DNA of 64,000 nucleotides from Candidatus Paraburkholderia kirkii (GTDB lineage Bacteria; Pseudomonadota; Gammaproteobacteria; Burkholderiales; Burkholderiaceae). Positions 1-64,000 of this stretch are shown one piece after another (the first letter of the stretch is position 1; each line of letters opens with the position of its first letter). The translations under genes and the position numbers were made by a program. The notes beneath the pieces were generated by a model that saw nothing but the letters and a program-made list of their open reading frames with translations, was not told where the DNA came from and did no database searches. The stretch is from assembly GCA_001189345.1 (NCBI GenBank), contig LFKV01000012.1, positions 1 to 64,000 of the forward strand, in the 5' to 3' direction.

Positions 1-283
1 CATTGTCTTCTTTCCTAGCAATCGCTGCAGCTCGCGAATCTGCTTCATTGCTTCGGCTAGGTCAGATGCCGGCACCACGTGCTCGCCGGCAGACCGCCGA
101 TAGGCTCCCGTCCTGATAGAGCTTGCGCCAGCCGAAGACTTGGTTGGCATTCACTTGATGTCGGCGAGCGACGCCAGAGACCGTTGTACCGGGCCCGAAA
201 GTCTCGCGAACTATCGCTAGTTTCTCTTCAATCGAACGCCGGCGGCGCTGCTCCGGCTGGGTCAGAACTTTTAGAGGTTCCAC
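1..283 (-). pseudogene. IS2-like (IS3 family) transposase OrfA, partial and frameshifted
   Basis: The minus-strand frame from 283 encodes a helix-turn-helix transposase subunit resembling IS2 OrfA: a basic RRRRS start, then [10 protein letters not shown], the recognition segment [18 protein letters not shown] and YQDGSLSAV. At about position 91 the reading frame changes. The expected continuation ([10 protein letters not shown], then [14 protein letters not shown]) is found in another frame and runs off the window at base 1. This shift lies well upstream of the region where IS3-family elements make their programmed OrfA/OrfB frameshift, so it probably inactivates this copy. The catalytic OrfB would lie outside the window. 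The bases from 284 to 384 hold no recognisable gene and probably include the IS end. Confidence 0.8.
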
Positions 284-384
284 GTTGTGACTAGGCTTAA
301 AACATAGGCAGAAGACTACCTCAAAATTTAAGCGTCACCGCATGTCCGGCTTTTGCGGGGGCAAGTCCACTATGATTCGGGGAA

Positions 385-1860
385 TCAGGCCTCTTCGGCC
401 CAGGCCAGATTCTCTCGCGCCATCAACGCACTGGACGCCGCCGGTCCGAACGTCCCCGCCGTGTATCCGCGCGGCCGATCGCCCAGCTCCTTCCATCCGT
501 TGAGAATCGGCTCGACCCACGTCCATGCCGCTTCCAGTTCGTCGCGGCGCATGAAGTGCGTGAGCCGCCCGCGGATCACGTCGATCAGCAAGCGCTCATA
601 GGCTTCCGCGCGCCGCTGCGTCATCGCCTGCTGCAGGTCGAGATTGAGCGTCACGGGCTGCATGTGCATGCCACTGCCGGGCTCCTTCGCCATCATCTGA
701 AGCTGGATGGACTCTTCCGGCTGCAGCGTGATGGTGAGCCGGTTGCCGTAGTGACGCGGACCGTCGGGAATGATCGAGAACGGCAGATCCGCGAAATCGA
801 TGACGATCTCCGAGCGGCGATTCTGCATGCGCTTGCCCGTGCGCAGGAAGAACGGCACGTTGGCCCAGCGCCAGTTGTTGATATGCGCGCGCAACGCGAC
901 GAAGGTTTCCGCGCGGCTGTCCGCCGGCACGTTCGCTTCTTCCAGATAGCCCTTCACGGCCTCGCCGCCCACCGCGCCCGCCGTGTACTGGCCGCGCACC
1001 GTGTCGCGCGCGATATCCGCGACGGTCATCGGGCGCAGCGATTTCAGCACCTTCAGCTTCTCGTCGCGCACGGCATCCGGGTCGAGAGACACGGGCGGCT
1101 CCATCGCCACGATGCACAGCAGTTGCAGCAAGTGGTTCTGCACCATGTCGCGCAAGGCGCCGGTGTGATCGTAGAAGCCCGCGCGGCTGCCGACGCCCAC
1201 CGTCTCCGATACCGTGATCTGCACGCTCTTGATGTACGGCGCCTGCCAGAGCGGCCCGAAGATGGCGTTGCCGAAGCGCAGCACCATCAGGTTCTGCACG
1301 GTTTCCTTGCCGAGATAGTGGTCGATGCGATAGATCTGCTCTTCCTTGAAGTGCTTGCCGACCGCATCGTTGATCGCGCGCGCCGAGGCCAGATCGTGGC
1401 CGAGCGGCTTTTCCAGCACGACGCGGGAATGGCTGTCGAGGATGCCAGCCGCGTCGAGGTTGTCGCAGATGGTCACGAAGAGCTCGGGCGACGTCGACAG
1501 ATAGAGCACGCGCTGCGAGCCCGGACGCACGGCCTCGGCGAGACGCTGGAAGTCGCCGGGATTCTCGACGTCGACGCGCACGTAATCGAAGAGCGCGAGG
1601 AATTTGTCCCACGACTGCGCATCGAAGGCCTTCGCGTCGATGAACTGACGCGACTGCTCTTCCATGAAGTTCTTCAGGTAATCCTCGCGTGTCCAGTCCT
1701 TGCGGCTGATCGCGGGAATGCGCGTGTCGGCGGGCAGGTTGCAGTGCGTGTGCGCCATGTAGAGCGCCGGCAGCAGCTTGCGCGCCGCCAGGTCTCCGCC
1801 GCCGCCGAAGATGATCATGTCGAGCGGGCGTTCGTTCGAGGGAGAAGTTGGATTCGTCAT
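385..1860 (-). CDS. zwf: Glucose-6-phosphate 1-dehydrogenase
   Basis: Cytosolic enzyme oxidising glucose-6-phosphate to 6-phosphogluconolactone with NADP(+), feeding the oxidative pentose phosphate and Entner-Doudoroff routes. The 491 residues match the family length (about 490). The N-terminal nucleotide-binding glycine motif is seen as IIFGGGGDLAARKLLPALY (residues 16-34) and the active-site signature RIDHYLGKE lies near residue 180, with the catalytic histidine environment intact. The frame is uninterrupted, unlike many neighbours. The start at 1860 was chosen because the Rossmann strand begins about 15 residues in. It lies downstream of the LysR gene on the same strand with a 166-bp gap, so co-transcription is possible but not shown. 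The other glycolytic partners often found with zwf are not adjacent. Confidence 0.96.
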   Translation of the reverse strand: MTNPTSPSNERPLDMIIFGGGGDLAARKLLPALYMAHTHCNLPADTRIPAISRKDWTREDYLKNFMEEQSRQFIDAKAFDAQSWDKFLALFDYVRVDVENPGDFQRLAEAVRPGSQRVLYLSTSPELFVTICDNLDAAGILDSHSRVVLEKPLGHDLASARAINDAVGKHFKEEQIYRIDHYLGKETVQNLMVLRFGNAIFGPLWQAPYIKSVQITVSETVGVGSRAGFYDHTGALRDMVQNHLLQLLCIVAMEPPVSLDPDAVRDEKLKVLKSLRPMTVADIARDTVRGQYTAGAVGGEAVKGYLEEANVPADSRAETFVALRAHINNWRWANVPFFLRTGKRMQNRRSEIVIDFADLPFSIIPDGPRHYGNRLTITLQPEESIQLQMMAKEPGSGMHMQPVTLNLDLQQAMTQRRAEAYERLLIDVIRGRLTHFMRRDELEAAWTWVEPILNGWKELGDRPRGYTAGTFGPAASSALMARENLAWAEEA

Positions 1861-2026
1861 GGTGCGTGAGCCGTCAAAGGTTCAGGAAAGCCAAAAGCGC
1901 GGCGACCGGTTGCGATCGTTCGAGACAGCTATGTTGCATGTTTTGCCGGCTTTTTGCACGGCGAGCATGCTAACGGACGTTCGATTCGGTCCGCCGCATA
2001 CGAAATATCACGGAGGCCGCGCGTGT

Positions 2027-2911
2027 TTAGTCCGACCAACTCAACGATGCGTCCGCGCGCAGCGTCGCGATGGCGAGATCCAGGAAGGCGCGCACCTTTT
2101 GTGTGACGTGACGTCCCTCGCGATGCACGAGGTGAATCGGAATGGCCGGCAACTCGAATTCCGGCAGCACGACGACGAGACTGCCTTCGTTCACATATTG
2201 CGCGACCTGATAGGAAAGCAGCCGCGCGATGCCGAAATCCGCGAGCGCGGCGCTGATGGCGGAATCGTTGGTGGTGGTGGTCGTGAAGCGCGGATGCGCG
2301 CGCACGGGAATCTGCCGCTCGCCGTCGTGCAGGCGCCATTCGGGCGGCGTCGAGGAGCCGGTCGACGCGATGATCACGTGTTCCGCGAGATCGTCCGGAT
2401 GCCGCGGCGTGCCGTGCTTCGCCAGATAGCCGGGCGACGACGCGCACAACACGCGCCGCACGCGGCCGACATTGATCGCCTGCAGCGACGAGTCCGGCAA
2501 TTGCGCGATGCGCACCGCCACGTCGGTGCCTTCGTCGACGAGATTCACGACGCGGTCGACGAACCAGCAGTTGGCGTCGGCTTCGGGATAGCGGCGCAGG
2601 TAGTCGAGCACGATCGGCGTGACATGCAGCCGGCCGAACATGACCGGCGCGGTGATCGAGAGCACGCCGCGCGGCGACGAGTGCGTGCCCGTCGCGGAGA
2701 GCTCGGCGGTTTCGATTTCACCGAGAATGCGCCGGCAGTCCTCGAAATAGCCGCTGCCGGCGTCGGTGAGGCGCACGCTGAGGTGTTCCTCGAGTTCGGT
2801 CACGACGCGGCTCACGACCGACGGCGGGATGTCGAGCTTGCGCGCGGCCGATGCGAAGCCGCCGGTCTCGACCACCGTGACGAAGATCGCCATTGCCTGA
2901 AAATGGTCCAT
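2027..2911 (-). CDS. LysR-type transcriptional regulator with a shortened DNA-binding wing
   Basis: 294-residue LysR-family regulator. The N-terminal helix-turn-helix is clear (FVTVVETGGFASAARKL, then SVVSRVVTELEEHLSVRL), followed by the effector-binding domain to the C-terminus. I placed the start at 2911, where MDHFQAM gives the standard LysR N-terminus; a longer frame upstream adds 41 atypical residues. Family members read roughly L-N-R-T-T-R-R-L-S-L-T between the helix-turn-helix and the linker helix. Here RL joins directly to TDAGSGYF, so about ten residues of the wing are missing in frame. The protein may fold but is unlikely to bind DNA normally. It lies downstream of the oxidoreductase and GST genes on the same strand, rather than divergent from a target. 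The target is unknown. Confidence 0.85.
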   Translation of the reverse strand: MDHFQAMAIFVTVVETGGFASAARKLDIPPSVVSRVVTELEEHLSVRLTDAGSGYFEDCRRILGEIETAELSATGTHSSPRGVLSITAPVMFGRLHVTPIVLDYLRRYPEADANCWFVDRVVNLVDEGTDVAVRIAQLPDSSLQAINVGRVRRVLCASSPGYLAKHGTPRHPDDLAEHVIIASTGSSTPPEWRLHDGERQIPVRAHPRFTTTTTNDSAISAALADFGIARLLSYQVAQYVNEGSLVVVLPEFELPAIPIHLVHREGRHVTQKVRAFLDLAIATLRADASLSWSD

Positions 2912-3002
2912 GAGAAAGCGCGGGGCATGCGAGCCTGGAGGATGCCGTGCATTCTCGGGGATATGGGCGCGGGGGCACAATCCATCGCCGCTTCGGGGCG
3001 CT

Positions 3003-5077
3003 TCAGAGATCGAGTTCCAGTCCGTCGCTTTCATCCGCCGCTGGCACCGCGCAGCAGATCAATGCTTCGTCGTCGCCCACATGGAAGGCCGGGCGCGCGC
3101 TCGTACGACACCGCGTCTTTCACGATGCGCGTCCTGCACGTCCCGCACGTGCCGCCGCGGCAATTGAATTCGGGCGCGAGGCCGTTCGCTTCCGCGAGCG
3201 CCAGCAAGGTGCCGCCGCCCGGCTCCCATTGCGCATCCGTGCCCGACTGCACGAAGCCGACCTTCACGGGCCCGGGCGCGGCGGGGCGCAGCGGTTTCGC
3301 GTCCGCGCCGCGATCCGCCGTACGCTTGAGCGCCGCCGGGCCGAACGCTTCCGCGTGAATGCGCGCATCGGATTGTCGAGCGCGCGCAGGCCGTCGTAGA
3401 GCGTCTGCATGAACACACCCGGCCCGCACAGATAGAAATCGTAGTCGTTGAAGGGCAGGCGGCTCGTCAGCAGATCGATGTCGATGCGCCCCGACGTCTC
3501 GTAATCGCGCGCGAGCTCCGCGCCCCGCGTGTCGCTCAGCACGCGGATCACATGCACCGCGCCGCCCGCGGCTCGGGCGAGCGCGTCGATCTCCCCGGCG
3601 AACGCGCGGCTCGCGAGCGAATGCGCCGACACGATCATCCACACCGGGCGAATGCGGCGCTTCCTCAGCCCTTCGTAGACCACGTGCCGCAGCATCGCGA
3701 GCATCGGCGTGATGCCGACGCCCGCCGCCATCAGCACGGCGGGGCGCTGCTCGAACGGATCGATCGTGAAATCGCCCGCCGGCACGCGCGCTTCGATCGT
3801 GTCGCCGGTTTTCAGCGTGTCGTGCAGATGCGCCGACACGCGCCCGTCGCGCTTCACGCTGATCCGATACACGCCGTCGGACGGCGCGACCGACAGCGTG
3901 TACGTGCGGATTTGCGGCTTCGCTTCGCTCGGCAGCGTCACGCGAACCGGCAGATGCTGTCCGGCCTCGTGCGGAACGAGGCCCGCGTCGTCGGCCGGTT
4001 CGAGATGGAACGAGCGGATCGCCTCGCTTTCATCGATGATCCTGCTCACGCGGAAGGTCCGCCACGCATTCGCGAGCGCCGCGGCCTTCATGCGCTCGGC
4101 CGCTTGCCGCCAGTTGCCGGTCATCAGCGAATTCGGCGATGCGCCCTCGCTCCGGGACGTCCATTGCAAGGGCAGCGCGTCCTGGCGATACACGATGCGG
4201 CGCGCCGTGAAGCGCCATAGCCGCTCCGCGCCCTGGAACGCGGCGGTCTCCGGGGAGTCGAGCAGTACTTCGGCGTCGCCGGAAAGCGGCAGCGGCGCGC
4301 CGGTCTCGAAGTCGGCGAATACGAGGCCCGCGAGGCCGTTCTCCAGAATATTGCCGAGCGTGTTGAAGAAGAGGTTGCCCGCGAAGTCGGGAATGGTGAG
4401 CGCGCCGTCGTCCGAGAGGCGCACGAAACCCGGCTTGCCCCGCGATGCGATACGCCCACTTGCCGATGACCGTCCTCGCGATCGAAATACGACGCGACGA
4501 AGAACGTATCCGCGCCCGCGATCATTTCTCTGGCGCGCGGCGAAAGGGCGTCCAGCGTCACCGGCCGTACGGGCGACGGCACGGCCGGATCGCGCACGAA
4601 CTCGACATCGCGCAACTGGATGTATTGCGGGCAATTGCCGAAACTCTGTTCGACGGCCACGTCGAAGCGGGCGCTCGCGTCGTGGCGATGAATCACGCCG
4701 TTCACGCGGTTGCGGCGGCGCGTATGCAGCTCGATGCCGAGCAGGCCGACCGAGGCGCCGTCGTTCATGCCCGCGTCGGCGGGATCGAACGGATCGCGCG
4801 CGCGGTCGACGGAAAGCGTCGTCGCATCGGGCGTCCGCATGAAGCCGGGCTGTCCGGCGATGAGTGTCGCCCACGGATCGCCGCGCTCGTCGACGGCGCC
4901 CGCCGCCATGAACGGCAGTTGCGCGAAGAACTGGCGATGCTGGTCGGGCATGTAATCGCGCACGACGCCGTCCATGCGCTCGTAGGCGCCAGCGGCCTTC
5001 TGCAGCGCGATTTCGCCGCGATGCCACGGCGAGGGCGCAGCGCCCGGCACGACCCGGGCAAGCGCGGAAGGGGACAT
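3003..5077 (-). pseudogene. PNPOx-like FMN-binding / ferredoxin-NAD reductase / 2Fe-2S ferredoxin fusion, frameshifted
   Basis: The three frames together give a protein of about 690 residues. The N-terminal third is a pyridoxamine-phosphate-oxidase-like split-barrel domain (MSPSALARVV start; PWATLIAGQPGFMRTPDA). The middle is a flavodoxin-reductase module with the FAD-binding RTYTLS and NAD-binding AAGVGITPMLAML motifs. The C-terminus is a plant-type 2Fe-2S ferredoxin with CRGGTCGTC. The frame breaks near 4455 (one G lost from a G-run), near 3365 and near 3085; the last part (AFHVGDDEALICC) continues to a stop at 3003-3005. Such fusions pass electrons from NAD(P)H through FAD to the Fe-S cluster; the substrate is not evident. 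The GST gene lies just upstream on the same strand (32-bp gap) and probably shares its transcript. Shifts at homopolymers could be sequencing errors, so decay is likely but not certain. Confidence 0.82.
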
Positions 5078-5109
5078 GATCGTATGCCCCCACCTGCCGT
5101 CGCGCCGCT

Positions 5110-5730
5110 TCAGGCGGCGAGCCCGGCGGCTGTCTTTTGAAACGGCACGAACCCGGGCAGCGCCTCGATGCGTCGCAGCCATGCGTTCACGTTCGCGTAG
5201 GTCGACAGATCGACGTTGCCTTCCGGCGCGCTCGAAATGTAGCTGTAGAGGGCGATATCCGCGATGGTTGGATGCGCGCTGCCGATGTCCGCGATCCACT
5301 CGCGGCCGGCGAGTTGTCCGTCGATCACCTCGAGGATGGCGTGCGCGCGGGCGATGACTTCCCCCGCGTCGAACTTTCTGCCGAACACGGTGATGAGACG
5401 CGCGGCGGCCGGCCCGAACGCGATCTGGCCTGCCGCGACCGACAGCCAGCGCTGCACCGCGGCGGCTCCGGCGAGCGTTTCGGGCAGCCACCGGGTATCG
5501 CCGGATTTCTTGGCGAGATAGACGAGAATCGCGTTCGAATCGGAAATGACCTGCTCGCCGTCGACGAGCACGGGAATCTGGCCGAAGACGTTCAATTTGA
5601 GGAATTCGGGCGTTCTGTGCGCGCCCTTGGCGAGATCGACGAAGACTTCCTCGTGATCGATCGCCAGCAGATTCAGAAAAAGACGCGCGCGGTGCGCATG
5701 CCCAGAGAGCGGATGGTGATAAAGCTTCAT
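5110..5730 (-). CDS. Glutathione S-transferase
   Basis: 206-residue cytosolic GST. The N-terminal thioredoxin-like domain ([19 protein letters not shown]) carries the glutathione-binding [10 protein letters not shown] cis-proline segment and [13 protein letters not shown], where the E/D-S motif contacts the gamma-glutamyl group. The C-terminal helical domain follows from about residue 85 ([18 protein letters not shown]), with [12 protein letters not shown] near residue 155. Length and frame are normal. It is the first gene of a minus-strand group with the flavin/ferredoxin oxidoreductase, which suggests joint detoxification, although the specific substrate cannot be read from sequence. Confidence 0.93.
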
Positions 5731-6102
5731 GGCACGTTCCCTTGTTTGATCGATGGCCGGGAGATGTCCCGTCCTCCGAATCGAGTATGGGTTCTTGCGT
5801 CATGAAGCGGAATACGGGGAAATTTCAAATCACCATTCTCGAAATGCGAACGGTGAAGACCGATCCGTTGGCCGAACTCACTGTTCGAGGGGCTTGCCAC
5901 CCCGCCGCACCCCTCCCGTATTTCCTCACCGTTAAAGCGATTGCAGTAGAATTCGGCTCCCGAATAGACTCACCTCGAGGGCTCGCGGCGCGCCCGCGAC
6001 GGCACGTACCTTACTCGGTCGTCCCTTGATCTCTTCACGAAGGCTGGCCGCGCCCGGCATGCCGGGCGCCCGTGTCTTTCACTCTCATAGCGAGCCGTCT
6101 CC
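5731..6102. other. Intergenic region between divergent GST and AI-2E transporter genes
   Basis: About 370 bases between two divergently transcribed genes, so it must hold both promoters. It is less GC-rich near 5800-5880. The only clear structure is a perfect 20-bp palindrome at 6050-6069, listed separately. No small gene with convincing coding character was seen. Confidence 0.5.
6050..6069. repeat. Perfect 20-bp palindrome upstream of the AI-2E transporter
   Basis: The sequence gcgcccggcatgccgggcgc is its own reverse complement with no loop. It sits 34 bases before the transporter start, a position fitting an operator or an mRNA 5' hairpin. No T-run follows, so it is not a typical terminator. 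Confidence 0.55.
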
Positions 6103-8115
6103 ATGCCGCAAGCACCCGGGCCGCGCTGGCCACCCGCGAAGATCCTGCCGCCCGAGGCGCCCGGCGTGCGCGCGCTGGCGTCGCTGGTGACGGGCGTCAT
6201 CGTCATATGTGCGCTGTACTTCGCGCGCGCCGTGATGATCCCGATCATCCTCGCGATTCTGCTGAGCTTTCTGCTCGCGCCGTTCGTCGACTTCCTGGGG
6301 CGGCTGCGCTTCGGCCAGGTGCCGTCGGTGATCGTGGCGGTGGTGATCGCGCTCTCCGTGCTGACCGCGGTCGGCACGCTGATCAGCGCGCAGGTGGCAC
6401 AATTCGCGGGCGATCTGCCGAAGTATCAGGTGGCCGTGGAGCGCAAGATCGACACCGTGCAGCGCATGACGGTCGGCTGCGCCGACGAATTTCTCGGCCG
6501 CGCCTCGCGGGCGTTGAAGCGGCTCTCGCCCGCGCGCGAGCAGGAGCCGAAGAACGAGGACAACCCGGCCGCATCGCCGATCGATCAGCCAATGCCGGTC
6601 GAAGTGCACGAGCCGTCGCCGTCGCCGCTGGAGCTGGCGCAGCGCTTTCTTTTGCCGGTCATCAGTCCGCTGGAAACCACCGGCATCGTGCTCGTGGTCG
6701 CGGTGTTCATCCTTCTGCAGCGCGAGGATCTGCACGATCGCCTGATCCGCCTCTTCGGCTCGCGCGACCTGCATCGCGCCACCACCGCGATGGACGAGGC
6801 CGCGCGGCGGCTGTCGCGCTACTTCCTCGCGCAGCTCGGCATCAACATGGGCGTGGGCATCGTCATTTCGATCGGGCTCGCGATCATCGGCGTGCCGGGC
6901 GCGCTGCTGTTCGGCGTGATGACCGCGCTCCTGCGCTTCGTGCCCTACGTCGGGACGTGGATCGCGGCGATCGTCGCGGTCGTGTTCGCGGCGGCGGTCG
7001 GGCCCGACTGGGCGATGCTCGTGTGGACCATCGTGTTCTTCGGCGTCACGGACATCGTGGCGGGGCAGGTCGTCGAGCCGCTGCTCTATGGGCACAGCAC
7101 GGGCCTCTTGCCGTTCGCGGTGATCGTCGCGGCGATTTTCTGGAGCTGGATCTGGGGGCCGATCGGTCTCGTACTCTCGACGCCGCTCACGCTGTGCCTC
7201 GTGATACTCGGCCGTCACGTCGATCGCCTGGAATTTCTCGACGTGCTGTTCGGCGACCGGCCGGCGCTCACGCCCGCCGAGAACTTCTATCAGCGCCTGC
7301 TCGCGAACGATCCGGACGAGGCGCTCGTGCAGGCCGAGACGCTGCTCAAGGAGCGCGCGCTCATCGCCTATTACGACGAGGTCGCGCTGGAAGGGCTGCG
7401 CTACGCGCACAATGACGTGCTGCGTGGCGTGGTGACGGCGGACCAGCTGCGGCGCATCAACGAGTCGGCGCTTGACATCATCGAAGGGCTGGAAGATGCG
7501 GACGACACGGCGGTTAACGTCGAGTGCAGGGAAGAGCCGTTCGCGAGCCTAGAGTCGGCGGATGAGGCGCCGAGGCTGTCGCCCGAGACGCCGCCCGCGC
7601 GCTTCGATGCGGCGAAGGAAGGGCACACGGCGTCCGTGCTGTGCATCGCGGGCCGGAGCGAGCTGGACGATCTCGCGGCGACCATCGCCGTGCAGCTGTT
7701 CCGCAAGCACGGCTTCCATGCCGACCTCGCGGGTTACGAGCGCTTCTCGCGCGGACGCTTCGGCCAGGTCGATCTGTCGGACGTGACGATCATCTGCGTG
7801 GTGTCGTTCGATGCGGCCGAATCGCCGCCGTATCTGCGCAATCTGCTGAGACGGCTGCACCAGCGTGCGCCCTCGGCTGAACTGATCGTCGGGCTGGTGT
7901 CTCCCGAAAGTCCGCTGCAGGGCGAAGTGGTGGTGCGCACGAGCTCGGCGGTGGTGTCGTTCCGGGAACTGGTGGAGGCATGCGTGGCCACGGCGCGCCG
8001 GCAGTCCACCGACGGCGTGCCGTGGGCCGGCCTGCATGATTCGGGCGGCGAGGCCGCGCTGAACGGCCCGCGCGGAGAGGCGCCGGAGGGTGTGGCGGAA
8101 CTGCGCAACGCGTGA
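6103..8115 (+). CDS. AI-2E family (PerM-like) membrane transporter with long C-terminal domain
   Basis: 670-residue inner-membrane protein. Residues about 20-385 form the AI-2E/PerM domain. Hydrophobic segments cluster at about 25-100 (IVICALYFARAVMIPIILA and VPSVIVAVVIALSVLT), followed by a soluble loop of about 100 residues and more transmembrane helices from about 180 to 370, including GVPGALLFGVMTALLRFVPY and a final segment LGRHVDRLEFLDVLFG. About 280 residues beyond the core are hydrophilic and probably cytoplasmic, including a regular helical segment (RYAHNDVLRGVVTADQLRRI). Most family members stop near 350-400 residues, so this belongs to the long type seen in Burkholderia and relatives. 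The family includes Na+/H+ antiporters and proposed autoinducer exporters; the substrate here is unknown. The frame is uninterrupted. Confidence 0.9.
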   Translation: MPQAPGPRWPPAKILPPEAPGVRALASLVTGVIVICALYFARAVMIPIILAILLSFLLAPFVDFLGRLRFGQVPSVIVAVVIALSVLTAVGTLISAQVAQFAGDLPKYQVAVERKIDTVQRMTVGCADEFLGRASRALKRLSPAREQEPKNEDNPAASPIDQPMPVEVHEPSPSPLELAQRFLLPVISPLETTGIVLVVAVFILLQREDLHDRLIRLFGSRDLHRATTAMDEAARRLSRYFLAQLGINMGVGIVISIGLAIIGVPGALLFGVMTALLRFVPYVGTWIAAIVAVVFAAAVGPDWAMLVWTIVFFGVTDIVAGQVVEPLLYGHSTGLLPFAVIVAAIFWSWIWGPIGLVLSTPLTLCLVILGRHVDRLEFLDVLFGDRPALTPAENFYQRLLANDPDEALVQAETLLKERALIAYYDEVALEGLRYAHNDVLRGVVTADQLRRINESALDIIEGLEDADDTAVNVECREEPFASLESADEAPRLSPETPPARFDAAKEGHTASVLCIAGRSELDDLAATIAVQLFRKHGFHADLAGYERFSRGRFGQVDLSDVTIICVVSFDAAESPPYLRNLLRRLHQRAPSAELIVGLVSPESPLQGEVVVRTSSAVVSFRELVEACVATARRQSTDGVPWAGLHDSGGEAALNGPRGEAPEGVAELRNA

Positions 8116-8124
8116 CGCCGCGCC

Positions 8125-8315
8125 TTACCGGTTCCCGTCGAAGAGATCGTTGAGCATCGTATCGAACGCGGCCTGCGTGTCCTCGAGTTCCTGGAGCGCG
8201 ACGTCGAAGGTCGCGCCATCTGCGACGGGCGGCCGTCGCCTTCCGGCGGAAACTGTTTCTGCAGCGCAAGAAAGGCGGATTGAACCTGACGCGTCGCGTT
8301 GACGATACGTTCCAT
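8125..8315 (-). pseudogene. Small hypothetical protein, frameshifted
   Basis: Two overlapping minus-strand frames together give a protein of about 63 residues that begins MERIVNATRQVQSAFLALQK and ends with an acidic helix (DTQAAFDTMLNDLFDG). The join at about 8228 needs a one- or two-base shift at a run of C and G bases. Both halves look like one small alpha-helical protein, but I do not recognise a family. It converges on the AI-2E transporter gene with a 9-base gap. Confidence 0.45.
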
Positions 8316-8423
8316 CGCTCACGCTTCTTCCGCGCGATTGTTCTCAGCGGTCATCGGAGACGCTCCTCGTTGGCAACGCTCCGATAGTACCAAGCGACGC
8401 GTGTGTCGAGGCGACGCGTAGCC

Positions 8424-9400
8424 TCAGGCTTTCTCGATGGTGAAGAGCCGTACGGCTTCGTCGAGCACCATGGCGCGCTCGACGAGGCGCTTGGCGGTGA
8501 CCGCCGCTTGCTCGACGAGCGTGGCATTCTGCTGGGTCGAATCGCCGAGATGGGCGACCACCTGATTCACCTGCGCGATGCCCTCGGCTTGTTCGCCGCT
8601 CGCCTTCGCGACCTCCATGATGATCGTCGAGACGCGGTTCACGGCTTCGTCGATCGCGCGAATCTGGCTGGTCGTGCGCGAAACGAGGCTCGTGCCCTGC
8701 TCGATCTGCGCGACGCTCGTCGCCACCACGCCTTCGATTTCCTTCGCCGATGCCGCGCAGCGCTGCGCCAGGTTGCGGACTTCGGTCGCGACCACGGCGA
8801 ACGAGCGGCCGGCCTCGCCCGCGCGGGCCGCCTCGACGGCCGCATTTAACGCGAGGATGTTGGTCTGGAACGCGATGCCGTCGATCACGTCGGTGATGTC
8901 CGCGATGCGCCGCGAAGCCGCCGTGATGCCCGCCATCGTCTGCTCGACCTGGCTCGCGATGCGCCCACCGTCGTCCGCCGCGACCTGCGCCTCCTTGACG
9001 AGCTCGAGCGCGCGGACGGTGGCGTCAGCGTTGCCTTGCACGGTGGTGGTCAGCTGGTCCATCGTCGCGGCGGTCTGCTCGAGCGATGCCGCCTGCAATT
9101 CCGTGCGGCGCGAGAGGTCCGTGTTGCCGCTCGAGATCTCGGTCGCGGCGTCGAGCATGCCGCCGATCTGGCCGCGCACGTCGAACACGATCGCCACGAG
9201 ATTCGCCTTCAGCTGGGCGAGCGCGCGCTGCACGTCGCCGAGATCGTCGTGCCGCGCATCGGGCATGTCGACCGTCAGGTCGCCCGCGGCCATGCGCGCG
9301 GCGAAGCCGGACATCGTGCGCACAGACGCATTCACCTGACGCGACAGCGCGAGCCAGCCCGCGAAGCTCACCGCCGCGCCAGCCGGCGAGCGCCGCGCTC
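8424..9400 (-). pseudogene. Methyl-accepting chemotaxis protein, N-terminally truncated
   Basis: About 325 residues of a chemoreceptor. A HAMP-like segment ([20 protein letters not shown]) is followed by the cytoplasmic signalling domain, with the conserved hairpin tip seen as [20 protein letters not shown] near the middle. The C-terminus has no pentapeptide tether. Missing is everything that makes it a receptor: the first membrane helix and the ligand-binding domain. Only part of the second helix remains ([10 protein letters not shown]). Upstream of about 9400 the frame runs into unrelated sequence close to a lipoprotein gene on the other strand, so the 5' half has been deleted. The remnant could still join receptor arrays if translated, but it cannot sense an external ligand. 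Confidence 0.8.
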
Positions 9401-9507
9401 GGCATCGCCGTCTGACGCGTTCCCGCACACGCCGAATCGACGCGAAAGCTTTGCGTGGCATACTTGCGAAATCGAAAAATAAAGACCAGGAATCAAAGGG
9501 GTATCGC

Positions 9508-9762
9508 ATGAAACTCGGCAAAGCAATCGGCCTTTCGGTCATGCTCGCGGGCAGCGCCTGGGCGCTTGCCGGATGCAGCAGCGCGCCGCCGCTTTTTTCC
9601 GCCGATGGACGCCCCACGCAGCAGATCCAGTGCCCCGCCTACGGCGGCTGGAGCAACTGCACGGACAACGCCAAGGCGCTTTGCCCGAGCGGCTACGACG
9701 TGCTCGGCCAGTCGACCGAAAACAACCAGAACGCGCTGCTCGTCGCCTGCAAGGCGAACTAG
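9508..9762 (+). CDS. Small secreted lipoprotein, unknown function
   Basis: 84 residues. A signal peptide ([20 protein letters not shown]) ends in the lipobox LAGC, so Cys-22 or thereabouts would be lipidated and the protein anchored in the envelope. The mature part has three further cysteines ([26 protein letters not shown]), which may form disulfides. A purine-rich ribosome-binding site (aaagggg) lies 7-8 bases before the ATG. The function is unknown. It is about 50 bases upstream of the serine hydrolase and may be co-transcribed with it. Confidence 0.75.
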
Positions 9763-9811
9763 CCGCGCGCCGCGGCATCGAAGCAGGCAGTTGTCCCGAC
9801 AAGGAGTAACG

Positions 9812-10972
9812 ATGGCCAACGTCGGCTTCGATTCCGTGCGCCTCGCGCAAACGCGCGCCACCATGCAGCGTTTCGTCGATGTGGGCCATATCGCCGGCAT
9901 CGTCATGCTGACCAGGCGGAACGGCGAAATCGCACAGGCGGATGCGCTCGGTTTTCGTGACATCGAAAGCCGCACCCCGATGACGCGCGACACGCTGTTT
10001 TGCATCGCGTCGATGACCAAGCCCGTCACGAGCGTCGCCGCGCTGATGCTGGTCGAGGAAGGCCGCATCGCGCTGGAATCGGCCGTGACGAACTGGCTGC
10101 CGGAGCTCGCGAAGCTCACGGTGCTGCGCGATCCCGAGGGACCGCTTGCGCAGACCGAGCCCGTCGGGAAGCCGATCACGCTGCTCGACCTGCTCACGCA
10201 TCGCGCGGGCTTTGCGTATCACTTCACGGCGGCGGGCGAACTCGCCGCCGCATACGAAAGCGTTTTCAACGGTTTCGACGCGATGGTCGATCCGGCGCGC
10301 TGGCTCGGCCACGTCGCCGAGCTGCCGCTCCTGTACCCGCCGGGCCAGCGCTGGCATTACGGCGTTGCCACCGACATGCTCGGCGCGCTCGTGCAGCGCG
10401 TCGCCGACATGCCGCTCGGCGAATTTTTCCGCACACGCATCTTCGAGCCGCTCGGCATGAGTGACACGGGCTTCTCGGTGTCACCGGAGCAGGCGGCGCG
10501 GCTGTCGACCTCCTATGCTGTCGATGCGAACGGCAAGCGGTCCGTCGAGGATCATCCGTCGACGAGCCGCTGGCTGAATCCGAAGCGCTTTCAAAGCGGC
10601 AGAGGCGGACTGGTCTCGACCGCCGACGACTATTTGCAGTTCGCGCGCGTGCTGCTCGGCCGCGGCCGTCTGCAGGGAGACGCGGCCGAGCGGGCGCGCG
10701 GACCGCGCCTGCTTTCGCACAAGTCGGTCGACCTGATGCGCTCGAACTTTCTCACGCCCGAGCAGCGCGCGATTCCCGCGTTCGGCTATCCGATCTGGCG
10801 GGCGCAGGGATTCGGGCTCGGCGTATCGGTCATCGACGATCCCGCGCAGCAGCTGCCCGCCGGCTATCGCTCGATGGATGGGCTCGTTCGCGTGGCCCGG
10901 CGCGGCTCGGCCGAGCCGTTCCCGCTCGCGAAGGAATACGAGCGGCTGATCTACGCCGCCATCGACGATTGA
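9812..10972 (+). CDS. Serine hydrolase of the beta-lactamase/EstB family
   Basis: 386-residue protein of the class C beta-lactamase-like esterase family. The catalytic S-x-x-K is visible as ASMTKPV near residue 68, and the conserved tyrosine as HYGVATDMLG near residue 187. The start at 12 bases into the 9801 line follows an exact aaggag ribosome-binding site. The likely reaction is hydrolysis of small esters or a D-amino-acid amide; the substrate is not shown. The C-terminus is odd: after GVSVIDDPAQQLPAGY the family normally has a GTFGWPGAFGTWW-like segment near the active site. Here the sequence jumps to an arginine-rich stretch and then the usual end LIYAAID. A deletion of roughly 30 residues in this core region is likely. 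Confidence 0.82.
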   Translation: MANVGFDSVRLAQTRATMQRFVDVGHIAGIVMLTRRNGEIAQADALGFRDIESRTPMTRDTLFCIASMTKPVTSVAALMLVEEGRIALESAVTNWLPELAKLTVLRDPEGPLAQTEPVGKPITLLDLLTHRAGFAYHFTAAGELAAAYESVFNGFDAMVDPARWLGHVAELPLLYPPGQRWHYGVATDMLGALVQRVADMPLGEFFRTRIFEPLGMSDTGFSVSPEQAARLSTSYAVDANGKRSVEDHPSTSRWLNPKRFQSGRGGLVSTADDYLQFARVLLGRGRLQGDAAERARGPRLLSHKSVDLMRSNFLTPEQRAIPAFGYPIWRAQGFGLGVSVIDDPAQQLPAGYRSMDGLVRVARRGSAEPFPLAKEYERLIYAAIDD

Positions 10973-10976
10973 GCGG

Positions 10977-11549
10977 TCAGCCGTGCTGCGTCTCGCGCAG
11001 TATCGTGACGTCGTAGCCGAGCGCGCGTGCGCTCGATCAGCGAGCGGCGCAACTCGGACGAGGGCTTCGGTTCGCGCGTCAGAATCCATAGATAACGCCC
11101 GCTGGGCTCGCCGACGATGGACCACGAGTAGTCGTCGGCGTGATCGAGGATCCAGTAGTCGCCGACGTAGAACGGGCCGAAGAACGACACCTTGAGCTTC
11201 GTGCCGTTCGATCCCGGAACGATCTTCGCCCGTCCCTCCGCCGACCGGTCCGGTACGGTCCGCCGAGGCCGCCTTGCCTGTATCCGTTGATGACCGACAC
11301 GAGCCCGTCCTCCCGACGCGCATAGTTCGCGGTCACCGCTTCGCAGTTGCGCTCGAAACGGTTCTCGTAGCGGGCGAATTCGTGCCAATGACCGAGATAG
11401 CGATCGAGATCGACTGCTTTCGACGGTTCCGGAACATGCTCGTTGCCCGGCTTGCGCGCCCCGTTGGAGGCACGGGCGACGAGCGTGCCGATCCCGCCGA
11501 TCACCACCAGCGCCGCGGCGCCCCAGGCCAAAGGTCTTTTGATTTTCAT
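10977..11549 (-). pseudogene. Bacterial lipocalin (Blc-like), two frameshifts
   Basis: Assembled from three minus-strand frames: an N-terminal membrane anchor (AWGAAALVVIGGIGTLVA), the lipocalin G-x-W motif (YLGHWHEFARYENRFE), the middle strands (AKIVPGSNGTKLKVSFFGPF, DYWILDHADDYSW) and the C-terminal helix ending RALGYDVTILRETQHG. The frame breaks near 11250 and again near 11030, where the true C-terminus is recovered in another frame ending at 10977. Lipocalins of this type bind lysophospholipids or fatty acids in the envelope. The gene converges on the serine hydrolase with a 4-base gap. Both shifts lie in GC-rich runs. Confidence 0.78.
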
Positions 11550-12134
11550 GTCGCGCTAATGCGTGAGAGTGTGCGAAGGCTGAGCGAGCAGCAAGCTTCG
11601 TTCCGTCCGGGGCGGATCCCGAACTTTCTCACCTTCGAGCGGCCGCGGCGGCGCCCGCGTGACTGCCAGCGGCGGCACGGACGGGCGCAAGTGCTTGTCG
11701 CCGTTGAGTTTTCCTTTGGTCGCGCGCGGCCTGGGCGGCATCGCTCAATGCAATTGCCGTGCCTTTCGCCGGACTCCCGTATCGCCTCACCTTGGATCGC
11801 GCAACAGGGATCCTCGTTTGTCGACCGTGGACGGCGGCGCCGGCAGCCAGGCCTTGGCCGGATATCGGCCACGCTGGATTGCCGAAATCGAATGCTTTAT
11901 GGAACAAGGGGTTGCATCATTCACTTAAACACGGAACATGGAACTGAGATGGCGGAAATGCTTCGTGATCCGTAAGGTCTCCGGCCAACAGTGAGTCGCA
12001 GGCGCATCGGCCGCCTCACTGTCGCGCGCATCCTGGATCGCCTCACCTTTTCGGCAGGGAGTATCCTCTCGCACTTCCTCTTACGCTCGAAGCCGTTTCC
12101 TCATGCCTTCGCTGGTTCCGCCGCCTGTCGCTCC
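11550..12134. other. Non-coding or degraded stretch
   Basis: About 580 bases between the lipocalin and the AEC transporter without a gene I can support. Several frames are open for 60-90 codons but are arginine- and proline-rich, as random frames in this GC content usually are. It may be an eroded gene. Confidence 0.4.
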
Positions 12135-13086
12135 TCCTCGCTGCCCGCTCTGCTCACTCCGCTCTTCACGATCATCCTGCCGGTCTTCGGTCTCATCTTC
12201 GCGGGCTAATGCATGCCGCAAGCTGAACAAGCTGGGACCTGCCGCCGCGTCTGAACTCAACCGTTTCGTCGTGTATCTCGCGCTGCCCGCGCTGCTCTTC
12301 GACATCATGGCAAAGATGCCCTGGCGCATGCTCGATCAGCCCGCGTTCATCGCGGCGTTCGGCATCGGCGCAGCGGTGATTTTTCTGCTGACGCTCGTCG
12401 TGCGTCTGATGCAGGCGCGCCATCTCGCGGACGCGAGCATCGACGGACTGAACGCCGCCTATCCGAACACCGGCTTCGTCGGCTTGCCGCTTTGCCTGCT
12501 CGCGTTCGGCAAGGAAAGCCTGGCACCCGCCTTGATCGCGACGATCGTCACGGTCTGCGTGCTGTTCGCCGTCGTGATCGTGTTGATCGAGGTCGGATTG
12601 CAGACCGGGAAGCACATTGCCGCGACGCTCGGGCGCGTGGCGAAGTCGCTCGTGAAGAATCCGCTGCTGATTGTGCCGCTCGCGGGCGCGTCGTTGAGCG
12701 GCTCGGGCGCGCACGTGCCGGAAGGCGCCGAGGCGCTGCTCAAGCTCCTGGGCGGTGCGGCGAGCCCATGCGCGCTGGTTGCGCTCGGGTTGTTTCTCGG
12801 CGCAAAAGGCGAAGCGCGCGACATCAGGACGACCGGTGTGCTCGTGGGTCTCAAGCTTCTCGCACAGCCGTTGCTGACGTGGTGGCTCGCGTTTCATCTG
12901 TTCGGCCTGCCGCCGCCGCTGTGGTCGAAGACCGCGGTGATCCTGAGCGCACTGCCGACCGGCACCGGTCCGTTCATGCTCGCCGAGTTCTATCGGCGCG
13001 AGGGCGGCGTAACGTCGGGCACGATCCTGTTTTCGACGATGCTCTCGCTCGTCACGGTCACCCTCTGCCTGACCGTGATGCTCTGA
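12135..13086 (+). pseudogene. AEC family (auxin efflux carrier-like) transporter, frameshifted near the N-terminus
   Basis: Inner-membrane permease with about ten hydrophobic segments. The family N-terminus LFTIILPVFGLIFAG is read in one frame, which stops at 12207-12209. The rest (CRKLNKLGPAAASELNRFVV to the stop at 13086) is in another frame, with the conserved AYPNTGFVGLPL in the middle and ILSALPTGTGPFMLAEFY near the end. Rejoining the frames gives about 305 residues, normal for the family, which exports organic acids such as malate or malonate. The exact start is unclear because no ATG with a ribosome-binding site precedes the first segment in frame. Confidence 0.78.
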
Positions 13087-13106
13087 ACATTCCGCGGATC
13101 CCGCGC

Positions 13107-13137
13107 AAAAAAACGCCCGGCGCAGGAGCGTCGGGCG
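13107..13137 (-). terminator. Rho-independent terminator of the DUF4148 gene
   Basis: On the minus strand a GC hairpin (cgcccg pairing with cgggcg) is followed by a run of seven T. It lies about 70 bases beyond the stop of the DUF4148 gene. Confidence 0.65.
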
Positions 13138-13207
13138 AAACCACCTTCTGTTCGATGGTGGAGGAGGGCTCAGATGGCTTCCTCTGAATCTTCTCTACAT
13201 CCGGTGC

Positions 13208-13447
13208 TCAACGCGCGCTGCCGCCGTCGGCCGCGCCGGCGCGAAGCTGCGCGTGCCGTTCCTGATACGGGCGCAGTTGCGGATAGCTCAGCGTATTCAC
13301 GGCATCGAGATCGCCCGCGCGACGAGCGCTCGCGAGTTCCGCCTTGACTTCCGCGCGGGTCTTGCCGCCATACGTCGATTGCGCGAATGCGGGCGCGGTA
13401 GCGAGTAGCGCCGACAGAACCAGACCGCCGATCAGTGTGTTCTTCAC
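13208..13447 (-). CDS. Small secreted DUF4148 protein
   Basis: 79 residues. A signal peptide (VKNTLIGGLVLSALLATAPA, cleaved after FAQ) is followed by the DUF4148 core KTRAEVKAELASARRAG. These small periplasmic proteins are numerous in Burkholderia and their function is unknown. The start is a GTG at 13447, chosen because an exact aggagg ribosome-binding site lies 7 bases upstream; the longer upstream frame has no such site. A terminator follows downstream. Confidence 0.8.
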   Translation of the reverse strand: MKNTLIGGLVLSALLATAPAFAQSTYGGKTRAEVKAELASARRAGDLDAVNTLSYPQLRPYQERHAQLRAGAADGGSAR

Positions 13448-13726
13448 TTGGTACCTCCTGGATGCGTGTTGCGTCGGGGTGACTCTCGGGAAAAGTCCAG
13501 GAGGAAAGCTATTGAACAAAAATACCGATTGAACCAACACGTTGTTGTCGGGAGTGGTTGAATGCTGGCCCGCGATTCGCAAGTGATGCGATTCGAAGAC
13601 GTCGATTGTTGCCGGATCGGTAAGAGCGATTTCCACTTCGCACGGTTTTTAAATGAGCGCTTGATAGCTAAAGTTGGCGCATCGATCGAATGCGATCGGA
13701 CAAATGAATCGATCTGGAGGTGTCAC

Positions 13727-13865
13727 ATGAAGCGCATTCTTACCGCACTGGTCGCATCGCTCGCTCGCCCTGTTCGCCGCTGCTGGCGCGGCTCGGGCGG
13801 CCGATGCACAGCCGTCGACCTGTCAAGGTCCGGCTTCGCAATGCAACGTGTTCTTCGGTCAGTAA
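13727..13865 (+). pseudogene. Very small secreted protein, frameshifted
   Basis: An ATG at 13727 with a ggagg ribosome-binding site 6 bases upstream starts MKRILTALVASLA. One base later the frame must change to give a complete signal peptide and a short mature part (ADAQPSTCQGPASQCNVFFG) with two cysteines, ending at 13865. Together this is about 45 residues. An extra base near 13765 breaks the frame. I do not recognise a family. Confidence 0.55.
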
Positions 13866-13898
13866 GCAGCGGGTTTTTTGCCGGAAAACGGTGCGCGG

Positions 13899-13925
13899 GG
13901 CGCTCTTTGAGGGCGCCTTGTTTCG
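13899..13925 (+). terminator. Possible terminator after the small secreted protein
   Basis: An imperfect GC hairpin around gggcgctc/gagggcgcc is followed by ttgttt. It lies about 35 bases past the stop at 13865. The pairing is imperfect, so the call is tentative. Confidence 0.35.
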
Positions 13926-13972
13926 TTTACGTATCAAAAACTAAACAGAGCCGCAGTTACCCCCCCCCCGAC

Positions 13973-13995
13973 TTATTCACAGTTTCTGTGGATAA
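13973..13995. promoter_or_regulatory. Inverted pair of DnaA-box-like sites
   Basis: ttattcaca (one mismatch to the DnaA box TTATCCACA) is followed after five bases by tgtggataa, which is a perfect DnaA box on the other strand. A C-run precedes the pair. No dnaA, gidA or other origin-linked gene is nearby, so this is more likely a DnaA-binding or regulatory site than an origin. Confidence 0.45.
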
Positions 13996-14214
13996 CGGTG
14001 GGGATAGCCGGTCATGAACCGCGCCGCGACGCGGCAGGAGCTAGATTGCTCAATTCTTCGCAAAAATAGTCCGCGATGATGCTTGCGGACCTCGCAGACG
14101 GCTTTCCGGCATTGCGCCTATCATGTGTGCACGCGCGCTGTCCGAACGGACGGCGTAACCGGACCGGTTCATCGCCCGGTCATCCACCTTTTCATCCTTT
14201 GACGGGGAGATGCC

Positions 14215-14832
14215 ATGGCCTTGAAGATCGCGGTGGTCGTCGGAAGCCTGCGGCGAGAATCGTTCAACAAGCAGCTCGCGCACGCGCTGATTTCGCTCGC
14301 GCCGAGCGATTTTTCCTTCGAGTTTCTCGACATCGGCAGCCTGCCGCTCTATAGCCAGGACTACGACAGCGATTTTCCCGAGTCCGCGCGGGCGTTCAAG
14401 CAGAAGATCGCGGACGCGAACGGCCTGCTCGGCCTGCTGATCGTGACGCCGGAATACAACCGCTCGATTCCGGGCGTGTTGAAAAACGCCCTCGACTGGG
14501 GCTCGCGGCCGTGGGGGCAGAGCGCTTGGGGCGGCAAGCCAGGCGCGATCATCGGCACGGCGATCGCGCAGTCGCATCTGCGCGGCGTGTGCGCGTATCT
14601 CGACATCATGCTGATGAATCAGCCGGAGATGTACATCAAGCACGAAGAGAAGCGCATCGACGCGAACGGCAAGATCCTGAGCGAGGATACTCACAAGTAC
14701 CTGCAGACGTTCATGGACAAGTACGCCGCGTGGGCGCGCGACCGGGCCGTTTTGCGATTGCCGCCGACGCATCGGATCACACGTGATGATGCCCCGTCAC
14801 GCGATCCCAGCCGTGCCGGATCGCGGCCTTGA
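14215..14832 (+). CDS. NAD(P)H-dependent FMN reductase
   Basis: Flavodoxin-like cytosolic reductase of quinones, chromate or azo compounds. The N-terminal strand and phosphate loop KIAVVVGSLRRESFNKQLA binds FMN phosphate, and LLIVTPEYNRSIPGVLKNAL is the second family signature. Two oddities: after GKPGAI the sequence reads IGTAIAQSHLRG, whereas relatives have a second GAIG-type repeat here, so about six residues appear deleted in frame. The C-terminus also runs about 15-20 arginine-rich residues past the usual end and overlaps the convergent gene by 55 bases, suggesting the natural stop was lost. The core is otherwise complete. Confidence 0.85.
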   Translation: MALKIAVVVGSLRRESFNKQLAHALISLAPSDFSFEFLDIGSLPLYSQDYDSDFPESARAFKQKIADANGLLGLLIVTPEYNRSIPGVLKNALDWGSRPWGQSAWGGKPGAIIGTAIAQSHLRGVCAYLDIMLMNQPEMYIKHEEKRIDANGKILSEDTHKYLQTFMDKYAAWARDRAVLRLPPTHRITRDDAPSRDPSRAGSRP

Positions 14833-16054
14833 AGCGCTCCCACGTATCGCCTTCCGGATGCTTGGCTTCCCAGTCGCGCCGCATCTCGTATTCCATCTGA
14901 TCGTCCCATGCCCGGCTGCGGAAGCGGTCGTCGTTGCCGAGCATCGCGCCGTAGCGGTATGCGCCCTGATAGTCCTCGTACGACTCGCCCGTCGCCGAAT
15001 ACTTCGATTCATTCGTAGTCGGTGCGGAAATCTTCCTCGTACTCCATGTATTCGTTGGGCACGGTCTGCGGCCCGGTCGCGCCGGCCGAAGCGGCCGCCG
15101 GATCCGGCGACGCGCCCGTCGCGCGAGCCGTGCCCGACCGAGACGGCGCGGCAGGTTCGTCGAGCGGGCCGAGCGGTTCGACCGCGCGCCATTCGGAGGC
15201 CGTATCCGTGCTTACGCCCGGCAACGGCTCGCGTTGCCGGGCCGCCTCGCTCAGGCCGGCGCGTTCCGGCGGGACGGCGCCCGTCGTGCGCAGCGGATCG
15301 CGCCCCGCAAGCGCGTCGCGCTCGGAGAGCGTATCGCCCGCGAGCTCGCTGCGCGCGGCCAGCGGATCGGCGGGCGTGCCGGCGAGCGGATCGATGCCCG
15401 TCGTCGCGGCCGGTGAGTGGATCGCGCGCGGCGCGCCCGGTTTCGCCTCCCATCGACTGCGATTGTGATTGCATGCCGCGTCCGAGCAGCGGATCGTCGG
15501 CGGGATCGCTGACGTAATCGCGCGGCGTCAGCGAGGCGGCGTCGTGGTGCGTCAGCGGATCGCCTAGCGGCTCGGCCGCCGGGTCGCCGACGTCGGCGCG
15601 CGGATAGGCGCGGGCGCGCGGTGAGTTCACGCTCGGGTCGTTCACCGGCTCGCGGCCCGGCACGCCGCTGCCGCGTCCGAGACCCAGTTCGTCCAGCACC
15701 GAATGATCGCGGTCGTCCCCGGTCGCAGCGGGCATCGCCGGGCTGCCGTGCTCGAGCGTCGTCCAGCTGGCGGCGCGCTCGTCGATGTCGATCGCGCCTT
15801 GGTCGGTCAGCGTCGCGCGTGCGATGTCGGCTTGCCCGGCGTGCGGCGTGTCGACGGCGACGAGCACCGCGCCGCACGGCCTCCGAGTAATGCGCGACTT
15901 CCGGCGGCTGATGGCGCCGCGGCGTCGTCGCGTTTCGGATTGGCCTGGAGTCGATATCGGCGCGCGGAAAGCCCGCAGCAATCAGGGTCAGGGTCGCGCG
16001 CGCGTCCTCGGCCCGTGCATAGGTGTCGAATACTCCGATGACGGTGTGTCGCAT
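14777..16054 (-). pseudogene. Stress-type protein with N-terminal YflT/GSP17M-like domain, multiply frameshifted
   Basis: The start at 16054 reads MRHTVIGVFDTYARAEDARA, typical of proteins with a general-stress-protein 17M-like N-terminal domain. A frame change near 15945 leads to GQADIARATLTDQGAIDIDE and a low-complexity middle rich in G, R, D, S and P. Further changes near 15450 and 15230 lead to EYMEYEEDFRTDYE. After a last shift near 15012 the conserved tail SYEDYQGAYRYGAMLGND, MRRDWEAKHPEGDTWERF and GWDRVTGHHH ends at 14777. The Y/W-rich tail is a conserved motif of Burkholderia proteins of unknown function. At least four frame changes make it a pseudogene, unless the sequence is very error-prone here. 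Confidence 0.72.
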
Positions 16055-16225
16055 TTGCGCCTCCTGCGGGTGGGCGTCATTCCGAGATCGGCGACGGAAG
16101 GTCGCCGCGCATGCCTGCGATCACGCAACTCGCGTGCCGGATGTACGCGGGCCGTGGCGGATCGGAAGCGTGCGCGGGAAGGCGGCGCTTTTACAAAAGC
16201 GCATGCAAAAGTCGGCGGCGCGGGG

Positions 16226-18433
16226 TCATCGGTCGACGGAGCGCGCGGCGCGGTCGTCGGGAGCCGTGGCGTTCGCGTCCCGCGCCCGCTCGCGGATCGC
16301 GCGCAGCAGCGAATCGAGCAGCGCGATGTCGAACGGCTTCGACAGCACGCGTGCGCCGATCTGCCGCGCGCGGTCGAGCTCCTCCGCGTAGCCGGTGACG
16401 AGGATCACCGGGATGCGCGGCTCGAAGCGCTGCAGCATCTCGGCCAGATCGATGCCGGCAAGGTGACGGCGGTATCGGCGTTGAAGGCGTAGGTGACCTG
16501 GTGGCCCATCATCGTGAGCAGCGCCTCGGTGCCCGCGGCGACTTCTTCATTATCCTCCACGGGTGTAGCACGCGCAGGCCTTCGGCCTCTTTCGCCGCAG
16601 CGTGTTCTTCCCGGACCGCCGCGCCGGGCATGCCCGGTACGGCCGTGCGCGGCAGATACAGGCGCACGGCGGTGCCCGCGCCTATCGCCGCTATCGATGG
16701 TCGCGAGCCCGCCCGCGCGCTCGCAGAACGCAAACACCTGCGGCAGGCCGAGACCCGTGCCCATGCCCTTCGGCTTGGTGGTGAAGAGCGGCTCGAAGGC
16801 GCGCCCGAGCACCTCGGAGTTCATGCCGAAGCCGGTGTCTTCCAGCGAGATCTGCACGAAATCGCCGGTGATCGGAAAGCCGTCCTCGTGACGGAAGCGC
16901 ACGTTGCACGTTGTCGGCGCGCACGGTGAAAGTGCCGCCGTTGGGCATCGCGTCGCGCGCGTTCACCGCGACGTTGATGAGCGCGAGCTCCAGCTCCACC
17001 GGATCGACGCGGATCGCCCACACGTCCGGCGCGACCTCGACGCTCAGCGCGACTTTCGCCCCGAGTGAGGCGCGCAGCAGTTCGCGGCCGGCCGGCACCC
17101 ATTTGCCGATGGCGATCGTCTCGCTGCGCAACGGCTGCTTGCGCGCGACGCCGAGCAGTTGCCGGGTGAGCGACTGGCCGCTCTTCAGGGCGCGCTCCAT
17201 CGCCGAGAGCTCGCGGTCGAGCCCGGCCGCGCCGCCGCGCGATCTGCACGTTGGTCGAGACGATCATCAGGAGATTGTTGAAGTCGTGCGCGACACTGCC
17301 GACCAGATTGCCGAGCGCTTCCATCTTGCTGCGCGCCTGGCGGTAGGCGGATTCGATCGAACGCCGCATCGACGCTTCCGCCTGCCAGCGCTCCCATGCT
17401 TCTTCCTCGGTCGCGAGGCGCCGCAGCGATTGCCCGATCATGCCCCACAGCACGACGCACGGCGCGAAGATCGACAGCGCGAGCACGCTCAGATGCTCGT
17501 TACCAGGCGGACCAGATCGTCGCGGTCGGATAGCCGCTCGAGACGTAGATCGGATACGTGCCGACGCGGCGAAACGCGACGATCTTCACCTGATCGTCCA
17601 GTCCCGACACCATCTTCACGACGCCGCTCCTGCGCCCCGCGCGATACGTGTCGCGCAGCGGCGAGTTGGCCGCGAGCGACATGCGGTCGGGCGAACGCGG
17701 CGGATACCACGCGAGCACTTCGCCGTCCGCGCGCGCGAGGCCGAGCGAGACGCTCGGGTTGTCGCCGATCAGCTCGCGATAGAAATCGGCGAAGTAGGAC
17801 GGGCGCAGCGCGGATCGACACCATGCCGTCGAACTTGCCCGCGGGCGGGCGCCGCGCGCCCGCCGTGTTGAAGACCTGCTCGCCCGCGACGCGGCCGGTC
17901 ATCACGCGCGAGATCTGCTCCATCTGCTGGCCCGCGCGCATGCCGGTGAAGTCCTCGCGGTTCGCAACGGAGACATCCGGGGCCGGATACGCGCGGCTCG
18001 TCGCGAGCAGCCTGCCGTCGGGGCCGAACACCGAGGCCGCCGCCACCTGCTGATAGGTGCCGCTGATCGTCTTGAGGCGCTGGTGGATGATCGCGCCGTC
18101 GCGGCGGATCGCGTCATTGTCGAGGTTGTCGAGGAGATCGATGATGCGCTCGTTGAGCGTGACGTTCAGATCGAAGACCTTGAGCGCATGTTCCTCCGCG
18201 ATGCGGGCATTGCGGGCGACCAGTTCCGAGGCGTCCGCGACGCGGGCGTGATAGTCGGTCCAGGCGATGACCGCCACGTAGACGCAGGGCAGCACGATCG
18301 CGGCGATCAGCAGCGCGTGGAGCGTCATGCGCTGCGCCGCGAAGTTGCGCTCGGGAACCACCGGAAAGGGCGGGTCTTCCTGCCGCGTTTCCACGACAGG
18401 CTCGGCCTCGGACTCCTCACGTTGCAGCGTCAT
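16226..18433 (-). pseudogene. Hybrid sensor histidine kinase, heavily degraded
   Basis: In order from 18433: a short cytoplasmic start (MTLQREE), transmembrane helix LLIAAIVLPCVYVAVIA, an extracytoplasmic PDC/Cache-like sensor (SGTYQQVAAASVFGPDGRLL), a second helix near 17480, the phospho-acceptor box GSVAHDFNNLLMI, the ATPase N-box INVAVNARDAMPNGG and G-boxes (EDTGFGMNSEV, GMGTGLGLPQVF), and a C-terminal receiver. At least six frame changes occur (near 17820, 17505, 17240, 16905, 16690-16550 and 16460). In the receiver, VEDNEEVAAGTEALLTMMG is present, as is VILVTGYAEE, but the stretch with the phospho-accepting aspartate between them is deleted. It cannot produce a working kinase. Confidence 0.85.
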
Positions 18434-19249
18434 TTTTTGCAGCGAATTGGAAAACTTTACCCGGGCGGGACGCGCCGTCCATGCGGATAGGGATGGCCGG
18501 ATGCCGTTCTGCGGGTTCGAGCGATGCAACCACACCAGGGACGCACGAAACATGCCGGCCCGTCGCACGCACCGGGCGTGGCTGTGGAGTAAAACCTCTG
18601 GCACGCCGCACAGTTAGCGAGATTATCGGAAGCGCAAACGTACACAAAAGTATGTGAACATATCTCCTCATGATTGGAGGAGTAAAAATATCCCGTTTTT
18701 CGCGTTATTTAGTTGGATCAATTCGAGCTTGGCGTTTTGGCGAGTTGCTTTGACATTCTGTTAGTCAGACAATGCAATCCTCCGACGTATACGCCGCCAG
18801 AGCGTGCGTCGAAGACAAAAGCAGCCTCGCGGCGCGTACCGGGGAAAAAATCAGGCTCGAGCGGCGCAAGCCGGCGAGCCGCGCGACCAGGCGAGGAGAA
18901 AAAGGCCAAGGTCCGTACACCGTCCGGATCATGCACGGGGCAGGCAACATGACGCCGTTCGAGACCCAATCCGCAATGCGTGCGGTGCGAATGCCCACCG
19001 CGCCGCGCACGCCCGCCGCATGGCGTGCCTACGCCCATATGCGCTGTGCGTGGCTCGTCGCCGACGAATTGCACGGCCGACAGCGCCCGCAATCCCACCG
19101 CGCGAAAGGCCGCCCCTCGGTTCATCCGTGATACGCGCCGTAAAGTTCGCTGCCAGGATGCCGTAATCTCGTAATCTAAATGCGAGAGCAGCCGTGTGTG
19201 CTGACATGACTGTCCTCAGCCCGAAAACCGCCTAACGATTTCGCCGACC
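18434..19249. other. Long region without a recognised gene
   Basis: About 815 bases between the degraded sensor kinase and the receiver gene. The part 18600-18780 is AT-rich and could hold promoters. From 18772 to 19131 the plus strand is open for 119 codons (HGAGNMTPFETQSAMRAVRM inside) and the minus strand is also open, but neither has a plausible ribosome-binding site or a domain I recognise. No tRNA or other structured RNA was identified. Confidence 0.4.
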
Positions 19250-19641
19250 ATGCCGTTGCCGATTGTCATTGCCGATGATTCCCTGCTCGTACGCAAGGTG
19301 CTGACGCGCGCGCGCGCTGCCCGAGGACTGGGACGTTGAGATTTCCTACGCGACCAATAGGCGGGAGGCGCTGGAGCAGGCGGGAGGCACTGGAGCACTA
19401 TCGGGCGGGCCGCGCCTCGGTGATGTTTCTCGATCTGACGATGCCCGACATGACCGGTTATCAGGTGCTCGACGCCTTGCAGCACGAGGATCTGAACACT
19501 TTCGTGATCGTCGTGTCGGCGGACGTGCAGCCGATGGCCCAGGAGCGGGTGCGCGCGCTCGGCGCGATCGCGTTTCTGCCGAAGCCGGTGACGCCCGAGG
19601 CACTGCGTCCCGTTTTGAAGGAGTACGGTCTCCATGGTTGA
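19250..19641 (+). pseudogene. Single-domain response regulator (CheY-like), broken by a tandem duplication
   Basis: The N-terminus MPLPIVIADDSLLVRKVLTR has the acidic pair of a receiver domain. After a shift in a gc-repeat near 19308 the frame reads LPEDWDVEISYATN. A 19-bp tandem duplication at 19360-19397 then shifts it again, and the rest is intact: phospho-acceptor in SVMFLDLTMPDMTGYQVL, conserved Thr/Ser strand FVIVVSADVQ and lysine in AIAFLPKPVTPEAL. The repaired length is about 125 residues. It would act with the CheC-like protein that overlaps its stop by eight bases and with the diguanylate cyclase downstream. Confidence 0.82.
19360..19397. repeat. 19-bp tandem duplication inside the response regulator gene
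   Basis: ggcgggaggcgctggagca is followed directly by ggcgggaggcactggagca (one mismatch). Only one copy fits the receiver protein; 19 extra bases change the frame. Confidence 0.85.
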
Positions 19642-20212
19642 AGCCGCCCTGAACGAAGACCAGCGCGACGCGCTCCAGGAAGTCGCCAACATGGCGATGG
19701 GGCAGGCCGCCACGCGCCTCTCGAAGTTGCTCGGCACGTTCATCGAGCTGTCGGTGCCGCGCGTGCGGGTGGTGAGCGTGGCCGACGCGTCCGCCGCGCT
19801 GCGCGAGATGACCGGCATCACCGATACCGTCACGGCCGTGCGCCAGGGCTTTCGCTCGGACATCAAGGGCGAGGCGATCGTGCTGTGCAAGAGCGGCAGC
19901 GTCGACCAGCTCTGCGCGCTCGTCGACGACCCGTACACCAAATCCACCTACGAGGCGACGACGCGCACCGAGCTCATCTTCGACGTCACTACCGTGCTGA
20001 TGGGCGCGTGCGTGTCGTGCATACTCGGCTCGGACATCGGCCTCGACGAGGTCTTCCAGCCCGCCATGCTCGCGTGGAAGACGGCGCTGCTGCTCGAGGT
20101 GAATTTCGCACTGGAGGAACACAGCTTCCGCGCGCACCTCGTGATGCTGATGGCCGAGGACGCCATCGCGCACCTGAACGAGGCGCTCGACGCGCTTCTC
20201 TCGAGTCTCTGA
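19634..20212 (+). CDS. CheC-like chemotaxis phosphatase
   Basis: 192-residue cytosolic protein of the CheC/CheX group. The phosphatase signature D-x-x-x-E-x-x-N is seen as DALQEVANMAMGQAATRLSK near residue 15. A second related segment is not obvious in the C-terminal half (DVTTVLMGACVSCILGSDIG, EDAIAHLNEAL). CheC proteins dephosphorylate CheY-type receivers; the partner is presumably the receiver encoded immediately upstream, whose stop overlaps this start by eight bases. The frame is intact although both neighbours are broken. Confidence 0.8.
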   Translation: MVEAALNEDQRDALQEVANMAMGQAATRLSKLLGTFIELSVPRVRVVSVADASAALREMTGITDTVTAVRQGFRSDIKGEAIVLCKSGSVDQLCALVDDPYTKSTYEATTRTELIFDVTTVLMGACVSCILGSDIGLDEVFQPAMLAWKTALLLEVNFALEEHSFRAHLVMLMAEDAIAHLNEALDALLSSL

Positions 20213-20229
20213 GCGGGGCGATCGTGAGC

Positions 20230-21155
20230 ATGGACGAACTGCGCCACGTGCTGAGCGAAATGGTGATCGAGCGCGTGGGCTTCGGCATCTTTGTGCTCGA
20301 CCGCGACCTGAACATGCTCATGTGGAACCGCTTCATGGCGGACCACAGCGGCAGGACGGCCGAGCAGGTGATCGGCAAGTCCATTTTTTCGAGCTTTCCC
20401 GAACTGCTGCGCGTGTGGTTCACGCGCAAGGTCGAAAGCGTCTTCCAGCTCGGCAGCTTTGCCTTCAGCTCGTGGGAGCAGCGGCCGTATCTCTTCAAGT
20501 TCGACCACGACCGCCCGATCACCGGCGGCGTGGATTTCATGCAGCAGGACTGCACCTTCATGCCGCTCACGCACGAGCGCGAGGTGCGCGCGGTCTGCGT
20601 GACGATTTCCGACGTGACCCACGCGAGCATGATGCAGCGTGCCCGTGGCGAAGCTGCAGGAATTCGCCGATCGCGACGGCCTGACCGGCATCGCGAACCG
20701 GCGCTATTTCGAGCTGCGCCTGCGCGACGAGTTCTCGCGCTGGCAGTGCTACGGCGGCGAGCTGTCGATGCTGCTGTTCGATCTCGACCACTTCAAGCGC
20801 ATCAACGACGATCTGGGGCATCTCGTCGGCGACACAGTGCTGCGCGTGATGGCCGAGCGCGCCGCGAGGAGCGTGCGCGTGCAGGACGTGTTCGGACGCT
20901 TCGGCGGCGAGGAATTCGCGCTGCTCCTGCCGTGCACGAATTTCGAGGACGCGATGATCGTCGCGGAGAAGGTGCGCCGCGCGATCGGCGAGGCACCCTT
21001 CGACGTGCAGGGCGCGCGCGTGCCGGTCACCGCGAGCGTCGGGCGGCGTGCGCCCGGACCGCCGTCACGTCGTCGTACGAGGCGCTCATCAACGAGGCCG
21101 ATGCGGCGACACCGCCAAGCGCGAAGGGCGGAATCGGGCCGTCGGGTTCGCCTGA
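20230..21155 (+). pseudogene. Diguanylate cyclase with PAS domain, frameshifted
   Basis: An N-terminal PAS-like sensor (MVIERVGFGIFVLDRDLNM) runs to ISDVTHASMMQR. A shift near 20640 leads to the linker KLQEFADRDGLTGIANRRYF and a GGDEF domain whose active site is RFGGEEFALLLP (GGEEF form, compatible with activity), with FDLDHFKRINDDLGH for metal and substrate binding. Two more shifts, near 21040 and 21107, separate the last segments SYEALINEAD and the end REGRNRAVGFA. It is the third gene of the receiver/CheC/cyclase operon and would have made cyclic di-GMP. A GTG at 20224 is an alternative start. Confidence 0.83.
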
Positions 21156-21379
21156 GCCTTCTGCGCCTTGCGCGGCGCGGCGCGGGCGTAACCGGGCAAA
21201 GTATTGATATATTCTTTACCGCTTCCGGCGCAGTCGCAGCCGGCTCGCGCCGGCTTCCTCCTTCGATCGGCCCCGAGTATCACACAAGCGCCAGGGTGTT
21301 CCGCGCGCATCGGGTCGTTTCGAAACCGGCGCCTGATCTCTTAATTTGCCCGTGGGGGGGCGCCATAGCGAAGTCCGTC

Positions 21380-22220
21380 TTGGCCGTTTCCAACATCATC
21401 GCTGACGATCCTGCGCCCGACGCCGCCAAAACGTCGTCGGGAAGCTCGTTCTATCTCGCGATGCGCATCCTTCCCGCCGCCCAGCGGGACGCGATGTACC
21501 AGATTACGCGTTCTGCCGTGCGGTCGACGACATCGCCGACGAAGGCACGCTGCCGCGCCGCGAGCGCGCGCTCGACCGCTGGCGCGAGGACATCGACGCG
21601 TGCTATGCCGGCACGCCGAAGAAATCGCTCGAGGCGCTCACGCATCACATCCAGGCTTTCCAGCTTTCCCGCGACGACTTCCAGGCCGTGATCGACGGCA
21701 TGGCGATGGACGCCGCGGGCGATATCGTCGCGCCCGACGAAGCCACGCTTGATCTCTATTGCGATCGCGTGGCGAGCGCCGTGGGCCGGCTGTCGGTGAG
21801 AATTTTCGGGATGCACGAGGACGCCGGCCGGCGCCTCGCGCATCATCTCGGGCGCGCGCTGCAGCTGACCAACATCCTGCGCGACATCGACGAAGACGCG
21901 GACATCGGCCGCGTGTATCTGCCGCGCGAGCTGCTGGCGCGCGAGGGCATCTCGACCACCGATCCGGCGAGCATCGTCGGCGACGCGCGTCTGCCGCGCG
22001 TCTGCGCCGTGCTCGCCGAGCGCGCGAAGGGCCACTACGCCCATCCGACGCGATCATGGCGGCGTCGCCGCGTTCGCAGGTGCGCGCTCCGCGCATCATG
22101 TCGGCGGCGTATCGCACCGTGCTCGACGCCAATCTGAAACGCGGCTTCGACCTGCCGCGCACGCGCGTGCGCACGCCGCGTGCGCGCCTGCTGTGGATCG
22201 TGGCGCGCAACCTGATCTGA
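21380..22220 (+). pseudogene. hpnD: Presqualene diphosphate synthase HpnD, frameshifted
   Basis: Squalene/phytoene-synthase family enzyme joining two farnesyl diphosphates in the hopanoid route. Visible are KTSSGSSFYLAMRILPA, the first aspartate-rich motif (CRAVDDIADE, after correction) and the second as TNILRDIDEDADIGRVYLP. One base is missing at about 21500 (cagattacg instead of cagatctacg, judged by the family), and a second break lies near 22048 before APRIMSAAYRTVLDA. The start is probably a TTG at 21380; an in-frame ATA at 21365 may be a lost ATG. The stop TGA overlaps the hpnE ATG by one base, so this is the first gene of the hopanoid operon. Confidence 0.87.
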
Positions 22221-23452
22221 TGTCCCGGCGGGTCTTCGTCGTCGGCGCGGACATTGCCGGTCTCGCGGCCGCCGTGCAGGCGCAGCGGCGCGGCGCGCGC
22301 GTCGTGCTTCACGAGGTGACGCCTCACGCCGGCGGCCGCTGCCGCTCCTATTTCGATCCCAAGCTCGGCATCACCGTCGATAACGGCAATCACGTGCTGC
22401 TATCGGGCAATCAATCGGCGATGTCGTATCTGCGCGCGATCGGCGCGGCGGATACGCTGACCGGCCCGACGCAGGCCGAGTATCCGTTCTTCGACGTGGC
22501 GAGCGGCGCCGCGTGGACCATCCGCATGTCGCCGGGACGCGTGCCGCGCTGGATCTTCGAGGCCGACGCGCGCGTGCCCGGCACGCAGCCCGCCGATTAT
22601 CTGTCGTTGCTGCTGCTCTTCTGGGCAAAGCCGGGCCGCACGGTCGAGGAAGCGGTGCGGCGCAAGGATCGCGTCTGGAGTCTGCTCGCGCGCCCGCTGC
22701 TGCGCGTGATGCTCAATGCCGATCCGTCCGAGGCGAGCGCGGCGATCGCCGGCAGCCTGCTGCGCGAAACGGTCGCGGCGGGCGGTCAGGCGTGCCGTCC
22801 GCTCGTCGCGAGAAGCGGGCTGTCGCACTCGTTCGTCGAGCCCGCGCTGCGTCTCTCGCAATACGGCGGCGCGGACATCCGGCTCGGCTCGCGCGTGGCG
22901 GGCATCGGCATTTCGGGCACGGATTCGAAGGAGCGTGTAAGCTCGCTGGCTTTCGAGGGCGCGATCGAGCCCGTCGCGCTTGGACCGGACGACGGCGTGG
23001 TGCTCGCCGTGCCGCCGGACGCGGCGCGCCGCCTCGTGCCGGACCTGAGCGCGCCGGACGAAACGCGCGCAATCGTTACTGTGCATTTCGCCGTCGACGC
23101 GCCGCTCTCTTCGGTCGCCACGCAGCCGCTGACGTGCCTCGTCAACGGCATGTCGGACTGGATCGTCGCGGCTGACGTGCGGCTGTCGGCCACGCTCGCG
23201 AGCGCCGGCCGATGGCTCGCGACGCCGCACGAAGAGCTTGCGCAAGCCGTGTGCCAGGAAACGGCGAAGGCGATGCGCATGCCCGCCGTGCCTTCGCAGG
23301 AAGGCTGGCGGGCCGCCACGCGCACGCGCTGGCCCAATTTCACGCTCGCGGGCGACTGGACGGCGACCGGCCTGCCCGCAACGATCGAAGGCGCGATCCG
23401 CTCCGGCCAGAAGGCCGCGGACACGCTGTTGAACCCATCGATGGAACGCTGA
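22220..23452 (+). CDS. hpnE: Hydroxysqualene dehydroxylase HpnE with altered FAD motif
   Basis: 410-residue FAD-dependent amine-oxidase-fold enzyme that converts hydroxysqualene to squalene. The frame is open. The N-terminal dinucleotide-binding motif should be G-x-G-x-x-G, but reads VVGADIAGLAAAV: the second glycine is an aspartate (codon gac, one G-to-A step from ggc). The C-terminal FAD motif LAGDWTATGLPATIEGAIRSG is preserved. Just before it, relatives have about 20 more residues (an RATFAATP-like segment) that seem to be deleted here. The gene is therefore open but may encode an inactive enzyme. It overlaps hpnD by one base at the start and the cyclase gene at the stop. Confidence 0.86.
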   Translation: MSRRVFVVGADIAGLAAAVQAQRRGARVVLHEVTPHAGGRCRSYFDPKLGITVDNGNHVLLSGNQSAMSYLRAIGAADTLTGPTQAEYPFFDVASGAAWTIRMSPGRVPRWIFEADARVPGTQPADYLSLLLLFWAKPGRTVEEAVRRKDRVWSLLARPLLRVMLNADPSEASAAIAGSLLRETVAAGGQACRPLVARSGLSHSFVEPALRLSQYGGADIRLGSRVAGIGISGTDSKERVSSLAFEGAIEPVALGPDDGVVLAVPPDAARRLVPDLSAPDETRAIVTVHFAVDAPLSSVATQPLTCLVNGMSDWIVAADVRLSATLASAGRWLATPHEELAQAVCQETAKAMRMPAVPSQEGWRAATRTRWPNFTLAGDWTATGLPATIEGAIRSGQKAADTLLNPSMER

Positions 23453-25417
23453 TGAACGATTTGTCCCTGCCGACCGTGGGCGCGCGGGTATCCGCCGCCG
23501 CGCTCGATACCGTCGTCAACCAGGCTACCGATGCGCTGCTTGCGGCGCAGCATCCCGAAGGCTACTGGCTTTACGAACTCGAAGCGGACGCAACCATTCC
23601 TGCCGAATATATGCTGCTCGTCCACTATCTCGGCGAGACCGCCGACGAGAAGCTCGAAGCCAAGATCGGCCGCTATCTGCGGCGCATCCAGCGCGCGGAC
23701 GGCGGCTGGCCGCTCTTCACCGACGGCGCGATGGACATCTTCGCCACCGTGAAGGCGTACTTCGCGCTGAAGATGATCGGCGACTCGCCCGACGCCGAGC
23801 ACATGCGGCGCGCCCGCCGCGCGATTCTCGCCGCGGGCGGCGCGGAGAAGGTGAACGTCTTCACGCGCATCCTGCTCGCGCTCTTCGGCGTGGTGTCGTG
23901 GCGCGCGGTGCCGATGATGCCCGTCGAGATCATGCGCCTGCCGGTGTGGTTCCCGTTCCATCTGTCGAAGGTGTCGTACTGGGCGCGCACGGTGATCGTC
24001 CCGATGCTCGTGCTGAACGCGAAGCGCCCGAGGGCACGCAATCCGCGCGGCGTGCGCATCGACGAGGTGTTCACGAACCCGCCGGTCAATACCGGCATGC
24101 CGGAGCGCGCGGGGCATCAGAGCCGCGGCTGGTTCGCGTTCTTCCGCGTGGTGGATGCGGTGCTGCGCGTAGCCGACCCGCTTCTGCCGAAGGCCGGCCG
24201 CGAGCGCGCGATCGAGGAAGCGGTGCGCTTCGTCGACGAGCGCTTGAACGGCGAGGACGGACTCGGCGCGATTTTCCCGGCGATGGCCAACTCCATCATG
24301 ATGTACGACGTGCTCGGCTATCCGCCCGAGCATCCGCACCGCGCGATCGCGCGCAAGTCGCTCGACAAGCTTCTCATCGTCGACGAAGCCGACGACGGCG
24401 AAGCGTATTGCCAGCCGTGCCTGTCGCCCGTGTGGGATACCTCGCTCGCATCGCATGCGCTGCTCGAGACCGGCTGCCGAAGGCGCGCGCGGCCTAGAAT
24501 GGTTGGTTCCGCTGCAGATTCTCGACGTGCGCGGCGACTGGATTTCGCGCCGCCCGAACGTGCGGCCGGGCGGCTGGGCGTTCCAGTTCGCGAACCCGCA
24601 CTATCCCGACGTCGACGATACGGCCGTGGTCGCCATGGCGATGGAGCGCGCCGATCGTGAGAACGGCACCGCGATGTACGGCGAGTCGATCGCGCGGGCG
24701 CGCAAATGGGTCGTCGGCATGCAGAGCAGTGACGGCGGCTGGGGCGCGTTCGAGCCGGAAAACACCCAGTACTATCTGAACAACATCCCGTTCTCGGATC
24801 ACGGCGCGCTGCTCGATCCGCTGACCGTCGACGTCTCCGCGCGCTGCCTGTCGATGCTCGCGCAACTCGGCGAAACCTCCGCGAACAGCGAGCCCGCGCG
24901 GCGCGCGTTCGACTACATCGTGAAGGGGCAGAAGCGCGACGGCCGCTGGTACGGCCGCTGGGGCCTGAACTACATCTACGGCACCTGGTCGGCGCTGTGC
25001 GCGCTGAACGCGGCGGGTGTCCCGCCGACGGATCCGCGCATGAAGCGCGCCGCCGAATGGCTCGTCGGCATCCAGAACACGGACGGCGGCTGGGGCGAGG
25101 ACGGCGAGAGCTACAAGCTCGACTATCGCGGCTACGAGCAGGCGCCGAGCACCTCGTCGCAGACCGCGTGAGCGCTGCTCGGGCTGATGGCGGCGAGGCT
25201 CGTCGAGCATCCGGTGGTCGCGCGCGGCATCGAGTATCTGATGCGCACGCAGCAGGAGCACGGCCTCTGGGACGAGACGCGCTTCACCGCCACCGGTTTC
25301 CCGCGCGTCTTTTATCTGCGCTACCACGGCTATCGCAAGTTCTTCCCGCTGTGGGCGCTCGCGCGCTATCGCAATCTGACGCGCGAAAGTCTCACGCGCG
25401 TGACGGCGGCGATGTGA
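23452..25417 (+). pseudogene. hpnF: Squalene-hopene cyclase, frameshift plus nonsense codon
   Basis: Membrane-associated cyclase making hopene/hopanol from squalene, about 655 residues when repaired. N-terminal QW-type repeats (RADGGWPLF) are intact. Near 24478 the frame changes after HALLETG and resumes with ARGLEWLVPLQIL. The catalytic D-x-D-D-T-A is present as YPDVDDTAVV, followed by QSSDGGWGAFE and QNTDGGWGEDGESY. At 25169-25171 a TGA replaces the family tryptophan codon (SQTA-W-ALLGLMA), and the remaining 80 residues to AALARYRNLTRESL-like end at 25417 are still well conserved. Two independent lesions, one a base substitution, make loss of function likely. It is the core gene of the operon. 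Confidence 0.92.
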
Positions 25418-26110
25418 ATGCGCCCGACGCCCGCTCCGCCCGCGCGCTGCGCAATGCGACGCGCTCGCCGGTCATCGCCGTGACCGGCATGGCGTTCAAG
25501 CGAAGATCGTTCGGGGCGCGGCGTGGATGTCGTGTTTGCGGCCCGCGCCGACTGGCTCGAGCGCGCCCTGTCCGATGCGATTGCGCGCGGCTGCTCGGGC
25601 ATCGTCAGCTTCGGCACGGCGGGCGGGCTCGCGCCGGATCTCGCGCCAGGCGCGCTGATCGTCGCGGAAAGCGTGAGCGGGCCGTTCGACGAGCTTCGGA
25701 CCGACGCGGCGTGGTCGGCGCGCATCGTCGATGCGTTCGCGGGCACGCCCGTCGAGCGCGTCACGCGGCGCGGCAGGATGGCCGGCGTCACCGCGCCGGT
25801 GAAGAGCGAGGCGGAAAAGCGCTCGCTGCATCGTTCGACGGGCGCGCTCGCCGTCGACATGGAATCGCATATCGCCACCGCGCGCGGCCTGCCGTTCGCC
25901 GTGTGCCGGGCGGTCGTCGATCCGGCCTGGCGCACGCTGCCGCCCGCCGCCACCGCGGGCCTGCGCGACGACGGCACCACCGCCATCGGCCCGATCCTGC
26001 GCGAGCCCGCGCAACTGGGCGCGCTCCTGCGCCTCGCCCGCGACGCCCGCGCGACCCTCGTGCAGGCGCGGCACGCGCTCGAAACAGCGCGGGCGCTCGC
26101 GTTCGACTGA
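25414..26110 (+). pseudogene. hpnG: Hopanoid-associated phosphorylase HpnG, frameshifted
   Basis: Nucleoside-phosphorylase-fold enzyme that removes adenine from adenosylhopane to give ribosylhopane. A GTG start at 25414 overlaps the cyclase stop by four bases and reads VNAPDARSARALRN and SPVIAVTGMAF. The frame is lost near 25510 and resumes at GVDVVFAARADWLERALSDA. The core motifs SFGTAGGLAPDLAPG and ALAVDMESHIATARGLPF (the D-M-E-S substrate site) are intact to the stop at 26110. Only about 30 N-terminal codons are out of frame. Confidence 0.85.
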
Positions 26111-26126
26111 TTCTTCCTCGCCGTCT

Positions 26127-26162
26127 TGTTTTTATCAGGGTTAACCTCTATCTTGATATAAT
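26127..26162 (+). promoter_or_regulatory. Possible promoter of the thioesterase gene
   Basis: A perfect TATAAT at 26157-26162 lies in an AT-rich stretch 75 bases before the thioesterase start. The matching -35 element is weak (ttgttt at an unusually long spacing), so only the -10 is convincing. Confidence 0.35.
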
Positions 26163-26236
26163 AAGTGAAGAACCCTAGTCTAGCGCGCGGGTCGATCCGA
26201 TCGAAGCCGTGCCGCAGCAGGAAAGAGAGGTATAGG

Positions 26237-26710
26237 ATGAATTTTCACACTCGCAAATGGGTCAAGCCGGAAGACTTGAACCCGAACGGCACGTTGTTCG
26301 GCGGCAGCCTGCTGCGCTGGATCGACGAGGAAGCCGCCATCTACGCCATTTCGCAGCTGGGCAACCAGCGCGTCGTGACCAAGTTCATGTCCGAGATCAA
26401 CTTCGTGAGCTCGGCGCGCCAGGGCGACATCATCGAGCTGGGCATCACGGCGACGCATTTCGGCCGCACGTCGATCACCCTGCGCGCGGAAGTGCGCAAC
26501 AAGATCACGCGCAAGAGCATCCTGACCGTCGAGAAGATGGTGTTCGTGAACCTGAACGAGCACGGCGAGCCTGCGCCCCACGGCCGCACGCAGATCCGCT
26601 ACGCCGACGAACTGTTCGAGGCGTATCGCCGCGACCGGCGCGCAGTGGAAACGCCCAAGTTTTCCGGCGACGATCTGATCGAGGAAGAGGCCGAGGAAGC
26701 GACGCACTGA
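26237..26710 (+). CDS. Acyl-CoA thioesterase (YciA-like hotdog fold)
   Basis: 157-residue cytosolic thioesterase. The hotdog segment LNPNGTLFGGSLLRWIDEEA carries the G-G-x-x-x-x-x-x-D substrate-site pattern, followed by VTKFMSEINFVSSARQGDII and GRTSITLRAEV. The C-terminal tail is acidic (EEEAEEATH). The start at 26237 has an agagg ribosome-binding site. The family releases free CoA from medium- to long-chain acyl-CoA. The gene is intact and lies between the hopanoid operon and the convergent mlaA. Confidence 0.9.
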   Translation: MNFHTRKWVKPEDLNPNGTLFGGSLLRWIDEEAAIYAISQLGNQRVVTKFMSEINFVSSARQGDIIELGITATHFGRTSITLRAEVRNKITRKSILTVEKMVFVNLNEHGEPAPHGRTQIRYADELFEAYRRDRRAVETPKFSGDDLIEEEAEEATH

Positions 26711-26714
26711 ACAG

Positions 26715-26744
26715 GCGAAACGGGCGCTCGAGCGCCCGTTTCGC
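26715..26744. terminator. Bidirectional terminator hairpin
   Basis: gcgaaacgggcgct and its complement agcgcccgtttcgc form a near-perfect inverted repeat with a minimal loop between two convergent stops (26710 and 26754). The runs of A/T are short (aaa, ttt), but position and stability fit a shared terminator. Confidence 0.7.
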
Positions 26745-26753
26745 GCTGATGTC

Positions 26754-27731
26754 TTACTTTCCCGCCGGTTGCGCCGCCGGATCTTCATACTGCGGCAGAC
26801 CCTGCGCCTTGCTCGAACTCGGCGAAGGCGCGCCCTTCGGTGCGTTTTCCTGAGGCGCGGGCGCCTTGCCGCTGGCGCCGCCTGCCGGCGAGGCCGCCGC
26901 GCCCGGATCCACGTAGGTCGGCAAGCCTTGCTCCGTGCTGCCGCCGCCGGTCGGGCCCGGCGCGCTCGCGCCTTCGGGCGCGGATGCGCCCTCGTCGCCG
27001 TAATCGGGCAGCGTGGCGCCGCCGCCGCCCGCCAGCAGATACTGGCGGCGCTGCGTGTACGCATCGCGCACGAAGGCGTATTTGTCGAGCGCGGCTTGCG
27101 AAAGCAGGTCTGTTGCGCCGATCAGGTCCGCGCGGGCGCTCACGAAGTTCAACCCGTACAGCGGCCAGCGGATCTCCGCTTCGGAATAGCTCACCGGATT
27201 CACGCGCCAGTCGACGGCCCACGTGGTCGCGTCGCGGAAGGAGCTCGAGCCGAGCAGCGGCAGCACGAGATACGGCCCCGACGGCACGCCGTAGTGTCCG
27301 AGCGTGAGACCGAAGTCCTGATGATGCTTCGGCAAGCCCGCCGGCGAGGCGATATCGATCAGGTCGCCTATGCCGAACACGGAATTCATCGCGATGCGCA
27401 TCAGATCCTGCGTCGCGTCGGTGATCTTCAACTGCAGCAGGTTGTTCGCGAAGTTGGAGAAATCGCCGAGGTTCGAGAAGAAGTTGCTGACGGCGGTACG
27501 GAACGGGCTCGGCGTGTAATCGACGTAGAACTGCGCGACGGGCTTCGCGACGTAGGTGTCGAGCGTGTCATTGAACGTGAAGATCGTGCGGTTCATCGGC
27601 TCGAGCGGATCTTTCGGATTGCGGTCCGGGCCGGTTGCGCAGTCCGCGGTCGCGAGCGCACCGGCGATCGCCAGGCTCAATCCCAATCTACGTACTGCGC
27701 AAGCGGCCAAAGCTGTCGATTCCGACTTCAT
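26754..27731 (-). CDS. mlaA: MlaA/VacJ-type outer-membrane protein with a defective lipobox
   Basis: 325 residues. MlaA lipoproteins sit in the outer membrane and return misplaced phospholipids to the Mla pathway. The core begins DPLEPMNRTIFTFND and includes FFSNLGDFSNFANNLLQ and GVPSGPYLVLPLLGSSSFRD. The C-terminal 90 residues are low-complexity, rich in G, A, P and S, with two related QGLPQYEDP/QGLPTYVDP repeats. The signal peptide should end in L-x-G-C, but here reads LATADC: aspartate replaces the residue before the lipidated cysteine (gac, one step from ggc). Signal peptidase II would probably not process it. It lies 21 bases downstream of hpnN and is probably co-transcribed. Confidence 0.88.
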   Translation of the reverse strand: MKSESTALAACAVRRLGLSLAIAGALATADCATGPDRNPKDPLEPMNRTIFTFNDTLDTYVAKPVAQFYVDYTPSPFRTAVSNFFSNLGDFSNFANNLLQLKITDATQDLMRIAMNSVFGIGDLIDIASPAGLPKHHQDFGLTLGHYGVPSGPYLVLPLLGSSSFRDATTWAVDWRVNPVSYSEAEIRWPLYGLNFVSARADLIGATDLLSQAALDKYAFVRDAYTQRRQYLLAGGGGATLPDYGDEGASAPEGASAPGPTGGGSTEQGLPTYVDPGAAASPAGGASGKAPAPQENAPKGAPSPSSSKAQGLPQYEDPAAQPAGK

Positions 27732-27752
27732 TCTTCAATTCCTCTAAGGTTG

Positions 27753-30345
27753 TCATGTCGTTGCGACGCGCGCAGCTTCGCCCTGTCCGTGGCGCGGCTT
27801 CCCCATCAGGACGGGCTGGAAGACCACGGCGCCGATCAGCGTGCAAAAGTCGAGCCTCACCCATGCCGTGATGTTCAGCGCGGCCACGACCGCGACCGCG
27901 TTCGGGAGCCTGTGGTTCTCGCATCACCCGGGCACGTCCAGCATGGGACGGCTGCTGTCGCTGTCGCTCTTTTGCAGCCGCGTCTGGCCGGACCGCCACG
28001 CCATCACGAAATAGATCTTGAACGCCACGCCGACGCACAGCATGAGCGGCAACGCGATGATGTTCGCGAAGTTGAGCGGGGCATCCTGAAGACGACGCAC
28101 AGCTCCAGCGTCACGATCGCGGAAACGAACAACGGTACCAAAGTTCTCATGACATCGCCGAAACGGCGCAGCGCGATCCACAGGAGCGCCGAGATCGCGA
28201 CGAGCGAGTACAGCGCGGCCTGCTGGAACGCCTTGATGACGGTCTCGGCCGAATGGCGCACGGAGATCGGCCCGCCGATCGCGTCGGGTTCCGCCTTCTG
28301 CACGGCGTCGGCGAAACGGGCGAGCAACGCGTCGTCGTTGGGATCGACGTCGGGCGGCGTTTTCGGCGAAACGTCGACGAGCGCCTGGCCCTTCGGCGTC
28401 ACCCAGGTCTCGACCATCTGCGGCGGCAGCGTCGCGCGCGTGATCTCGGTCGGCGTGAGGAGCGCGCGCAATTGCGCGAGCGCGAGCCGCAGCGGCTCGG
28501 CCATCGCGTGCTCGGCGCGCTCGCGCGCGGCGGCGTCGGCTTGCGCCAGCTTCGCGAGCGTCTGCGACAGATGCTTGGCTTCCTTCTCGCCCGCGCCGGG
28601 GTGCTCGTCGGCGGCGAGCGAAAGCTGGCTCGACACGCGCTTGAGCGCCGCGACGCGCACTTCATCCGTCACGGGCGACGCGGTCTGCTGATCGAGCGCG
28701 GGCAGCAACTGATCGGCGGCGGCCTTGACGAGCTCGAGCTTCTTCGGCTGATCGGCGGGGATGAGCGAGGTGAGCATGGTCGCGCGCTCCACTTCCGGCA
28801 GCGCTTGCAGTTTCGCCGCGATGCGGTCCGCCGCCGCGAGCGACGGCGCGAGCACGGCGACGTCGTCCACCGCGCCCTCGGGCGAATCCTTGAGCGAGGT
28901 GAGCGCCATCATCGACTCGGTGTGCGGGTCCTTCAGATGCAGCGGATTGAAGTCGAAGCGCAACTGGAAGAGCAGCGGCAGCGCGCTGATCACGACCGCA
29001 AGCGTGCCGATCAGCACGGGCTTGCGGTGCCGGTCGAGGAATTCGTCGACCGGCGCGAGCACCGGAAAGCCCGGCGAATGCGCTTCGCCCGGCGGCGCGA
29101 ACACCTTGATGAGCGCCGGCAGCAGCGTCATGTTGGTCACGTATGCGACGAACATGCCGACGCCCGCGATCAGCCCCAGCTCGGACACGCCGCGATACGC
29201 GGTCGGCAGGAACGAGAAGAAGCTCGCGGCGGTCGCGGTGGCCGCGAGCGTGAGCGACACGTCGAGCCGCTTGTGCTTGTAGCGCTCTTCGCGATACTTC
29301 ACGCCGAACTGAATGCCGAAGTCCATGCCGAGGCCGACGAACAGCACCATGAACGCGACCGGGATCATGTTGAGCGCGTGGACCATCATGAGGCCGAGCA
29401 CGGCGGTGATCGCGAGCCCGACGAACAGCGTGACGAACACCGCGAAGGTCATGCGCTTCGAGCGCAGCGCAACCCACAGGATCATCAGCACGACGAGGAA
29501 CGTCAGCGCGCCGTTGAGCGTGGCGCCGTCCTGCACGGACGCGAACTCCTCGTCGGCGAGCGGCTGCGTGTCGGTCAGATGCAGCGTCGCGCCGTACTTC
29601 TTGTCGATGCCGATCTCCGCGGCCTTCGCGCGAATCTCCTCCGAGGTGCCCGCCGCCGCCTTCAGCGCATTGAAGTTCAGCTCCGGCAGCACGGTGACGA
29701 AGGCGCGCCCGGGGGCATCGCTCTTCGACGAATCCGCGAGGTCGCGCCACGAGAACGCGGCGGGCCGGTTCGCCAGCACCTCGTCCAGCACGGCCGCGCT
29801 CTTGTTGAGCAGGCCGGCCATCTGGCCGAGATTGACCTGACCCGTCAGCAACGGAAGATTGAGCGTGGTGTCGAGCATCTGCGCGAGACCGGTGAGCGTG
29901 GGGTCGTGCGCGAGCGTGTTGATGAGCGGGCGCGCGGAAACGAGCTGCTTCGTGATCTGCTCGACCTTGTCCGTCGGCAGATAGAGCAGCCGTTGTGCTC
30001 GAAGAACGCGCCGCCCGTGGGCTGCGATACCGACTTGAAGCGGTCCGGCTCTTTCGCGAGCGCGGCGGCGAGATCGTTCGCGGCGGCATCGGCGAACTCC
30101 TGCACGGGCGCCTCGACGACGATCAGCAGCGTTGCGCCGCGCTGCGGAAACGCCGCGTCGATGGCATTGCTGCGCGCGGCCCACTCGGGCTCGGTCTCGA
30201 TCAGCTGGCTGACGTCGGTGCTGATCCTGAAGTGCTGGACGACATAAATCGTGCTCAGCACGCCGAGCAGCAGCGAAATGGCGATAATCCACGCCGGGCG
30301 GCGGATGGAGAGTGTGACGAAACGGGTAATGTTGGACGTCAGCAT
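27753..30345 (-). pseudogene. hpnN: Hopanoid RND transporter HpnN, frameshifted and internally inverted
   Basis: Inner-membrane RND/MMPL-superfamily exporter that moves hopanoids to the outer membrane, about 865 residues if repaired. The first helix is [20 protein letters not shown]. The second membrane block holds [20 protein letters not shown] with its conserved intramembrane aspartate. One C is missing near 29995 (HNG then [11 protein letters not shown]), and a second shift lies near 28090 before [14 protein letters not shown]. Near the end the frame reads [14 protein letters not shown] and stops, because bases 27842-27976 are inverted. Read on the opposite strand the segment restores [18 protein letters not shown] and [18 protein letters not shown], and beyond it [17 protein letters not shown] leads to a stop at 27753-27755. 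Confidence 0.9.
27842..27976. repeat. 135-bp inverted segment flanked by 8-bp inverted repeats in hpnN
   Basis: tgcaaaag at 27842-27849 and its reverse complement cttttgca at 27969-27976 bound a segment whose hpnN coding sense lies on the plus strand, while the gene on both sides is on the minus strand. Flipping it between the repeats restores one continuous reading frame through both joins. Confidence 0.9.
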
Positions 30346-30432
30346 GAAGACGCTACCTGGGGTGTCCTGTTGTTCTTGCGCTTTCGACGCGCGTGAATTG
30401 CATGATTCCGGCCGCCGGATTCCGAATCGTTT

Positions 30433-31223
30433 TCATGAAGCGATACTGCGTCCGTCCGCGATCATGACAGCGCCCGTCACGCGGCCCTTCGCGCTGGTCA
30501 ATTCCCTGGCGCCCGTGCGTGTATGAATTGGGATGCCGAGATCGAGCGCGGATTTGGCGAGACGTGCGGCGAGCGCATTGCCGCTCGTGATCTGCACGCC
30601 GCGTTTATAGAGCGCGAGTTCCTTGAAATGACTTGCCAGCCGCCTGACGACATACCAGGCGGACGCAAGCGATCGCGTCGCGTTGAAGAAATGCTTGAGG
30701 TCGGCGCTCGACGAATTGAACATCATGCCGATGAACGTAATCGTCTTGAGCGGCGGACGCAGGCGCGCGATATCCTGGCCCAGCCCGCGCGCATCGAATG
30801 GCCTGGCGACGACGGAACGCCCCACATCGACGCCGCCCGGGGCGTTGGGATGGTAGCGGGATAGAGCGTCGGCAGAAACTCGACCGAGGTCTCGCGCTCG
30901 AAGAAATCGATCATGCGCGGGCCGGCGTCGAGAAAAGCATCGACGGATGCCGCGTCGTACATTGCGCCGGTCTCGCTGCGCAGATATTCGACCGCGGCCT
31001 CGTGCGTATCCTGAACGCCCGCTTCCCTTGCATGGCGATTGCCCGGAATCCACAACACGCCGCCCGAGAATGCGGTGGTGCCGCCGAAATATTCTTCCTT
31101 CTCGACGACGATCACGTCGAGCCCGTGCTTCTTCGCTGTAATGGCCGTGGAGAGGCCGCCGGCGCCCGAGCCGATCACGAGCACGTCGCAAGCGAGATCG
31201 GACGACCGCGTTACGGTAGTCAT
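30433..31223 (-). pseudogene. FAD-dependent 3-ketosteroid-dehydrogenase-like protein, frameshifted and truncated
   Basis: The N-terminus carries a complete FAD-binding motif (DVLVIGSGAGGLSTAITAKK) followed by EKEEYFGGTTAFSGGVLWIPG, typical of the fumarate-reductase/3-ketosteroid dehydrogenase family. A shift near 30820 leads to PLKTITFIGMMFNSSSADL and RGVQITSGNALAARLAKSA. The frame ends after about 260 residues, whereas the family has about 550-580, so the C-terminal half including the second part of the flavin domain is gone. Only 87 bases separate it from hpnN, which suggests a deletion. It heads a group with the SDR gene on the same strand and the AraC gene opposite. Confidence 0.82.
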
Positions 31224-31292
31224 GATGTTGTCCTTCGATGTGAATGAGCGCGTTGCGCGCCCGAGCGATGCGGAAACGAGAAAGTCGCGTTC

Positions 31293-32131
31293 TTATGCGG
31301 CGCGCGGCGCCTCGAAGCCGGGACGCGGAACGAGGTCCATCAGCATGCATTCGAAGCCGCCGTCGACGGCTATCTCCGCGCCGTTCACATAGGCTGCGCG
31401 ACGGCTGGCGAGAAAGACCGCGACTTCGGCGATGTCGCGCGGCTCGCCGATGCGGCGGCTTGCGGTCATCGCGCTGCGGCGCGCCTCGACATCCCCTTGT
31501 TCATAGAAGGCCCGGGAGAGCGGCGTGCGGATCATGCCCGGGCAGATCGTATTGCTGCGTACGCCGCGCGGACCCCATTCGGCGGCGATCTGCCGCGCGA
31601 GCATCGAGATGCCGGCCTTGCTCGGGCTATATGCGCCGCTCCAAGTTTGCGGATGGTACGCCGCCACCGAGACGACGTGCACGATGCTGCCCGCGCCGCG
31701 CGCCAGCATGCCGCGTCCGAATGCCTGCGCGCAGAGCATGTAGCCCGTCAGGTTGACGGCGAGCATCGCGTTCCATGCATCGAGGCCGATATCCTCGATG
31801 CCGCCCGCTCTCAGCAGGCCTGCGTTGTTGACAAGCACGTCGGCATGCCCGAACTTGCGCTGCGTCTGTTCGCACGCACGGTTCACGCTCGCCGCATCGC
31901 TGATGTCGCAGGCGATGGTGACGGCATCAACGCCGCCTGCACGCAGCGCTTCCGCCGTTTCATGACAGCCTGCTTCGTCGCGATCGAGCAATGCGAGGCG
32001 CGCGCCGGCATCGGCGAATGTGGATGCGATCGCGCGGCCGATGCCGCCCGCCGCGCCCGTCACCACGCATACGCTCGATTCGAGGCCGAGCCAGTGCGGC
32101 GGGTGTGATCTCGCGCAACCTGATTAGTCAT
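31293..32131 (-). pseudogene. Short-chain dehydrogenase/reductase, frameshift near the start
   Basis: The main frame gives a complete SDR: cofactor motif VVTGAAGGIGRAIA, LVNNAG, catalytic serine in HVVSVAAYHP, and Y-x-x-x-K as GAYSPSKAGISML, ending VDGGFECM. The likely true start is the ATG at 32131 (MTNQVARDHTRR), but a one-base shift near 32095 separates it from HWLGLESSVCVVTG. If translation starts internally the protein could survive, but no good ribosome-binding site is seen there. The genes downstream (FAD dehydrogenase) and opposite (AraC) suggest a former catabolic cluster for a steroid-like or alicyclic compound. Confidence 0.82.
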
Positions 32132-32269
32132 CCTTGTCTCCCGAGACTTGTTCGATGCGAAGGCTTGAAGTGTCCTCCCTTGGAAAAAAGTATATTCACG
32201 GCCTTGCATGAAAAATTGGACAAAGGCGACAGACGACAGGACAATTCGTGCATCAGGAGACGTCTCGGC

Positions 32270-33162
32270 ATGAGGAAAATCCCTAGCTACAACTTGTACG
32301 GAGAGTCGCCGCGTCCGCCGTGGTATGACGCGTTCAACTTCGAATGGATCGTCGAGCGCAGCGCCCCGAACGACTGGCATATCGACGCGCATCGTCACGA
32401 CGCGCTCTTGCAGTTTCTGTACATTCGCGGCGGCGGCGGGGAAGTGCTGATCGAAAACTGCTTGATCGAGATCGTGCCGCCGTGCGTCATCATGCTGCCC
32501 GCGCAAACGGTTCACGGCTTCAATTTCGCACCCGACGTCGATGGTCTCGTGATAACGGTCGCGCAGCGATCGATCGAGGCCATCGCTTCGATCGCGGCTC
32601 CGGGGCTCGTGCCCGTGCTGCAGCGCGCGGGTCTCATGCGGGTGAGCGCGTCGGCGGCCAGGGAAAGCTCGCTCATGCCGATCGTCGAGTTGCTGGAAAA
32701 GGAATTTCGCGCGACGGACCGCGCGCGCATGGCGGCAGGCATGCCGCTCCTGATTGCACTTTTGTGCACGTGGCGCGTCTCTGTGAACATGAATCGACGC
32801 CGAGCATCGCATCGACGGACAGGCGGGCGAAGCAGATCAAACGCTTCAGGGAGCTGGCGGCGGCGCATTTCCGCGAGCATCGTCCCGTCGAGTTCTATGC
32901 GCAGACGCTCGGCATGACCGTCACGCAACTCGGACGCATTTGCCGCGAGGAAATTGCCAGTTCACCGCTCGCCGTCATCAATGAGCATCTCGTGCGCGAA
33001 GCGCAGCGCGATCTCATCTATTCGAACATGTCCGTCAAGCAGATCGCGCATGGCCTGGGCTTTGCCGATATCGCATATTTCAGCCGCTATTTTCGCAAGC
33101 AGACCGGCGTAACGCCGACGTAGTTTCAGGCCGAAGCACACAAGGCGCTGGCCCTTCAATAG
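32270..33162 (+). pseudogene. AraC-family regulator (PobR type), frameshift and early stop
   Basis: N-terminal cupin-like sensor domain (WHIDAHRHDALLQFLYIRGG, VPPCVIMLPAQTVHGFNF) and a C-terminal pair of helix-turn-helices (YAQTLGMTVTQLGRICRE and MSVKQIAHGLGFADIAYFSR). The frame changes near 32765 between the domains. At 33121-33123 a TAG interrupts the usual end (KQTGVTPT, then FQAEAHKALALQ to a stop at 33160-33162). The start at 32270 follows an aggaga ribosome-binding site. Divergent from the SDR/FAD-dehydrogenase genes, it was probably their activator. Confidence 0.83.
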
Positions 33163-33297
33163 CGGATGCGTTTCCAAAGACGAGGGTTGCCACGAGCCTG
33201 CAAGCATGTGATGTTTCGCCGCGCTGTCGAACAGATAAAAGAGAGCACGGCTCGAGCGAGACCAGTCCGGTTCAATCATCCTTCCGAGGAGGGAACA

Positions 33298-34961
33298 TGA
33301 TCGTACTGTCATCGCAGCGCGCGGCCCATGATGCGTCGCGGCGCTTCCGCTCAAGGCACGGCGAATGCTGGGCGCGTGGCTCTTCCTGAGCGCGGTTGCC
33401 GGCGCCGCTCATGCCGACGCGCAAGCCGGCTATACGTTGCCGCCTCCGCCCAGTGAACTCTACGGTGATCTCTTCGTTGCCGTGCAGACGCAGGGCATCT
33501 ATCCCGATCAGAAGACCTTCGTCGATGCGACACCCAGGATGGATCCCGCACAGATCGTGCAGGCTTACCACCAGCAGATGACGGTGCCCGGGTTTTCGCT
33601 GGCTGCGTTCGTCGCGCAGTACTTCACTCCGCCTGCCGATAGAGCATCACGCCGCCGCCGAATCAATCTCTGCGCGAGCATATCGACTGGCTCTGGCCCG
33701 AGCTCACTCGCTTAACGACGACGGCGAACGTGCCGCCGAACAGCTCGCTGATTCCGATGCCCAAGTCGTATGTCGTGCCGGGCGGGCGCTTCCGCGAAGG
33801 CTACTACTGGGATACCTACTTCACCATGCTGGGCTTGCAGGAGGCGGGCCGCGAAGACCTCGTCGACAACATGCTCGACAACTTTGCCTATCTCATCGAC
33901 ACGATCGGCCATATTCCCAACGGCAATCGCACGTACTACGTGAGCCGCTCGCAGCCGCCGTTCTTCTCCTATATGGTCGAACTTGCCGCGCAAAAGGAAG
34001 GCGGACGCGTCTATCAGAAGTATTTGCCGCAATTGCGCCGCAAATACAGCTACTGGATGCAGGGAACGAATGCGCTGCAGCCGGGCGGCGCGGTGCGCAA
34101 TGTGGTGATGCTGCCGGACAAGACCGTGCTCAATCGCTATTGGGACGAGCGCGACACGCCGCGCGACAAGTCGTACACGGAAGGCGTGAACACGGCCATG
34201 CAGGTCACGGACCGCCCGGCCAACGAGGTTTATCGCGACCTGCGCGCGGCCGCCGAGAGCGGCTGGGATTTCAGCTCGCGCTGGTTCGGCGACAACCAGA
34301 TGCTCGCGACGATACGCACGACATCGATCATTCCCGTAGATCTGAACAGCCTGATGTTCCACCTCGAAACGACGATCGCGATCGGTTGCGGCGAGGCGCG
34401 CAACTTCGGTTGCGTCGGCGAGTTCGTCGGACGCGCGGCCAAGCGCGCCATCGCCATCAACAAGTATCTCTGGAACAAGAACGGCTACTACGGCGACTTC
34501 GCTACTACGGCGACTTCGACTGGAAGCTCGGGCAGCCGCGCAACAATCCGTCGGCGGCGATGCTTTATCCGCTGTTCGCGGGCGCGGCGTGGCCGGATCG
34601 GGCGCACACGACTGCAAATACCGTCGAAGCCGTGCTGCTGAAGCCGGGCGGACTCGTGACGACCACCTTCGACACGACGCAGCAATGGGACGCGCCGAAT
34701 GGCTGGGCGCCCTTGCACTGGATCGCCGTGCAAAGCCTGAAGCGTTACGGACGCGGCGATCTCGCGCAGCAGATCGGCACGCGCTTTCTCGTGGACGTGA
34801 ACAATGTCTATGCGACGCAGCAGAAGCTCGTGGAGAAATATGTCGTCGAGGGTGCCGGAACGGGGGGCGGCGGTGGCGGCGAATATCCGTTGCAGGACGG
34901 CTTCGGATGGACCAACGGCGTCACGCTCAAGCTGCTCGATCTTTACGCGCCAGGTCAATGA
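33298..34961 (+). pseudogene. treA: Periplasmic trehalase, frameshifts and a 17-bp duplication
   Basis: Glycoside hydrolase family 37 enzyme cutting trehalose to two glucose. The ATG at 33298 has a strong gaggagg site, but the signal peptide (AWLFLSAVAGAAHADAQ) is in another frame from about 33350. Then come LYGDLFVAVQTQGIYPDQKT, a break near 33635, signature 1 as [15 protein letters not shown], and signature 2 as [15 protein letters not shown]. Between them a 17-bp tandem duplication at 34484-34517 repeats the codons for GYYGDF and shifts the frame. The poly-glycine [20 protein letters not shown] end is normal for the family. It converges on the cytochrome gene with a 15-base gap. Confidence 0.92.
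34484..34517. repeat. Exact 17-bp tandem duplication in treA
   Basis: gctactacggcgacttc occurs twice in direct succession. The protein family has this segment once, and removing one copy rejoins the trehalase reading frame. Confidence 0.92.
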
Positions 34962-34976
34962 TGCGCGACGGCTTTG

Positions 34977-35512
34977 CTATAGCTTGCCGGGCCGCGGATC
35001 GGAAATGAAGCCTTCGCGGTTCGGCATCTTCACTTTCGGCAGCGACCGAGCATCGAGCTGCGTGTCTTCGGGCACGATGTGGTTCAGGTAGAGCAGATAC
35101 GCGCTCAATGCATAAACCTCGTCGGGCGCGAGCGATTGCGGCGCGTTATAGGGCATTGCGCGGCGCATATAGTCGAAGAACGTGGTCGGATAAGGCCAGT
35201 AGCTGCCGATTGTCTTCTTGGGCTTTGCGTCCGCCAGCGTGCCGATGCCGCCCACCAGAGGATCGCCGAGCCGCCCTCGCCATTCGCACCATGACACGAC
35301 GCGCATTTCGCACCGAAGATCTGCTTGCCGTGCGCGACGTCGCCGGAGCCCGCGGGCAGGCCGCGGCCGGTGGAGTCGACATCGATGTTCCATGCGGAGA
35401 TCGCATTCGGATCGATCGGGGTGCCGATGCCATAACCGCCGCCTGCTGCATGGCATGGCAAGGAACCGGCGAAGAGCAATGCGCCAAGGACAGCGACACG
35501 ACGCTCAAGCAT
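34977..35512 (-). pseudogene. Periplasmic c-type cytochrome, frameshifted
   Basis: A signal peptide (MLERRVAVLGALLFAGSLPC) leads to a single haem-binding motif (FGAKCASCHGANGEGG). Near 35270 the frame changes and continues with DPLVGGIGTLADAKPKKTIG, then a conserved region (FFDYMRRAMPYNAPQSLA and VYALSAYLLYLN) that would provide the axial methionine, and the end FISDPRPGKL. It starts inside the last codons of the SoxC-like gene (eight-base overlap), so it is the electron acceptor subunit of that enzyme. One haem only, unlike the two of classical SoxD. Confidence 0.85.
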
Positions 35513-36728
35513 TGCGCACCTCGCCGGTCTCTTCGACGCGCCAGTTCTGAATGCCGTTGTAGTGATACTGCGAGTTGACGCCGCGCGCCTCGACCAGTGC
35601 CGCATGCGTCGGCTGCACATAACCGGTTTCGTCGACGGCGCGGCTTTGCAGATTCGCGGCGCCGCCGTTCCAGTGCCAGTCCGCTTCGAAGCGCGTCAAT
35701 GCGCGGTCATGGACAGGACCGGTCAGGCGTGCGGTGCGCCACGTCTGGCCGCCATCGGTCGAAATATCGACGCGCCGGACGTGGCCGTGCCCCGACCATG
35801 CATAGCCGCTGATCGGATAGTAGCCGTGCGTCGTCAGGCGATGTCCCGCCGAAGGACGGGTGATGACCGACTTCGCATCCATCTCGAACACGAACTGACG
35901 TGCCTTGCCGTCGCGCAAGAGGTTCGTGTACTTCGACGTTTCCTCGCGCGTCATCTCCGGCGCCTGCACGAGCTTGATGCGTCTCAGCCACTTGATTGTT
36001 GGTGTTGCCTTCGAAGCCCGGCACGATGAGCCGCACCGGATAGCCGTTCTCCGGACGCAGACGCTCGCCGTTCTGCGCATAGACGACGAGCGCGCGATCG
36101 AGAATGCGCGCGAGCGGCAGGCTGCGCGTCATCGCCGCGCCGTCCGCGCCTTCGGCGAGAATCCATTGCGCGGACGTGTCGACGTCGACTTCATCGAGCA
36201 AGGTCGACAGGCGCACGCCGGTCCATTCGCAGCACGATAGCAAGCCGTGCGTGAACTGCACCGGAAGCCCGCTCGGGCCGTTCCATTCGCTGCCCGTGTT
36301 GCCGGAGCATTCGAGAAAGTGGGCCCGCGTCTCGGACGGGAAGCGCAGCAGATCGTCGATGGTGAAAAGGCGCGGCTGACGCACGAGGCCATGTATCACG
36401 ACGCGATGCTGCGCGGGATCGATCTTCGGCACGCCGGCGTGATGCCGTTCGTATACACGAGTCCGTTGGGCGTCACGCTGCCGAACAGATCGGCGAGCGG
36501 CGTCATCGACGAGCCGGAGCCGGGCATCGCGGGAGCACGTGCGCTGCGCCGTATCACGCTGCTTTCGAACGATGAAGGCACGCCATAGGGCGGCGAGAGA
36601 AGAGGTGCGCCGGGCGTGAGCGTCCAGGGCTCGACGGCGAGCCCCGTCGTTGCGGTCTCTTGGGCATGGGCGCGCAAGCCGAGGCCCGATGCGAGCGCGC
36701 CGGCCGCGAGCTTCGAGTTTCTTTTCAT
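35505..36728 (-). pseudogene. soxC: SoxC-like molybdenum sulfite/sulfane dehydrogenase, frameshifted
   Basis: Sulfite-oxidase-family molybdoenzyme of the periplasm, about 405 residues repaired. The start MKRNSKLAAGALASGLGLRA lacks a clear twin-arginine pair. Two extra bases (ta) near 36463 break the frame between SVTPNGLVY and GVPKIDPAQHRVVIHGLV. The molybdenum-binding cysteine is present in HFLECSGNTGSEWNG. A second break near 36005 separates VPGFEGNTNN from IKWLRRIKLV. The dimerisation domain (SGYAWSGHGHVRRVDISTDG, WHWNGGAA) is preserved. With the cytochrome it would oxidise sulfite or a protein-bound sulfane. Both subunits are broken. Confidence 0.86.
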
Positions 36729-36865
36729 CGCTGGTCTTCGTGGAAGGGCGAGCGGGATCGAGTCCCAAGCAATGGCCGTACCGCGAAGACAAGTGCTTCC
36801 AGTTGGCTGACAGTCCGATGCATCGCCGTCGAGAACAAACGATTCTAGTGCACTGAACGATTCTA

Positions 36866-37979
36866 TTGCGCTGCGTTATTGAATTAGCACCCTGTCTGTG
36901 TTCAGATACAGGTCATGGGTCAAAATGAACCTGACAGATATCGAACGTGAGCAACTGTTGTCGGCGGCGCGCAGCCGAACGGTGCGTGCGGCGGACGTGC
37001 GACGCGCAAAGTTGATCCTGATGCTCGAGGACGGCGAATCGCGCGACAGTATCATGCGCACACTGGGTTGCGATTCGCGCTTCATCGCACGCTGGTCGGG
37101 GCGCTTCCTCAGCGAGCGACTAGCCGGCATGTACGCCCGGCACCGCGGGCGGGCGCCTACGCAGCCACCGGCCAAACTGGAAGCGCGGGTGCTCAAGTGC
37201 ACCCTCAAGCACAAACCCGCCGACGGTTCGACACACTGGAGTAGCTACAAGCTCGCAGCAGAACTCGGCGACGTATCGGTCTCGGCCGTGCAGCGCATCT
37301 GGCGCAAGCACGGCATCAAGCCGCAGCAGTTGGAGCGGCACATGGTCTCCAACGACCCGGACTTCGAGACCAAGGCAGCCGACGTGATCGGGCTGTACCT
37401 GAACCCGCCGGCGCACGCAGCGGTGTTCTGCGTGGACGAGAAGACCGCGATCCAGGCACTCGATCGCAAGGACCGTATGCTGCCGCTGTCGCCCGGGCGC
37501 GCCGAGAGTCACGGCTTCGAGTACAAGCGCAACGGCACGCTCAGCCTGTTCGCGGCGTTCAATACTGCCACCGGCGAGGTGCTGGGCAAGACGGTGGCGC
37601 GCCACACCAGCGAGCAGTTCGTGGCCTTCCTGACCGACGTCGTCGCCAGCCAGCCCAAACGCCGGGAAATCCACGCGATCTGCGACAACGTCAGCAGCCA
37701 TAAGACGCAGCGGGTTGCCGACTTCCTTGATGCGCAGCGCAACGTGCACCTGCACTTCACGCCGACCTACTCGTCGTGGCTCAACCAGGTGGAGAACTGG
37801 TTCTCGCGCATTCAGCGTGAAGTGATCGCTCGCGGCATCTTCACTTCGGTGAAGGATTGGGATCGCAAACTGATGCCGATACATCCGCGAACACAACAAG
37901 AACCCGAAACCGATCAAGTGGAAATATGACGATCCTTCGCGCCGGATTCGACCAGTGCCAATTCAATGACGCAATGGAA
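36866..37979 (+). mobile_element. IS630-family insertion sequence, copy 1
   Basis: 1114 bp, bounded on both sides by the TA dinucleotide (36864-36865 and 37980-37981) that IS630 elements duplicate. Imperfect terminal inverted repeats of about 28 bp can be aligned (left ttgcgctgcgttattgaatt, right complement with the same attgaatt core). Copy 2 at 52105-53218 is in the same orientation, 15,239 bp away, and differs by one visible base at the left end. The right end sits five bases from the waaA stop codon. Confidence 0.9.
36925..37969 (+). CDS. IS630-family transposase, copy 1, with C-terminal frameshift
   Basis: An N-terminal helix-turn-helix (DSIMRTLGCDSRFIARWSGR) is followed by an RNase-H-like DDE domain with the acidic residues in FCVDEKTAIQAL, ICDNVSSHK and the third in SWLNQVENWFSRIQRE. 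The start at 36925 (MNLTDIEREQ) is preferred over an upstream GTG. Near 37873 one extra C shifts the frame: the family end (YIREHNKNPKPIKWKYDDPS) lies in the next frame and stops at 37967-37969, while the actual frame ends at 37929. All three catalytic residues precede the shift. The same shift occurs in copy 2. Confidence 0.9.
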
Positions 37980-37986
37980 TAGCCAG

Positions 37987-39327
37987 CTACTCGGTCAGGG
38001 CGGCGGCGTGCTTCGCCGTTTCGCCCTCTTCCAGCAACGCGCTCAGCACGCTCACCGTGCGCTCGTTCGCGCCCCGATGACGCGCCGCGAACGCCAAGGC
38101 CGCCGCGCTCATCGCGAGACGCCGCGCCTTGTCGTTGAAGATTTCGCGCAGGCCGCGCGCGAGATCCTGCGGGTCCTGCACCCGCAGCGCGGCGCCGGCG
38201 GCGATCGCATCGTTGGTCGCCTGCGTGAAGTTGAAGGTGTGCGGCCCGATCAGCACCGGCACGCCTGCCGCGCACGCTTCGATCAGATTCTGCCCGCCGA
38301 GCGGCAACAGGCTCCCGCCGATGAACGCCAGATCCGCCGCCGCGTAATACGCGCCGAGCTCGCCCATCGAATCGCCGAGCAGGACCTGCACGCTCGACGG
38401 CAAGGGCTCGGGCACGTCCGCGCCCGAGCCCGCGGCGACGGGCTTCGGCGCCCAGACCGAGCGGCGCGCACTCGTCATGCCGGCGCTCGCGATGAGCGCC
38501 GACACTTCGTCGAAACACTGCGGATGGCGTGGCACGAGGATCAGCAGCGCATTGGGCACGTTCAGCGCGGCGAACGCGCGCAGCACCAGCGTCTCCTCGC
38601 CCTCGCGCGTACTCGCGGCGACCCACACCGGCCGGTCGCCGATCGCCGCGCGCCAGGCCTGGCCGCGCGCCACGAGCTCGGGCGGCGCGCCCATGTCGAA
38701 CTTCAGGTTGCCGAGCACCGCGACATTGCGCGCACCGAGCGCGGTGAGCCGCTCGGCGTCGGACGGCGTCTGCGCGAGCACGCGGGAAAAACCGCCGAAC
38801 ACTTCGCGCACCGCGCGCCCGAAGCGCGCCGCGCGCCGGTACGAGCGCTCCGACATGCGCGCATTGATCAGGACGAGCGGCACGTCGGCGCGCCTGCATT
38901 CGTCGATGAGCGTCGGCCAGACTTCGGTCTCCATCACGATGCCGAGCGACGGCCGCAACGCGCGCAGGAAACGCCGCACGAGAATCGGCAGGTCATAGGG
39001 AAGATAGCTGCGCAGGATGCGGTCGCCGAACAGTTCGACGCCGGTCGCGCGTCCGCTCGGCGTCATGTGCGTCAGCAGGATGCGCGCTTCGGGATGCGCC
39101 TTCATCAGCGCGGCGATCAACGGCTCCGCGGCGCGCGTCTCGCCGACCGACACCGCATGCACCCAGATGAGCGGCGCGGAATCGTCGGCGCGGCGCGGCG
39201 GAACGCGTCCGAAGCGCTCGCCGATATGCTCGCGATAGCCACGCTCCTTGCGCGAGCGGATGTAGAGCCGCAGCACCGCGAGCGGCGCGACGATCCACCA
39301 GAGCGCCCGGTAGACGAGCCTCAGCAC
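37987..39327 (-). CDS. waaA: 3-deoxy-D-manno-octulosonic acid (Kdo) transferase
   Basis: 446-residue inner-membrane-associated GT30 enzyme adding Kdo to lipid IVA in LPS assembly. The N-terminal anchor WWIVAPLAVLRLYIRSR is followed by the acceptor-side glutamate motif (SVGETRAAEPLIAAL), METEVWPTLIDECRR and the donor-side GGSLLPLGGQNLIEACAAG. The start is a GTG at 39327 (VLRLVYRALWW), 33 bases after the kdoO stop; longer frames upstream are out of family. It is intact, and the IS630 right end lies just beyond its stop. Likely co-transcribed with kdoO and waaC. Confidence 0.94.
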   Translation of the reverse strand: MLRLVYRALWWIVAPLAVLRLYIRSRKERGYREHIGERFGRVPPRRADDSAPLIWVHAVSVGETRAAEPLIAALMKAHPEARILLTHMTPSGRATGVELFGDRILRSYLPYDLPILVRRFLRALRPSLGIVMETEVWPTLIDECRRADVPLVLINARMSERSYRRAARFGRAVREVFGGFSRVLAQTPSDAERLTALGARNVAVLGNLKFDMGAPPELVARGQAWRAAIGDRPVWVAASTREGEETLVLRAFAALNVPNALLILVPRHPQCFDEVSALIASAGMTSARRSVWAPKPVAAGSGADVPEPLPSSVQVLLGDSMGELGAYYAAADLAFIGGSLLPLGGQNLIEACAAGVPVLIGPHTFNFTQATNDAIAAGAALRVQDPQDLARGLREIFNDKARRLAMSAAALAFAARHRGANERTVSVLSALLEEGETAKHAAALTE

Positions 39328-39359
39328 CGCGGCCGATGCGCTCGGGGAAGCGGCGCCGC

Positions 39360-40244
39360 TCAAACGAGCGCCCTGCCCTTCAGGCGTTCGAGAATGCCGA
39401 GCGGCGCGCACTCGGGACGGACCATCGCCTTGACGGGCAGGAAGAAGGTCTGCTCCATCATGAACTGGCCGGACATCACCGCGTGCGAGGTCTGGTCGGA
39501 GAAGCAGACCCATACCGAGCCGGGCGGGAACGGCACCGTTTCCTGCGGCGACGCTTTCTGATAATCGAGATCGGCCTTCATCGCGTCATGCAGATGCAGC
39601 ATCAGATGGTCGTATTCGCTGCGCGTCGACTTGGTGATGTGCAGCAGGTTCATGAGCCACGCCGAGCCGGGCATCTGCGCCTTGATGCCGGGAAGGAAGC
39701 GCTTCGCCATGTCCTCGAACGGCTCGCCCACGCGCCACACGCGCGGAGCGCCTTTCGGATTCACGTTGGTGAACACGCGCAGGATGCGCTCGCCGTAGTT
39801 CGGGCGCGACGGGAAAGCGTCGACGTGCAGGTGGCTGTCGTCCTTGCGCCAGGAGGTCTCGCGCGTTTCGACCTGATGCAGCCGGAGGCTCGTGGGCGCG
39901 ACGCGCAGCTTGCCGTCGTATTCGGGAAACAGCCCGTCGACGAGCGAGCGCGCGTTGTCCTGATAACGCTTGATGAGCGAGCGCACGGCCGACTGCATCA
40001 CGTTGTCGCCGAGCACGCCGTTCAATGCGCCGCCGTTGGGCGCGAGGCTGATGTTCTTGCGCTTCGGGTCCGCGATGGCCGGATCGAGCAGCGAGCGTTC
40101 GCCGCCCTCGATCTGAAAACGCAGATTGGGAAAATACAGCACCTTGCCGTTTTCGACGCCCGCGAGGAGCGTCTCGCGCGGCACGGAAAGATGCTTTCCC
40201 TGCCAGTCGGCTGATGCGACTTCGATGATTTGAGATTCCGTCAT
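39360..40244 (-). CDS. kdoO: Kdo 3-hydroxylase (Fe/2-oxoglutarate dependent)
   Basis: 294-residue protein of the Kdo-hydroxylase family, which converts Kdo in lipid A-core to the D-glycero-D-talo-oct-2-ulosonic acid (Ko) form found in Burkholderia and Yersinia. The iron ligand pair H-x-D is seen in DDSHLHVDAFPSRPN, and a distal histidine could be in YDHLMLHLHDAM or QTSHAVMSG. Other conserved parts are LRLHQVETRETSWRKDD and FTNVNPKGAPRVWRVGEPF. It lies between waaC and waaA on one strand, consistent with modifying the Kdo that WaaA transfers. Intact. Confidence 0.88.
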   Translation of the reverse strand: MTESQIIEVASADWQGKHLSVPRETLLAGVENGKVLYFPNLRFQIEGGERSLLDPAIADPKRKNISLAPNGGALNGVLGDNVMQSAVRSLIKRYQDNARSLVDGLFPEYDGKLRVAPTSLRLHQVETRETSWRKDDSHLHVDAFPSRPNYGERILRVFTNVNPKGAPRVWRVGEPFEDMAKRFLPGIKAQMPGSAWLMNLLHITKSTRSEYDHLMLHLHDAMKADLDYQKASPQETVPFPPGSVWVCFSDQTSHAVMSGQFMMEQTFFLPVKAMVRPECAPLGILERLKGRALV

Positions 40245-40303
40245 GTGACTCCGACCTTCGACCTTGGATTGCCCGCTACCCGCCGCCACGCACGATGGAC
40301 GCG

Positions 40304-41299
40304 CTACAGCAGGCCGAAGCCGGCGAGCGCGGTCTTGACTTCGGAGAGCGTTGGATGCCGGCTCGCGTCGCCCAGGTTGATGACATGCGGCGACCAGTAG
40401 CCGCCGGTGCGCCATGCGGTCGAGAAATTGTACAACTCGACGGTCGGGCGCTTCAGCGCCGCGGCAATATGTACTAGGCCGGTGTCGACGCCCACGGTCG
40501 CGGCGGCGCCGTCGATCAGGCCGACCACGGCGGGCAGCGAAAGCTTCGGTGGCACGATCGCCGCCGCGCCGAATTCCTTCGCGAGCTTCTCGCTCGTCGC
40601 GCGTTCGGCTTCGCTGCCCCACGACAGCACGATCGACGCGCCGCGCGTCACCAGCGCCTGCCCGAGTTCGATCCACGCGGCTTCGGGCCATTGCTTGTCG
40701 GCACGCGAAGTGGCGTGCACGAACACGACGTAGGGCACCGGCAGGTTCAGTCCGAGCCCCGAGATGGCGAGCGCGGCGCGGCGGGTGTCGAGGCCGAAGT
40801 CGATGTCGTCGGTCATTTCCGGCTTCGGCAGGCCGAGCGCCGCCGCCACCAGCTGCCGCGTGCGCTCGACCACGTGCGTGCGCGGCTCGATCGGCACGCG
40901 CCGGTCGTAGAAGAAGCGCACGGGCCATTCGAAACCCGCGCCGTCGGTGCGGTTGCCGAGCCCGACGAGCGGCCCGCGCGCCCAGCTTGCGACCCACGCG
41001 GTCTTGATGAGCCCCTGGCAGTCGATTACGAGATCGTATTTCTCGGCGGCAAGCTCCCGCTTGAACTTGCCGATTTCGCGCCAGTTCGCGGGCGACGTGA
41101 ACGCGCGGCGCCAGCGCCTGAGCGAGAACGGGATCGCGCGGCGCACGCCATGCACCAGTCCGACGAGACTCGCGAAGCTTTCCTCGACGAGCCAGTCGAT
41201 TTGCGCATCCGGATAGCGGCGGCGGATGTCGGCGATGGCCGGCATGTTGTGAACGACGTCGCCGAGCGACGACACGCGGACGATCAGGATTTTTTGCAC
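40304..41299 (-). CDS. waaC: Lipopolysaccharide heptosyltransferase I
   Basis: 331-residue GT9 enzyme adding the first L-glycero-D-manno-heptose to the Kdo. The N-terminus KILIVRVSSLGDVVHNMPAI is the family signature, and the donor site VGVDTGLVHIAAALKRPTV and VVFVHATSRADKQWPEAAW are present. The start is a GTG at 41299 just before KILIVRV. It is the first gene of the minus-strand waaC-kdoO-waaA group. Intact. Confidence 0.94.
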   Translation of the reverse strand: MQKILIVRVSSLGDVVHNMPAIADIRRRYPDAQIDWLVEESFASLVGLVHGVRRAIPFSLRRWRRAFTSPANWREIGKFKRELAAEKYDLVIDCQGLIKTAWVASWARGPLVGLGNRTDGAGFEWPVRFFYDRRVPIEPRTHVVERTRQLVAAALGLPKPEMTDDIDFGLDTRRAALAISGLGLNLPVPYVVFVHATSRADKQWPEAAWIELGQALVTRGASIVLSWGSEAERATSEKLAKEFGAAAIVPPKLSLPAVVGLIDGAAATVGVDTGLVHIAAALKRPTVELYNFSTAWRTGGYWSPHVINLGDASRHPTLSEVKTALAGFGLL

Positions 41300-41461
41300 G
41301 CTGTGAATGGGAGGCGCGGATGGCGCGGGATTGAGCAAGAAAACGGCGATTTTAGCGCGGCTTGCGGGCCGAACGGGCACAGATCGTGATTGTCTCGCCG
41401 GTTTGGAGCCATGAAAAGCCGGTAACATGTTGCGGTCGGGAAGACCAGAAAGGAGTGCGCG

Positions 41462-41893
41462 ATGGGAACGCGTTACGAACAGGACGTAGTGGCGTGGGCA
41501 CGGGAGCAGGCCGCGTTGCTGCGGGAAGGAAAGTTTTCCGCCATCGACGTCGAGCACATTGCAGAGGAAATCGAAGACGTGGGCAAGAGCGAACAACGCG
41601 AACTATCGAGCCGCATGGCGGTGCTGTTGGCTCACCTGCTCAAATGGCAGTACCAGCCGGGACGCCGCGGCTCGAGCTGGCAACGCACGATCAGGGAGCA
41701 ACGCCGTGCGGTCGGAGTCGCGCTGCAGAAAACACCGAGTCTTCGCAACTCCTTGAGCGACGCGGATTGGCTGACAGGAACGTGGGCCGACGCCGTTTCC
41801 AGAGCGGTCGAAGAAACCGGGCTCGACGTCTTTCCCGAAGACCTTCCGTGGTCGACGGAGCAGATCCTGTCGACGGAGTTTTATCCGGAATAA
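41462..41893 (+). CDS. DUF29 family protein
   Basis: 143 residues, cytosolic. The family N-terminus (YEQDVVAWAREQAALLREG) and centre (VEHIAEEIEDVGKSEQREL, LLAHLLKWQYQP) are evident, with a C-terminal LPWSTEQIL. An aaaggag ribosome-binding site precedes the ATG. DUF29 proteins are small helical proteins of unknown function, common in cyanobacteria and proteobacteria and sometimes multi-copy. It is divergent from waaC and convergent with the phosphomannomutase gene. Intact. Confidence 0.9.
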   Translation: MGTRYEQDVVAWAREQAALLREGKFSAIDVEHIAEEIEDVGKSEQRELSSRMAVLLAHLLKWQYQPGRRGSSWQRTIREQRRAVGVALQKTPSLRNSLSDADWLTGTWADAVSRAVEETGLDVFPEDLPWSTEQILSTEFYPE

Positions 41894-41894
41894 C

Positions 41895-41926
41895 GAAAAA
41901 GCGGCACGGTCGGAAAACCGTGCCGC
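41895..41926 (-). terminator. Terminator between DUF29 gene and phosphomannomutase
   Basis: gcggcacggt and accgtgccgc pair as a perfect 10-bp stem with a six-base loop. On the minus strand five T follow, so it ends phosphomannomutase transcription. It can also form on the plus strand for the DUF29 gene. Confidence 0.85.
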
Positions 41927-41950
41927 GCTGTCATCCGCTGCCGAGACGCT

Positions 41951-43351
41951 TTAGAACGGCAACTTCGCGTCCGGCTTCTCCGCCAGAATCACACGGCGGA
42001 AATCTTCCTGAATGCGCTTCAACGCCGCGTCGCTGTCCGCCTCGAAGCGCATCATCACGACCGGCGTCGTGTTCGACGAGCGCGCGAGCCCGAAACCGTC
42101 CGGATACTCCACGCGCAGGCCGTCGATCGTCAGCACGTCGTCCGCGCCGGTGAACTTCGCGTTCTGCTGCAGCTTCGCGATCAGCGCGAAGTTCTCGCCC
42201 TCTTCCAACTTCAGTTGCAGCTCGGGCGTCGACAGCGAATTCGGCAGATCGTTGAGCAGCTTGCTCGGATCGGCCACGCGCGAGAGGATCTCGAGCATGC
42301 GCGCGCCAGTGTACAGACCGTCGTCGAAACCGTACCAGCGGTCCTTGAAGAACACGTGGCCGCTCATTTCGCCCGCGAGCGGCGCACCAGTTTCGCGCAG
42401 CTTCGCCTTCACGAGCGAATGGCCCGTCTTCCACATGACCGGCTCGCCGCCCTGCTCGCGCACCCACTTCGCGAGATTGCGCGTGCACTTCACATCATAG
42501 ATGATCTGGCCGCCCTTGTTGCGCGACAGCACTTCCTGCGCGAACAGCATCAGCTGGCGATCCGGATAGATCACCTGACCGTCCTTCGTCACGACGCCGA
42601 GACGGTCGCCGTCGCCATCGAACGCGAAGCCGATTTCCGCATCGGTTTCCTTGAGCGCGCGGATCACGTCCTGCAAGTTTTCCGGATGCGCCGGGTCCGG
42701 GTGATGGTTCGGGAAGTTGCCATCGATGTCCGTGAACAGCTCGACCAGCTCGCAGCCGAACACCTTGAACAGACGCGGCGCGAGACCGCCCGCGACGCCG
42801 TTGCCCGCATCGATGACGATTTTCATCGCGCGCACCGGCTTGACGTCCGAGACGATGCGGTCCAGATACATCTGCGACACGTCGAACTCGGTGTAGCTGC
42901 CCTCGCCCGTCGTGAAGTCGTTGTCGACGATGCGCTTGTACAGGCCCTGAATCTGGTCGCCGTAGATCGCGGCGCCGCGCAGCACCATCTTGAAGCCGTT
43001 GTAATCCGGCGGATTGTGGCTGCCCGTCACGACGATGCACGAATCCACGCGCCGCTCGCCCGCGGGCAAGGGCAGCGGCACGCTCGCCGCGAAGTAGCCG
43101 ACGGGCGTGGGCACCATGCCGATATCGACGACATCGACGCCCGCCGCGCGCAGCCCTTCCGCGAGCGCGCCGACGAGTTCGGGACCGGAGAGGCGGCCGT
43201 CGCGCGCGACCACGACCGAGTCGCCGCCCTGCTTCCTGGTCTCGCTGCCGAATGCCTGACCGATGTGCTTCGCGACGTCGCGATCGACCGTCTTGCCGAC
43301 GATGCCGCGAATGTCGTAGGCCTTGAAGATGGATTGGGATACTTGGCTCAT
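41951..43351 (-). CDS. manB: Phosphomannomutase/phosphoglucomutase
   Basis: 466-residue cytosolic alpha-D-phosphohexomutase converting hexose 6-phosphate to hexose 1-phosphate for sugar-nucleotide synthesis. All four family sites are seen: phosphoserine loop VVTGSHNPPDYNGFKM, metal site FAFDGDGDRLG, sugar site APLAGEMSGHVFFKD and the phosphate-binding ARSSNTTPVVMMRFE. Its length matches AlgC-type enzymes. Together with the divergent flippase/glycosyltransferase/galE block it supplies precursors for surface glycans. Intact. Confidence 0.95.
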   Translation of the reverse strand: MSQVSQSIFKAYDIRGIVGKTVDRDVAKHIGQAFGSETRKQGGDSVVVARDGRLSGPELVGALAEGLRAAGVDVVDIGMVPTPVGYFAASVPLPLPAGERRVDSCIVVTGSHNPPDYNGFKMVLRGAAIYGDQIQGLYKRIVDNDFTTGEGSYTEFDVSQMYLDRIVSDVKPVRAMKIVIDAGNGVAGGLAPRLFKVFGCELVELFTDIDGNFPNHHPDPAHPENLQDVIRALKETDAEIGFAFDGDGDRLGVVTKDGQVIYPDRQLMLFAQEVLSRNKGGQIIYDVKCTRNLAKWVREQGGEPVMWKTGHSLVKAKLRETGAPLAGEMSGHVFFKDRWYGFDDGLYTGARMLEILSRVADPSKLLNDLPNSLSTPELQLKLEEGENFALIAKLQQNAKFTGADDVLTIDGLRVEYPDGFGLARSSNTTPVVMMRFEADSDAALKRIQEDFRRVILAEKPDAKLPF

Positions 43352-43798
43352 GAGATGGCTACCTCTCTATTAATTGATGGATTCTCGGCGACGCAGCCAT
43401 GAGGGCGTGCAGGTCGTGACGGTTGGCGCGCCGGAGCGGACCGGGAGCGCGCGAACGACTGCCAGATGACGTATCGAATTGTGCCTATGCGTCTGTTAAA
43501 TCAATACGAAAGAAACAAATGGAAGCAAAAACCAAAGCGGCGGACACGCCCCGGATCGCACTTATAATTGCTGTCTTTCGGCGCTTCCGTGGTTGCGCAC
43601 GCTGGGAACAACCCAGTTCAAGCCTGCGCGTTCATTCTAATCCAATGCTCAAACGCTCTTTCGCCTCGATGCCTTCGAATGAGGCGCCTTCGCGCGCAAA
43701 CACACAAAACTTGACCCGCGAGCGGCTCGATTGCACGCATTGGCCGGCCAGGCGCGGGTAGCACGCGCCGTGCCCGCTTCCGGCGCGGATTTCGCCGC
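43352..43798. promoter_or_regulatory. Divergent intergenic region of the surface-glycan genes
   Basis: About 450 bases between manB and the flippase. It is AT-richer than the genes, especially 43490-43580, and contains a perfect tataat at 43563-43568 that could be the -10 of the plus-strand glycan genes; no clear -35 hexamer was identified. Both gene groups probably start here. No coding frame was supported. Confidence 0.4.
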
Positions 43799-45061
43799 AT
43801 GAGAGCCCTGCTGCGCTCCGGCAATCCGGACGTTGCCCGCGCGCTCGCTAATATTGTCTGGCTCGGGCTCGAGCGGCTCACCCAGATCGCGGTGGCCATC
43901 GTCATTTCCGGCCTGCTCGCGCGCTATCTCGGCCCCGGCGATTTCGGCAAATGGCAATACGCGAACACGCTGCTGCTCGTGATCGTGCCAATCACCTGGG
44001 TCTGCGGGGCGGAGATTCTTGTGCCGACCATCGTCAAGCGGCCGCCGGCCGAGACCGGCGCCGTGCTCGGCAGCGCGTTCGTGCTGCGCATGAGCGTCTC
44101 GGTGCTCGCGCTCGTGCTCACGTGGATCTGGATCGCGGCCGGCGGCACCGACCCGATGGTCGGGCTGATGCTCGCCGGTCTCGCCGTCACGATGCTGTTT
44201 CGCGAGCCGTTCATCGGCGTCATCAATTCGTGGCTGCAAAGTCTCACGTACAGCAAGCCGCAGCTCGTCGCGAGCATGGCGGCCGCGATCGTCAAGGCGG
44301 CGCTCGTCTATGCGCTCGTGCGGCTGGCAGCGGGACCGTCGAGCTTCGGCTGGCTCTGGGCGCTCGAAGCCGCGGCGATCAGCGGCGCGCTCGTGCTGTA
44401 TTACGTGCGCCGTCACGGCGGCAGGCTGGGCTGGCGCTTCGATCGCACGCTGTTCAGGCATTTCGCGAGCGCGGGCACGGTGTTCTGGCTCGGGCTCATC
44501 TGCATGTATCTGTTTCTCAAGCTCGACCGGCTGATGCTCGCGCATCGGGTGTCGTTCGCGGAGCTCGGGCTGTACTCCGCCGCGCAGCAGCTGAACGAGA
44601 ACTGGATCGCGCTCGCGCTCATGCTCTCGCAGACCATCGCGCCCGCGTTCGTCTATCGCGTGCAGGAAACCGGGGCGCTCAAACGCAATCTCCTGCGCCT
44701 CTTCGCGATGACCGCCGTCCTGATGATCGCGGGCGCCGCCGTGCTGGATGCGCTCGCGGGCTTCATCGTCGCGCGCGTGTTCGGGCCGAACTACGCCGAC
44801 GCCGCCGGCATCTTCCGCTGGGCGGTGTGGCTCTCGGTACCGGCGGGCATCGAGGCGATCGGCAATCTCGTCGTGCTGAAATATCAGGCGAAGTACGTGC
44901 TGCTATCGAAATGGCTGCTCGCGCTCGCGGTCGCGTTCGCGGTGAACTGGATCGCGATTCCGCGCTTCGAAGGCTACGGCGCGCTGATCGGACTCGCGGT
45001 GGGCTATGTGGCCGCTGCCTCGGTCAATTTCCATTACATTCGCTTCCGGCTGCGCGCATGA
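43799..45061 (+). CDS. Polysaccharide flippase (Wzx/MATE-type)
   Basis: 420-residue inner-membrane protein with about 12 hydrophobic segments, from LTQIAVAIVISGLLARYLG near the start to GYGALIGLAVGYVAAASVNF at the end. It has the GPGDFGKWQYANTLL sequence typical of oligosaccharide flippases. It would flip undecaprenyl-linked repeat units of O-antigen or exopolysaccharide to the periplasm. Its stop overlaps the next glycosyltransferase start by four bases. Intact. Confidence 0.9.
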   Translation: MRALLRSGNPDVARALANIVWLGLERLTQIAVAIVISGLLARYLGPGDFGKWQYANTLLLVIVPITWVCGAEILVPTIVKRPPAETGAVLGSAFVLRMSVSVLALVLTWIWIAAGGTDPMVGLMLAGLAVTMLFREPFIGVINSWLQSLTYSKPQLVASMAAAIVKAALVYALVRLAAGPSSFGWLWALEAAAISGALVLYYVRRHGGRLGWRFDRTLFRHFASAGTVFWLGLICMYLFLKLDRLMLAHRVSFAELGLYSAAQQLNENWIALALMLSQTIAPAFVYRVQETGALKRNLLRLFAMTAVLMIAGAAVLDALAGFIVARVFGPNYADAAGIFRWAVWLSVPAGIEAIGNLVVLKYQAKYVLLSKWLLALAVAFAVNWIAIPRFEGYGALIGLAVGYVAAASVNFHYIRFRLRA

Positions 45062-45864
45062 GTGATCTCTCCGATGTCGCCGTGTTGATGCCCGCGTTCA
45101 ACGGCCAGGCCGATGTCGAGCGCACGCTCGCATCGTTCCGGGAAGCGTCGCCGGTGCGCGTGCTGATCGTCGACGACGGCAGCACGCCGCCGATCGTCGC
45201 GCCAGCCATCGACGGGATGCGGATCGAAATTCTGCGGATGCCGAAAAACGGCGGCATCGAGTGCGCGCTCCAGGCGGGCATCGAGGCGCTCGCGGCACGC
45301 GGCGTGCGTTACGCGGCGCGCATCGACGCGGGCGATCTCGCGGCGCCCGGACGGCTCGGAAAGCAGCGCGCGTATATGGAGGCGCATCCGCGGGTAGCGG
45401 TGCTGGGCATGTGGACGCACGTCGTGTCGACCGACGGCGCGCCGCTCTTCGACTTGAAGCCGCCGGCCGAGCCCGCCGCGATCCGCCGCATGCTACTCGC
45501 GCGGACGTGCTTCACGCATCCGTCGCTGATGCTGCGGATCGATGCGGTCATCGAGGCGGGCAACTATCGCGCGCGATACCGCGCCGCCGAGGACCTCGAC
45601 CTGATCCTGCGGCTGATGGAGCGCCACGACGGTGCGAATCTGCCCGAATTCGGCCTGTTCTACGAGCTGAACGAGGACGGCATCAGTGCGACGAAGCGGC
45701 GCGCGCAGGTAGTCTCGACGCTGCGCCTGCAATTGCGCCATTTGCGCGTGACGAATCCGCTCGACTGGATCGGCGTCGTGAAGAGCATCGCGCATCTGGT
45801 GCTGCCGTATCGCGCGTTGCGCGGCCTGAAGGCGAAGCTGCTCAAGACCACTTCTGCCGCGTGA
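45058..45864 (+). CDS. Family 2 glycosyltransferase
   Basis: 268 residues. The GT-A start VAVLMPAFNGQADVERTLAS and VLIVDDGSTPP bind the nucleotide. The D-x-D-type site reads ARIDAGDLAAPGRLGKQ, and ASRYRAAEDLDLILRLMER-like residues (YRAAEDLDLILR) hold the catalytic E-D. The start ATG overlaps the flippase stop, so they share an operon. It adds one sugar to the lipid-linked unit; which sugar is unknown. Intact. Confidence 0.9.
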   Translation: MSDLSDVAVLMPAFNGQADVERTLASFREASPVRVLIVDDGSTPPIVAPAIDGMRIEILRMPKNGGIECALQAGIEALAARGVRYAARIDAGDLAAPGRLGKQRAYMEAHPRVAVLGMWTHVVSTDGAPLFDLKPPAEPAAIRRMLLARTCFTHPSLMLRIDAVIEAGNYRARYRAAEDLDLILRLMERHDGANLPEFGLFYELNEDGISATKRRAQVVSTLRLQLRHLRVTNPLDWIGVVKSIAHLVLPYRALRGLKAKLLKTTSAA

Positions 45865-45948
45865 CCGCAATTTTGTCGAATTGTTTTTGTTTAGTTTTGT
45901 GCTACGTTGAGCGCACGGCGAATCCGCGTGAATCATGCCGCGCGATCC

Positions 45949-47112
45949 ATGCCGTCGAACCATGACCTCCGGATGACGAAAGAAAAGTCGAGTCTGCGCA
46001 TCGCCCTAGTCTGCAACACGGCCTGGGCGATCTACACCTACCGGCGCGGCGTCCTGCGCATGCTGACCGCGCGCGGCGCCCAGGTAACGATCATCGCGCC
46101 GCGCGACCGCACCTTCGAGCCGATCACAGAAATGGGCTGCCACTGCGTGGAACTGCCGGTCGCGTCGAAGGGCACCGATCCGCGCGAGGACCTGAAGACG
46201 CTCGCCGCGCTCTACCGCGAATATCGCGCGACGCGCCCGCACATCGTGTTTCACTACACGATCAAGCCGAACATCTACGGCTCGCTCGCCGCGATGCTCG
46301 CGCGCGTGCCGTCGATCGCGGTGACGACGGGCCTCGGCTACGTCTTCATCCAGAAGAGCCGCACGGCGCAGATCGCGAAGCGGCTCTATCGTTTCGCATT
46401 TCGCTTTCCGCGCGAAGTCTGGTTCCTGAATCAGGACGATCACGCGGCCTTCGTGCATGAAAACCTGCTCGCGCACCCGGATCGCGCGCGGCGCTTGCAC
46501 GGCGAAGGCGTTGATCTCGAAGAATTCGTGTTCACGCCGCTGCCCAGGCGCGAGGATTTCGTCTTCATCCTGATCGGGCGGCTGCTGTGGGACAAGGGCG
46601 TGGCGGAATATGTCGAGGCCGCGCGGCGCCTGAAGCCGCGCTTTCCGCACGCGCGTTTCCAGCTGCTCGGCCCGGTCGGCGTGGACAACCCCAGCGCGAT
46701 CAGCCGCCCGGACGTGGCGAACTGGGAGGCCGAGAATATCGTCGAATATCTGGGTGAAGCGAACGACGTGCGGCCGCTCGTGGCCGCGGCGGATTGTGTC
46801 GTGCTGCCTTCATATCGCGAGGGCGTGCCGCGCACGCTGATGGAAGCGTCGGCGATGGGCCGCCCGATCGTCGCCACCGACGTGCCCGGCTGTCGCGAAG
46901 TGGTCGAGCACGGCGTCAACGGCCTGCTCTGCGAGGTGAAAAGCGCCGACAGCCTGGCCGATGCGCTCGAACTCATGATGACGCTCCCCGCCGACGAACG
47001 CGCGGCAATGGCGCAGCGCGGCCGCGAAAAGGTCGCCCATGAATTCGATGAAAAAAATGTCGTCGACCGATACAAGGGCACAATACATGCCATCACCGGC
47101 ATTTCACTCTGA
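45949..47112 (+). CDS. Family 4/1 glycosyltransferase
   Basis: About 387 residues, GT-B fold. The N-terminal part SLRIALVCNTAWAIYTYRRG and TIKPNIYGSLAAMLARVPS resemble N,N'-diacetylbacillosaminyl- or GalNAc-transferases of the PglA/WbpY type. The donor site is GVPRTLMEASAMGRPIVATD with VPGCREVV. Two starts are possible, 45949 and 45973; neither has a strong ribosome-binding site. It follows the GT2 gene and precedes galE on the same strand. Intact. Confidence 0.9.
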   Translation: MPSNHDLRMTKEKSSLRIALVCNTAWAIYTYRRGVLRMLTARGAQVTIIAPRDRTFEPITEMGCHCVELPVASKGTDPREDLKTLAALYREYRATRPHIVFHYTIKPNIYGSLAAMLARVPSIAVTTGLGYVFIQKSRTAQIAKRLYRFAFRFPREVWFLNQDDHAAFVHENLLAHPDRARRLHGEGVDLEEFVFTPLPRREDFVFILIGRLLWDKGVAEYVEAARRLKPRFPHARFQLLGPVGVDNPSAISRPDVANWEAENIVEYLGEANDVRPLVAAADCVVLPSYREGVPRTLMEASAMGRPIVATDVPGCREVVEHGVNGLLCEVKSADSLADALELMMTLPADERAAMAQRGREKVAHEFDEKNVVDRYKGTIHAITGISL

Positions 47113-47133
47113 CTCGAATCATTTGGAGAGCAC

Positions 47134-48189
47134 ATGATGAATGGCATTCAGTCGCCGAATTCCGCGCAGGCCACGAAAGGCACGATTCTCGTGACCGGCG
47201 GCGCGGGGTTCATCGGATCGCATACGTGCGTCGAGCTGCTCGACGCGGGCTTCGGCGTCGTGGTGATCGACAATCTGGTCAACAGCCGCGCCGAGTCGCT
47301 GAAGCGCGTCGAGCGCATCACGGGCAAGAGCATCGCGTTCTATCAGGACGATGCGCGCGACGAAGCCGCGCTCAACCGCATCTTCGACGCGCATCCGATC
47401 ACCGGCGCGATTCATTTCGCGGCGCTGAAGGCCGTGGGCGAGTCGGTCGCGAAGCCGCTCGAGTACTACAGCAACAACATGGGCAGCCTGCTCGCCGTGC
47501 TCAAGGTGATGAAGGAGCGCAACGTGCGCAACTTCGTGTTCAGCTCGTCCGCGACGGTATACGGCGTGCCCGACAGCGTGCCGATCGACGAATCGTTTCC
47601 GCTTTCGGCGACCAATCCGTACGGCCAGTCGAAACTCATCGCCGAGCAGATTCTGCGCGACCTGGAAATCTCCGACCCGTCGTGGCGCATCGCGACGCTG
47701 CGTTACTTCAATCCGGTCGGCGCGCACGAGAGCGGCCTGATTGGCGAGGATCCGGCGGGCGTGCCGAACAACCTGATGCCGTACGTCGCGCAGGTGGCCG
47801 TCGGCAAGCTGGAGCGCCTGCGCGTGTTCGGCAGCGATTACGACACCCACGACGGCACCGGCGTGCGCGATTACATTCACGTCGTGGATCTGGCGCGCGG
47901 GCACATCGCGGCCATCGACGCGCTGAAGAAGCTCGATCGCAGCTTCGTCGTGAATCTCGGCACGGGCCAGGGCTACAGCGTCCTCGATGTCGTGAAGACA
48001 TTCGAAGCCGCGTCGGGCAAGCGCGTGCCGTACGAGCTCGTGCCGCGCCGCCCAGGCGACGTCGCCGCCTGCTACGCTGATCCGTCCGCCGCCGCAGACC
48101 TAATCAGCTGGCGTGCAGAGCACGGCATCGAACGCATGTGCGCGGATCACTGGCGCTGGCAGTCGCAGAATCCGCAAGGATTCGCGTAA
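47134..48189 (+). CDS. galE: UDP-glucose 4-epimerase
   Basis: 351 residues. Extended SDR with NAD site LVTGGAGFIGSHTCVELL, catalytic serine in FSSSATVYG, Y-x-x-x-K in NPYGQSKLIAE and the substrate segment PNNLMPYVAQVAVG. It interconverts UDP-Glc and UDP-Gal (or the GlcNAc/GalNAc forms) for the adjacent glycosyltransferases. The C-terminal WRAEHGIERMCADHWRWQS is typical. Intact, with 21 bases to the upstream gene. Confidence 0.96.
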   Translation: MMNGIQSPNSAQATKGTILVTGGAGFIGSHTCVELLDAGFGVVVIDNLVNSRAESLKRVERITGKSIAFYQDDARDEAALNRIFDAHPITGAIHFAALKAVGESVAKPLEYYSNNMGSLLAVLKVMKERNVRNFVFSSSATVYGVPDSVPIDESFPLSATNPYGQSKLIAEQILRDLEISDPSWRIATLRYFNPVGAHESGLIGEDPAGVPNNLMPYVAQVAVGKLERLRVFGSDYDTHDGTGVRDYIHVVDLARGHIAAIDALKKLDRSFVVNLGTGQGYSVLDVVKTFEAASGKRVPYELVPRRPGDVAACYADPSAAADLISWRAEHGIERMCADHWRWQSQNPQGFA

Positions 48190-48256
48190 GCCACCGCGCC
48201 CCGCATCGTCCGTCTCCGGTTGGTGCGGGGCGGCATTCTTCCCTCGGTCCACTTTC

Positions 48257-49366
48257 ATGCTCAGTTTCGCGCTTGCTTTTCTGGTCTCGCTGCTGGTGAC
48301 GCTGTTCATCGTGCGCTTCGCACACTTGCAGGAAGGCGTGCTCGGCGACACCGATCTCGCCGGCGTGCAGAAGTTTCACGCACGGCCCGTGCCGCGCATC
48401 GGCGGCGTCGGCATCCTGTGCGGGCTGACCGCCTCGGCCGTGCAGCTTCGATGGGGTTATCCGGCTGTCTCGGGCGGCATTCTCGGCATCATCGCGTGCG
48501 GCCTGCCCGCCTTTCTCTCCGGACTCGTCGAGGACCTGACCAAGCGCGTCACGCCGCTCGTGCGCCTCGTCTGCACGATGGCGGCGGCGTGCCTCGCCTA
48601 TGCGTTCCTGGACATCGTGGTCACGCGCATCAGCGTTCCGCCGCTCGATTTCCTGCTGTCCTACGCGGTCATTTCGTGCGCGGTGACGGTGCTCGCCGTG
48701 GCCGCGCTAGCGAACGCGGTGAACATCATCGACGGCTTCAACGGCCTCGCCTCAATGGTCACCTTCATGATGTTCGCCTCGCTCGCCTACGTGGCGTTCC
48801 AGGTGCATGACCCGGTCGTGCTGTCGGGCTCGCTCATCATGATGGGCGCGGTGATGGGCTTCTTCATCTGGAACTTCCCCGCGGGCCTGATCTTTCTCGG
48901 CGACGGCGGCGCGTACTTCGTCGGCTTCATGCTGGGCGAGCTGGCGATCATGCTCGTGATGCGCAACCGCGACGTCTCCGCGTGGTATCCGGTGCTGCTC
49001 TTCATGTACCCGATCTTCGAGACCTGCTTCTCGATCTACCGCAAGAAGTTCGTTCGCGGCATCTCGCCCGGCATTCCGGACGGCGTGCATCTGCATATGC
49101 TCGTCTACAAGCGGCTGATGCGCTGGGCCGTGGGCGCGAAGAACGCGCACGAGCTCACGCGGCGCAATTCGCTCACGTCGCCGTATCTCTGGCTGCTGTG
49201 CCTGATCGCCGTGATTCCCGCGACGCTCTTCTGGCGGCACACGGTGCATCTGTTCTGCTTCGTCGTCGTGTTCGCGGCGACGTATGTCTGGCTCTACATG
49301 AGCATCGTGCGCTTCAAGACGCCGCGCTGGCTGGTGTTCCGCCGGCCGCATGCCGCGAAGAAGTGA
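48257..49366 (+). CDS. WecA/MraY-like undecaprenyl-phosphate sugar-1-phosphate transferase
   Basis: 369-residue polytopic membrane enzyme (about 10-11 helices) that starts lipid-linked glycan synthesis by moving a GlcNAc- or related sugar-1-phosphate to undecaprenyl phosphate. The Mg/catalytic motifs are ALANAVNIIDGFNGLASM and IFLGDGGAYFVGFMLGEL, with the last cytoplasmic loop PDGVHLHMLVYKRLMRWA carrying the H-x-H site. The start at 48257 was chosen because the first helix (LSFALAFLVSLLVTLFIV) begins immediately. It ends the glycan operon begun by the flippase. Intact. Confidence 0.92.
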   Translation: MLSFALAFLVSLLVTLFIVRFAHLQEGVLGDTDLAGVQKFHARPVPRIGGVGILCGLTASAVQLRWGYPAVSGGILGIIACGLPAFLSGLVEDLTKRVTPLVRLVCTMAAACLAYAFLDIVVTRISVPPLDFLLSYAVISCAVTVLAVAALANAVNIIDGFNGLASMVTFMMFASLAYVAFQVHDPVVLSGSLIMMGAVMGFFIWNFPAGLIFLGDGGAYFVGFMLGELAIMLVMRNRDVSAWYPVLLFMYPIFETCFSIYRKKFVRGISPGIPDGVHLHMLVYKRLMRWAVGAKNAHELTRRNSLTSPYLWLLCLIAVIPATLFWRHTVHLFCFVVVFAATYVWLYMSIVRFKTPRWLVFRRPHAAKK

Positions 49367-49412
49367 GCCGGCGCTGCCCTGCTCCGGGCGGCGTTTCCGG
49401 CAGCAGCGCTGC

Positions 49413-50108
49413 TTACTTCAGATGCTTGCCGAAGAACGCGGCGGTGCGGCCATTGGCGAGTTGCGCCGCCGCCGCGTCGTAGTGGGCACCCTGGTTGCGC
49501 GCGAACGCATGATGGCAGCCGGGATACGTGAACGCCTCGATGTTCGCATGGCCTTTCACCGCGGCGAGCACGCGATTGCGCGCGTCCGCGGTAATGAACT
49601 CGTCCTCTTCCGCGAGATGAAGCATGAGCGGAATTTTGATCTTCGGCAATTCGTCCAGATGCTGATCGGTACCGCCGCCGTAGTACGAAACCAAAGCATC
49701 GACATCGGTGCGGGCCGCCGTCAGAAACGACAGCAATCCGCCGAGGCAGAAGCCGACCGAACCGATCTTGCCCTTCACCTGCGAGAGCCCGCGCGCGAAG
49801 CCGATGGTCGCCGCGATGTCCTCGACGCCCGTATTCACGTCGAACGCATTGTAATACTTCAAGGCCTGCTGCCATTCGGCCTCGGTGCGGTCGGTAAGGT
49901 TGACGTTCGGCTCCAGTCGCCAGAACAGGTCGGGACAGAGCACGACGTAGCCCTGGCGCGCGTACTCGTCGCAGGTCTCGCGCATGTCGCCGTTGATGCC
50001 GAATATCTCCTGGATGACGACCACCGCCGGCGCGGGCGTTTGCGCCGGGTAGGCGACGTAGGCGTCGAAGTCGCCGTCGAGCGTCGAAATGCTGAGCATG
50101 TCGGACAC
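49413..50108 (-). CDS. Dienelactone hydrolase family protein
   Basis: 231-residue cytosolic alpha/beta hydrolase. The nucleophile is cysteine in SVGFCLGGLLSF, with an acid in LAEEDEFI and histidine in YPGCHHAFARN; the N-terminal VVVIQEIFGINGDMRE is characteristic. I chose the GTG at 50108 because aggag lies 5-6 bases upstream; the frame extends to 50159. The family opens dienelactones in chloroaromatic breakdown or acts on other esters. Intact. Confidence 0.9.
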   Translation of the reverse strand: MSDMLSISTLDGDFDAYVAYPAQTPAPAVVVIQEIFGINGDMRETCDEYARQGYVVLCPDLFWRLEPNVNLTDRTEAEWQQALKYYNAFDVNTGVEDIAATIGFARGLSQVKGKIGSVGFCLGGLLSFLTAARTDVDALVSYYGGGTDQHLDELPKIKIPLMLHLAEEDEFITADARNRVLAAVKGHANIEAFTYPGCHHAFARNQGAHYDAAAAQLANGRTAAFFGKHLK

Positions 50109-50155
50109 GGGAATCTCCTGGGTGAGGTTGAGTGATGGAGGCGGAACGGGCGACG

Positions 50156-50620
50156 TCATGCGGCAGGTTTGCTTCTGCCCAGGTACTGCTTGAGGAGGTC
50201 GGCCAACTCCTTGATGAGTGTCTGCCAGAGGGTCAGGCCGTCTTTGTCATCCTCCTGGTCGCCTGTCTCCCGGAAAACCAGGCGAACGATGGGAAGCATG
50301 GACACGGCGACCAGTGAAGCGATGACGACAAGCGGCGTGCAGAGCAAGACCGCCTGAGGCTGAGCGGCTTGAAGCGAGTCACCGAATACGCGCAAACCGA
50401 ACGATCGAATCCACATGGCGAACATGACAACCAGCGTCGCGATCAGGCCCGCAATCCCGAAGAATGCATATTGCCGGAATTTGCGGAATTGCTGGCGATC
50501 AGCAATATATTCTTCGATCAAAGACAGACGCTTGATCGACCACTCCTCGTTCGACACTCTGGTTTGACACGCAGACAATTCTTCGCGCCGATGTTTCTCA
50601 TTTCCCGACCCGACATTCAT
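50156..50620 (-). CDS. Two-helix membrane protein linked to ImmA/IrrE peptidase
   Basis: 154 residues of unknown function. The start ATG at 50620 overlaps the stop of the metallopeptidase (ATGA). About 50 hydrophilic residues (EEWSIKRLSLIEEYIADRQQ) are followed by two hydrophobic segments (AFFGIAGLIATLVVMFAMWI and VLLCTPLVVIASLVAVSML) and a basic/acidic tail ending LKQYLGRSKPAA. The arrangement suggests a membrane anchor or effector coupled to the peptidase. The stretch is visibly less GC-rich than the flanks, hinting at horizontal transfer. I do not recognise a family. Because of a frameshift upstream it is also read as a fusion with the peptidase. Confidence 0.6.
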   Translation of the reverse strand: MNVGSGNEKHRREELSACQTRVSNEEWSIKRLSLIEEYIADRQQFRKFRQYAFFGIAGLIATLVVMFAMWIRSFGLRVFGDSLQAAQPQAVLLCTPLVVIASLVAVSMLPIVRLVFRETGDQEDDKDGLTLWQTLIKELADLLKQYLGRSKPAA

Positions 50621-51086
50621 GGTGCCCATCCTAATTTCTTGAGCTTGAACTCCAGAGCAATTTCGGTGACTCCGAACATTTCTCTCAATTTCTCGAAGCT
50701 GCCGATATTCCTCTTCCCCCAGGAGTATTTCGACGGCAAAGCCGGGAATCAGCAACTCGAGCGCAAAGACGTTGGCTTGCCTTTCGATGGTATCGAGTTG
50801 CACTGTTGCAAATTCTTCCTCGGTGTCGACAAATCTGTCGCCATGATCAAGCACGTAATGCCCCAATTCGTGGGCGATGGTGAAGCGCTGACGCAACTGT
50901 GGTTCGCTCGGGTTCGTGTAGATATGCGGCCTGCCTTCTACGAATTCGAAGCGCCCGAAAGCGGGTCCCAGTCTTGGGTCCTGTTCGACTGTTACATCCG
51001 CGGCGCGCGCGATGACCGCTGGATCGACGGGTAGGAATCCGTCCCCAATGCTTCGAAAGCATATACCGCGCAGCCATCTTCGGCAT
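50617..51086 (-). pseudogene. ImmA/IrrE family metallopeptidase, two frameshifts
   Basis: When the frames are joined the protein starts MPKMAARYMLSKHWG, continues DGFLPVDPAVIARAADVTV, carries the zinc site FTIAHELGHYVLDHG (H-E-x-x-H) with ERQANVFALELLIP, and ends REMFGVTEIALEFKLKKLG at a stop at 50617-50619. Shifts lie near 51043 and 50685. The family cleaves helix-turn-helix repressors, as in ImmR/ImmA of ICEBs1 and in DdrO/IrrE, but no such repressor is encoded next to it here. The four-base overlap with the membrane-protein gene implies one transcript. The lower GC content suggests acquired DNA. Confidence 0.75.
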
Positions 51087-51179
51087 GATTGATTGCCCTC
51101 CATCAGCAAGTTCTTCCTCGCAACGGATACTTCGATATCCTTTGCATTCTCGCGATGGAGTCTATCATCGAGGATGATG

Positions 51180-51440
51180 CGTCTCTACGCACCTCGTCCG
51201 AATGGCCAGCAGATCCGCATTCATCTTGTCCGCCTCGACGGTGCACATCCCTGCACACCACCCGGAGAGACCTTCAATGCCGCATTCTTCATGATCTTCA
51301 CGGCCTTCCGCGCCGCGCTGATCGGCACGATCTGGTCGTCGTCGCCGTGCAGGAAGAGCGTCGGCACGTCGAACTTCGACCGACGCCTTGCCCTGGAGCC
51401 TGAAACGGCGCGAGGCGTGGCTATCCGAAGCGGCAGGAGC
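51180..51440 (-). pseudogene. Alpha/beta hydrolase C-terminal remnant
   Basis: The minus strand encodes FDVPTLFLHGDDDQIVPISA and ARKAVKIMKNAALKVSPG, the typical last third of a non-haem chloroperoxidase/esterase (G-D-D-D acid site). A shift near 51255 then gives MCTVEADKMNADLLA, the expected end. The N-terminal two thirds with the nucleophile are missing. A deletion or insertion has left only a fragment. Confidence 0.7.
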
Positions 51441-51550
51441 TTATTCGATACGCGAAAAAAGACGCGCGCGCCAGCATTGAATCGCATGGCGCCGGAATAG
51501 AGACCCGTACAGGAAGGGGAAAGAGCCGCCGGCGTTGCTCGAAAAAAGGC

Positions 51551-52103
51551 TCACGCCGGCGCGGCGCGCGGAATCGGCCTCGTCACCTCGCGCGCGACGG
51601 CGAGATAGCGTGCGGCCGTATCGGCGAGCGTGAGACCGCCGAGCGGTCGGTGCGAGCGCGGCTCCGACAGCGCGAGCACGAGCGCATCGGCGTAGGCGTT
51701 GGTGTCGTCCGGATCGCACAGGTGCACGCCGGCGAAATCGGCGGCGAAGCTGAACGGCCGGATGGTGCTCGCCACCACCGGCATGCCCGAGGCCAGCGCC
51801 TCCAGAAACGCGATGCTGTGCCCTTCCGAGCGCGACGGCATGGCGAACACGCTCGATGCGAACAGCAGCTCCGCGACGTCCGTGCGCGGCCCTTGCAGGC
51901 TCACGCACCCGGAGAGACCGAGCTTCTCGACGAGATCGCCGACCGCCGCGTGATACGCCGGATCCTCGATCACGCCGCACAGCAGCAGGCGCGCATCGGG
52001 CACTTTCTCGACGACCTGCCGGAACGCATACACCGTCGACAGCTGATTCTCTTCACCGACGTATACCGGCCGATCTGCACGATCTGCGCCCCGTCCGGCG
52101 CCT
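51551..52103 (-). pseudogene. Glycosyltransferase (GT4) 3' fragment cut by IS630 copy 2
   Basis: The C-terminal GT-B donor domain: IGRYTSVK, then after a shift near 52045 QLSTVYAFRQVVEKVPDARL, SVFAMPSRSEGHSIAFLEAL and ASGMPVVAST. The coding sense is interrupted at 52104 by the left end of the second IS630 copy. The sequence on the other side of the element (53221 onward) does not encode the missing N-terminal half, so material was lost after insertion. The enzyme would have belonged to the neighbouring surface-glycan block. Confidence 0.82.
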
Positions 52104-52104
52104 A

Positions 52105-53218
52105 TTGCACTGCGTTATTGAATTAGCACCCTGTCTGTGTTCAGATACAGGTCATGGGTCAAAATGAACCTGACAGATATCGAACGTGAGCAACTGTTGT
52201 CGGCGGCGCGCAGCCGAACGGTGCGTGCGGCGGACGTGCGACGCGCAAAGTTGATCCTGATGCTCGAGGACGGCGAATCGCGCGACAGTATCATGCGCAC
52301 ACTGGGTTGCGATTCGCGCTTCATCGCACGCTGGTCGGGGCGCTTCCTCAGCGAGCGACTAGCCGGCATGTACGCCCGGCACCGCGGGCGGGCGCCTACG
52401 CAGCCACCGGCCAAACTGGAAGCGCGGGTGCTCAAGTGCACCCTCAAGCACAAACCCGCCGACGGTTCGACACACTGGAGTAGCTACAAGCTCGCAGCAG
52501 AACTCGGCGACGTATCGGTCTCGGCCGTGCAGCGCATCTGGCGCAAGCACGGCATCAAGCCGCAGCAGTTGGAGCGGCACATGGTCTCCAACGACCCGGA
52601 CTTCGAGACCAAGGCAGCCGACGTGATCGGGCTGTACCTGAACCCGCCGGCGCACGCAGCGGTGTTCTGCGTGGACGAGAAGACCGCGATCCAGGCACTC
52701 GATCGCAAGGACCGTATGCTGCCGCTGTCGCCCGGGCGCGCCGAGAGTCACGGCTTCGAGTACAAGCGCAACGGCACGCTCAGCCTGTTCGCGGCGTTCA
52801 ATACTGCCACCGGCGAGGTGCTGGGCAAGACGGTGGCGCGCCACACCAGCGAGCAGTTCGTGGCCTTCCTGACCGACGTCGTCGCCAGCCAGCCCAAACG
52901 CCGGGAAATCCACGCGATCTGCGACAACGTCAGCAGCCATAAGACGCAGCGGGTTGCCGACTTCCTTGATGCGCAGCGCAACGTGCACCTGCACTTCACG
53001 CCGACCTACTCGTCGTGGCTCAACCAGGTGGAGAACTGGTTCTCGCGCATTCAGCGTGAAGTGATCGCTCGCGGCATCTTCACTTCGGTGAAGGATTGGG
53101 ATCGCAAACTGATGCCGATACATCCGCGAACACAACAAGAACCCGAAACCGATCAAGTGGAAATATGACGATCCTTCGCGCCGGATTCGACCAGTGCCAA
53201 TTCAATGACGCAATGGAA
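52105..53218 (+). mobile_element. IS630-family insertion sequence, copy 2
   Basis: 1114 bp with TA on both sides (52103-52104, 53219-53220). Same length, orientation and ends as copy 1; the encoded proteins are identical. It interrupts a glycosyltransferase gene. As direct repeats the two copies could recombine and delete the 14 kb of envelope genes between them. Confidence 0.92.
52164..53208 (+). CDS. IS630-family transposase, copy 2, with C-terminal frameshift
   Basis: Identical in protein sequence to the copy-1 transposase, including the one-base insertion near 53112 that moves the family C-terminus into another frame (natural stop 53206-53208, actual stop 53168). The three acidic catalytic positions are upstream of the shift. 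Because both copies share the lesion, it either predates transposition or does not prevent it. Confidence 0.9.
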
Positions 53219-53220
53219 TA

Positions 53221-53530
53221 GCATCACGCAAGCAGCGTGAAGTAGTGAAGTAACTTGGTGGTCCGCTGAAGGATTCAGCATCTCGTCAAAGACGATGCCG
53301 CAGTTCCGGCGATAATACGCGCCGAAACCCACCCACAAACACGAAAAGCCTGCATGAGCATTCACTCATGCAGGCTTTTGGATCTTGCCAACCCTCATCG
53401 AACGGTGCGCATCCGAACGTGCGCGAATCCGCGAGCTTTCACGCCACCTGCCGCGAAACTGCGACCCGGTCGAATTTGGGCCGCGATGCCGATACTGTCT
53501 TGACGGACGCGGGCAGAGTCCCGCGGTCGA
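53221..53530. other. Non-coding stretch between IS630 copy 2 and rpsU
   Basis: 310 bases with no supported gene. It contains the strong hairpin at 53344-53379, which serves rpsU, and otherwise low-complexity spacer after the IS end. Confidence 0.5.
53344..53379. terminator. Strong bidirectional terminator downstream of rpsU
   Basis: aaaagcctgcatgag and ctcatgcaggctttt form a 15-bp perfect stem with a six-base loop. The A and T tracts are at the stem ends, so it can terminate on either strand. It lies about 150 bases beyond the rpsU stop. Confidence 0.85.
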
Positions 53531-53743
53531 TCAATAAAACTTCTTCGGCAGTTGCGCGCGACGGATCTGCTTGCGCAGGCGAGCGACAGCAGCAGCTTTC
53601 TTGCGCTTGCGCTCGGTCGTCGGCTTTTCGTAAGCCATGCGCGACTTGAGTTCTTGAATCAGGCCCGTGCGTTCGACGGTACGGCGAAAACGACGCATGG
53701 CGACGTCGAAAGGCTCGTTCTCTTTCAGCAGTACTTTAGTCAT
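53531..53743 (-). CDS. rpsU: 30S ribosomal protein S21
   Basis: 70-residue basic protein of the small subunit platform near the 3' end of 16S rRNA. The whole family sequence is visible, from [19 protein letters not shown] through [19 protein letters not shown] to [16 protein letters not shown]. Intact in an otherwise damaged stretch. The frame is open upstream into the broken ferredoxin, which reflects that gene's lost stop, not a fusion. Confidence 0.96.
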
Positions 53744-53949
53744 TGAAATCTCGGTCGATCTGGCCCTGCCAGAATTTGGGGCAAAGCGCAATTGTACTCT
53801 TTTTGAGAGCCGCACTGCACGCTCTTTGCAGAAAAACGTGCGTATGCGGGCTCGGGATTCAAATCGTAGGTCGTTGATTCGAGACGACAATCCCCAAATA
53901 CCCGGGTCAGAAGCCGCGCGAGCGCGCGGGCCGGGGCGCCGGCTCGGCC

Positions 53950-54238
53950 CGCGAGCCTCCGGCTGGTCGATCGTCACATCTGATTGCGCGAGCGCGACGC
54001 ACGGCAGGATCCAGCCTTCGGCCTTTTCCTCCGCGTGAGGCCCGGCCACTCGACGCGATACGCAATATCGCCGTCGACGAGACGGCACATGCATGCGCGG
54101 CAGGTGCCGTTGCGGCACGACCTGCAGCGACAGACCCGCCTGCAGCGCGGCTTCGAGCAGCGACGCGCCGTCTTTCACCGCGACGAAGTATCCGCCCGGC
54201 TCGACGACCATCGCGAAGGCGCGTGCCTCGTCCGTCAC
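53950..54238 (-). pseudogene. 2Fe-2S ferredoxin, cluster region out of frame
   Basis: The start is a GTG at 54238, overlapping the yigZ stop. The N-terminus ([31 protein letters not shown]) and C-terminus ([27 protein letters not shown]) are in one frame. The middle, with the cluster ligands [19 protein letters not shown], is in another frame between about 54118 and 54030. Two opposite shifts thus leave a continuous frame without the cysteines that bind the cluster. The normal stop after IDQPEAR is also absent and the frame runs toward rpsU. Confidence 0.8.
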
Positions 54239-54808
54239 GCGCGCACCTCGATGCCCGCACGCCCGTTGGTGAGATCGCGCAATTCCGCGGCGGCTGGCTC
54301 GCGCGCGGCGGCGGCCATGCGCACGACGAGGCGCACCGTCGTCCCGTACTCGCTTTGCACGAGCTCGGCCTCGTGCTGCTCGATCCAGCGGCGCACGCGC
54401 GCCTCGTCAGCGTAATCGATTTCGATGCCGATCAGCCCGCGCTCGGCCAGCTGCATCGCGCTCGCGATCGCGTCCGTGTACGCGCGCACGAGCCCGCCCG
54501 CGCCCAGCTTGATTCCGCCGTAATACCGGACGACCGTGGCCAGCACGCCGTCGACTTCGTGATGCCGCAGCACTTCGAGGATCGGCCGGCCGGCCGTGCC
54601 GGACGGTTCGCCGTCGTCAGGCATGCCCGACTGGCCGCCCGCGAGCAGCGCCCAGCAGACGTGCGTCGCGCCCGGATGTTCGGCGCGCAGGCGCTCGAGT
54701 TCCCGCATGGCGGCGTCGCGGTCCGGAATGGGGATCGCAAGCGATGAAACGGCTCTTGCGCACGTCGATTTCGGCGCTGACGGGAGAGGCGAGGGTATAA
54801 GTCGGCAA
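54235..54808 (-). pseudogene. yigZ: YigZ/IMPACT family protein, N-terminal frameshift
   Basis: The first segment LPTYTLASPVSAEIDVRKSR starts at a probable TTG (54808) and reaches FIAC. A shift near 54739 then leads to PIPDRDAAMRELERLRAEHP and the conserved core GGQSGMPDDGEPSGTAGRPI and VVRYYGGIKLGAGGLVRAYT. The C-terminal domain ends at 54235. Members are conserved cytosolic proteins linked to ribosomes and translation control; their exact role is unclear. The stop overlaps the ferredoxin start. Confidence 0.82.
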
Positions 54809-54885
54809 GGCTGGGACCGCGCGAGATGCAAATGTCGAATCCGAATCTTCGCGTTTAAGCGCGGGGGCGCATCCGGAAACGGCAA

Positions 54886-55425
54886 TCACGCGGCGACGTC
54901 CGACGATGCATCGAGCGCGCGCTGCATCAGCACGGTATCGACCCATCGGCCGTGCTTGAAGCCGACATCGCGCAGCACGCCGACATGCTCGAAGCCGAGC
55001 CGCGCATGCAGCGCGATCGATCCGGCGTTGCCGCTGTTGCCGATCACCGCGATCATCTGCCGCCACGGCCCGCGCCCGCACCGTTCGATGAGCGCCGTCA
55101 GCAGCGCGAGGCCGATGCCGCGCCCGCCCATGCCGTTGGCGACATAGACCGAATCCTCGATCGTATGACGGTAGGCGGAACGCGGCCGGTACGGCGACGC
55201 ATACGCATAGCCCGCCACGGCGCCGTCGAGCTCCGCGACGAGATACGGCAGGCCCGCCGCCGCGATGGCCGCGTGCCGCGCGCGCAGGTCGTCGGCGGAA
55301 GGCGCGATTTCCTCGAACGTCGCGAGCGCGTTTTCGACGTAATGCGAATAGATGCGCGCGATGGCGTCGAAGTCGCCGGTTGCGGCATCGCGGACGAGCG
55401 AGCGGGCGGTATTGTGTGGGGCCAT
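54886..55425 (-). CDS. GNAT N-acetyltransferase (phosphinothricin acetyltransferase-like)
   Basis: 179 residues, cytosolic. The GNAT fold shows IARIYSHYVENALATFEEI near the start, the acetyl-CoA-binding loop VANGMGGRGIGLALLTALIE (R/Q-x-x-G-x-G/A pattern as GGRGIG), and the C-terminal ALHARLGFEHVGVLRDVGFK with the family G-F-x-x-x-G. The family acetylates the amino group of phosphinothricin or methionine sulfoximine/sulfone. The start at 55425 (MAPHNTARSL) was chosen because the domain begins there. Intact. Confidence 0.9.
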   Translation of the reverse strand: MAPHNTARSLVRDAATGDFDAIARIYSHYVENALATFEEIAPSADDLRARHAAIAAAGLPYLVAELDGAVAGYAYASPYRPRSAYRHTIEDSVYVANGMGGRGIGLALLTALIERCGRGPWRQMIAVIGNSGNAGSIALHARLGFEHVGVLRDVGFKHGRWVDTVLMQRALDASSDVAA

Positions 55426-55598
55426 GTCGACGATCCGGCAGGAAGAAAACGTAAATTCCGAGGCGTCGATTTTCGCACGGCGCACCAGCGGCAAAAAAAG
55501 GGCCGGCGGGCCGTGCGGAAGCCCACCAAAGGGGCGAGTTTTCGGACAAAGAAATCGTTGAACCGGGGAAGGCGCGCCCCCTACACTTAGAGACGGTT

Positions 55599-56416
55599 TC
55601 ATAAAGGCTGTTGAGATTGCCGAAGAGTGTTCCAGCAGATCAAGCAACAACCGAGTTTGAGGAACGCTTCATGAATGTCCGCACGACGTTCGAAGCGAGT
55701 ACGTAGACGGCGGAAGTTATGCAACCAGGCATGTGTACGTTCGACGACCCAACGGACTTTCCCAAGGCCGCTACCGTGCGGGTGACCGCGCCGCGCGATG
55801 CTGGTGGGAATGTTGCGCGCGTGAAGGAGGCACCGGTACTTGTCATGATCGTAACCGCGGTCGGCATAAACACAGCCAGGGCGACTCAGCGGCCGGCCGC
55901 GCACGCCGCCAATCGGTACGATGGCCTCGATCAACGGGATCAGTTGGGTGACGTCGTGACGATTGGCGCCGGTCAGGATTGCCGCGATCGGCGTACCGTT
56001 GGCGTCGGTGGTGACGTGGTGCTTGGAACCGGGTCGTGCTCGGTCGGTGGGGTTCGGGCCAGTTTTTCGCCCGCCCCAACCGCACGAATCGACGATGAGT
56101 CGACGACGACGCGGGAGAAGTCGATCTTCCCGGCCGCTCGTAGTTTCGCCAGCAGCAGTGCGTGCAGTCGATCCCACACGCCGGCTTGCTGCCAATCGCG
56201 CAGCCTGCGCCAGCAACTGACGCCAGAGCCACATCCCATCTCCGCTGGCAGATCTCGCCACCGGATGCCGGTCTTCAGCACGAACAAGATGCCGGTCAGC
56301 GCAGCCCGATCCGGTACCGGCTTGCGGCCCGGATACTTGAAGCGGCGCGGCTTCGCTGGTGGTAGCAGTGGCTCGATCAGTGCCCACAGTTCGTCGTCGA
56401 TGATTGGTTTGCCCAT
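55599..56416 (-). CDS. IS5-family transposase made by -1 frameshifting (OrfA/OrfB)
   Basis: OrfA (from 56416, MGKPIIDDELWALIEPLLPP) has the N-terminal region DRAALTGILFVLKTGIRWRD and the first DDE aspartate in FSRVVVDSSSIRAV. OrfB follows in the -1 frame from the cgaaaaact stretch near 56052 with GSKHHVTTDANGTPIAAILT, the second aspartate in YADRGYDHDKYR and the glutamate in WVVERTHAWLHNFRRLRTRF. Such A-run frameshifting is normal for this group, so the element may be active. Position 55599 is the OrfB stop. Confidence 0.88.
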
Positions 56417-56465
56417 CTCCTCGATCCTGTTGTCACAACGATCGAGGTTAACAGGTTGCGTTACA

Positions 56466-56503
56466 GGTTAACAGCCCCTAAGACGGGTTAACAGCCCCTA
56501 AGA
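56466..56503. repeat. Two direct copies of an 18-bp unit at a 20-bp period beside the IS5 end
   Basis: ggttaacagcccctaaga at 56466-56483 and 56486-56503. They probably represent a duplicated IS terminus or the junction of two nested elements. Confidence 0.75.
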
Positions 56504-57205
56504 GATCTTTTTGAAACTACTTCTTAGTGCCCCTTCATACGTCGCAAACCAGAAAGCTCCCTTCGAATTAACGGCGGACGCGGCGCCCATGCTGTGACGT
56601 TCGCCGGGCCGCTCGACCACCGGCGTTTCACCGCGCGGCGCCCACGTCCTGCCATGCACCGAGTCAGCACGGAAGCCCGATTCGTCCCAGAAAAAGATGT
56701 CCGCCTTCTGCTCACGAGCCCGCCTGGCAATGTTCGGATAGGTGTCTCGCTGCCAACGCTCGATCGCTTCCGGATCACGCTGGTAAGCACGCTGCAGCGG
56801 CTTTTGCGGCGTCAGGTGCAGACGGGCGAGCATCGCACCGATCGAAGCCAGACTTAACGTGACGTCGAATCTCTGTCGTACCAGCTCACGGACCAGGTTG
56901 CGCGTCCACAAGCCAAAATCAAACCCGTACTGTATTGGATTCTTGCCATTAACCCAACGCATTACCCGCTGCTCCTGCGTCGCAGTAAGCGTACGTGGGC
57001 GACCTGTGCCCTTGGTCGATCGCAGCGCTCGCACACCATGACCACGGCCTCGCGCCTGTGCCCTGATCTTGTACGCCCACGAGCGATGCATCCCAAACGA
57101 CGCGGCAACATCATTCGGATGCTCGCCTTCAGCCATACGCTGAACTGCAAGGATACGCATCTCTTCGAGCGTGTTGTGAGCCAGACTCCGGCCATCTCGT
57201 TTCAT
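56498..57205 (-). pseudogene. Second IS630-type transposase, 3' truncated
   Basis: The start MKRDGRSLAHNTLEEMRILA leads to a helix-turn-helix (HPNDVAASFGMHRSWAYKI) and a DDE domain with its first acidic residue in FFWDESGFRADSVHGRTWAP. The frame ends after GAFWFATYEGALRSSFKK, about 100 residues short, so the second aspartate and the catalytic glutamate are missing. The break coincides with the IS5 element's end. It belongs to a different branch from the 1114-bp IS630 pair. Confidence 0.85.
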
Positions 57206-57396
57206 GGGCGATGCTCCCAATAGCTATCGCTCAAGCATAGACTAGCTGTCCGCAAAATTCACGACTTATGAGTAAAGCCCCGCGCAAACGATTTGTGTAA
57301 TGAATACCTTCGTAAGCCTCCGAAGCCCCGCCCGGCAACGCTTCCGTTTCGCGCGTATCCTTTTCAGTCCGTTCCTCTCGCGCATTCGGAGCACAC

Positions 57397-57610
57397 ATAC
57401 AGACACGCAGCATCGGCACATCGGATCTGAAAGTCGCGCCGCTCGTCTTCGGCGGCAACGTGTTCGGCTGGACCGCCGACGAGCGCACATCGTTCTCGAT
57501 CCTCGACGCGTTCGTCGATCACGGCCTCGACTTCATCGACACCGCGGACGTCTATTCCGCCTGGGTCAAAGGCCACCAGGGCGGCGAATCGGAGGACGAT
57601 CATCGGCAAG
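57397..57610 (+). pseudogene. Aldo-keto reductase N-terminal fragment with ATA in place of start
   Basis: About 65 residues of an aldo-keto reductase: QTRSIGTSDLKVAPLVFGG, NVFGWTADERTSFSILDAF and the catalytic-aspartate segment DHGLDFIDTADVYSAW, then GHQGGESE. The expected ATG (relatives read M-x-TR-x-IG) is ATA at 57397-57399, preceded at the right distance by ggag. After residue 63 the frame shifts (TIIGKRLK lies in another frame), and the rest of the gene is absent. It runs in frame into a DUF3108 protein. Confidence 0.8.
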
Positions 57611-58434
57611 CGGCTCAAGGAAAGCAGCAAGCGGCCTCCGGCGCCGCGCAGGCATCGGCCGCCGCGGCTCCGCCGGCATCGCACCCGGCCGCCGCGTCGG
57701 GCGACAAGCTCAGCGTTCCGCCCACCGGCGAACTACGCTATGATACGCTCGTGAACGGCATGGTGAATCAGACCGGCACGATCCACTGGACCAACGACGG
57801 CCAGCATTATGAAATGGTCGTATCGATTCCGTTGCCTTTCGTCGGTCCGTATGTGTATTCGAGCAAGGGCCATATCGACGGATTCGGCATCGCGCCGGAG
57901 CAGTACTCGGAGCAGCGCGGCCGCCGCGCCGCCGACGTCGCCATCTTCAATCGGGAAACGAAGCAGATCGTCTACACCAAGACGCCGCAATCCCAGCCGC
58001 TCGCCGACGGCGCGCAGGACCGCTTCAGCGTCGTCATGCAGCTGGCGAGCCTCGTGCGCGGCGCGCCGGACCGCTACAAGCCTGGCGTGACGCGGCAGTT
58101 CAGCGTCGCGGACAACGACAGCAGCGAAATCTGGCCGATCGAAACCGTCGGCGACGAAACCGTGCAGGCGCGCGACGGCTTCACGAGCGCGCGGCATTTC
58201 ACGCGACTGCCGCGCCGCGAAGGCGACAGGCGCAAGCTCGACATCTGGCTCGCGCCGTCGCTCGGCTGGCTGCCCGTGCGAATTCTGCAAACCGAGCCGA
58301 ACGGAATGCAAATCGAACTGCTGTGGGCGGGCAAGCTCGCGCCGCCCGTTGCGACCGGCCAGGGCGCGGCCACGGGCACGCAAGATGCGCCTGAGGAATC
58401 CGCGCCCGCCGCGCCACAGCCGGACAAACCGTAA
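57605..58434 (+). pseudogene. DUF3108 domain protein, 5' end replaced by aldo-keto reductase remnant
   Basis: A complete DUF3108 domain (PTGELRYDTLVNGMVNQTGT, PLPFVGPYVYSSKGHIDGFG, ENGLRPARFTEQR-like EQYSEQRGRRAADVAIF, WLAPSLGWLPVRILQTEPNG) follows a low-complexity Q/A/P-rich linker. The family is periplasmic and has an N-terminal signal peptide and anchor, which are missing here. Instead the open frame continues upstream into the aldo-keto reductase fragment, giving a chimeric frame of over 320 codons. A deletion between two genes is the simplest cause. The protein probably no longer reaches the periplasm. Confidence 0.8.
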
Positions 58435-58568
58435 CGTCGCCAAGGTGACAGCCGTCATTCGGCCGCAACACTTCGTGACACCGGGGGCGGCGCAAGGCGC
58501 GTGACGTTTCATGCAGCCAATCGGAAACAGCATCGCAAACCGCATCTAGCATCTATTTCGGAGCCGAT

Positions 58569-59357
58569 ATGCAGTTGACGATCAATCGCATCGATACACG
58601 CTATGTTCTCGACAACGAAGGCGGCGGCCCGTGGCTCGTCTTCATTCATCAACTGGCCGGCGATCTCTCGGTCTGGGACCAGATGGCTGGCTACTTTCGC
58701 AACGACTTCACCGTCCTGCGCTACGACCTGCGCGGCCACGGCGACACGACCGTCTCGCCCGACGCCTTCACGATCGACGACCTCGCCGACGATCTCGCGG
58801 CTTTGCTCGACAGGCTCGGCGCGCCGTCGGCGCATGTCGTCGGGTTGTCGATCGGCGGCATGGTCGCGCAAAAGCTCGCCATCAACCACGCGGACAAAGT
58901 GGAATCCCTGACGATGGTCGGCGCGCCGGCCTTCATTCCCGAGGACGCGCGGCCGTCCTTCGCGCAGCGTGCAGCTTCCGTGCGCGAAAACGGGACTGCG
59001 AGTATCGTGGAAGCAACGCTTGAACGCTGGCTCACGCCGGAATTCCGCAAGGCGCATCCCGAAGTGGTCGAGCAGATCGGGGAAACGATCGCACGCACGC
59101 CCGCGGAGGGGTTTGTGCGCGCGGCGGAGGCGGTCAGCCGCTTCGATGCGCGGGACAAGCTCGCCTCCGTAAGGAAACGCACGCTGGTCGTCGCCGGCAG
59201 GCAGGACGTTGGCACGCCGCATGCTGCGTCGAAAGTGATCGTAGACACGGTGCCGGGCGCGCAATTCGAATTACTCAACGCGGCGCACCTGTCGCCGGTC
59301 GAGGAATCGCAGCGCTTCAGCGCTCTATTGGGAGGATTCTTACGCGATTCCACTTGA
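58569..59357 (+). CDS. Alpha/beta hydrolase (3-oxoadipate enol-lactonase-like)
   Basis: 262 residues, cytosolic. Nucleophile serine in VVGLSIGGMVAQKLA, oxyanion segment FIHQLAGDLSVWDQ, acid in VVAGRQDVGTPHAAS and histidine in LLNAAHLSPVEES. The layout and length match PcaD/catD-type lactonases, but several ester hydrolases look the same. No other beta-ketoadipate gene is adjacent, so the substrate is open. Intact. Confidence 0.88.
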   Translation: MQLTINRIDTRYVLDNEGGGPWLVFIHQLAGDLSVWDQMAGYFRNDFTVLRYDLRGHGDTTVSPDAFTIDDLADDLAALLDRLGAPSAHVVGLSIGGMVAQKLAINHADKVESLTMVGAPAFIPEDARPSFAQRAASVRENGTASIVEATLERWLTPEFRKAHPEVVEQIGETIARTPAEGFVRAAEAVSRFDARDKLASVRKRTLVVAGRQDVGTPHAASKVIVDTVPGAQFELLNAAHLSPVEESQRFSALLGGFLRDST

Positions 59358-59498
59358 TTCTTTGCGTAACTGCTGCAAAAGAAAGCCTCGATACAAACGG
59401 CATCACATCGAGGCCACCCCTTGAATTCCAACCCAATCGCTCCACCTACGGCGCAGGACAGGAATTGTCAGGAGCAACAAGGAATAAGGAGTGCCGCC

Positions 59499-59756
59499 AT
59501 GCAAATGATCTACAACAGCCCCAACTATTGCGTCGTCGAGTTTCCGCCGCAGGACAACCATCTCGCCATGAAGGCGGGCGGCTACGAGATCGTCGACAAG
59601 AACACGCAACGGGAGATTTTCATCGACGGCGCGCTCGCGGCGAAGTTTCGCGAGCACGTGCAGAAGCTGATCGAGGAAGAGCCGTCGCTCGAGGATGTCG
59701 ATGAATTCCTCGGCCAGTTCGATATCTTGATGAACCAGCCGGTCGTGCTTCACTGA
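59499..59756 (+). CDS. DUF3567 family protein
   Basis: 85 residues, soluble. The family core (MIYNSPNYCVVEFPPQDNH, GGYEIVDKNTQREIFIDGAL, LDVDEFLGQFD-like VDEFLGQFDIL) is complete. DUF3567 occurs in beta-proteobacteria and its function is unknown. The start at 59499 follows an aagga-type site. A strong terminator lies just beyond. Intact. Confidence 0.9.
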   Translation: MQMIYNSPNYCVVEFPPQDNHLAMKAGGYEIVDKNTQREIFIDGALAAKFREHVQKLIEEEPSLEDVDEFLGQFDILMNQPVVLH

Positions 59757-59839
59757 TTCACCGAGGCGCGGGAGGCTCGCCGCCGTCCCGCCCCCGCGCG
59801 GACATGCGGCTCAGGCGACACTCGTCCCCTCCCTCGAAA

Positions 59840-59872
59840 GACCCCGCCGGGCAACCGGCGGGGTCTTTTTTT
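59840..59872 (+). terminator. Rho-independent terminator after the DUF3567 gene
   Basis: gaccccgccgg and ccggcggggtc pair as an 11-bp perfect stem with loop gcaa, followed by seven T. One of the clearest terminators in the window. Confidence 0.95.
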
Positions 59873-59984
59873 GCCGCCATCCCTCCTGTTTGCGCCGCCA
59901 TCCGAGCCGTCCGCGCGGAGCGACGGCCCCTCGCTGCGGCTACAATGCCAGGCTATTTCACATTTGGTGCAGGCCTCGTCCGTC

Positions 59985-61046
59985 ATGACCCAGAACGCCA
60001 CTCCGAAAGCCGCCGCGCGCGCCTACACGCGCGGCGCCGCGCTGCCCGCGCTCTTGCAGAAGCGCATCCTGATCCTCGACGGCGCGATGGGCACGATGAT
60101 CCAGCGCTACAAGCTCGACGAGGCCGCCTATCGCGGCGAGCGCTTCAAGGACTACAGCCGCGACATCAAGGGCAACAACGAACTCCTGTCGATCACGCAG
60201 CCGCAGATCATTCGCGAGATTCACGAGCAGTATCTGGCGGCGGGCGCGGACATCATCGAGACGAACACTTTCGGCGCGACGCGCGTCGCCCAGGCCGATT
60301 ACGGCATGGAAGACCTGGCTGTCGAGATGAACGCGGAATCGGCGAAGCTCGCGCGCGAAGCCTGCGACAAGTACGCGACGCCGACGAAGCCGCGCTTCGT
60401 CGCGGGCGCGATCGGACCGACGCCGAAGACCGCGAGCATCTCGCCCGACGTGAACGATCCCGGCGCGCGCAACGTGACCTTCGACGAATTGCGCGACGCG
60501 TACTACGAGCAGGCGAAGGCGCTGCTCGAGGCGGGCTGCGACCTGTTCCTGGTCGAGACAATCTTCGACACGCTGAACGCCAAGGCCGCGCTCTTCGCGC
60601 TCGACCAGCTGTTCGAGGATACCGGCGAGCTCGTGCCGATCATGATCTCCGGCACGGTGACCGATGCTTCGGGCCGCATCCTGTCGGGCCAGACGGTCGA
60701 GGCGTTCTGGAACTCGCTGCGTCATGCGAAGCCGCTGACCTTCGGCCTGAACTGCGCGCTCGGCGCGGCGCTGATGCGGCCGTACATCGCCGAGCTGGCG
60801 AAGCTGTGCGACACGTACGTGTCGTGCTATCCGAACGCCGGCCTGCCGAACCCGATGAGCGACACCGGCTTCGACGAAACGCCGGACGTGACCTCGGGAT
60901 TGCTGAAGGAATTCGCGACGGCGGGGCTCGTGAACGTCGCGGGCGGCTGCTGCGGCACGACGCCGGAGCATATCGCCGAGATCGCGAAGGCGCTCGCCGA
61001 AGTGAAGCCGCGCGCCTTCCCCTCGCAATACCGCGACGCAGCCTGA
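59985..61046 (+). CDS. metH: Methionine synthase, homocysteine-binding subunit
   Basis: 353 residues forming the N-terminal (homocysteine S-methyltransferase) module of cobalamin-dependent methionine synthase. The barrel starts [20 protein letters not shown]. The zinc-binding cysteines are in [12 protein letters not shown] and [16 protein letters not shown], and the substrate strand is [19 protein letters not shown]. In Burkholderia and relatives MetH is split into two adjacent genes; the second half follows 25 bases downstream. The start at 59985 ([11 protein letters not shown]) is preferred over a longer upstream frame. Intact. Confidence 0.93.
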
Positions 61047-61071
61047 CATCGACCATCAGATAAAAGACACC

Positions 61072-63789
<2,718 letters not shown>

Positions 63790-63962
63790 AATAAAGCGCA
63801 GTAGTAGGGCTAACGCTCAGCCTGTTGTGAAAAAACATACGCGCGGCGTGATGTGGAAAAAAAGCGCGGCCTGATCGGCGGGGATTTTTTCTTTCCGTAA
63901 ACTGTCGCTGCGATACGCCGTCGTGACGACGGACACGCATATTTCGTCACGGAGAAAGTCGC

Positions 63963-64000
63963 ATGAAGAAGCTGACGTCCGCCGCAACCGTTGCGATCGC
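63963..64000 (+). CDS. Start of a secreted protein, cut by the window edge
   Basis: An ATG at 63963 with a ggag site about ten bases upstream reads MKKLTSAATVAIA, the beginning of a signal peptide. The rest lies outside the window, so no function can be assigned. The AT-rich stretch 63880-63930 may hold its promoter. Confidence 0.55.
   Translation, partial: MKKLTSAATVAI

Follow-up and report, generated by a model that had tools for sequence, protein, structure and literature searches.

Introduction

In Saccharomyces cerevisiae the coding gene REG2 underwent an event in which an imperfect inverted repeat was homogenised to a perfect one and the spacer was inverted in the same lineage, leaving a non-reciprocal footprint (Abraham and Hazkani-Covo 2021, PMC8604942). 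According to the accessible parts of that paper, the arm grew from 5 to 16 bp around a 5-bp spacer and five amino acids were replaced. The ten spacer inversions described there for yeast had spacers of 2 to 5 bp and occurred only with arms of more than 9 bp. In 9/10 cases the arms were already perfect, which makes joint homogenisation and inversion the rarer form. In Escherichia coli, quasipalindrome mutations arise when the polymerase switches template and thereby perfects an imperfect inverted repeat; in the reporter systems, as far as the available text of PMC7202029 goes, the arm is corrected by an intramolecular switch. That template switching turns imperfect repeats perfect is also stated in PMC8755829.

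The excerpted part of the latter paper deals with human/chimpanzee micro-inversions of 17-33 bp, which are clean and have their edges on short inverted repeats. In 34 of them the repeats still show mismatches or small gaps, and for such cases break-induced replication was preferred. The survival and the shortness of imperfect repeats were used to favour break repair, and a short ancestral match was held against a template switch with two jumps. Bacterial invertons are a further class of segments flipped between inverted repeats, defined in the portion of PMC11892184 used here by repeats of 10-40 nt that are recognised by an invertase. A limited literature search yielded few relevant papers on micro-inversions, template switching and intragenic invertons, and we claim no absence beyond them.

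Here we analyse a small inversion within hpnN, the gene of a hopanoid RND/MMPL transporter, in a Caballeronia genome. Most probably it is a fixed micro-inversion that arose by one replication error, a template switch between imperfect inverted repeats, in a decaying gene.

Results

The genome has 3,914,712 bp in 48 contigs and is 97.34% complete. The window, i.e. the whole stretch of 64,000 nucleotides that was analysed, is located in contig C12. Among the named relatives represented in the 30 loci of the region, Caballeronia ptereochthonis LMG 29326 (L038; also G061) was the closest, with an HpnN identity of 91% in the best segment. The block collinear with this species around the inversion measures 10.4 kb. 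The features of the locus are compiled in Table 1.

Table 1. Features of the hpnN locus in window coordinates; lesions are relative to C. ptereochthonis
Feature	Position	Strand	Remarks
hpnN pseudogene (hopanoid RND/MMPL transporter)	27731..30345	-	tblastn frames; broken by indels and inversion
Inverted hpnN segment	27842..27976 (135 bp)	- (coding sense now plus)	approximately codons 803-848 of the 886-codon hpnN of C. ptereochthonis
Inverted-repeat arm TGCAAAAG	27842..27849	+	in hpnN direction the 3' arm CTTTTGCA, identical in C. ptereochthonis
Inverted-repeat arm CTTTTGCA	27969..27976	+	in hpnN direction the 5' arm TGCAAAAG
1-bp deletion	29985..29992	-	frame break near codon 119
33-bp in-frame deletion	29250..29254	-	alignment
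2-bp insertion	28076..28081	-	frame break upstream of inversion
11-bp deletion	27788..27792	-	downstream of inversion

The preliminary description held that a segment of hpnN had been inverted between 8-bp inverted repeats and that flipping it restores the reading frame through both junctions. These points were borne out. The plus strand of the segment encodes the 44 missing residues of HpnN, and a flip in silico produced one frame through both junctions. BLAST against C. ptereochthonis gave a single opposite-strand match of 95.6% identity, 135 bp in length, ungapped and ending exactly at the two breakpoints 27842 and 27976, i.e. the spacer was inverted at unchanged length. A forced same-strand alignment of the segment reached 53% identity. 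The ends are the perfect 8-bp inverted repeats TGCAAAAG and CTTTTGCA, 119 bp apart. The further claim that hpnN is continuous on both sides held locally but failed over the length of the gene, which has other indels about 100 bp and 2 kb upstream and about 50 bp downstream.

The comparison with hpnN of relatives, which had been suggested as a check, covered 58 genomes of the genus including the own genome. Matches were obtained in 55/57 others, the exceptions being G003 and G035. Two genomes, G008 and G076, matched in the flank alone, while segment and flank shared a contig in 53 (54 contigs). In these 53/57 other genomes the segment was present in coding orientation, which is opposite to that of the window on 54/54 comparable contigs. 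Thus the inversion is derived and, within this sample, private to the genome under study. The small inversion is most likely real and fixed. An own-genome DNA search revealed one real hpnN match besides three matches of 40-73 bp at 75-85% identity, and a second, working copy of hpnN was accordingly dismissed.

At the ends of the segment the relatives differ from the window. In the direction of hpnN the arms of C. ptereochthonis read TGCTACAG ... CTTTTGCA, those of the window with the segment turned back TGCAAAAG ... CTTTTGCA. The 5' arm of the window has TGC in common with the old 5' arm, and its AAAAG is an inverted copy of the 3' arm. Among 56 relative loci, which were drawn from two overlapping collections and are not all independent, the 5' arm was TGCTACAG in 25, C. 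ptereochthonis being one of them, and TGCAAAAG in none; a perfect pair of arms occurred in 0/56. Arm complementarity in these loci was 6/8 in 17, 5 in 10, 4 in 17, 3 in 9 and 2 in 3, compared to 8/8 in the window. At segment positions 4, 6, 65 and 117 the window has substitutions that set it apart from each of the four relatives compared. Two of these, positions 4 and 6, coincide with the only two mismatches between the arms, and at each the base now agrees with the other arm.

A conservative flip of the C. ptereochthonis sequence predicts a 3' junction of ...TCGACTGTAGCA, whereas the window reads ...TCGACTTTTGCA; equally, the cut-and-flip prediction for this junction is ...GACTGTAGCA versus ...GACTTTTGCA seen in the window. 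Thus each end now carries the 3' arm, and the 5' arm has been lost in part. The arm change and the inversion are both private to this lineage in the sample. Perfect 8-bp inverted repeats at a spacing of 80-160 bp are common: the window has 345 such 8-mer seed pairs, of which 17 fall within hpnN. Because they are so plentiful by chance, the repeats alone prove little; their exact placement at both breakpoints does matter. Judged from the arms of the relatives, the 8-bp repeats would not have been the pre-existing ends of a switch. An arm homogenised together with an inverted spacer reads as the footprint of a template switch, not of a conservative flip by a recombinase.

The state of the gene was assessed by tblastn, which located hpnN in two minus-strand frames, one of them with 5 stops, plus the inverted piece on the plus strand; there was no open reading frame. 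The C. ptereochthonis orthologue passes the HpnN models NF052374 (1360.8 bits, cut-off 1100) and TIGR03480 (1030.6 bits, cut-off 751.85). With the lesions in Table 1, hpnN is broken whichever orientation the segment takes. The dN/dS of hpnN versus C. ptereochthonis was 0.26, compared to 0.13-0.19 for four other species; this supports relaxed selection weakly, as divergence is lowest in the window pair (dS of 0.12 versus 0.22-0.28).

The neighbouring genes are affected as well. Between window positions 20224 and 26110 the gene of a GGDEF diguanylate cyclase, hpnD and shc are split between frames, while their orthologues in C. ptereochthonis are intact. In hpnG the frame is broken near the start, where a later start might serve; hpnE, an MlaA-like gene and a thioesterase-like domain remain open. 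The hopanoid pathway looks lost. Over 50,649 bp aligned with C. ptereochthonis (27780-28000 omitted) we counted 91 deletions (630 bp) and 55 insertions (194 bp). These indels of many sizes look like genome decay rather than sequencing slips, although 62/146 are single-base.

A scan of 58,488 aligned bp of the window for matches of at least 20 bp and at least 80% identity disclosed this inversion alone. Stretches of two other contigs, with 19,926 and 11,316 aligned bp, contained no such inversion. The scanned stretches (58.5 kb of the window and 31.2 kb elsewhere) represent about 2% of the genome. Six opposite-strand rows from five distinct places of 26-35 bp in the two other contigs were discarded as hairpin-like, since they also had a same-strand match of 92.9-100%.

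Larger rearrangements were seen in the surroundings. At 30446-30448, some 100 bp upstream of where hpnN starts, collinearity jumps from contig C35 to C49 in C. ptereochthonis, from C4 to C3 in G001 and from C45 to C72 in G062, and no sequence is inserted at the joint. This is a lineage-specific rearrangement, which may have removed the hpnN promoter, too. A repeat of about 1.1 kb exists in at least 3 copies near the edges of rearranged blocks (approximately 36878-37983 and 52092-53223 of the window, 9295-10414 of L099). It resembles a stretch of contig C15 of G061 and is possibly an insertion sequence. The stretch at 50000-57641 is a patchwork matching at least 4 C. ptereochthonis contigs (C57, C107, C106, C45), which we take as a sign of heavy rearrangement. 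Elsewhere in the genome, contigs C11, C16, C18, C22 and C45 contain five equal-scoring open reading frames of 251 aa for PF00239 serine recombinases, perhaps a multicopy mobile element.

Discussion

The preliminary description had offered two origins for the inversion, a fixed replication or recombination error or an invertible switch. The former is supported as regards a replication error: as expected of template switching, the arms match at 6/8 positions in the nearest relatives and at 8/8 in the lineage with the inversion. The switch has to be given up. We propose that during copying of hpnN the nascent strand quit its template within one arm of the imperfect repeat (TGCTACAG ... CTTTTGCA, 6/8 complementary) and would then have annealed to the partner arm of the opposite strand. 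The spacer of about 119 bp and part of the arm would have been copied in reverse until, in the second arm, the nascent strand resumed synthesis on its own template. Each junction has some freedom of position, namely 3 shared bp (TGC) at one end and 2 shared bp (CT) at the other. With a single arm as the template for both ends, the product would have two perfect 8-bp arms, with the old TAC of the 5' arm lost and the length kept. Starting from the ends in C. ptereochthonis, both arms seen in the window are reproduced by switch points that retain 0-3 bases (TGC) of the old 5' arm and 6-8 of the old 3' arm. A strand switch would be the cause, arm change and inversion would go back to a single event, and fixation would have occurred by drift under weak or no selection.

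Some properties of the locus speak against a template switch. The spacer of 119 bp is far above the 2-5 bp of yeast and the 17-33 bp of human/chimpanzee, and the ancestral match is short, i.e. 6/8 with a longest perfect run of 3 bp. The segment folds no better than shuffled sequences (z of -0.81; 41/200 shuffles as good), so no strong hairpin explains the jump, and a hairpin as the trigger was rejected. C. ptereochthonis has an internal CCCATGC/GCATGGG pair. When the reasoning of PMC8755829 is applied as far as its accessible text gives it, the survival of imperfect repeats as a test places the case on the side of template switching, and the short match is awkward for it.

A conservative inversion appears unlikely. 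In this case the segment would have been excised and religated, or else turned round through illegitimate recombination or break repair at the short imperfect repeats, and two point mutations, later or earlier, would have made the arms perfect by chance. The short ancestral match agrees with the model of microhomology-mediated break-induced replication that the available part of PMC8755829 presents for micro-inversions with short imperfect repeats. Against this, two independent substitutions would be needed at the sole two mismatched sites of the arms, each to the matching base, and two of the four changes restricted to this lineage are these very sites. Perfect arms were obtained by random substitution in 471/2,000,000 simulations with four substitutions and in 946/2,000,000 with six.

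We consider it quite improbable that the inversion is an artefact of assembly or amplification that is absent from the living genome. The genome is represented by a single assembly of 48 contigs, and chimeras are known to form at short inverted repeats during amplification. Yet a chimera would require two precise junctions in addition to homogenisation of an arm, and the inversion is the only one in 58,488, 19,926 and 11,316 aligned bp. Word sizes of assemblers far exceed 8 bp, so misassembly driven by these repeats is unlikely.

Finally, a phase-variable intragenic switch for on/off control of the hopanoid transporter is hardly credible. The flip restores the frame locally, the arms are perfect inverted repeats and, as in invertons, the segment between them is found flipped. 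But a flip would leave other frame-breaking lesions of hpnN in place, one of them near codon 119, and the gene is broken both ways, hpnD and shc are broken and hpnG is so near its start, the arms measure 8 bp instead of the 10-40 in the definition quoted from PMC11892184, they are perfect in 0/56 relative loci, a single orientation prevails on 54/54 contigs of relatives, and, in a search of the own genome for PF00239 and PF00589 recombinases, contig C12 was free of PF00239 matches while the PF00589 match nearest to the inversion, at C12:66171-66551, was 38 kb away. Recombinases, orientation throughout the genus and conservation of the arms were all checked, and none was in favour of an exporter switch.

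With a template switch as the preferred origin, the hpnN inversion belongs to a known kind of event whose copying footprint is unusually legible here, in a pseudogene. It is like REG2, as described in the portions of PMC8604942 at hand, in that an imperfect repeat in a coding gene was perfected and, in the same lineage, the spacer was turned round. It differs in occurring in a bacterium with a spacer of 119 bp, an arm that went from 6/8 to 8/8 and a gene that is also broken by indels. With the quasipalindrome mutations of E. coli it shares the perfected repeat, but here the whole 119-bp spacer was inverted, which would require a switch between strands instead of the intramolecular one in the PMC7202029 text. 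Like the human/chimpanzee micro-inversions it is small and clean and has its edges on short inverted repeats, yet its repeats were homogenised while 34 of those in the part of PMC8755829 considered retain mismatches or small gaps. More speculatively, and with considerable doubt, bacterial replication might invert more than 100 bp in one step via a strand switch between arms that share 3 and 2 bp at the junctions; in shrinking genomes such events might kill genes recurrently and be annotated merely as truncated genes.

The locus is a clean natural example, polarised by near relatives, in which an origin by template switch can be told from a recombinase flip by the sequence alone. The repeats that apparently caused the inversion are partly its product. 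Hence caution is called for before short perfect inverted repeats at an inversion are taken as evidence of a switch. The region is also a record of hopanoid gene decay in a Caballeronia whose genome is small.
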